This document shows, one piece after another, positions 1-35,239 of a stretch of 35,239 nt of DNA (position 1 is the first letter of the stretch; each line of letters starts with the position of its first letter). Source of the stretch: Myxococcales bacterium (GTDB lineage: Bacteria; Myxococcota; Myxococcia; Myxococcales; 40CM-4-68-19); contig JAIVGS010000008.1 in assembly GCA_020201435.1 (NCBI GenBank), positions 1 through 35,239 on the forward strand, given 5' to 3'. The notes below the pieces were generated by a model. It ran no database searches. It saw nothing but the letters and a program-made list of their open reading frames with translations, and had not been told where the DNA came from. The position numbers and the translations under genes are program-made.

Positions 1-2
1 TC

Positions 3-3000
3 GTTAACCTGCGCGCGGGACAGATCGATCTCGCTCTCGCCGGCGGTGTGTACCTGAATCTGCTGCCCGACAACCTGGTCGGCTTCTCGCGGATCGGCGC
101 GATCTCGCGCAAGGGCGAATGCCGCCCGTTCGACGCCAACGCCGATGGATTCGTGATGGGCGAAGGCGTCGGCGTGGTGGTGCTGAAGCGATTGCCCGAT
201 GCCCTGCGGGACGGCGACCGGATCTACGCCATCGTCAAGGGCGCCGCCGCCAACAACGACGGCCGCAGCGAAGGGCCGATGACGCCGCGCGCGGGCGGAC
301 AGCTCGACGCGCTGCGCGCCGCTTATCGCGACGCCGGTTTCTCGCCCGCGACGCTCGGGTACGTCGAGACCCACGGCACGGCGACGACGGTCGGCGACGC
401 GGTCGAGGTCGGCGCGCTGCGACAGCTCTTCGAGGAAGCGGGATGGACTCCCGACCAGGGCTCGCGCACCGCCATCGGATCGGTCAAGGCCAACATCGGC
501 CACACCATGTCGGCGGCGGGGATCGCCGGCCTGATCAAGGCCGCGCTCGCCCTGCACCACCGGGTGCTGCCGCCGCAGCCCTCGGTCGCCGAGGAAAATC
601 CGAAGCTCGAGCTCGCGCGGAGTCCATTCTTCCTGCCGCGGGCGCAGACGCCGTGGGAGCGGAATGGAGCTCCGCTGCGCGCCGGGGTCAGCTCGTTCGG
701 ATTCGGCGGGACGAACGCGCACCTCGCGCTCGAAGAAGCGCCGCGGGCGCAGCGGAAGAAGACGGTGGCGCCCCTGCGCAAGGCACGGGTCGAGCTGTTC
801 ATGCTCGCGGGCGAGCGCGCGTCGGTGGTGGCCAGGTTCGCGCGCGAGCTGGCGGATTCGCTTCCGCTGCTCCAGCGCGAGGGACACGCGTTGTGCGACG
901 TCGCGTTCACGCTCTCGCAACGCGCGCACGCCGGTGCGCGGCTGGCGGTGACCGCGGATTCGTTCGACCAGCTCGCGGTGCGGCTGCGCGAAGCCGCCGC
1001 GGCGCTCGACGCGCGGGGCGATCGCGCTCCGGATGCGATGGCGCCCCCGGAGCCGGCCGCGCCGGCGCAGCTTCTGCCCGGCGTCGTCTTCGCGCAGGGG
1101 CCGCTCGTCGATCGCAAGGTTGCGCTGCTCTTCCCGGGACAGGGCGCGCAGAGGGTCGGTCTGTTGCGCGAGGCGTACGAGCAGGTTCCGGCGTTCGCCG
1201 AAGCGTTCGAGGCGCTCGATCCTTCCGGCGCGCTGCGAAAGGCGCTGTACGCCGAGCCGTCGCTCGAGGCCGAGAACCGGCTGACCGCGACCGAGGTCTG
1301 CCAGCCGGTGATGGCCGCCGTAGGTCTCGCCCTGCACGCGGTCCTGCGGCGGATGGGTGTGGAGGCCGACTTCATGCTCGGCCACAGCCTCGGGGAGTTC
1401 GCGGCGGCGGCGGCGGCGGGTATCCTCGGCCCGGAGGAGTGCGTGCGCCTCGTCGCGCGCCGCGGCGAGGCGATGGTCGCGCTCGAGCTGCAGGATCCCG
1501 GCGCGATGGCCTCGGCGGCGGCCGATCGCGAGACGGTGGCGCAAGCGGTGGACGGCATCGACGGCGCCGTGCTGGCGAATCTGAACCACCCGAAGCAGAC
1601 GGTGATCTCGGGCACGACCGAAGGCGTCCGCCGCGCGGCCGAAGGCTTGTCTGCTCATGGCATACAAGTCACGTTCCTCGACGTGTCGCACGCGTTCCAT
1701 TCGCCGCTGATGCAGGGCATCGAGCCGGCGATGCGCGAGCTGATCGAGCGGCAGGCGATCGCGCCGGCGAGAGCGACCGTGGTGAGCGCGATCACCGGCG
1801 AGCCCTATCCGGACGATCCGCGCGAGATCTGGATCCGCCACGCGACCGCGCCGGTCGATTTCGTCTCCGCGCTGCGCAGAGTGGCCGGTCTCGGCGCGCG
1901 CGTCTTCATCCAGGTCGGCGCCGGCGCGGTGCTGAGCGCGTTCGTCAAGGCGACGGTGCCGGAGGAGCAGCGGCTGGTGAACGTCGCGCTCGCCAGCCGC
2001 GAAGAGGACGGGCTCGCGCAGCTCGCGATCGCGACCGGACAGCTCTGGACGGCCGGCGTTCCGCTCGATACGTCCGTTCTCTACCAGGGCCGCGGCGCGG
2101 ATCTGGTCACGCTGCCGCCGACGCCGCTCGACACGCAGCCGTACTGGCCGATCGAGCGCCCGAAGAAACCGCAGGAGGCGCTCCAGATGAGCAACGCCAA
2201 CGACGACAAGGTCGATCCACTGGTCGCGCTGTTCCGCGAGCAGGTCGCGCTGATGCAGGAGCAGGCGAGGATGCTCGAAGAGCGCGGCCTGGAAAGCCCT
2301 CGACCCTCGGTTCTCGGGCCTCAGCCTGCCCCGGCACCGCGGCCCGTTGCCGTGCAGCCGCCTGCGCCTCCCAAATCCGCCGAGGCCCGAGGTCCGAGGC
2401 CCGAGGTCAATCGCGTCTCGCGGACGATCATCTCGTCGGTGGCGCGGATCAGCGCATTCCCGGCCGAAGCGATCAAGCCGGCGCAGACGCTGGTCGGGGA
2501 TCTCGGGTTCGACTCGCTGATGACCGTCGAGCTGGACACCGACATCGGGAAGGCGTTCCCCGGCCTCGGCGCGCTGCCGCGCAGTCTCCTCGGGGTGCAG
2601 ACGACGGTGCAGGACGTCATCGATCACGTCTCGCGCGCGATCTCTTCCCCGCCGCTGCCCACGCTGTCCGCGGCGCTCGGTGCGGTCGCGAGCGAGGGGC
2701 CCGAGCTGCTGCGCTTCGCGCCGGTCCCGGTCGAGGTGAAGCTGCCGCCGAAACCGCCCGCCGAGAGTCCGTTGCCGAAGACGATCGCGATCGCGCGCGA
2801 CTCGCACGGCGTCGCCGAAGCGTTGACCAAGCTCCTCGAAGCGGCCGGCCACACCGTCGTCGAGTCAGCGTCGCAGGCGGGCGGCGCGATCGTTCTCGCC
2901 CTCGACCGGCCCGATCTCCTCGAAACGCACCGGTTGGCGCGCTCGCAGGTCGAGGGCGGCACGCTCGTCGTCGCGACCGCGTCGATCGACGAGCCTGCCG

Positions 3001-5993
3001 CCAACGCGGCGATCGGCGGTTATCTCAAGTCCCTCGCGCGCGAGCGGACCGAGGAGCTCGTCAAGCACGTCGAGGTGCGCCTCGAGGACGGCCCCGCCGC
3101 GATCGCGCAGGCGATCTTCGACGAGATTCGGTCGGGCAATGCCGCGCCCGAGGTCCGCTGGACCGGGGGCAGGCGGTTCGAAATCGAATTGCAGCCGGCG
3201 CCATCGGGCGAGCCGATCGAGATCGGCGTCGACGACGTCGTCCTGGTCACCGGCGGCACGCGCGGCATCGGGCTCAAGATCGCGCAGTCCCTCGCCCGCA
3301 AAGGCGCGAAAGTCGTCGTCGCCGGACGCAAGCCGCCGGCCGACCCGTCGTTGACGTTCGCGAAGTGGGACGTGACGAAGCTCCCCGGCGACGCTCTCGA
3401 CGCGGCGCGCCAACTGCACGGCGGGTTCACCGTCCTCATTCATGCGGCGGGCATCACCGAGGATGCGCCGGTCGCCGACACCGACGAAGGTTCGCTCGAG
3501 CGCGTGCTCGCTCCGAAGGTGACGGGCCTGCAGGTCGCGCTCGGCGTCACCCGGCAGGACCCGGTTCGCCTCGTCGTCGGCATCTCGAGCTGGGCCGGCC
3601 GATTCGGAAATGCCGCGCAGGCGTCGTACGCAGCTGCCAACGCCGCGCTCTCGGCCGAGCTCGCCGCGCTGAAGCGCGTCCCGGCCCTTTCGCTCGAATA
3701 CCCCCCGTGGGACGGCACCGCGATGGTGGCGAAGATTCCGCCGCTGGTCCGCGCGGCGCTGATCGAGCAAGGGGTGCCCTTCATCGACGACGCCTCGGGC
3801 ATCGCCGCCTTCGAGGAAGCGCTGCGATCGGGCGCGCGCGGGGCGATCGTGCTCGCACACGCGCGGCCGGCGCGGCGCGCGGAATACAAGCTTCAGATGC
3901 ACGTCTCGCGCAGCGAGCACCTCTATCTCGACGATCACCAGCTCGCGGGACAGCCGGTATTGCCGCTCGCGGCGGCCCTCGATCTCGTCGCCTACGCCGC
4001 GGTCGAGGCGACCGGCAAGCACGGCGCGCCGATCCTGGTGCGCGACTTCGGGCTCAAGCAGCCGGTGCGCATTCCCCAGGCAGCGCAATTCACCGTCTCG
4101 GTCGGCGGTGAGAAGGAGCTGGCGGTCGCGCTCTCCTCGACGCCGGCCGCGGGTCCGCGCACATTCTCGCGGGCGCCGGCGTACACCGCGTTTGCAACGC
4201 CGGGCGCGGACGTCGGGACCGCTCTCGGATCCGTCGGGCCGGCTCCGGCTGCTTCGACCCGCGCCGATCTGCCGATGTCGTTGGATGAGTTTTATAGCGG
4301 ATATACTTTCCACGGCCCGCGGATGCGCGGCATCCTCGCCATCGAACAGATCACGCCGCAGGGGATCGTCGGCACGGTCAGGACCAGCACGCCGAAGGAC
4401 TGGATCCGGGATCCGTCCCGCGGCGAATGGACGGTCGATCCGCTGGCGCTCGACGGCGCGTTTCAGCTCGCGGCGTACTGGGCGTGGGCGCATCTCCAGC
4501 GAGCGGGCTTCCCGATCGGGATCGAAGAGTACGTGCAGCTCGCGCCGCTCGGCGAAGGCCCGGTGCGCGCGTCGCTGACGCTCGAGCAGTCGAGCGGCGA
4601 CGAAGTGCGCGGGACCATCGTCCTGCAGTCGCGCGACGGCCGCGTGGTCGCCGTCGCGCGGGGCGTGACCGGCGAGTTCAAGCATCGCGACCCGCGGTTC
4701 CTGATCGGACGGGCGGTCTCGGCCGCGAAACCGGCGCCGGCCGAAAAGCCGATCGACGAGTCGACCTGGCGGATCGAGCTCTTCCCCGAAGTCCAGGAGC
4801 TGGAACAGCGCCTCGGGCTTGCGGCTGCGTTCGGGCTCAAGAACCCGTACTTCAACGTCCACGAGCGCGTCACCAACGACACCTCGGTGATCGGCGGCCG
4901 CACGGTGATCAACTGGTCCTCGTACAACTACCTCGGCCTCTCCGGCGATCCGAACGTGTCGAAAGCCGCGCAGGCCGCGATCGAGCGGTACGGCACGAGC
5001 GTCTCGGCATCTCGGGTCGCGAGCGGCGAGAAGCCGCTGCACCGCGAGCTCGAGCAGGAGCTGGCCGGCTTCCTCGGCACCGAGGATTCGATCGTCTTCG
5101 TCTCCGGCCACGGCGTCTTCGTGACCGTCATCGGCCACGTCGTCGGCGACGGCGATCTGATCCTCCACGACGCGCTGGCGCACGACTGCATCCTCGGCGG
5201 CGCGAAGCTCTCGGGCGCGAAGCGGCGGCCGTTCCCGCACAACGACTGGCAGAACCTCGAGCGCCAGCTGCAGCAGCTGCGCCCGCACTACAAGCGCGTG
5301 CTGATCGCGGTCGAGGGCGTCTACTCGATGGACGGCGACATCTGTCCGCTGCCGAAGTACATCGAGCTCAAGAAGAAGTATGGCGCGCTGCTCCTGGTCG
5401 ACGAGGCGCACTCGATCGGCGTCCTCGGAGACACCGGCCGCGGCGTCGGCGAACACTTCCACGTCGATCGCGCGGACGTCGATTTCTGGATGGGCACGAT
5501 GTCGAAGTCGCTGGCGTCGTGCGGCGGGTACGTCGCCGGATCGAAAGCGCTGGTGCAGTACCTCAAGTACACCGCGCCCGGGTTCATCTACAGCGTCGGC
5601 ATCTCGCCCGCCAACGCCGGCGCCGCGCTCGAGGCGCTCCGGCAGCTGAAGACGCACCCCGAGAAGGTGCAGCGGCTGCACGAGCGCGCGCGGCTGTTCC
5701 TCAAGCTCGCCCGCGAGAAGCGCATCGACACCGGCTTCTCGGAAGGAAGCGCCGTGGTTCCGGCGATCCTCGGCAACTCGCTGCACGCGCTGCAGGTCTC
5801 GGACGGCCTCAAGCAGCGGGGCATCAACGTGCAGCCGATCCTCTACCCGGCGGTCGAGGAGACCGCCGCGCGGCTGCGGTTCTTCTGCACCGCGACGCAC
5901 ACCGAGCAGCAGATCCGCGAGACGGTCGAGATCCTCGCCGAGGAGATCGAGCGCGTCCGCTCCGAATCCGACGCTTCGACGGGAACGGTGTAA
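3..5993 (+). CDS. PfaA-like type I polyketide synthase fused to alpha-oxoamine synthase (5' end outside window)
   Basis: The reading frame is open from the first bases, so the N-terminus and the KS active-site Cys lie upstream. Numbering from base 3, the domains are: KS (HGTAT His near 124, NIGHT His near 167); AT with GHSLGE Ser near 462 and HAFHS near 563, the malonyl-CoA-type signature; one ACP (GFDSLM, Ser near 838); KR (TGGTRGIG near 1083, YxxxN Tyr near 1209); DH (DHQLAGQPVLP His near 1312, LDGAFQ Asp near 1484); and a C-terminal fold-type I PLP domain from about 1600 (DEAHSIGVLG near 1800, TMSKS Lys near 1835) of the AONS/serine palmitoyltransferase/KBL family. No ER and no thioesterase are seen. 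ACP before KR and DH is the order of PUFA/secondary-lipid synthases. The AOS domain is known in such enzymes to offload acyl-ACP by condensation with an amino acid and loss of CO2. An amino-ketone lipid product is inferred; the amino acid and chain length cannot be read. Confidence 0.93.
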   Translation, partial: VNLRAGQIDLALAGGVYLNLLPDNLVGFSRIGAISRKGECRPFDANADGFVMGEGVGVVVLKRLPDALRDGDRIYAIVKGAAANNDGRSEGPMTPRAGGQLDALRAAYRDAGFSPATLGYVETHGTATTVGDAVEVGALRQLFEEAGWTPDQGSRTAIGSVKANIGHTMSAAGIAGLIKAALALHHRVLPPQPSVAEENPKLELARSPFFLPRAQTPWERNGAPLRAGVSSFGFGGTNAHLALEEAPRAQRKKTVAPLRKARVELFMLAGERASVVARFARELADSLPLLQREGHALCDVAFTLSQRAHAGARLAVTADSFDQLAVRLREAAAALDARGDRAPDAMAPPEPAAPAQLLPGVVFAQGPLVDRKVALLFPGQGAQRVGLLREAYEQVPAFAEAFEALDPSGALRKALYAEPSLEAENRLTATEVCQPVMAAVGLALHAVLRRMGVEADFMLGHSLGEFAAAAAAGILGPEECVRLVARRGEAMVALELQDPGAMASAAADRETVAQAVDGIDGAVLANLNHPKQTVISGTTEGVRRAAEGLSAHGIQVTFLDVSHAFHSPLMQGIEPAMRELIERQAIAPARATVVSAITGEPYPDDPREIWIRHATAPVDFVSALRRVAGLGARVFIQVGAGAVLSAFVKATVPEEQRLVNVALASREEDGLAQLAIATGQLWTAGVPLDTSVLYQGRGADLVTLPPTPLDTQPYWPIERPKKPQEALQMSNANDDKVDPLVALFREQVALMQEQARMLEERGLESPRPSVLGPQPAPAPRPVAVQPPAPPKSAEARGPRPEVNRVSRTIISSVARISAFPAEAIKPAQTLVGDLGFDSLMTVELDTDIGKAFPGLGALPRSLLGVQTTVQDVIDHVSRAISSPPLPTLSAALGAVASEGPELLRFAPVPVEVKLPPKPPAESPLPKTIAIARDSHGVAEALTKLLEAAGHTVVESASQAGGAIVLALDRPDLLETHRLARSQVEGGTLVVATASIDEPAANAAIGGYLKSLARERTEELVKHVEVRLEDGPAAIAQAIFDEIRSGNAAPEVRWTGGRRFEIELQPAPSGEPIEIGVDDVVLVTGGTRGIGLKIAQSLARKGAKVVVAGRKPPADPSLTFAKWDVTKLPGDALDAARQLHGGFTVLIHAAGITEDAPVADTDEGSLERVLAPKVTGLQVALGVTRQDPVRLVVGISSWAGRFGNAAQASYAAANAALSAELAALKRVPALSLEYPPWDGTAMVAKIPPLVRAALIEQGVPFIDDASGIAAFEEALRSGARGAIVLAHARPARRAEYKLQMHVSRSEHLYLDDHQLAGQPVLPLAAALDLVAYAAVEATGKHGAPILVRDFGLKQPVRIPQAAQFTVSVGGEKELAVALSSTPAAGPRTFSRAPAYTAFATPGADVGTALGSVGPAPAASTRADLPMSLDEFYSGYTFHGPRMRGILAIEQITPQGIVGTVRTSTPKDWIRDPSRGEWTVDPLALDGAFQLAAYWAWAHLQRAGFPIGIEEYVQLAPLGEGPVRASLTLEQSSGDEVRGTIVLQSRDGRVVAVARGVTGEFKHRDPRFLIGRAVSAAKPAPAEKPIDESTWRIELFPEVQELEQRLGLAAAFGLKNPYFNVHERVTNDTSVIGGRTVINWSSYNYLGLSGDPNVSKAAQAAIERYGTSVSASRVASGEKPLHRELEQELAGFLGTEDSIVFVSGHGVFVTVIGHVVGDGDLILHDALAHDCILGGAKLSGAKRRPFPHNDWQNLERQLQQLRPHYKRVLIAVEGVYSMDGDICPLPKYIELKKKYGALLLVDEAHSIGVLGDTGRGVGEHFHVDRADVDFWMGTMSKSLASCGGYVAGSKALVQYLKYTAPGFIYSVGISPANAGAALEALRQLKTHPEKVQRLHERARLFLKLAREKRIDTGFSEGSAVVPAILGNSLHALQVSDGLKQRGINVQPILYPAVEETAARLRFFCTATHTEQQIRETVEILAEEIERVRSESDASTGTV

Positions 5994-6013
5994 CGATGGT
6001 ACGGCTTCAAGCG

Positions 6014-6094
6014 CACCGCGGAGGCGCGGAGGACGCGGAGATTTTCTTAAAAAAACAAACTCCGCGAACCTCTGCGTTCTCCGTCTCCGCGGTG
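6014..6094. repeat. intergenic imperfect palindrome between convergent genes, possible bidirectional terminator
   Basis: The left arm starts CACCGCGGAGGCG (6014) and the right arm ends TCTCCGCGGTG (6094). The arms are imperfect reverse complements and flank an AT-rich centre that includes a run of seven A (about 6050-6056). It fills the 112-base gap between the PKS stop and the stop of the convergent thioredoxin-like gene. The position and foldback suit a shared transcription terminator; the form also resembles dispersed intergenic palindromes common in GC-rich genomes. Only one copy is in the window, so dispersal cannot be judged. Confidence 0.55.
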
Positions 6095-6105
6095 AGATTT
6101 TGCAG

Positions 6106-6615
6106 TTAGCGGCTGAACGCGACGAGCAGGTGCGGATTCGAGAGGGCGCGGTCGGGCAGCAGATGCGGCGGTCCCTGATGGGGGACGACCGCCACCGCGG
6201 GAACACCGGAGACGCCGAAGCGCGCAGCCAGCTTGTGCTCGCCGACGCCGCCGTCGGGATCGACGCGCACCTTGACCACGTCGGCAAGGAACGATTTCAC
6301 CTCGGGTGAAGCGAGCACTTCATGCTCGAACTCGCGGCATGGCTCGCAAGCGCGCTTCTGGAAATAGATCACCATGTTCGCGCGCGCCGACTGGCGCTCG
6401 AGCTCGGCGCCCTCGTACCCGCTGGCGCCGAGATACCAGGCGGGGGTGATCGGGGCCGACGGTTTCTGTGCCGAAGGCGGCGGCAGCCTCGGCGCGATCT
6501 CACGCTGCTTCTCGAGACCCTCGGCGAAGAGACGCGAGCGCAGGCCGCCGACGTCGAGGACGAGCGTGCCGGCGAACGCGAACGCGGCGAGCAGCATCAG
6601 TGCGCCGATGCGCAT
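6106..6615 (-). CDS. Exported or membrane-anchored thioredoxin-fold protein
   Basis: A 169-residue protein with an N-terminal hydrophobic segment (about residues 3-20), a proline-rich linker, then a thioredoxin-like domain from about residue 75. The CEPC motif follows the beta strand MVIYFQK and fits a CxxC redox site; SGVPAVAVV near residue 140 carries the expected cis-proline. The fold resembles thioredoxin_7/DsbD-C-type domains that work in the periplasm on protein disulfides. The ATG at 6615 has no Shine-Dalgarno but has TAGAGT (6627-6622 on this strand) six bases before it, so a leaderless start is possible. It follows the HelD-like gene by 9 bases and may be the end of the aroF-ubiE unit. 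The substrate is unknown; a role in cytochrome or respiratory maturation is only a guess from the menaquinone context. Confidence 0.75.
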   Translation of the reverse strand: MRIGALMLLAAFAFAGTLVLDVGGLRSRLFAEGLEKQREIAPRLPPPSAQKPSAPITPAWYLGASGYEGAELERQSARANMVIYFQKRACEPCREFEHEVLASPEVKSFLADVVKVRVDPDGGVGEHKLAARFGVSGVPAVAVVPHQGPPHLLPDRALSNPHLLVAFSR

Positions 6616-6624
6616 GCGGAGACT

Positions 6625-8490
6625 CTATCCGATCAGCGGCGAGGGCGTTCCCGCCGCCGCGAGCAGGAGCTGCGCCGACGCGCGCGTCGCCGCGACGTAC
6701 AACGCGCGGCGGGCCTCGGGCGTATCCGCGTAACGGCCGGCGGCGACGTCGGGAACCACGACGTGATCGAACTCGAGACCCTTCACTTCCGGGACGCAGG
6801 TGACCTGTGCGCCCGGTCCGAAGCGGAACGCGCCCTCGAGCGCGAGGTGCACCGGGAGGCCCATCCGGAGGACGCGCGCGAGCTGCGCGGCGTCGAGCGG
6901 GGATCGGCAGACGACCGCCGCGGCCGCCAGCGGATCGCTGGAATCGAGATCGCGCAGCGCGTCGACCAGCCACGAGGCGAGATGGCACTCGTCCTGAAAG
7001 CGCGCCAGCGGGAATCCCGATTTTCCCGCGGGCTGCCGCAAGCCGCGCGCGAACGCGGTCACCTCCGGCGGGCAGCGATAGCTGACTTCGAGCACCGCCC
7101 GGCGGTGGTCGCGCGCGCCGAGCTCCGCCATCGTCGCGTCCCAGCTCCGGAAGCCGGCGGCCGGATCGACCTGCTGCGCGGCGTCGCCGGCGACGATCAA
7201 CGTTCCGCCGCGCGCGACGCAGCGGCCGAGCAGCGCGAGCTCGAGCGGCGCCAGCTCCTGCGCCTCGTCGATCAGCAGGCAGTGGTATCGGCTCGGCGAA
7301 GCGGGTGCGACCTTCTCGCGTTCCGCGCGGAGGCGCTCGAGCTCGAACAGCACCGCGTAGTCTTCGGCGTCGACGGTTTCCGCATCCTCGGTCGGGGTAC
7401 CCTCGTCGATCGAGCGCCCGTCGAGAGCGACGAGCCGGTCCTCGGAGACATGTCCGTATTGGCGCTCGGTGCTCTCCGTGAACTGGATGCGCGTGTGCTC
7501 CACCGCCTCGGCGGCCGCGGCGATCGGGAGGCCGCCGTCGGCGCGACGCACCACGTCGTCCATCAGCGCGCGGTCGCCGAACAGCGCGTGCAGATCCTCG
7601 CGGCGCGCGAGCTTCGCGCGGCGGCGCCCGTCCTCCTCCGCCCGTGGCGGCGCCCGCCGCGCGAGCTGCGCGAGGATCGGGCGCAGCGCCTCGTGCCGCT
7701 TCAGTCGCATCACCGCCGGGCTCGCGTTCTCGCTCTCGCGGCGGCGCAGATCCGGAAAGACCCGGCGGGCCTGCTTCGAAGCGAACTTCTCCCAGGTCCA
7801 GGTCTCGACGTCGTCGAGCCCGAGGCGGTGCAGGAGCGATTCGATCAGGCGCCGCAGCCCTTCGTTCGGCACCACGCAGGCGGCGCGAAACCGTTCGTTG
7901 CCGCGCAGGCGCAGCGCGCGCAGCCGATGCAGCGCGACGGTGGTCTTGCCGCAACCCGCTTCGCCGAGGATCAGGACTGTCTCGCGGTCGGCAAGGTCGA
8001 CCACCTCGCGCTGCGCCTCGTCGAGCTCGACGTCGATCGGCGACGCGGGCCGCGATCGCAGGCCTGCCGGGCGCGGCGACAGCCGGGGAAGCTCCGGCAG
8101 CGGCAGCTCCCGCCAAGAGCCGCCTCGCCGCGAGATCATGCCTCGCGGCGTGGTCACCTCGACCAGCTCGCCCTGTTCGAAGAGGACCAGGTTGCGCTGC
8201 ACCACGAGTCCCTCGACCTTGCGGCGGCCACCGTTCTCGTCGACCAGCTCGACCTCGTACTCCTCGCCCTCCGCGTATCCGAAGAAGACTTCCGCGAGCG
8301 GCGCGGTGCGCCAGTCGATGATCGTGACGCCCTCGCCGCGCCGGAAGGTGCCACCGAGGAGGATGTCGGCCTCGCGTCCATCGGCATATCGAAGCCGCAG
8401 GTGCGCGTGATACGGGGCGCGCGAAGCGGGCAGGAGCTTGCGCGCGCGGGCGAGGACCTCGAGCTGCTGTTCGAGACGGACCTTGTCCAC
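6625..8490 (-). CDS. HelD/UvrD-like superfamily 1 ATPase
   Basis: A 621-residue protein with an N-terminal beta-rich domain of about 150 residues, a Walker A motif GEAGCGKTT near residue 175, a Walker B region LLIDEAQELAP near 370 with AGDAAQQ after it, and C-terminal motifs EVKGLEFDHVVVPD and RRALYVAATRA (superfamily 1 motifs V and VI). The layout, with coiled N-terminus and DWRTAPLAEVFFG, matches the HelD/helicase IV group. In other bacteria HelD removes stalled RNA polymerase from DNA; whether this shorter member does so is inference. The GTG start at 8490 lies 13 bases after the ubiE stop, has no Shine-Dalgarno, and has TAGAAT (8506-8501 on this strand) ten bases upstream, suggesting its own promoter and a very short leader. 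UvrD-type DNA helicase is the alternative call. Confidence 0.82.
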   Translation of the reverse strand: MDKVRLEQQLEVLARARKLLPASRAPYHAHLRLRYADGREADILLGGTFRRGEGVTIIDWRTAPLAEVFFGYAEGEEYEVELVDENGGRRKVEGLVVQRNLVLFEQGELVEVTTPRGMISRRGGSWRELPLPELPRLSPRPAGLRSRPASPIDVELDEAQREVVDLADRETVLILGEAGCGKTTVALHRLRALRLRGNERFRAACVVPNEGLRRLIESLLHRLGLDDVETWTWEKFASKQARRVFPDLRRRESENASPAVMRLKRHEALRPILAQLARRAPPRAEEDGRRRAKLARREDLHALFGDRALMDDVVRRADGGLPIAAAAEAVEHTRIQFTESTERQYGHVSEDRLVALDGRSIDEGTPTEDAETVDAEDYAVLFELERLRAEREKVAPASPSRYHCLLIDEAQELAPLELALLGRCVARGGTLIVAGDAAQQVDPAAGFRSWDATMAELGARDHRRAVLEVSYRCPPEVTAFARGLRQPAGKSGFPLARFQDECHLASWLVDALRDLDSSDPLAAAAVVCRSPLDAAQLARVLRMGLPVHLALEGAFRFGPGAQVTCVPEVKGLEFDHVVVPDVAAGRYADTPEARRALYVAATRASAQLLLAAAGTPSPLIG

Positions 8491-8503
8491 GCCGCGGCGG
8501 ATT

Positions 8504-9175
8504 CTACTTCCGGATCCCGATGTAGATGAACGCGGTGCCGAAGGTCAGCGGGTGGGCGGCGACGCTGTCGAAACAATCGGCTTCGCGCATCAGCGCGAGG
8601 AACTTCTCGCCGGCCGGAAAGCGCGCCGCGGTGCGCGGGAGATATTCGTACGCGGCGCGGTTGCCGGTGAGCAGGCCGCCGACGATCGGCATCACCCCGC
8701 GGCTGTAGGCGCGGAACAGTGCGCCGAACGCGCCGCGGGGCTGCCCGAACTCGAGCACGACGACGCGTCCTCCGGATTTCACGACCCGCGCCATCTCGCG
8801 CAGACAGCGCACCGGATCGTCGACGTTGCGAATTCCGAACGCGATCGACGAGACGTCGAAGGTCGCAGTGGAGAACGGCAGCTGCATCGCGTCGGCGACG
8901 GCGAACTCGACCGCGCCGCGCGCCTTGCGCCGCGCGGGCTCGAGCATCTCCTCGCAGAAGTCAGTGCCGATGACTTTAGAACGCGCGTTATGAAATTGTA
9001 ACGCGAGATCTCCGGTGCCCGTCGCGCAGTCGAGAACGCGATCGCCGGGGCCGACGCGCGCCAGGCGCACCGCCTCGCGCCGCCAGCCGTTGTGGACGCC
9101 GAGCGAGAGGACCTCGTTGGCCGCATCGTACCGGCCGGCGATCGAGGCGAACATGCGGCGCACCTCGGCGCTCAC
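8504..9175 (-). CDS. ubiE: Demethylmenaquinone methyltransferase (UbiE/MenG)
   Basis: Class I SAM methyltransferase of 223 residues performing the last step of menaquinone synthesis, C-methylation of demethylmenaquinone. Family marks seen: FASIAGRYDAANEVLSLG at the N-terminus, motif I VLDCATGTGDLAL near residue 47, FGIRNVDDP near 115 and the C-terminal FGTAFIYIGIRK. I choose the GTG at 9175: it overlaps the aroF stop as GTGA and is preceded by a strong AGGAGG (9189-9184 on this strand) at an 8-base gap. A start 11 codons earlier is open but would overlap aroF more and has no such site. Odd: the loop just after motif I carries a low-GC palindromic repeat (8975-9007) encoding the run QFHNARSK, where family members usually have an Ala/Arg-rich helix; the frame is kept. 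Confidence 0.93.
   Translation of the reverse strand: MSAEVRRMFASIAGRYDAANEVLSLGVHNGWRREAVRLARVGPGDRVLDCATGTGDLALQFHNARSKVIGTDFCEEMLEPARRKARGAVEFAVADAMQLPFSTATFDVSSIAFGIRNVDDPVRCLREMARVVKSGGRVVVLEFGQPRGAFGALFRAYSRGVMPIVGGLLTGNRAAYEYLPRTAARFPAGEKFLALMREADCFDSVAAHPLTFGTAFIYIGIRK
8975..9007 (-). repeat. AACGCGCGTT palindromic element, copy in ubiE
   Basis: A 33-base patch much richer in A/T than its surroundings, containing the palindrome AACGCGCGTT with TTACAATTTCAT on one side and CTAAA on the other (gene-strand reading). Near-matches occur in menD (12041-12070, same orientation and reading phase relative to the gene) and menE (16456-16495, two units, opposite orientation). In ubiE it encodes about residues 57-67 in frame. 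Seen directly; mobility is inference. Confidence 0.7.
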
Positions 9176-10017
9176 ACCGCGGCCCTCCTGCGCGCCGGCG
9201 CGCGCCACAGCTCGCGATCGACGGCGCCGAGGACGGCCGGCAGGCGCCGCATCAGATCGCGCAGCTCGTCGGGAAGCAGCGCCTGCGCTCCGTCGCAGCG
9301 CGCTTCGGAGGGATGCGGATGCACCTCGACGAGCAGTCCGTCCGCGCCCGCCGCCGCGGCTGCGAGCGACAAGGGAATCACGAGCTCGCGCCGCCCGGAG
9401 GCGTGCGAGGGATCGACGATCACCGGCAGGTGGGTCCGCTGTTTCGCGAGCACGACGGCGCCGAGATCGAGCGTGTTCCTCGTCGCCGTCTCGAAGGTGC
9501 GGATGCCGCGCTCGCAGAGGATCACCTGATCATTGCCGCCGGCGAGCAGGTACTCGGCGGCGAGGAGCCACTCCTCGAACGTCGCCGCGAGGCCCCGCTT
9601 GAGCAGCACCGGCCGCTTCTGAAGAGACAGCGCCTTGAGCAGCGCCGAATTGTGCATGTTGCGCGCGCCGACCTGCAGGATCGCGACGCCCTCCAGCGCG
9701 TCTTCCGGTTCCATGATCTCGCTGACCGCCGCCAGACCGTTGCGGCCGGCCGCGTCGACGAGCATGCGCACGCCCGCCGCGCCGAGCCCCTGGAAGGCGT
9801 AGGGGCTGGTGCGCGGCTTGTAGGTTCCGCCGCGGAGCACCGGGCAGCCCGCCTGCGCGACGGCCGCCGCCACCTCCGCCATCTGCGCCGTGTCCTCGAC
9901 GGCGCAGGGACCGGCCATCACCACGAACGCGCGGCCACCTACGGCCAGGCCCGGACGGACCTCGACCTGCGTGCCTTCCGGCTTGCGCTCGCGGAGCACC
10001 AGGGTCGGTCCGGTCAT
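9172..10017 (-). CDS. aroF: 3-deoxy-7-phosphoheptulonate (DAHP) synthase, class I beta type
   Basis: A 281-residue enzyme condensing phosphoenolpyruvate and erythrose 4-phosphate, the entry step of the shikimate pathway. Signatures seen: AGPCAVED near residue 33, GGTYKPRTSPYAFQGLG near 65, QVGARNMHN near 115, LLKRG near 140, CERGIRTFE near 167, VDPSHASG near 200 and a metal-site EVHPHP near 232. The short form without an N-terminal regulatory extension matches the AroF/KDO8P-like class. The ATG at 10017 is chosen over a GTG two codons upstream because GAGG sits 5 bases before it and the GTG would lie inside that site. Its stop overlaps the ubiE start, so the two are likely co-transcribed. Standing divergent to menF, it would supply chorismate for isochorismate synthesis as well as for aromatic amino acids. 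Confidence 0.92.
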   Translation of the reverse strand: MTGPTLVLRERKPEGTQVEVRPGLAVGGRAFVVMAGPCAVEDTAQMAEVAAAVAQAGCPVLRGGTYKPRTSPYAFQGLGAAGVRMLVDAAGRNGLAAVSEIMEPEDALEGVAILQVGARNMHNSALLKALSLQKRPVLLKRGLAATFEEWLLAAEYLLAGGNDQVILCERGIRTFETATRNTLDLGAVVLAKQRTHLPVIVDPSHASGRRELVIPLSLAAAAAGADGLLVEVHPHPSEARCDGAQALLPDELRDLMRRLPAVLGAVDRELWRAPARRRAAV

Positions 10018-10117
10018 CGACACCTCACGTTCGAATCTGTTGCATCAGAGCTTTCAGAATGTTTTGAATCATGTGTGGTATAGCGGCCCCGGTGGAGACC
10101 GGCAAGCGGAGCGGCGC
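10018..10117. promoter_or_regulatory. Divergent aroF/menF control region
   Basis: A 100-base gap between the divergent starts, with a stretch at 10050-10083 clearly richer in A/T than the flanks. On the + strand TGGTATAGC (10076-10084) reads as an extended -10 (TGnTATAGC), which would put the transcript start near 10090 and leave a leader of about 28 bases to menF; GGAG at 10108-10111 is the menF ribosome site. No matching -35 is clear. A promoter for aroF on the other strand must be here as well but no convincing hexamer pair was found. Confidence 0.4.
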
Positions 10118-11329
10118 ATGGCGTTGGCGGAGACGACATCCCGACCGGAATTCGCCTCCGCCGAGGTCGCGGCGTACGACGCACCGGGCCATGCCGGGCT
10201 CGCCTGGGCGCACCCCGAGCAGCGGCTTTGGATGGCGGCATTCGGCGTGGCCGAGCGGCGCGAGGGACCGTCGCTGCGCTCCGTCCTCAGCGGGCTCGAG
10301 CCCCTCGACCTGCCCGACGGAGTGCCAGGGCCCTGGTTCGGTACGGTCGCGTTCGACGGCCGCGCATGGGACGGCTTCTCGCCGCTTCGATTCACGCTGC
10401 CGGCCCTGCTGCGTTGGAGTGACGGAGAGCGTCATTTCGCCGCTGCCTTCGGCCCGGGCGCGAGGGGCCGCCTCGACGATGCCCGGCTCGCGTCGGAGAA
10501 GCGCGTTGAGTCGGTTCGATACCGGGCGCACCGGGTGGCCCAATCGGGCGAGCGCGAGCGTTGGACGGCACTCGTCTCGCGCGCGCTGACTGCCATCGCC
10601 GCGGGCGCGCTGGAGAAAGTCGTCGTCGCTCGCGCGATCGATGTCGAGGCGGAAGGCCTGATCGACCCGGCCGCCCTCCTCGCCCGGCTCGAGGAGCGCT
10701 ATCCCGCCTGCCGCGCGTACCTCGTCCGCGGCGACGACGGCTCGGCGTTCGTCGGCGCGACGCCCGAGGTGCTCTGCCGGGTCGACGGCGATCTCGTCCG
10801 CACCGAAGCCCTCGCCGGCTCGTCGGATCCCGGCGGCGGTCCCGCGCTCCTCTCGAGCGGCAAGGACCTCCGCGAGCACCGCTGGGTCGTCGACCACATC
10901 GTCGGCGCCCTCTCCGGGCTCGCCCGCTCGGTGCAGCGCAAGCCTGAGCCCGGCCTGCGCCCGCTGGCGAACGTCGTCCACCTGCACACGCCGATCTCTG
11001 CCCGTCTCGCTCCCGGCCGCGGTGTCGCCGACGTCGCTGCCGCGCTGCATCCCACGCCCGCGGTCCTCGGCGTCCCGTCGGCCGCCGCCCGCCGCTTCCT
11101 CGCCGAGCACGAGGGACTCGAGCGCGGCCTCTACGCGGGCCTGGTGGGCTGGGTCGGGCCGGCCCGCTCCGAGCTCGCGGTGGCGCTCCGCTGCGCGTTG
11201 ATCCGCGGCAATCGCGCCCGGCTCTTCGTCGGCGCCGGCATCGTCGAGGGCTCGTCCGCCGCGCGCGAATGGGAAGAGACGGAGATGAAGGCGCGAGCGC
11301 TGCTCGACGCGCTTGGAGTCGCGCCGTGA
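10118..11329 (+). CDS. menF: Isochorismate synthase
   Basis: A 403-residue chorismate-utilising enzyme (ADC/MenF/EntC family) that turns chorismate into isochorismate, the first committed step of classical menaquinone synthesis. Family marks in the C-terminal half: ALEKVVVARA near residue 165 (the Lys is the general base of the family), FVGATPEVLCR near 210, TEALAGSSDPGG near 228, KDLREHRWVVDHI near 250 and GAGIVEGSSAAREWEETE at the end, where the acidic residues bind Mg2+. The N-terminal half is poorly conserved, as usual. The ATG at 10118 is preceded by GGAG at a 6-base gap and marks where similarity to the family begins; the open frame extends upstream across the promoter region without Met of good context. 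It is the first gene of the men operon and overlaps menD by GTGA. Confidence 0.92.
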   Translation: MALAETTSRPEFASAEVAAYDAPGHAGLAWAHPEQRLWMAAFGVAERREGPSLRSVLSGLEPLDLPDGVPGPWFGTVAFDGRAWDGFSPLRFTLPALLRWSDGERHFAAAFGPGARGRLDDARLASEKRVESVRYRAHRVAQSGERERWTALVSRALTAIAAGALEKVVVARAIDVEAEGLIDPAALLARLEERYPACRAYLVRGDDGSAFVGATPEVLCRVDGDLVRTEALAGSSDPGGGPALLSSGKDLREHRWVVDHIVGALSGLARSVQRKPEPGLRPLANVVHLHTPISARLAPGRGVADVAAALHPTPAVLGVPSAAARRFLAEHEGLERGLYAGLVGWVGPARSELAVALRCALIRGNRARLFVGAGIVEGSSAAREWEETEMKARALLDALGVAP

Positions 11330-12960
11330 AGCAGGCCCCGAACTTCAACGCCCTGTGGGCGCGGGCGCTGGTCGACGAGCTGGCTCGAGGCGGCGTGCGC
11401 GACGCCGTGATCGCTCCCGGTTCGCGCTCGGCCCCGCTCGCGCTCGCTTGCGCCGCGCGATTGCGCGCGCACACCGTCCTCGACGAGCGCAGCGCGGCGT
11501 TCTTCGCGCTCGGCGCGGCGAGAGCGTCAGGACGGCCGGTGGTCGTCGTGGCCACTTCCGGCAGCGCCGGTGCGCACTTCTTCCCGGCGATCCTCGAAGC
11601 CGAAGCGAGCGGCGTTCCGGTGATCGCGCTGACCGCCGACCGCCCGCCGGAGGTCCACGGCTGGGGCGCGCCGCAGACGATCGATCAGCGCGATCTTTTC
11701 GGTAAGCACGTCCGCTTCTTCGCTGACGTCGGTGTACCCGAACCCGCGACCCTTCCCCACCTGCGCGCCACCGTCGCGCGCGCCGTCGAGCACGATGGGC
11801 CAGTCCACCTCAACGCGCCGTTCCGCGAGCCGCTGGCGCCGGTCGTGCAGCCGCTTCCCGAAGACGTGCGCGACGAGCCGGCCGTGCGGCATCTGCGGGC
11901 GCGCGGCGTTCCCGACTTGACCGAAGTCGCGCGCGAGCTGTCGCGGCGTCCGCGGGTAGTGGTCGTCTCCGGCCCGCGCGATGCCGAGGACGGTCTGGCC
12001 GACGCCGTCAGCGCGCTCGGCTGCCCCGTCATCGCAGAATGCGCGTCACAAATTCGTAACGCGCGTTCTATCGCCCACGCCGACCTGATCCTGCGGAACG
12101 AGGCGTGGGCGGACGCGCTCCGGCCCGACGTAGTGATCCGCATCGGCGGCGGTTCGAGCAGCAAGGTCGTGCAGGCGTACGTCGAGCAGGCGCCGTATAC
12201 CGTCGTCCTGCACGAACGAGGAGAACCGATCGACCCCGCTCACCGTGCGTCGGTGATCGTCGAGGGCGATGCCGCCGCGATCTGCCGTGCGCTGGCCGGA
12301 CACACCGGACACGGGCTGCATCGGCTGTTCGCCGAAGCCGACGCGCGGGCGCGGGCGGCGCTCGAACGCGCGTTCGTCGACGCGCCGTTCGGCGAGCCTT
12401 TGATCGCGCGCGAAGCCGCCTTGGCGGCCGAGCAGCTCTATGTCTCGAGCAGCATGCCGGTGCGCGACGTCGATGCCTTCGCTTCCCGCTGCGGCCGAGT
12501 CCTCGCCAACCGCGGCGTCAACGGCATCGACGGCATCGTCTCGTCCGCGGCTGGAGCAGCGGCCGTCACCGGCAAGCGCACTCTCGCGCTCGTCGGCGAC
12601 GTCGCGCTGCTGCACGATCTCGGCGGGCTCGTCGCCGCCGCCCGGCTGAACGTCCCGCTCACGGTGCTCTGCGTGAACAACGACGGGGGCGGCATCTTCC
12701 ACTTCCTGCCCATCGCCGAATACCCGGAGCGATTCGAGCAGCTCTTTGGCACCCCGCACGGCCTGAACCTGGAGGGCGCGGCCCGGCTCTGCGGCGCCGA
12801 GTTCGTCCGGGCAGACGATCCGCGAGCGCTGCGCGGCGCGCTGCAGCGCCCGGCTGCGCTGCGGTTGATTGAAGCGCGCACCGATCGCGCGCGCAACGTC
12901 GAGCACCACCGCGCGCTGCAGCAGGCGGTGATCGCCGCGCTCGGGGAGCCGCCGCCGTGA
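11326..12960 (+). CDS. menD: SEPHCHC synthase (MenD)
   Basis: A 544-residue ThDP-dependent enzyme that adds the succinic semialdehyde unit from 2-oxoglutarate to isochorismate. It has the expected pyrimidine-binding N-terminus (IAPGSRSAPLALA near residue 30, LDERSAAFFALG near 52), TSGSAGAHFFPAILEA, LTADRPPE, and the C-terminal diphosphate-binding block GDVALLHDLGG near 423 with VNNDGGGIFHFLP near 448. The GTG at 11326 overlaps the menF stop (GTGA) and is served by GGAG at a 7-base gap; an upstream extension would lie inside menF. Length fits the family. Odd: around residues 239-249, in the weakly conserved middle domain, the run ASQIRNARS is encoded by a low-GC palindromic repeat (12041-12070) shared with ubiE and menE. 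Confidence 0.94.
   Translation: MKQAPNFNALWARALVDELARGGVRDAVIAPGSRSAPLALACAARLRAHTVLDERSAAFFALGAARASGRPVVVVATSGSAGAHFFPAILEAEASGVPVIALTADRPPEVHGWGAPQTIDQRDLFGKHVRFFADVGVPEPATLPHLRATVARAVEHDGPVHLNAPFREPLAPVVQPLPEDVRDEPAVRHLRARGVPDLTEVARELSRRPRVVVVSGPRDAEDGLADAVSALGCPVIAECASQIRNARSIAHADLILRNEAWADALRPDVVIRIGGGSSSKVVQAYVEQAPYTVVLHERGEPIDPAHRASVIVEGDAAAICRALAGHTGHGLHRLFAEADARARAALERAFVDAPFGEPLIAREAALAAEQLYVSSSMPVRDVDAFASRCGRVLANRGVNGIDGIVSSAAGAAAVTGKRTLALVGDVALLHDLGGLVAAARLNVPLTVLCVNNDGGGIFHFLPIAEYPERFEQLFGTPHGLNLEGAARLCGAEFVRADDPRALRGALQRPAALRLIEARTDRARNVEHHRALQQAVIAALGEPPP
12041..12070 (+). repeat. AACGCGCGTT palindromic element, copy in menD
   Basis: Thirty bases, GCGCGTCACAAATTCG followed by TAACGCGCGTTCTA, lie inside menD. 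The unit matches the ubiE copy in gene-strand reading over most of its length, including ACAA-TTC-TAACGCGCGTTCTA, and is read in the same phase (both proteins show Q-x-x-N-A-R-S). The two genes are not homologous, so the likeness is at DNA level. Confidence 0.7.
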
Positions 12961-13655
12961 GGACCGTCCTGCTTCACGGTTTCACCGGCGGAGCGACCTC
13001 GTTCGCGCACCTGCCGGTGGACGCGGTGACGCCGGAGCTGCCCGGGCACGGCTCGGCTCCGCCGGCGACCTCGTGGGAAGACGCGCTCGCCGAGCTGCAA
13101 AAGCTCCTCGATCCGGGTCCCGTCGTCCTCGGCGGCTACTCGATGGGCGCGCGCCTCGCGCTCGCCCTCGCGCTGCGGCGGCCGGAAAAGATCGCACGCC
13201 TTGTGCTGGCGAGCGGGACTGCCGGCATCGAGGATGAAACCGAGCGCGCAAGCCGAAGGGCCCAGGACGAAGAGCTCGCCCGGTTCATCGAGACCCACGA
13301 CATCGCCGCGTTCGTCGACCGTTGGCAGGCAAATGAAATCGTTTCATTGAAATCGTTTCAGGTGGAATCGTTTCAGCTGGAACGATTGCGCGCGCAACGA
13401 TTGCGGCATCAACCGGCGAAGCTGGCCGGCGCGCTGCGTCGTCTCGGATCCGGCGCGCAGCCGTCCTACTGGGACGACCTGCACCGCCTGTCGATGCCGG
13501 TCGTCCTCCTCGCCGGCGCCCGCGACCCGAAGTTCGCCGCCATCGCCGCCCGGATGCACGCCCGGCTGCGGTCGTCCGAGCTGCGCGTGGTCGAAGAGTG
13601 CGGCCACGTGATCCACGTCGAGAAACCGGAAGTCTTCACAGGAGCACTGCGATGA
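12957..13655 (+). CDS. menH: SHCHC synthase, alpha/beta hydrolase (MenH)
   Basis: A 232-residue alpha/beta-hydrolase that eliminates pyruvate from SEPHCHC to give SHCHC. The catalytic triad is visible: Ser in GGYSMGAR near residue 62, Asp in AGARDPKF near 188, and His in [12 protein letters not shown] near 217; HGFTGG near residue 7 is the oxyanion region and GSGAQPSYW near 163 is typical of MenH. The GTG at 12957 overlaps the menD stop (GTGA). It lies between menD and menB in the usual order of such operons. Odd: residues about 126-150 in the lid region are built from a tandem low-GC repeat (13334-13406) giving [17 protein letters not shown] and similar, where relatives have an unrelated sequence of about the same length. 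Confidence 0.88.
13334..13406 (+). repeat. Tandem TGAAATCGTTTCA-type repeat inside menH
   Basis: Five consecutive units of 13-16 bases. Units 1 and 2 (13334-13346, 13348-13360) are identical TGAAATCGTTTCA, unit 3 (13361-13375) keeps GGAATCGTTTCA, and units 4 and 5 (13376-13406) drift to GGAACGATTGC and CAACGATTGC. Each early unit is itself a small inverted repeat (TGAAA/TTTCA around TCG). The patch is far lower in GC than the gene around it and is read through in frame. Confidence 0.75.
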
Positions 13656-14464
13656 AATGGAACCTGGTCAAGAAGTACGAGGACGTCATCTACGAGAAAG
13701 CCAACGGAATCGCCAAGATCACCATCAACCGGCCGGAGGTGCGCAACGCCTTCCGCCCGCAGACGCTGTTCGAGATGGAGAAGTGTTTTCATGACGCGCG
13801 TGATGATTCCGGAACGGGCGTTATAATTTTGACCGGCGCCGGCAACGAAGCGTTCTGCTCGGGCGGCGACCAGCGCATCCGCGGCGACCAGGGGTACGTC
13901 GGCAGCGACGGCGTCCCGCGCCTGAACGTCCTCGACCTGCAGAAGCAGATCCGCTCGCTGCCCAAGCCGGTGGTGGCGATGGTCGCGGGCTACGCCATCG
14001 GCGGCGGCCACGTCCTCCACGTCGTCTGCGACCTCACCATCGCCGCCCACAACGCGCGCTTCGGCCAGACCGGCCCCAAGGTGGGCAGCTTCGACGGCGG
14101 ATTCGGCTCCAGCACGCTGGCGAGCCTGGTCGGCCTCAAGAAAGCGAAAGAGATCTGGTTCCTCTGCCGCCAGTACGACGCGCAACAGGCGCTGCAGATG
14201 GGCCTCGTCAACGCCGTCGTGCCTCTCGACAAGCTCGAGGAGGAGACCGTCCGCTGGTGCGAGGAGATGCTGGCGATGAGCCCGATGGCGCTGCGGATGC
14301 TGAAGAGCAGCTTCAACGCCTGGCTCGACGGACAGGCCGGGATCCAGGAGCTGGCCGGCAACGCGACGATGCTCTTCTACATGACCGAGGAGGCGCAGGA
14401 AGGCCGCGACGCGTTCAAGCAGAAGCGGAAGCCCAACTTCGCTAAGTTCCCGAGGCGTCCGTGA
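13652..14464 (+). CDS. menB: 1,4-dihydroxy-2-naphthoyl-CoA synthase
   Basis: A 270-residue crotonase-family enzyme that closes the naphthalene ring from o-succinylbenzoyl-CoA. Seen: [12 protein letters not shown] near residue 24, the oxyanion-hole segment [15 protein letters not shown] near 68, [21 protein letters not shown] near 113, [18 protein letters not shown] near 137 and the C-terminal [13 protein letters not shown] that closes the active site in the family. The ATG at 13652 overlaps the menH stop (ATGA) and AGGAG sits 7 bases before it. Length and motifs are those of ordinary MenB. A short A/T-rich stretch at 13786-13833 faintly recalls the palindromic element of ubiE and menE, but here it encodes normally conserved residues. 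Confidence 0.95.
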
Positions 14465-15342
14465 GTCCTCAAGCCTCAGGCCTCAGCCTTCAACCGGACT
14501 GGGGCGTGTGGTTGACGGCGGCGCGGCCGCGGACGCTCGCGGCGTCGGTCGCGCCGGTCGTGGTGGGGACGGCGATCGCCGCGAGCATCGACTCCTTCCG
14601 CCCGAGCGCGGCCCTGCTCGCGCTGTTCGGCTCGCTCTCGATCCAGATCGGCACCAACCTCGCGAACGACTATTCCGATTTCAAGCGCGGCGCGGACGCC
14701 GACCGCGTCGGCCCGCAGCGCGTGACACAGAGCGGGCTCGTCAAGCCGTCGACCGTCAAGAACGCCGCGCTCGCCGCGTTCGGCCTCGCGATGGTTTTCG
14801 GCCTCACCCTCGCCGTCCTCAGCGGCTGGCCGATCGTCGTCATCGGCATCGCCTCGATCGCCGCCGGCTGGCTGTACACCGGCGGCCCGTGGCCGCTCGG
14901 CTACCACGGCCTCGGCGACCTCTTCGTCTTCATCTTCTTCGGCCTCGTCGCGACCTGCGGCACCGTCTACGCCGAAGCGCTCGAGGTCCCTGCCCAGGCC
15001 TGGATCGCCGGCGCCGCGATGGGCGCGCTCTCGACCGCGATCCTCGTCGTCAACAACCTCCGCGACCGCGCGACCGACGCCCGCGTCGGCAAGAACACGC
15101 TCGCGGTGAAGATCGGCGCGCGCGCGACGCGGGTCGAGTACGTCGTCCTGCTGACGCTCGCGTTCGGCCTCGCCCTGGCCCTGAAAGGAAGGCCGTGGCC
15201 GCTGGTCGCGCTCCCGCTCGCGCTCCAGCCGCTGCGGCGCGTCCTTCGCTCCGACGGCGCCGCCTTGAACCCCGCGCTCGGCGAGACCGCCCGATTGCAG
15301 CTCGTCTTCGCCGCCCTCCTCGCCGTGGAGCTGTGGCGATGA
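14461..15342 (+). CDS. menA: 1,4-dihydroxy-2-naphthoate polyprenyltransferase
   Basis: A 293-residue integral membrane prenyltransferase of the UbiA family that attaches the polyprenyl tail to dihydroxynaphthoate, giving demethylmenaquinone. The two Asp-rich sites for Mg-prenyl diphosphate are seen: [11 protein letters not shown] near residue 69 and [16 protein letters not shown] near 198; [13 protein letters not shown] precedes the first. About eight hydrophobic helices can be traced, for example around residues 100-125, 130-150 and 235-260. The GTG at 14461 overlaps the menB stop as GTGA. The gene overlaps menC by ATGA downstream, so the membrane step is translated with the soluble steps. 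[15 protein letters not shown]-like sequence after the first site is typical of MenA rather than UbiA. Confidence 0.93.
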
Positions 15343-16310
15343 TGCCGGCGCGCGCGCTCTCGGCGCTCGAGATCCGCCCGTACCGTCTGCGCCTCGCGAG
15401 GCCGCTGCGAACCGCCCGCGGCGTCGTCGAGCACCGCGACGGATTCGTGGTCCTCGCGCGCGACGGCAACCTCGTCGGCCGCGGAGAGGCCGCGCCGCTG
15501 TACGGGACCGAATCGCTCGCCGAATGCTTCGACGAGCTGCGAAAGGCGACGCTCGATTCGCTGCCGGCCGCGCCCGCCGCACGGCACGCCGTCGAGCAGG
15601 CGCTGTTCGACCTCAGCGCCCAGCGCCTCGGCGTCCCGCTCGCGCGCCTCCTCGACGCGCGCGCCGCGGAGAGCGTCGGCGTCAGCGCGCTGCTCTCGGC
15701 GGAGACAATGCCCGAGCTGGCGCGCGAGGCGCAGCGCGCTGCCGCCGAGGGCTATCGCACATTGAAGTTGAAGGTAGGACTGGCCAACGACTACGCCCGC
15801 GCGGCGGTGGTGCGCGACGCCGTCGGGCCGAACATGAAGCTGCGCGTCGACGCCAACGGCGCCTGGCGACGCGATGAGGCGCTGGAGCGGCTGCACGAGC
15901 TCGCGCCGCTCGACATCGAGCTCTGCGAACAGCCGACCGAAGACCTGGCCGGCCTCGAGACCGCGCCGATCACGATCGCCGCCGACGAGCTCGTCCCGCG
16001 CGACCCCGATGCGGCGCTCGATCGCGCACAGGTGATAGTGCTCAAGCCGATGCTGCTCGGCGGCCTCTTGCCGGCGCTGCGCCTCGGACGGAGGGCGCTC
16101 GAGCGCGGTCGTCAGATCGTCGTCACCACTTCCCTCGACGGCGCGATCGCGCGCGCCGGCGCAGCCCATCTTGCTGCCGCACTGCGTCAGACGGATCTCG
16201 CGGCAGGCCTCTCGACCGGACGGCTTCTCGCGGAGGACCTCTGCAGCGACACGCTCGCGCCGCGCGGAGGGTCGATCCGGATTCCCGACGCGCCGGGGCT
16301 CGGCCTGTGA
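15339..16310 (+). CDS. menC: o-Succinylbenzoate synthase
   Basis: A 323-residue enolase-superfamily enzyme that dehydrates SHCHC to o-succinylbenzoate. The catalytic layout is visible: YRTLKLKVG near residue 140 (KxK with the basic Lys), metal ligands in RVDANGAW near 168, ELCEQPTED near 194 and ADEL near 217, and the opposite Lys in VIVLKPMLLGG near 234. Further support is TTSLDGAIARAGAAHLAAAL near 263. Two ATG codons stand in tandem at 15339; the first overlaps the menA stop (ATGA) and GGAG lies 8 bases before it. It is shorter at the N-terminus than some MenC but keeps the capping domain. It is followed by menE with a GTGA overlap. Confidence 0.92.
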   Translation: MMPARALSALEIRPYRLRLARPLRTARGVVEHRDGFVVLARDGNLVGRGEAAPLYGTESLAECFDELRKATLDSLPAAPAARHAVEQALFDLSAQRLGVPLARLLDARAAESVGVSALLSAETMPELAREAQRAAAEGYRTLKLKVGLANDYARAAVVRDAVGPNMKLRVDANGAWRRDEALERLHELAPLDIELCEQPTEDLAGLETAPITIAADELVPRDPDAALDRAQVIVLKPMLLGGLLPALRLGRRALERGRQIVVTTSLDGAIARAGAAHLAAALRQTDLAAGLSTGRLLAEDLCSDTLAPRGGSIRIPDAPGLGL

Positions 16311-17467
16311 AGGTCGTCTTCCACGACGCGCGGCTCGACGTGCAGCCGCGAGCGACGGGCGAAAAGCGCATCGCCGTCGCGCAGGAGAACTCGCCGGAGC
16401 TCGTCGCGCTCGTCCTCGGCGCGCTCGAGAGCGGCGCCGAGATCGTCCTGCAGAATACGCGCGTTACAAATTTAGAACGCGCGTTACAACTCGCGTCGAT
16501 CGAGAGCATCCCGCCCGCCGGCGAGGCCGCGACCATCCTGTTCACCTCCGGTACGAGCGGCGCGCCGAAAGCCGCCCGCCTCGCACGCGACAACCACGAG
16601 GCCAGCGCGCGGGCCGCCATCGAGCTCCTCGGAATCGACCACACCTCGCGCTTCCTCTGCGCGATGCCGATGTTCCACGCCGGCGGACTCGCCATCGCGC
16701 TGCGCTGCTGGTTCGCGGGCGCGACGATGCTTTTGCACCAGCGATTCGACGCGCACGCCGTCGCCCGCGAGCTGGCGCAGGGAGCGACGCACGCGAGCCT
16801 GGTCGCCAGCACGCTCACGCGCGTACTCGACGCGTGCGAGAAATACCCCCCGACCGTGAAAGCCGTCCTCGTCGGCGGTGGGCCGGTGCCGAAAACCCTT
16901 CTGCAGCGGGCGCAGCGCGCCGGCCTGCCGGTCCTGCAGACGTACGGTCTCACCGAGACCGCTTCGATGGCCACCTGCGAGCGCCTGGGCGAGGCCGACG
17001 GCGCGACCGCAGGCCCGCCCATCCCCGGCATGCAAGTCCGCGTCAGCAAAGGAGAAATCGAGGTGCGCGGCCCGTCGGTCATGCGCGGCTACCTCGGCGC
17101 CAAACCGCGCGACGACTGGTTCCCGACCGGCGACCTCGGCGAGCTCGACGCGCGCGGCCGCCTGATCATCCACGCCCGCCGCACCGACCTGATCGTCAGC
17201 GGTGGAGAAAACGTCTACCCCGCCGAGGTCGAGGCCGCCCTGCTCGCCCATCCGCTCGTCCGGGAGGCCGCGGTCCTCCCCGCCCCCGACGAGCGCTGGG
17301 GCCAGGTCGGCGTCGCGTATGTCAGCACGACCGCCGCCGAGAGCGAGCTGCGCGCGTTCCTGCGCGATCGGATCGCGAAGTTCAAGGTCCCGGCGCGCTT
17401 CGTCGTCGTCCCGGAGCTGCCGCGCAACGCCGCTGGCAAGGTCGACCGCGCGCGGCTTCAGGGCTAA
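16307..17467 (+). CDS. menE: o-Succinylbenzoate-CoA ligase, short form
   Basis: A 386-residue adenylate-forming enzyme that activates o-succinylbenzoate to its CoA ester for MenB. Seen: P-loop motif ILFTSGTSGAPK near residue 80, QTYGLTETAS near 210, GDLGELDARGRL near 275, the hinge RRTDLIVSGGENVYP near 292 and the C-terminal catalytic Lys in RNAAGKVDRARL near 378. The P-loop motif lies only about 80 residues from the start, roughly half the usual distance, so the N-terminal subdomain is reduced. The GTG at 16307 overlaps the menC stop and no longer frame is available beyond menC. Residues about 50-63, just before the P-loop domain, come from two copies of the palindromic AACGCGCGTT element. 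Last gene of the men operon. Confidence 0.88.
   Translation: MKVVFHDARLDVQPRATGEKRIAVAQENSPELVALVLGALESGAEIVLQNTRVTNLERALQLASIESIPPAGEAATILFTSGTSGAPKAARLARDNHEASARAAIELLGIDHTSRFLCAMPMFHAGGLAIALRCWFAGATMLLHQRFDAHAVARELAQGATHASLVASTLTRVLDACEKYPPTVKAVLVGGGPVPKTLLQRAQRAGLPVLQTYGLTETASMATCERLGEADGATAGPPIPGMQVRVSKGEIEVRGPSVMRGYLGAKPRDDWFPTGDLGELDARGRLIIHARRTDLIVSGGENVYPAEVEAALLAHPLVREAAVLPAPDERWGQVGVAYVSTTAAESELRAFLRDRIAKFKVPARFVVVPELPRNAAGKVDRARLQG
16456..16495 (+). repeat. AACGCGCGTT palindromic element, double copy in menE
   Basis: Two units in tandem, ACGCGCGTTACAA (16457-16469) and AACGCGCGTTACAA (16476-16489), joined by ATTTAG and ending CTCGCG. Read on the other strand they give TTGTAACGCGCGTTCTAAA, matching the ubiE and menD copies. 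Here the element runs opposite to the gene direction and in another phase, encoding NTRVTNLERAL, and still has no stop codon. Confidence 0.7.
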
Positions 17468-17480
17468 CCGGCGCGGCAGG

Positions 17481-17510
17481 TTGGGCTCGGGGCTCGCGGC
17501 GAGTTATACA
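17481..17510 (+). promoter_or_regulatory. Candidate promoter of moaA giving a leaderless mRNA
   Basis: TTGGGC (17481-17486) and TATACA (17505-17510) stand 18 bases apart in the 49-base gap after menE. The GTG start of moaA follows the -10 by 6 bases, so transcription would begin at or next to the start codon. No Shine-Dalgarno is present before that GTG, in agreement with a leaderless message. The -35 matches consensus in only three positions. Confidence 0.45.
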
Positions 17511-17516
17511 CCCGGC

Positions 17517-18617
17517 GTGGATGCGCTCCGGCTGCCGGTCGTTCCCGCGGGTCCGCGCGCGCTCGACGCGGCGGCGCTCGGTCTGACCGCGCAGGGCGAC
17601 GCGCGAGCGCACGGCCTGTTCGACCGGTACGGCCGCGCCCACACCTACCTGCGCATCTCGATCATCGAGAAGTGCAACCTGCGCTGCCGGTACTGCATGC
17701 CCGCCGAGGGCGTGCCGCTGCTGCCTCGCGAGGACCTGCTCACGTTCGAGGAGATCGAGCGCCTGGCCGCTCTCTTCGTGGGCCTTGGCGTGCGGAAGAT
17801 TCGCGTGACGGGCGGGGAGCCGCTCGTGCGGCGGGACGTCGACGATTTGATCGCTCGCCTGGGCAGGCTCAAGGCGCTCGGGCTGCATCGACTGGCGATG
17901 ACGTCGAACGCGCTCTTGCTCAAGCAGCACATCCCGGCGATGCGGGCGGCGGGGCTCGACGCGGTCAACCTGTCGCTCGACACGCTGCGGCCGGATCGGT
18001 TCAGGGCGATCACGCTGCGTGACGGCTGCGAGGAAACGATCGACGCCATCCGGACCGCGGCGGCGGCCGGGTTCGAGAAGGTCAAGGTCAACGCGGTCGT
18101 GATGGCGGGGGTGAACGACGACGAGCTCGTCGATCTCGCGCGGGCGTTCGCGCGCGATCTGCCGGTCGACGTTCGATATATCGAGTATATGCCGTTCGAA
18201 GGCAATCACTGGGGTGAGGCGCTCAAGATGTTCCCGGCGGCGGCGATTCGGGCGCGGCTCGAGGAGCAACTCGAGCTGATCCCCACCGGCTTCGACGAGA
18301 CCGCCGCGATGTACCGGGTCCCTGGGTTCCTCGGCAGCATCGGCATCATCTCGTCGATGACCGAGCCGTTCTGCGCCACCTGCAGCCGGACGCGCCTGAC
18401 CGCCGACGGGCACTTCCGCTGGTGCCTGCTCGACGAGGGCGAGCTCGACCTGCGGGGCCCGCTCCGCGACGGCGCGACCGACGGCGACCTCGCCGGGCTC
18501 ATCGAGGAAGGCCTGCGCCGCAAGAAGCCGGGCCACGCGCCCGCCGACGAGCTGCTCTCGGTCCAGAAAGCCGCCGGCCCCGGCGGCGCCCGCTCCATGA
18601 TCCGCATCGGCGGGTAA
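17517..18617 (+). CDS. moaA: GTP 3',8-cyclase (MoaA)
   Basis: A 366-residue radical SAM enzyme of molybdenum cofactor synthesis, converting GTP to the cyclic precursor with MoaC. The N-terminal [4Fe-4S] motif CNLRCRYC is near residue 54, VTGGEPLVR near 99, NLSLDT near 151, and the C-terminal second-cluster motif CATCSRTRL with a further Cys in RWCLLDEG is near 290. The protein ends in Gly-Gly, the conserved functional tail of MoaA. The N-terminus has about 28 more residues before the usual DRYGRAHTYLRISI block. The GTG at 17517 is chosen from the promoter-like hexamer 6 bases upstream and because no other in-frame start has better context; a later start cannot be excluded. No other moa genes are in the window. 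A tandem repeat begins at the base after its stop. Confidence 0.9.
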   Translation: MDALRLPVVPAGPRALDAAALGLTAQGDARAHGLFDRYGRAHTYLRISIIEKCNLRCRYCMPAEGVPLLPREDLLTFEEIERLAALFVGLGVRKIRVTGGEPLVRRDVDDLIARLGRLKALGLHRLAMTSNALLLKQHIPAMRAAGLDAVNLSLDTLRPDRFRAITLRDGCEETIDAIRTAAAAGFEKVKVNAVVMAGVNDDELVDLARAFARDLPVDVRYIEYMPFEGNHWGEALKMFPAAAIRARLEEQLELIPTGFDETAAMYRVPGFLGSIGIISSMTEPFCATCSRTRLTADGHFRWCLLDEGELDLRGPLRDGATDGDLAGLIEEGLRRKKPGHAPADELLSVQKAAGPGGARSMIRIGG

Positions 18618-18664
18618 TTGGGGACACTCGTTGGGGACACTCGATTGGGACACTCGTTGGGGAC
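18618..18664 (+). repeat. TTGGGGACACTCG tandem repeat, intergenic copy
   Basis: Starting immediately after the moaA stop codon are units TTGGGGACACTCG (18618-18630), the same plus A (18631-18644), a one-base-shorter unit (18645-18656) and a partial unit (18657-18664). It fills the 52-base gap between the convergent moaA and RNA methyltransferase genes. The same unit occurs, on the opposite strand, inside the neighbouring gene at 19351-19416. Confidence 0.85.
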
Positions 18665-18669
18665 GGCCG

Positions 18670-19761
18670 TCAGTTCTTTCCGACCGGGTCGGAAACGACG
18701 AAATCCACCGGAATTCCGCCATTTTCCGTGCGCAGCAGCCGGTTCCAGCGCAAACCAGCGGCTGACATCGCCGACGAATCAGCGACGATCGCAGCCACCT
18801 TCCACCCCGGACGACGCCGGGCGACGTCACCGAGATCCCGAAAGACGCGGCGGACGTCCGCGGCGATCCGGACGCCATACGGCGGGTTGCAGGCGATCAT
18901 CCCGGGCCCGCCGTCCGGTGGAACTGCCGCGAGCGTTCGCTGGACGAGCTCGATCGCGACGCCCGCTCGGTCCGCATTTTCGCGCGCGGCGGCGACGGCG
19001 CCGGCATCCTGGTCCGAGCCCTCGATTCGACCGGCGTTCGGCGCCGCTCGATCTTGAAAAGGGCGGACATCCCACGCCGGCCATTTCTCGAATGAAAACG
19101 AACGCTTCGCGCCCGGCGCCCGACCCGCGGCGAGGAGCGCCGCTTCGATCGCGATGGTCCCGGAGCCGCAGAGCGGATCGCAGAGCCGCGTCGCCGGGTC
19201 CCACTCAGCCGAGAGCAGCAGCGCCGCCGCGAGCGTCTCGCGCAGCGGCGCCTTCGCTTGCGGACCGCGATAGCCGCGCTGGTGCAGGAGCGGACCCGAC
19301 GAATCGGCGCTCACCGTGCACATGTCGCGCTCGATTCGGGCGATGAAAAGTTGGGTGTCACGATCGAGTGTCCCCAACGAGTGTCCCAATCGAGTGTCCC
19401 CATTGAGTGTCCCCAAACGTGCGTCCAGCGCGGTTTGGAGGCGTTCGGCGACCGCGCGGGAGTGGTAGAGGCGGGACTTGCGGCAGGTGACGCGGAAGGT
19501 GGCCGGAGCGCCGGGACGGATGAATTTCTCCCACGGCAGGGCCGAGGCCTTGCGCACCAGCTCGGGAAAGGCCGTGGCGCGGAACGGCTCGCCGAGGCGG
19601 ACCAGCACGCGCGACGCCGTTCGCAACCACCGGTTGAGGGTCGCGATGTCGCCGGAAGGGACCTCGACGCCGCCGGGCACCGCGGTCGCCGAAAAGCCGA
19701 GCGCCTGGACCTCCCCGAGCAGGACGGCCTCGAGACCCGGCGCGCACACCGCGAAGACCAT
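18670..19761 (-). CDS. THUMP-domain RNA N2-guanosine methyltransferase (RlmL/Trm14-like)
   Basis: A 363-residue protein with an N-terminal ferredoxin-like/THUMP region (about residues 1-115, starting VFAVCAPGLEAVLLGEVQAL) and a C-terminal SAM methyltransferase domain: CDPLCGSGTIAIEAALL near 177 is motif I with the family Cys, GSDQDAGAV is motif II, and NPPY near 280 is the N2-guanine methyltransferase signature. Members modify 23S rRNA or tRNA; the exact target cannot be told. I start at the ATG at 19761; a longer open frame would run into the divergent neighbour. There is no Shine-Dalgarno, but CATAGT (19774-19769 on this strand) lies 7 bases before the start. Odd: residues about 116-137, the linker between the two domains, are an in-frame tandem of GTL/GDT/GHS encoded by a 13-base DNA repeat. 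Confidence 0.86.
   Translation of the reverse strand: MVFAVCAPGLEAVLLGEVQALGFSATAVPGGVEVPSGDIATLNRWLRTASRVLVRLGEPFRATAFPELVRKASALPWEKFIRPGAPATFRVTCRKSRLYHSRAVAERLQTALDARLGTLNGDTRLGHSLGTLDRDTQLFIARIERDMCTVSADSSGPLLHQRGYRGPQAKAPLRETLAAALLLSAEWDPATRLCDPLCGSGTIAIEAALLAAGRAPGAKRSFSFEKWPAWDVRPFQDRAAPNAGRIEGSDQDAGAVAAARENADRAGVAIELVQRTLAAVPPDGGPGMIACNPPYGVRIAADVRRVFRDLGDVARRRPGWKVAAIVADSSAMSAAGLRWNRLLRTENGGIPVDFVVSDPVGKN
19351..19416 (-). repeat. TTGGGGACACTCG tandem repeat, copy inside the RNA methyltransferase
   Basis: On the gene strand there are four good units of 12-14 bases (TTGGGGACACTCAA, TGGGGACACTCGA, TTGGGACACTCG, TTGGGGACACTCGA) and a degenerate fifth (TCGTGACACCCAA). Total 66 bases, 22 codons. 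Because the unit is not a multiple of three, successive units are read in different phases as GTL, GDT, GHS, GTL, RDT. The unit has no stop codon in any of six frames. Confidence 0.85.
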
Positions 19762-19768
19762 GCCGGGC

Positions 19769-19776
19769 ACTATGAT
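19769..19776. promoter_or_regulatory. Overlapping divergent -10 hexamers
   Basis: The 21 bases between the divergent starts (19762-19782) contain TATGAT on the + strand (19771-19776), 6 bases before the ATG at 19783, and CATAGT on the - strand (19774-19769), 7 bases before the ATG at 19761. Both are close to TATAAT, and neither start has a ribosome site, so two leaderless transcripts may arise from one overlapping element. No -35 is evident for either; any such box would lie inside the opposite gene. Confidence 0.4.
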
Positions 19777-19782
19777 GTACCG

Positions 19783-20634
19783 ATGCGGCAGGCGAAAGGC
19801 GAACAGGTCCGGCGCGAGCTGTTGCCCGGGCAGTCCGAAGACCTCCTCAAGGAACTGCACCTGATTGGCCGCGACGGCGCCCTCCACGCGGACAGCCTCC
19901 GCAAGCTGAAGCAGGTGAACCATCTCGTGCAGCTCATCGAGCCGGCGCTCGACGACGTCCTGGGCCGCTATCCGGAGCCGGTCATCGTCGACGCCGGCGC
20001 CGGCAACGCGTACCTCGGCTTCGTCCTCTACGAGCTCTTCCTCAAGGAACGCGGCCGAATATACTCAATAGAATCAAGACCCGACCTCGTCCAGCGCGGC
20101 CAGGAGCGCGCCGGCCGCCTTGGCTTCAGGCGGATGCGCTTCCTCCACGGCGCCATCGGCCAGGCCGAATTACCCGAACGAATCCATCTACTTACCGCCC
20201 TGCATGCGTGCGACACCGCGACCGACGACGCGATCCTGCTGGCGCTGAAGCACAACGCCGACCACATCGCGGCCGTCCCCTGCTGCCAGGCCGAGGTCGC
20301 CGCGCAGCTCAAGGAGATGCCCAAAGCCGCGCCCGCGCCGTGGCCGCAGCTCTGGTCCCATCCGATCCACCGCCGCGAGATCGGCGCGCACCTGACCAAC
20401 GTCGTCCGCGCGCTCGCCCTGCAGAGCCTCGGCTACCAGGTGACGGTGACCGAGTTGACCGGCTGGGAGCACTCGCTCAAGAACGAGCTGATCCTCGCCC
20501 GCCGCGTCCACCGCGAGCACCGGGAAAAACGCAAGGAGCTCGAGCACCTGCTCGAAACCACCGGCATCCGCCCCAAGCTCATCCGCGAGTTGACAGAGGC
20601 CGACCGGCGTGGTCTAGCGTCGCGCGCAAAATGA
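19783..20634 (+). CDS. SAM-dependent methyltransferase, Methyltransf_32-like
   Basis: A 283-residue protein with a Rossmann methyltransferase core. Motif I is VIVDAGAGNAYLGFVLYE near residue 69; IYSIESRPDLVQRG near 95 is the acidic second strand; LHACDTATDDAI near 145 and AAVPCCQAEV near 167 are the signature of the Methyltransf_32 family, which includes proteins thought to modify RNA (GSTCD/Trm13-like). The N-terminus (residues 1-60) is helical and basic. The ATG at 19783 is favoured by the TATGAT hexamer six bases upstream; an ATG at 19772 is in another frame. It sits back to back with a known type of RNA methyltransferase, which hints at an RNA target, but no substrate can be named. The stop overlaps the rfbF start as ATGA, and a promoter for rfbF lies inside its last codons. 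Confidence 0.72.
   Translation: MRQAKGEQVRRELLPGQSEDLLKELHLIGRDGALHADSLRKLKQVNHLVQLIEPALDDVLGRYPEPVIVDAGAGNAYLGFVLYELFLKERGRIYSIESRPDLVQRGQERAGRLGFRRMRFLHGAIGQAELPERIHLLTALHACDTATDDAILLALKHNADHIAAVPCCQAEVAAQLKEMPKAAPAPWPQLWSHPIHRREIGAHLTNVVRALALQSLGYQVTVTELTGWEHSLKNELILARRVHREHREKRKELEHLLETTGIRPKLIRELTEADRRGLASRAK
20590..20618 (+). promoter_or_regulatory. Candidate promoter of the sugar-nucleotide cluster
   Basis: A perfect TTGACA (20590-20595) is followed after exactly 17 bases by TCTAGC (20613-20618), inside the 3' end of the upstream methyltransferase gene. Transcription would start near 20625, giving a leader of about six bases before the rfbF ATG at 20631. It would let the glycan genes be transcribed apart from the methyltransferase gene. 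The -10 matches only half of the consensus. Confidence 0.5.
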
Positions 20635-21413
20635 AAGCAGTCATCCTCTGTGGCGGGCAGGGAACCCGCATCCGCGACGCGAACGAGACGCTGCCCAAAC
20701 CGCTGCTGCCGATCGGGGCCAACCCGATCGTCTGGCACATCATGAAGGGCTACGCGGTTCACGGCGTGAAGGATTTCGTCCTCTGCCTCGGCTACAAGGG
20801 CTGGCTGATCAAGGAGTACTTTCTCAACTACCGCGCCAAGACGACCGACGTCACGGTCTCGCTCGGAACGCATAACGACCCGGTTTTCCACGAGAATCAC
20901 CGCGAGGAAGACTGGAACGTCACGCTCGCCGAGACCGGAGAGGACACCGGCACCGGCGGCCGGGTCGCCGCCATCCGACGCTATGTCGAAGGGGACGGCA
21001 CGTTCATGCTGACCTACGGCGACGGCGTGTGCGACATCGACATCCGCAAGCTGCTCGCGTTCCACAAGGAGCACGGCAAGATCGCCACCGTCACCGCCGT
21101 CCGCCCGCCGGGCCGGTTCGGCGAGATGCGGCTCGACGGCGGCAGGGTCACCGAGTTCAACGAAAAGCCGCAGGCCACCGAGGGCCTGATCAACGGCGGG
21201 TTCTTCGTCTTCGACTCGAAACGCGTCTGGGACTATCTGGGCGGCGACCGCCACGCTCTGCTCGAGCGCGAGCCGCTCCAGCACCTCGCGCGCGACGGAC
21301 AGCTCGTCGGCTACACGCATACCGGCTTCTGGCAGCCGATGGACACCGCCCGCGAGTACAGCATGTTGAACGACCTGTGGAGCAAAGGCCGGGCGCCGTG
21401 GAAGACCTGGTAA
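20631..21413 (+). CDS. rfbF: Glucose-1-phosphate cytidylyltransferase
   Basis: A 260-residue nucleotidyltransferase making CDP-glucose from CTP and glucose 1-phosphate. The N-terminal signature ILCGGQGTRIRDANETLPKP (residues 5-24), WHIMKGYAVHGVKDFVLCLG near 35, the GEDTGTGGRV segment near 103, TYGDGVCDIDI near 125 and GLINGGFFVF near 184 are those of RfbF rather than of the glucose-1-phosphate thymidylyltransferase RmlA. Length is normal for the family. The ATG at 20631 overlaps the stop of the upstream gene (ATGA). It is followed by rfbG and rfbH, the usual order in CDP-3,6-dideoxyhexose loci of O-antigen clusters. Confidence 0.94.
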   Translation: MKAVILCGGQGTRIRDANETLPKPLLPIGANPIVWHIMKGYAVHGVKDFVLCLGYKGWLIKEYFLNYRAKTTDVTVSLGTHNDPVFHENHREEDWNVTLAETGEDTGTGGRVAAIRRYVEGDGTFMLTYGDGVCDIDIRKLLAFHKEHGKIATVTAVRPPGRFGEMRLDGGRVTEFNEKPQATEGLINGGFFVFDSKRVWDYLGGDRHALLEREPLQHLARDGQLVGYTHTGFWQPMDTAREYSMLNDLWSKGRAPWKTW

Positions 21414-22444
21414 CCGCGTACCGCGGCAAACGCGTCCTGCTCACGGGGCATACCGGCTTCAAGGGCGGATGGCTCGCGCTTTGGCTCCGCGAGCTCGGCG
21501 CGAACGTCACCGGTTTCGCGCTGCCGCCCGATACCTCGCCGTCGCTGTTCGAGGCCGCGCACGTCGGCGACGCCGTCCAGCACGTCGAGGGCGATCTGCG
21601 CGAGCTGGAGGCGGTGCGCCGCGCCCTGCGCGCCTGCGAGCCCGATTACGTCTTTCACCTCGCGGCGCAGCCGCTCGTGCGGCGGTCGTACCAGGAGCCC
21701 CTGCTGACGATCGAGACCAACGTGCTCGGCACCGCGCACGTCCTGGAAGCTTTGCGCCTGGAGAAGCGGCCATGCTCAGCCGTCATCGTAACCAGCGATA
21801 AATGCTACGAAAATAGAGAGACTGAGCACGCCTACCGCGAAGAAGACCCGCTCGGCGGCCATGACGTCTACTCGATGTCCAAGGGCTGCGCTGAGCTTGT
21901 GACCGCGTCCTACCGGCGCAGCTTCCTCGACGACCTCGGGATCGCCGTCGCGTCGGCGCGGGCGGGCAACGTGATCGGCGGCGGGGACTGGTGCGCCGAC
22001 CGGCTGGTCCCCGACGCGGTGAAGGCGCTGGCCGATCGCCGTCCGATTCCGGTCCGCAACCCGAAATCGGTCCGCCCCTGGCAGCACGTGCTCGAGCCGC
22101 TGAGCGGTTATCTCGCCCTCGGTGCGCGCATCGAGAACGAGCCCCCTCTACGGACCGCGTTCAACTTCGGCCCCGACAGCGCCGATTCGGTGCAAACGGT
22201 GATCGAGCTGCTCATCGACCGCTGGGGTGAGGGCATGTGGGAGAACCGCCACGACCCACGCGCACCGCACGAAGCGGCGCTCTTGATGCTGTCGACCGGG
22301 AGAGCGCACGCCCGGCTCGGCTGGCGGCCGAGGTGGTCGCTGCAGGAAGCCGTGCGTCGGACGGCCGATTGGTACAAAGGCTACTATAGAGACCGCCGCA
22401 CGACGTGCCTGGAGCAGATTCGAGACTATGCCGCTGTCGCCTGA
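21398..22444 (+). CDS. rfbG: CDP-glucose 4,6-dehydratase
   Basis: A 348-residue extended short-chain dehydrogenase converting CDP-glucose to CDP-4-keto-6-deoxyglucose with bound NAD. Seen: the Rossmann motif [14 protein letters not shown] near residue 15, [13 protein letters not shown] near 78, VTSDKCYEN near 124, and the catalytic YSMSK near 150 (YxxxK). [12 protein letters not shown] near 180 is typical of RfbG. The GTG at 21398 is the only credible start before the Rossmann motif; it overlaps rfbF by 16 bases, with AAAGG nine bases upstream. A run of A/T-rich codons occurs around 21785-21832 over conserved residues, so it is not an insertion. Confidence 0.93.
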
Positions 22445-23813
22445 AGAGAAACGCCTGAGCGACGAGATCCTCGATCGCGTGCGCCGGCTCGCGCGGCTGC
22501 GGCTGGAAAAAGAGCGCGAGTTCGAAGCGGGCAGGACGCCGGTACGGTACGCCGGCCGCGTCTACGACGAGGAGGAGATGGCGAACCTCGTCGAGAGCTC
22601 GCTCGAGTTCTGGCTCACGGCGGGCCGCTGGCACCGGCAGCTCGAGAAGGAGCTGGCGGAGTGGTACGGCCTGAAGCACGCGCGGCTGGTGAACTCGGGA
22701 AGCAGCGCGAACCTCGTCGCGGTGACGGCGCTGACCAGCCATCTGCTCGGCGACAAGCGGCTCAAGCCCGGTGACGAAGTGATCACCGCGGCGGCGGGCT
22801 TTCCAACGACGGTGGCGCCGATCCTCCAGAACGGGCTGGTGCCCGTCTTCGTCGACGTCACGCTGCCGACGTACAACATCGACGTCAGCCGGCTCGAGCA
22901 GGCGTACGGCCCGCGCACGCGCGCGGTGGTCGTCGCACATACGCTCGGGAACCCGTTCGACCTCGCCGCGGTGGTTGCGTTCTGCAAGAAGCACGACCTC
23001 TGGCTCGTCGAGGACAACTGCGACGCGTCCGGCTCGCGCTACGCCGGCCGCAAGACGGGCACGTTCGGCCATCTGTGCACGCTGAGCTTCTACCCCCCGC
23101 ACCACATGACGATGGGCGAAGGCGGCGCGGTGCTGACCGACGACGACGTCCTCGAAAAAGCGATCTCCAGCATCCGCGACTGGGGCCGCGATTGCTACTG
23201 CCAGCCCGGCGTCGACAATACCTGTGGAAAGCGGTTCGAGTGGCAGCTCGGCGATCTACCGTGCGGGTACGATCACAAGTACACGTACACCCACCTCGGG
23301 TACAACCTGAAGGTCACCGACATGCAGGCCGCGGTCGGCGTCGCGCAGCTCGCGAAGCTCGAGTCGTTCGGCGAGGCGCGCCGCGCGAACTGGCGGTGGT
23401 ATCGCGACGCGCTGGCAGGTCTGTCGGACGAGCTGATCCTGCCCGAGCCGACGCCCGGGTCGGATCCGAGCTGGTTCGGCTTTCTCATGACCGTGCGGCC
23501 GGAATCGCGGCTCAAGCGCGACGAGCTCGTCCGCCATCTCGAGGCCCGCAAGGTCCAGACGCGGATGCTGTTCGCGGGCAACATGGTGCGCCAGCCGGCG
23601 ATCACGCAGCTCGCTGCCGACCGGAAAGCCGCGGCCCTGCCGCCGCCGTATCGGGTGGTGGGCGACCTCGCCAACAGCGATCTGGTGATGAACAACGGCC
23701 TCTGGATCGGCGTGTATCCGGGCCTGACCGAAGCGATGCGCGCCTACGTGGCCGAGGAGCTGATCCGCGCCGTAAAGGGCGCCGCGCGCCTCCCGATCGC
23801 GAAGAGCGGCTGA
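22428..23813 (+). CDS. rfbH: CDP-6-deoxy-4-keto-glucose-3-dehydrase (E1), RfbH
   Basis: A 461-residue PMP-dependent, iron-sulfur dehydrase that removes the C3 hydroxyl of CDP-4-keto-6-deoxyglucose. It belongs to the DegT/DnrJ/EryC1 fold, but the usual PLP Lys is replaced by His in [14 protein letters not shown] near residue 226, the hallmark of E1. Four Cys in the block [15 protein letters not shown] and [12 protein letters not shown] (about 250-285) fit the [2Fe-2S] site. [15 protein letters not shown] near 88 binds the cofactor phosphate. The ATG at 22428 overlaps rfbG by 17 bases. The reaction needs a reductase partner (E3, RfbI/AscD), which is not in the window. Confidence 0.95.
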
Positions 23814-23814
23814 G

Positions 23815-26800
23815 ATGGACCTTCCGTTCACCGGCGAGCGCGTGATCCCCGGGAAGGTGGACGCCGACCTGTGGGCCGAGCACCTCTCGCGGTATCTGTT
23901 TGCCGAGCCGCTCGCGGCGGGGCGGCGCGTGCTCGACCTCGGCGCGGGCGCGGGCTACGGGTCGGAGCGGCTCTCGAAGAGCGCGAAATCGGTCGTGGCG
24001 ATGGACATCGCCTATGACGCGATGCGTTATGCACGGGAGCACCATCCGGGGCGCGGCGTGCGGCACGCGGTCGGCGCGGCCGAAAAGCTGCCGTTTGCGA
24101 AAGGCTCGTTCGATCTCGTGGTGGCCTTCGAGATCCTCGAGCACATCCGCGATCAGGACGCGCTGCTCGCGGAGGTGCGCCGCGTCCTTGCGCCCGACGG
24201 GCTCTTCGTCGTCTCGACGCCGAACCGGCTCTACTACACGGACGAGCGCGACGAGCACAACGAGTTCCACGTCCACGAGCTCGACGTGCCGGAGCTGCAG
24301 CAGTATCTCGCGCTGGCGTTTTCTCAAGTGAAGATCTTCGTGCAGAACCACGCGCCGGCAATAGTGATCGGCGAGGCCGGGCGCGAAGGTCTCGATCGCG
24401 CGCGCGCGGCGCGTCCTCGTGCGGAGCCGACCGCCGAGACATACCGCGCGTGCCACTACGCGATCGCGGTCTGTGGTCCGCAGGTCCCGCAGCTCGATTC
24501 GATGGTCTTCTTCCCCGAGGCGCAGGGCAACGTGCTCCGCGAGCGCGAGAAGCACGTGAAGGTCCTGCAGAAGGATCTCGCGTCGGCGGAAACGAGCCTG
24601 CGCGAGCTGCGCTCCGACTGGGAACGGCGCGGCGCCGCCAACCAGGAACTGGAAGGCGAGCTGCGACGGTCGCAGGAGGACTATCGCCGCGTCGAGAAGG
24701 ACTGGCAGGACCGAACCGAGTGGGCGAAGCGCGCGTCTGCCGAAGCCGACCAGCTCCGGGCAGAGCTGGAGCAGACGCAGCAGCGCGAACGGGCGCTTCG
24801 CGCGCAGCTCGAGCAGGCCAGCCTCGGCGGCGCGATCCGGATCGCGTTCAAGCGCGCGCGCAACTCGACGTTCGCGGCGACGATGGCCGCGGTCGCGGTG
24901 CCGGTGGGCCTCGGTCTCGGCGCGGCGGCGCTCGCTGCCGGCGCGGTCGCGCGGCTCCGCCCTCGCCGGCGGCTCGAGCCAGCCAAGGTCGCCGGGCCGC
25001 GCCTCGCCAGCATCCAGATCCTCAACTACGAGGGCCGCGAGCTGCTCGGGCGGAACCTGCCGTCGGTGCTCGCCGCCGTCGCCCACACCGGCCAGCCGCA
25101 CGAGGTGGTGGTCGTCGACAACGGCTCGACCGACGGCAGCGTCGAGATGCTGCGGGAGAAGTTTCCGCAAGTCACGGTGGTGCCGCTCGACCGCAACTAC
25201 TTCTTCTCGCGCGGGAACGACCTCGGCGTGCCGCACGCGAAGAACGGCATCATCGTCCTGCTCAACAACGACATGCGCGTCGAGCCGGATTTTCTCCCGC
25301 CGCTGCTGGCGCCGTTCGACGACCCCGACGTGTTCGCCGTCTCGAGCCAGATCTTCTTCGCGAACAAGACCGCGCGGCGCGAGGAGACGGGCCTGACGCG
25401 GGCGCGGTTCGTCGACGGCATGCTCGAGTACAGCCACGACGCGCTGCCGGAAAGGCCCGGCAAGATGATCCCGATCCTCTGGGGAGGCGGGGGATCGTGC
25501 GCGTTCGACCGCCGGAAGTGGGAGGAGCTGGGCGGCCTGGACACGATGTACGACCCGTTCTACTGCGAGGACCTCGACCTTTCGCTGCGCGCCTGGCGGC
25601 GGGGGTGGAAGGCCGTGCTCGCGCCCGAGAGCAAGGTGTGGCACGAGCACCGCGCCACCAGCCGGCGATTCTTCGGCGAGGACTTCGTCAACGAGATCGC
25701 GCGGCGCAACAGCTACCTCTTGCACTGGAAGAACCTCGACCTGTTCGGGATGCTGCCCTCGCACCTGCTGCGGCTGCCGTTCCTGGTCGCCCGCGACGTG
25801 CGGCGGCACGGGCGCTCCGGCGCGCGGTCGTTCGCCAAGGCGGTGAAGCACGCGCCGGAGGCGCTGCTCAGCCGGTCGCGGGAACCCTCTGGCGGGCCGT
25901 CGATGCGCGCCGTGCTGCGCGACACCGACTCGGCCGCGCCGGCGATCCTCTTCCGCGGCCGCAAGGATCTGCGAGAGAGCGGACCGCTGCGGATCACGAT
26001 GGTGACGCCGTACGACTTCTGGCCGATCCGCCACGGCGGCGCGGTGCGGATGTACAACGTCGTGCGCGAGCTTTCCCGCCGCGGCCACGAAGTGAGCGTG
26101 GCCGGCTTCGTCGACTCCGACGAGCAGCTTGCCGCGGCTCGCGAGCTGGAGTCGTTCTGCTCCGAGGTGAGGCTGATCAAGCGCCGGCCCAACCCGCCGG
26201 GGCTGAAAGAACGGCTCGGGTCGCGGCCGGCCGAGGTGACCGAGTTTGATCAGATCGAGCTGCACCGCGAGCTGAACACGCTGATCGCGCGGCACGATCC
26301 GGACGTGATCCAGGTCGAGTACACGCAGATGGCGCCGTACGCGCGCGCTACGGATCGGTCAATCCTCTGCCTGACCGAGCACGACGTCGCGTTCATGTCG
26401 GTCTACCGCCACGCGCTGACCAAGACCGAATTCGGCGACCGCACGCACGAATACGCGCGGTATCTGAAGATGTTCCGCTACGAGCTCGAGGCGCTGCGCC
26501 GCTTCGACGTGGTGTTCGCGGTCACTCCGCGCGACGCGAAGATCCTATCCGGCTACGTGAACGGCGCGGTGCGCGTATCGGACGCGGCGCCGACCGGCGT
26601 CGACGTCGAGAGGCTGAAGAAGATCGAGCGCGCCCCCCTGCCCGCCTCGCTGCTCTTCGTCGGCTTCCTCAGTCACACGCCGAACGTCGACGCGATCCTG
26701 CACTTCGCCCGCGAGATCCTGCCGCGGATCCACCAGCAGGTTCCCGAGGCCACGCTGACGATCGTCGGCGCGAATCCGCCCGAGGTGGTGCGCCGCCTCG

Positions 26801-27183
26801 CCGGCGACCCGCGCATCACGGTGACCGGATTCGTGCCCGATCTCGCGCCGTACTACGCGAAGGCGACAGCGTTCGTCTCACCGATCCGCGTCGCTGCCGG
26901 CGTGCGCGTCAAGCTGATGGAGGCGTTCGCGGCGGGAGTGCCGGTGGTGTCGAGCGTGCAGGGCGGCGAGGGGCTCGACGTCGAGGACCGCCGCGAGCTC
27001 CTGCTGGCTGATTCGCCCGAGGCGTTCGCGGAAAAGACGGTCGCCCTGCTTCGCTCTCCGTCTGGGCAGATGACCGCGCGGGCCCGCGCGTTCGTCGAGC
27101 GGTGCTATTCTTGGCCGGCGATCGTCGCCGCGCTCGAGACGGAGTACCGGACCGCGCTGCGCCGCAAGCTCGGGAGGAACTGA
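23815..27183 (+). CDS. Trifunctional glycan protein: SAM methyltransferase, GT2 and GT4 glycosyltransferase fusion
   Basis: A 1122-residue open frame with, in order: a class I methyltransferase (residues about 35-190; VLDLGAGAGYGSERL near 39, FDLVVAFEILEHI near 101); a Glu/Arg-rich coiled coil (about 238-335); a hydrophobic Ala/Val/Gly hairpin (about 354-380) that could dip into the membrane; a GT2 domain (about 397-640; VVVVDNGSTDGS, LLNNDMRVEPDF near 482, FYCEDLDLSLRAWRRGW near 581); and a GT4 domain (about 722-1115; TPYDFWPIRHGGAVRMYN near 728, LLFVGFLSHTPNVDAI near 945, VKLMEAFAAGVPVV near 1031). The ATG at 23815 follows the rfbH stop after one base. The likely job is assembly and methyl-capping of the surface glycan whose sugars are made by the neighbours. 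Sugar specificity cannot be read. No frameshift or stop separates the modules. Confidence 0.85.
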   Translation: MDLPFTGERVIPGKVDADLWAEHLSRYLFAEPLAAGRRVLDLGAGAGYGSERLSKSAKSVVAMDIAYDAMRYAREHHPGRGVRHAVGAAEKLPFAKGSFDLVVAFEILEHIRDQDALLAEVRRVLAPDGLFVVSTPNRLYYTDERDEHNEFHVHELDVPELQQYLALAFSQVKIFVQNHAPAIVIGEAGREGLDRARAARPRAEPTAETYRACHYAIAVCGPQVPQLDSMVFFPEAQGNVLREREKHVKVLQKDLASAETSLRELRSDWERRGAANQELEGELRRSQEDYRRVEKDWQDRTEWAKRASAEADQLRAELEQTQQRERALRAQLEQASLGGAIRIAFKRARNSTFAATMAAVAVPVGLGLGAAALAAGAVARLRPRRRLEPAKVAGPRLASIQILNYEGRELLGRNLPSVLAAVAHTGQPHEVVVVDNGSTDGSVEMLREKFPQVTVVPLDRNYFFSRGNDLGVPHAKNGIIVLLNNDMRVEPDFLPPLLAPFDDPDVFAVSSQIFFANKTARREETGLTRARFVDGMLEYSHDALPERPGKMIPILWGGGGSCAFDRRKWEELGGLDTMYDPFYCEDLDLSLRAWRRGWKAVLAPESKVWHEHRATSRRFFGEDFVNEIARRNSYLLHWKNLDLFGMLPSHLLRLPFLVARDVRRHGRSGARSFAKAVKHAPEALLSRSREPSGGPSMRAVLRDTDSAAPAILFRGRKDLRESGPLRITMVTPYDFWPIRHGGAVRMYNVVRELSRRGHEVSVAGFVDSDEQLAAARELESFCSEVRLIKRRPNPPGLKERLGSRPAEVTEFDQIELHRELNTLIARHDPDVIQVEYTQMAPYARATDRSILCLTEHDVAFMSVYRHALTKTEFGDRTHEYARYLKMFRYELEALRRFDVVFAVTPRDAKILSGYVNGAVRVSDAAPTGVDVERLKKIERAPLPASLLFVGFLSHTPNVDAILHFAREILPRIHQQVPEATLTIVGANPPEVVRRLAGDPRITVTGFVPDLAPYYAKATAFVSPIRVAAGVRVKLMEAFAAGVPVVSSVQGGEGLDVEDRRELLLADSPEAFAEKTVALLRSPSGQMTARARAFVERCYSWPAIVAALETEYRTALRRKLGRN
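27172..27177 (+). promoter_or_regulatory. Ribosome binding site that supports a TTG start
   Basis: GGGAGG ends 7 bases before the TTG at 27185. An in-frame ATG at 27200 has only GGAG at a 9-base gap. The stronger and better spaced site makes TTG the preferred start for the small gene that follows. Confidence 0.5.
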
Positions 27184-27184
27184 G

Positions 27185-27739
27185 TTGGAGAGCGCGTTGA
27201 TGGTGCAGACGAGTGGCCCGGAGCGGCTGGTGCGCGCGATCGACAAGGTGCGCGAGACGCACCCCGCGCTGCGGCTGACAGTGCTGCTGCAGCGCGCGAT
27301 GGCGGCGAGCGTGCCTCCGCGGCGAGACGTCGAGTACATCGAGAACGAAGGGCCGACTCCCGGTTTCGTCCGGCGCCTGCGCGCGCGCGGGTTCCGAACC
27401 GTCTTCGTGCTCTACACCAACGAGCCGGGATTCTGGAAGCTCAAGGTGCTGCCGTTCTTCCTCGGCGCGGCGACGATCCTGGCGATCAACGAGAACCTCG
27501 ACTGGTTTCCGATCAGCCTCGCACGGCCGCGGATGCTCGGGCGCCATGTCTGGTGGCGCCTCGGCACGTCGGCGGAGGTCGATCTCGCGGAAGCGCTGGA
27601 GATGCTCCTCCGCCGCGCGGTGTACCCCGGCCGCCTGATCGGCCTGCTCGCGTTCGAGCGGATCGAGACGCTGCGCGCGCGGATGCGGGGCTCGCCGCCG
27701 TCGTGGAAGCACGAGAACCGTCCGGGAGCAGCGTCGTGA
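27185..27739 (+). CDS. Unknown protein of the glycan cluster, possible glycosyltransferase fragment
   Basis: A 184-residue protein I do not recognise. The N-terminal half alternates hydrophobic strands and amphipathic helices (LRLTVLLQRAM, VEYIENEG, GFVRRLRARGFRTVFVLYT) in a way that recalls one Rossmann-like half of a GT-B glycosyltransferase such as heptosyltransferases. KVLPFFLGAATILAINENLDWFP (about 82-104, split here only for reading as KVLPFFLGAA and ATILAINENL) is the most distinctive part. No nucleotide-sugar motif of the C-terminal half is present, so it is either a single-domain family or half an enzyme. The start is TTG 27185 by its ribosome site. It overlaps hddA as GTGA, so it belongs to the operon. 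Confidence 0.6.
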   Translation: MESALMVQTSGPERLVRAIDKVRETHPALRLTVLLQRAMAASVPPRRDVEYIENEGPTPGFVRRLRARGFRTVFVLYTNEPGFWKLKVLPFFLGAATILAINENLDWFPISLARPRMLGRHVWWRLGTSAEVDLAEALEMLLRRAVYPGRLIGLLAFERIETLRARMRGSPPSWKHENRPGAAS

Positions 27740-28800
27740 TCTTTCGATCGAAGGCGCCTCTGCGCATCAGCTTCTGCGGCGGCGGGACCGACGTCTCGCC
27801 ATACATGGACGAGCACGGCGGCATCGTGCTCAGCGCGACGATCAACCGGTACGCGTGGGCGTCGCTGAACGAGCGGCCGGAGGACGGGCTGCACATCGAG
27901 TCGCTCGATTACGACGTCTCCGCCGACTACAAGGTCGACGAGGTCTTCCGGACCGACGGCGAGCTGGCGCTGGTGCGCGCGGTGCTCAAGCGATTCGCGG
28001 TCAACCGCGGCGTCGACATCTTCCTGCACTGCGATGCGCCGCCCGGATCGGGCCTCGGCTCGTCGTCGGCGATGTGTGTGAGTGTGGTCGGACTTCTGAA
28101 AAAGTACCTTGGTGTGAACCTGGGCAAGTACGACGTCGCCGACCTCGCGTTCGAGATCGAGCGCCGGGACCTCGGGATCAAGGGCGGAAAGCAGGACCAG
28201 TACGCGGCGGTCTTCGGCGGGTTCAACCTGATCGAATTCACGTCGAAGGGCACGGTGGTCAATCCTCTGAAGCTCGAGGCGTACGTCGTGCGCGAGCTGC
28301 AGTACCAGCTGGTGCTCTGCTTCACCGGGCAGACGCGGCCATCCGAGGGCCTCATCGAGTACCAGATCGATCGGTTCAAGAGCGCCAACCGCGAGGCCGC
28401 CGACGCGCTTCACGAGCTGAAGCGTCTCACCCTGTTGATGAAAGACGCGCTGGTGCGCGGCGAGCTGCGGCGGTTCGGCGAGCTGTTGCACGAGGCATTC
28501 GTCGCCAAGCAGCACATGAACCCGCGGGCGGTGCCGGAGAGCGTGGCGCGCCTGTACGAGATCGGCCGCACCAACGGCGCGATCGGCGGAAAGATCCTCG
28601 GCGCGGGGGGCGGCGGGTACATGCTCTTCTTCTGCGATTTCCGCCGCAAGCACCAGCTCGCGCGTGCGCTCGAGGATGCCGGCGGCAAGGTGGTCGACTT
28701 CGATTTCGTCGAGGACGGCGTGCAGACGTGGTTCCTGCGCATGAGCGATTCGGCGCCCTCGCTGGTGCCGAAGGGCGTGCGGTTCGCGACCCGGACGTGA
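27736..28800 (+). CDS. hddA: D-glycero-D-manno-heptose 7-phosphate 1-kinase, GHMP family
   Basis: A 354-residue GHMP kinase. The N-terminus IFRSKAPLRISFCGGGTDVS, the ATP loop PPGSGLGSSSAM near residue 102, the ERRDLGIKGGKQDQYAA block near 142 and the C-terminal KILGAGGGGYMLFF near 285 match the HddA group, which phosphorylates D-glycero-D-manno-heptose 7-phosphate at the anomeric position (alpha series, leading to GDP-heptose). Fucokinase-like or galactokinase-like alternatives are less likely given gmhA, gmhB and the hddC-like domain next door. The GTG at 27736 overlaps the preceding stop (GTGA) and GGGAG lies 7 bases before it. Length is normal. Confidence 0.9.
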   Translation: MIFRSKAPLRISFCGGGTDVSPYMDEHGGIVLSATINRYAWASLNERPEDGLHIESLDYDVSADYKVDEVFRTDGELALVRAVLKRFAVNRGVDIFLHCDAPPGSGLGSSSAMCVSVVGLLKKYLGVNLGKYDVADLAFEIERRDLGIKGGKQDQYAAVFGGFNLIEFTSKGTVVNPLKLEAYVVRELQYQLVLCFTGQTRPSEGLIEYQIDRFKSANREAADALHELKRLTLLMKDALVRGELRRFGELLHEAFVAKQHMNPRAVPESVARLYEIGRTNGAIGGKILGAGGGGYMLFFCDFRRKHQLARALEDAGGKVVDFDFVEDGVQTWFLRMSDSAPSLVPKGVRFATRT

Positions 28801-30059
28801 AGGCGATCGTGCTGGTGGGCGGCGCGGGAACGCGGCTGCCGGAGGTCTCCGCGACGCGGCCCAAGCCGATGGCCGACGTGGGCGGGCGGCCGTTTCTCGA
28901 GTACCTGCTGGCGTGGCTGCGCGCCTCGGGCGTCGAGGAGGCGGTGCTCTGCGCCGGTTACAAGGCGGAGGTGATCGAGGCGCATTTCGGCGATGACCCG
29001 CGGGTCCGGGTGCTGCGTGAGACGGAGCCGCTGGGCACGGCCGGCGCGCTGCGGCTGGCGCTGCCGTTCGTGGGCGAGCGCGCGCTGGTGCTGAACGGCG
29101 ACAGCTACGCCGAGCCGGACCTCGACGAGCTGGCGCGCGTCCATCGCGAGTGCGGAGCTGCGGTGACGCTGGTGGCCGTCGAGCGTCCGGACGCGTCCCG
29201 ATTCGGGCGGCTGCGCGCCGGCGGCACGCGGCTGCTCGCGTTCGAGGAGAAGAACCCGTCGCCGGAGCCGGGATTGATCAACGGGGGGATCTATCTCGTC
29301 GAACGGAGCGTGCTGGAGCGGATTCCGGCGGGACGCGCGGTTTCGTTCGAGCGCGAAGTCTTGCCCGGCCTGATCGCTTCCGGAGCGAAAGTTTCGGTTT
29401 GCCGGTATGACGGATATTTCGAGGACATCGGCGTGCCGGAGGGCCTCGCCGCCTTTCGAGCCGCCGCTGGGGAGATCGGGATGAAGAGGGACATCGAGCT
29501 GGTGCGCAGCGAGCTGGCCGAGAGCATCGCGGTCAAGAACCGGTGGGACGATCAGCTTTGCTCGCGGATCGTCGAGCTGTCGCAGCGGATCGTCGAGTCG
29601 CTGCGGAACGGCGGAAAGGTCGTCGTCTTCGGCAACGGCGGCTCGGCCGCGGACGCGCAGCACATCGCTGCGGAGCTGGTCGGCCGCTACGGACGTGAGC
29701 GCGCGCCGCTGCGGGCGATCGCGCTGACCACGAACACGTCGGCGCTGACGGCGATCGCCAACGATTACGAGTACGCGCAGGTGTTCCACCGGCAGGTCGA
29801 AGCCTGGGTCGACGAGGGCGACGTGGTGATCGGGATCACCACCAGCGGCAATTCGGAGAACGTCCTGCGAGGGCTCGCGCTAGCCCGCGAGCGGCGGGCG
29901 GTCACGGCCGCATTCACCGGCGAGGGCGGCGGCAAGGCGGCGAGCGCGTGCGATCTGTTGATCGCGATCCCGTCGCGGAGCACGCCGCGCATCCAGGAGA
30001 GCCACATCACGGCGGCGCACATTCTCTGCGGCCTGGTAGAGCGGGCGTTCGTGGAGTGA
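28797..30059 (+). CDS. Fusion of heptose-1-phosphate nucleotidyltransferase (HddC) and phosphoheptose isomerase (GmhA)
   Basis: One uninterrupted 420-residue frame. Residues 1-225 are a nucleotidyltransferase: VLVGGAGTRLPEVSATRPKP at residues 5-24, LGTAGALRLAL near 78, LNGDSYAEPDL near 100 and GLINGGIYLV near 160, as in HddC (GDP-D-glycero-alpha-D-manno-heptose). Residues 229-420 are a SIS-domain isomerase: VVFGNGGSAADAQHIAAEL near 278, TTNTSALTAIANDYEY near 310, ITTSGNSENV near 343, and RIQESHITAAHILC near 400, as in GmhA, which makes the heptose 7-phosphate from sedoheptulose 7-phosphate. The two are usually separate genes. The GTG at 28797 overlaps the hddA stop. An internal ATG at 29481 with a strong ribosome site may also yield free GmhA. 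Confidence 0.88.
   Translation: MKAIVLVGGAGTRLPEVSATRPKPMADVGGRPFLEYLLAWLRASGVEEAVLCAGYKAEVIEAHFGDDPRVRVLRETEPLGTAGALRLALPFVGERALVLNGDSYAEPDLDELARVHRECGAAVTLVAVERPDASRFGRLRAGGTRLLAFEEKNPSPEPGLINGGIYLVERSVLERIPAGRAVSFEREVLPGLIASGAKVSVCRYDGYFEDIGVPEGLAAFRAAAGEIGMKRDIELVRSELAESIAVKNRWDDQLCSRIVELSQRIVESLRNGGKVVVFGNGGSAADAQHIAAELVGRYGRERAPLRAIALTTNTSALTAIANDYEYAQVFHRQVEAWVDEGDVVIGITTSGNSENVLRGLALARERRAVTAAFTGEGGGKAASACDLLIAIPSRSTPRIQESHITAAHILCGLVERAFVE
29469..29474 (+). promoter_or_regulatory. Internal ribosome site at the HddC-GmhA junction
   Basis: GGGGAG ends 6 bases before the in-frame ATG at 29481. A protein begun there (29481-30059) would have 192 residues, the ordinary length of free-standing GmhA, and starts exactly where GmhA similarity begins (MKRDIELVRSELAES). 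This suggests either a remnant of a recent gene fusion or present production of two proteins from one frame. Confidence 0.5.
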
Positions 30060-30061
30060 GC

Positions 30062-30631
30062 ATGCGGCGCGCGGTGTTCCTCGATCGGGACGGCGTGCTG
30101 ATCGAGGAGATCGGTCACCTCCATCGGCGCGAGGACGTGCGGTTGATCCCCGGCGCAGCCAGCGCCGTGCGCGCGCTTTCGGACCTCGGATTTTTTCTCG
30201 TCGTCGTCACGAACCAGAGCGCGGTCGCCAATGGTCTCTGCAGCGAGGCCGAGCTCGGCGCGATTCACGAGGAGATCGCCAGGCAGCTCGCTGCCGGAGG
30301 CGCGCGGGTGGACGAGTGGGCGTACTGCCCGCACCATCCGCAGGCCGTGATCGAGCGTTACCGGAAAGTCTGCGAATGCCGTAAACCGGCGCCGGGGATG
30401 CTCCTCGCGGCGAAGAAAGCGCATGGTCTCGATCTCACGCGCAGCTTCCTCGTCGGCGACAAGATCTCGGACATCGAGGCTGCTCACCGCGCGGGCGCCC
30501 ACGCGATCCTCGTCGAGACGGGCCACGGCGCGGCCGAGAAGGGCCAGCGAGGATCTCCGGACCACGTAGCGCGCGATCTTCCGTCGGCGGTGGAGTGGAT
30601 CCGCTCGCGGGTCGGGCAGGAATCCCCGTGA
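30062..30631 (+). CDS. gmhB: D-glycero-D-manno-heptose 1,7-bisphosphate 7-phosphatase
   Basis: A 189-residue HAD-superfamily phosphatase removing the 7-phosphate of heptose bisphosphate. The nucleophile motif FLDRDGVL is at residues 6-13, TNQS near 57 is motif II, CECRKPAPGML near 106 carries the motif III Lys, and FLVGDKISDIEAA near 131 is motif IV. Zinc ligands of the GmhB group are seen as CPHHP near 92 and CEC near 106. The ATG at 30062 starts two bases after the upstream stop. It overlaps the next gene as GTGA. Together with hddA, hddC and gmhA it completes the route to GDP-D-glycero-alpha-D-manno-heptose. Confidence 0.93.
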   Translation: MRRAVFLDRDGVLIEEIGHLHRREDVRLIPGAASAVRALSDLGFFLVVVTNQSAVANGLCSEAELGAIHEEIARQLAAGGARVDEWAYCPHHPQAVIERYRKVCECRKPAPGMLLAAKKAHGLDLTRSFLVGDKISDIEAAHRAGAHAILVETGHGAAEKGQRGSPDHVARDLPSAVEWIRSRVGQESP

Positions 30632-32550
30632 CGACGCGGGCGCGGCGCAACGTGGTGTTTGCCGTCGCGCCGTCGATCCTCATCGCGTTGAACGTCGGAT
30701 GGTTCCACGTGATCCGCTACGACGTGCTGATGGGCGACGATGTCTACCTCTACGACGCGTTCAGCCACGGCTCGTTCGTGGACACCTGTCTCACCGGACG
30801 CGGAGGAGCCAAGTACCGCCCCGTCTACTTCACGTTGGAGTGGCTGATCACGCACGCGGTCGGGCCGCACTATGCGTCATACGTGTGGGTGAACATTGGC
30901 TTCAGCATTCTGCTCTCGTTCGTCGTCTTTCTGCTCGCGAGATGGCTCGCCCGCGGGAACGATCTCGTCGGCCTCGGCGCGGGGATCCTCTTCGTCACTT
31001 CACGGTTCGCCTGGTACGAGGTCGCGCAGGTGCTCGGCTTGATGGAGGCGCTCGCGGTCCTCTGGACATTGGCGATGGTGTACTTCGCGTTCCGCTTCGT
31101 CCGGGCAGAGAGGTTGCGCGATGCGCTGGGAATGTGCGCGGCATACTTCCTGGCGGCGTTCACACACGAGCGCTTCCTCGCGGCCGCTCCGTTCCTTGCC
31201 GCCGCCATGCTCTGGTCGCGCACGCGTGCGCTGCGCGACCGGGTGCTTCTCGCGGCAGTGGTGATCTCGCCCTTGCCGCTGTATGTGCTGTTGAAGAAAG
31301 CGCTCCAGCGCCCCCCGTTCTTTCTCGGAACGGGGGGCACGCCGATCGCGTTTGACCTGAAGCAGACGGTGAAGTTCTGGGCCGCCGGACTGATCAACGT
31401 ATTCGGCATCAACAAGGGACCCGAATATCTCTCGATCGTGGATTACCGGCACCTGCCGGCCTTGAATCAGGCGCTTGGCGTGGCGATCGCCGCAGCGGGG
31501 GTTACGCTCGTGGCGCTCTTCCTCGGCGAGCGCCGGCGGCCAGGAGCCCTGATGGTAGCGTGGGTCGGGTCGCTGATCGCGGGACTGCTCCTCACAGCGT
31601 CGATCACGTTCCGTCAGGAATTTCGCTGGCTGTACGCGCCGTACGTGGTCGCCCTGCTTTTCTGGTCATATGCAGCCGTGAGGACTTCGCGTCCGGCGCT
31701 TGCCGGCGCCGCGTGCGCGGTGCTTGCAGTGGCCAGCGTGATCAACGACGCATACCTTCGGTCGCAGCGCAGGAATCTGTACCTCTTCGTCGGTGAGGAG
31801 TTTGCGCAGTCGTTCTACGAACAGTCGTTGAAGCGGTATGGCTGGCAGAACAGGGAATTCTACGTGGTGCCGTTCGAGAGCAGCGATTGGTACTTTCCGC
31901 CCACGCTGTTCTTCGAGCAATTCCTGGGCGAGCACGCGATGCCGGTGCGGAGGTTCGACGAGGGTCAGGCGGCGTCTTGGGATATCTCGCAGTTCGATCG
32001 GGCGAAAATCTTTGCCAGTGCCGGAACCGCCGGCGTCGTGGACGTCACTGCGACGATGCTGCAACGCGCGTACATGCGCGAACGCCGCGTGGTCGCCGAC
32101 CTCACCGATCGGCTGGCGACTGCGCACATCGAAGGCCAGCAGCGCTCGCGAGACCTGCCCGGCGGTGCGCAGGTCAGCGTCGTCGATCTCGGCTGGGCGC
32201 GTGGGATCCTCTCGTTGCCGCCAGCGGCGGTGGGTTTCGATCTCGGCATCCTGCGTCAGTCCTCTCCCTGGCTCGCTGTATCGGTGGCGTTTCACCCGGC
32301 CTCCGCAGGTTGGAACGTGAGCGACGGCGTCCAGGCGGGCGTGCGCCTCTTGCCAGAGCACGGAAAAGAGCAGCAGCTCTGGTTCGGCGAGGTCAACCCC
32401 GGCGATCCTGCGCGCTTTCTGGCGCTGCCGTTGAGCTCGTGCGACGGACAGGATTGTCACCTGATCCTCGAGACGAGGAATGCACCGGCGAAGCACACGC
32501 TCGGCGACTGGCTGGTATGGTTCGATCCCGTGATCGTAACCGATCGTTGA
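30628..32550 (+). CDS. Multi-pass membrane protein, GT-C glycosyltransferase-like
   Basis: A 640-residue protein. About ten or eleven hydrophobic segments occupy residues 8-375, followed by a soluble C-terminal part of about 255 residues. Between the first two segments, VLMGDDVYLYDAF (near residue 34) holds an acidic pair where GT-C enzymes carry their catalytic acids on the first outside loop, followed by KYRPVYFTLEWLI. The last 130 residues (DLGWARGILSLP, LAVSVAFHPASAGW, DCHLILETRN, WLVWFDPVIV) look beta-rich and may be a sandwich-type sugar-binding domain. In this locus it would act at the membrane on a lipid-linked glycan, but no family is firmly recognised. The GTG at 30628 overlaps the gmhB stop. 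An O-antigen ligase or flippase role seems less likely from the motif. Confidence 0.65.
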   Translation: MTTRARRNVVFAVAPSILIALNVGWFHVIRYDVLMGDDVYLYDAFSHGSFVDTCLTGRGGAKYRPVYFTLEWLITHAVGPHYASYVWVNIGFSILLSFVVFLLARWLARGNDLVGLGAGILFVTSRFAWYEVAQVLGLMEALAVLWTLAMVYFAFRFVRAERLRDALGMCAAYFLAAFTHERFLAAAPFLAAAMLWSRTRALRDRVLLAAVVISPLPLYVLLKKALQRPPFFLGTGGTPIAFDLKQTVKFWAAGLINVFGINKGPEYLSIVDYRHLPALNQALGVAIAAAGVTLVALFLGERRRPGALMVAWVGSLIAGLLLTASITFRQEFRWLYAPYVVALLFWSYAAVRTSRPALAGAACAVLAVASVINDAYLRSQRRNLYLFVGEEFAQSFYEQSLKRYGWQNREFYVVPFESSDWYFPPTLFFEQFLGEHAMPVRRFDEGQAASWDISQFDRAKIFASAGTAGVVDVTATMLQRAYMRERRVVADLTDRLATAHIEGQQRSRDLPGGAQVSVVDLGWARGILSLPPAAVGFDLGILRQSSPWLAVSVAFHPASAGWNVSDGVQAGVRLLPEHGKEQQLWFGEVNPGDPARFLALPLSSCDGQDCHLILETRNAPAKHTLGDWLVWFDPVIVTDR

Positions 32551-32560
32551 GGACATCCGG

Positions 32561-35239
<2,679 letters not shown>

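Follow-up and report, generated by a model that had tools for sequence, protein, structure and literature searches.

Y1 transposase genes flanked by inverted GGGGWSAS repeats, some of which form dispersed families, are known as TIRYTs or TIRtrons (Di Nocera et al. 2013, PMC3733652; Quentin et al. 2018, PMC6006769). In the text of the latter account the matching class is TnpAREP subclass 2.1, for which a C-terminal HTH (Bac_DnaA_C, HTH_23 or HTH_28-like) is described. Two further systems come close: the REPINs and the REP/BIME sequences of RAYTs, which are dispersed extragenic hairpin doublets with a cognate RAYT and some tandem clusters (Bertels and Rainey 2011, PMC3116915), and intragenic REPs, which are read in frame in known proteins and which, as the text of PMC3733652 proposes, flexible linkers or loops can accommodate. 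Here we analysed a 13-bp repeat that lies in a methyltransferase gene of a Myxococcales bacterium. We consider it highly probable that its units are members of a dispersed TIRYT-type family, namely the terminal repeats of a Y1 (HUH) transposase of the REP-associated type, copied genome-wide.

The window, that is, the whole stretch of 35,239 nucleotides that was analysed, contains the following features.

17202..18617, + strand: moaA-like ORF; its likeness to relatives starts near 17427, and its TAA stop abuts the second array
18618..18664, + strand: second array of the 13-bp unit, 3.6 copies, inverted relative to the rlmL array
18670..19761, - strand: RlmL-like 23S rRNA methyltransferase gene (rlmL) with RlmL_1st, THUMP and UPF0020 domains; carries the in-frame array
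19351..19416, - strand: in-frame rlmL array of about five 13-bp units, coding for residues 119-140 (LGTLNGDTRLGHSLGTLDRDTQ) of the RlmL-like protein

The rlmL array, read on the minus strand from 19416 to 19351, is TTGGGGACACTCA ATGGGGACACTCG ATTGGGACACTCG TTGGGGACACTCG ATCGTGACACCC followed by three codon-completing bases; one unit is exact, others are off by one or two bases, and the last (ATCGTGACACCC) is degenerate. Seven matches to the unit with two or fewer mismatches were found in the window, against 0.62 expected from shuffles. A tandem of the unit contains no stop codon in any of the six frames, and all three frames yield one identical 13-residue peptide (LGTLVGDTRWGHS), the period of 13 residues being the same in every frame because the unit length is not divisible by three. 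The original prediction of an array at this place, 22 codons long and composed of a unit open in six frames, was thus borne out by the units and the translation within the 366-residue frame, although it overlooked the second array. Its rule that any copy number keeping a multiple of three would be tolerated is correct as to the open frames, but too simple; the loop of the congener G002 is shorter by 9 residues (27 nt), a length not divisible by 39, and other indels therefore also kept the frame.

The assignment of the host protein to the RlmL type is based on three domain matches, RlmL_1st (residues 6-56), THUMP (66-129; weak taken alone, at 18.8 bits against a cut-off of 20.6) and UPF0020 (165-351), together with its relation to the solved structures 3k0b, 3ldu, 3ldg and 3v97, the last being E. 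coli RlmL. In an AlphaFold2 model (22 sequences, mean pLDDT 89.5, pTM 0.89), the array-coded loop (pLDDT ~52) lies between a THUMP helix (100-115) and two strands (136-143 and 146-152), in a model numbering that is 4 less than the residue numbering of the 366-residue frame. The methyltransferase domain starts ~24 residues past this loop. According to the domain matches and the predicted structure, the array sits in a loop inside THUMP, and we rejected the earlier placement exactly between THUMP and the methyltransferase domain.

The second array fills the space between the convergent stop codons of moaA and rlmL (18618-18669) and begins directly after the moaA TAA. In the congener G005, the two genes are ~6 nt apart, and we therefore rejected the idea that the array is the scar of a lost ridA-like gene. 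Such a gene is found between moaA and rlmL in G002 (L194 1785-2231) and is absent from this position in the window, in G005 and apparently in G007; judged from these sequences, it looks like an insertion in G002. The two window arrays, inverted relative to each other and ~709 bp apart, were also considered as the borders of a moved RAYT-sized segment, like the 719-bp one at the transposase contig C190 described below. This was rejected because the intervening DNA is orthologous rlmL coding sequence that aligns in relatives, and the similar spacing is taken as a coincidence. The window further holds a 55-bp tandem repeat (33773-33883; 2.0 copies, 94% alike), apparently unrelated to the 13-bp unit, and an internally symmetrical 14/15-bp repeat (13334-13382; about three copies, consensus TGAAATCGTTTCAGG).

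The source genome of the window, G000, is a fragmented assembly of 4.76 Mb in 363 contigs, probably a MAG. It contains 69 exact TTGGGGACACTCG-type units and 132 exact tandem pairs of the form GGGACACTCN4GGGACACTC, and in each case the reversed pattern gave 0, by which a chance origin of the units was rejected. The recurrence of the unit elsewhere in the genome, a check attached to the original prediction, was thereby confirmed. The units lie in ~40 dispersed small arrays, 41 of which were sampled by a pattern that misses older degenerate ones. Among 195 genomes of the phylum, only G000 and G002 contain tandem pairs of the form GGGGACASYCN3GGGGACASYC. The unit core is GGGACACTC in 179 of 206 sampled units of G000 and GGGACACCC in 79 of 85 sampled units of G002, the latter species having its own unit, GGGGACACCCTTC.

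The sampled arrays take two forms. One-way arrays of 2-11 units account for 30 of the 41 in G000, and inverted pairs, doublets with a predicted hairpin, for the other 11; in G002 the inverted form accounts for 15 of 19. The inverted elements are bounded by TTGGGG...CCCCAA, and their single strands form strong folds (z about -6 to -12). For the two window arrays, each of them one-way, the folding test gave no hairpin of their own. A six-unit array at the start of G000 contig C153 (L042 1-100) has short complementary flanks (GCCTGAGTG...CAACAGGCGCAGCGAGCCTG). Arrays are found at many contig ends of G000 and seem to break the assembly.

There were 21 Y1_Tnp matches in G000 (L009-L029), and only the one on C190 is flanked by the unit, with five + units upstream and five - units downstream. 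Its protein matches PF01797 at 45.3 bits (cut-off 23) and falls just below the cut-off for NCBIfam REP_Tyr_transpos (72.4 against 80); the HxH motif (H60, H62) and the catalytic tyrosine (Y119) are invariant across 10 relatives. No Pfam HTH model matched its C-terminus at E<=1; the protein has a C-terminal extension in which positions are conserved. Two paralogues in G000 (C107 and C23), 59-65% identical to the C190 protein, are both without arrays. Among 99 genomes of the order, its nearest relative is the G002 transposase (81% identity), which lies at the same locus (G002 contig C163) beside the same 3' neighbor gene, with four G002-type units on each side. At both loci, the arrays run + upstream and - downstream and carry GGGGACAC. 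The linkage extends to RAYTs 38-43% identical to the C190 protein, which are flanked on both sides by TTGGGGACACTCAAAAGGGACACTC-type elements at L098, L109 and L116, in Geobacteraceae, Desulfuromonas and Deltaproteobacteria MAGs (Desulfuromonadales-type). In a scan of named genomes, the 13-nt phased core was also found in Geobacteraceae, Desulfuromonadales and Acidobacteria MAGs, among others, and in the Desulfuromonadales group it occurs mostly as TTGGGGACACTCAAAAGGGACACTC...GAGTGTCCCC hairpins. An ATG that follows the arrays on G000 contigs C163 and C193 looked like a transposase start. For C163 this was rejected, since the ATG opens a short ORF only and the contig has no Y1 match; C193 ends too soon past the array for its ATG to be judged.

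Coding-frame scoring and ORF inspection in G000 found in-frame genic arrays in 3 of the ~41 cases, all in linkers or loops.

rlmL: THUMP loop
L031, Ser/Thr kinase-PEGA protein: Pro-rich linker
L174, unassigned protein: short, Pro-rich part

The copy in the kinase gene is a complete inverted element in G000, and the G002 orthologue is without the insertion. The remaining arrays of G000 are mainly extragenic, many of them abutting stop codons. At 13 of 48 outer edges a stop codon directly adjoins TTGGGG at one exact offset, against a background of ~0.6; TAG occurs at only a few outer array edges. This adjacency may reflect target choice or, alternatively, selection against landings in genes. The expectation of a repeat that expands inside genes and lengthens linkers therefore stands in part, since the repeat is dispersed, is read in frame in three genes and has made a loop longer, but this is not the main process. 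What dominates is a repeat family dispersed mostly outside genes and linked to a Y1 transposase; its copies often follow a stop codon directly and are often inverted pairs that form hairpins. Landings inside genes make up a minority.

The rlmL gene of G002 carries two units of the G002 type (TTGGGGACACCCTCCGGGGACACCCTCG) at the same codon as the G000 array, and both arrays begin at the same base (GCACGT|TTGGGGACAC). The rlmL loops of G005 and G007 are unrelated to the repeat. As the orthologue comparison proposed earlier shows, orthologues have a different repeat or none, and the more distant ones do not conserve the peptide. Besides rlmL, six sites carry arrays in both species, and one of these is the transposase locus. 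At 7 of 7 shared sites, the unit distance at the orthologous site (2.95-3.57 of 13) exceeds that within a genome (1.66-2.49), and the flanking DNA at these sites is ~75-88% identical between G000 and G002. At one of them (L057/L181) the outermost unit, CTCGGGGACACCC, is common to both species and the inner units differ. These sequence patterns suggest that units turn over in concert inside inherited arrays. We put forward only tentatively the more specific reading, by which units would be overwritten in place and inherited arrays converted genome-wide to the current unit of each species by templated replacement, rlmL included, so that the repeat would both lengthen proteins and evolve as a single population across the genome. 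Array length also appears unstable, as judged from assembly overlaps only. The end of G000 contig C4 and the start of C45 (L030, L034) have the same unique flank and 3 versus 6 units in one arm, a 39-bp difference; the ends of C193 and C163 (L048, L045) overlap by 88 nt with one mismatch and have 5 versus at least 6 units.

The observed side of the model given at the outset consists of units scattered through the genome, a transposase gene between arrays in two species and in other taxa, coding in frame, and shared sites occupied by species-type units. The steps from transposase to array that we infer from the sequences would then be as follows. The basic mobile form would most likely be an inverted pair, in which two or more units, a short loop and reversed units form a single-strand hairpin that serves as the intermediate. 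The C190 transposase, encoded between two arrays, would cut and paste single strands at the units and often leave copies just after stop codons. New units would be inserted into old ones or replace them, which would be possible because resident units carry the same recognition sequence, and slippage between identical 13-mers would change the copy number. Addition, replacement and slippage would together produce head-to-tail arrays that are uniform within a genome. Speaking against this model, both window arrays are one-way, like 30 of the 41 sampled arrays of G000; if the mobile form is indeed the inverted pair, the window arrays must be remnants or expansion products. In rlmL, the element would have landed in a permissive loop of THUMP when G000 and G002 had not yet diverged. 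As no frame of the unit contains a stop codon, the landing would have survived, and the units would since have turned over separately in the two species.

The main rival to turnover is that each species independently re-inserted its own repeat at the same preferred targets, with no homogenization in place. Double landings are conceivable, since arrays often stand directly after stop codons, and at least one site, in the kinase gene, is occupied in one species only. However, both arrays in rlmL begin at the same base although this site is without a stop codon, and a common outermost unit with differing inner units at L057/L181 is the pattern of turnover in an inherited array. We therefore regard independent re-insertion as rather unlikely. 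It is improbable that the units spread by homologous recombination or gene conversion between short repeats, with the adjacency of the transposase being coincidental. Gene conversion has been proposed for REPs (the 1988 Higgins review, as cited in the text of PMC6006769), the role of the transposase is an inferred one, and just 1 of the 21 Y1 genes is flanked; nevertheless, the transposase gene is flanked in both congeners, as are the 38-43% identical transposases of unrelated Desulfuromonadales-type MAGs, and GGGGWSAS flanking repeats are reported for this transposase group in the text of PMC3733652.

The array might also be a local minisatellite, produced by slippage inside rlmL from a chance 13-mer without any connection to a transposase. 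The head-to-tail arrangement, the seemingly variable copy number and the steps of 13 and 39 bp fit slippage, which probably contributes to array length and is a possible cause of its changes. As the origin of the array, slippage is contradicted by the dispersed copies: the unit recurs at ~40 other places in G000, in inverted pairs and beside a transposase in two species and other taxa, and G002 lacks the kinase copy, which is a complete inverted element. A purely local origin is thus very improbable. Scarcely credible is selection for the repeated peptide itself as a functional RNA-binding linker of RlmL. The reading frame is unbroken, and two species retain a loop coded by the repeat, but the peptide differs between G000 and G002, other relatives have unrelated residues there, the same DNA is mainly noncoding elsewhere, and the loop is modeled at pLDDT ~52; as the orthologues differ, a conserved functional linker was rejected.

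Taken together, what looked like a minisatellite inside a gene is recast as the probable landing site of a transposase-linked repeat. With a unit free of stop codons in all six frames, the array offers a test case of in-frame mobile DNA, and two congeners with the same occupied sites and different units make the uniformity of dispersed bacterial repeats directly testable. There are two practical cautions: repeat DNA can lie behind GTL/GDT/GHS-like linkers of predicted proteins, and arrays of this kind seem to break assemblies.

A search of the literature with the raw unit sequence gave nothing relevant, and we found no earlier account of 13-bp phasing or unit turnover in the open-access literature text that was searched. 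The likeness to TIRYTs consists in a Y1/HUH transposase with HxH and tyrosine, encoded between inverted repeats that share GGGGWSAS (here GGGGACAC), and in the dispersal of this flanking repeat through the genome as pairs and clusters. Unlike the TIRYTs as presented in the text of the two accounts, the family described here has a short 13-bp phased unit and frequent one-way arrays of 2-11 units, and the HTH reported for most TIRYTs was not detected by Pfam; the parts of PMC3733652 and PMC6006769 consulted describe, for TIRs, neither copies read in frame within genes nor a turnover of units at orthologous positions. The family resembles REPINs and the REP/BIME sequences in having a cognate transposase and, in part of its arrays (11 of 41 in G000, 15 of 19 in G002), dispersed hairpin doublets outside genes, whereas its 13-mer is not palindromic and lacks the GTAG tag of REPs, and many of its arrays, both window arrays included, are one-way. 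With the intragenic REPs in the text of PMC3733652, it shares an in-frame position in flexible parts of proteins, but it is another repeat family, and here the frame is tolerated owing to a 13-bp unit that no stop codon closes in any of the six. The fit to the published TIRYT/GGGGWSAS pattern therefore leads us to class it as a variant with 13-bp-phased, often one-way units. It is an element of a known kind with unusual traits: short phased units, one-way arrays, frame-neutral coding and turnover at orthologous sites.
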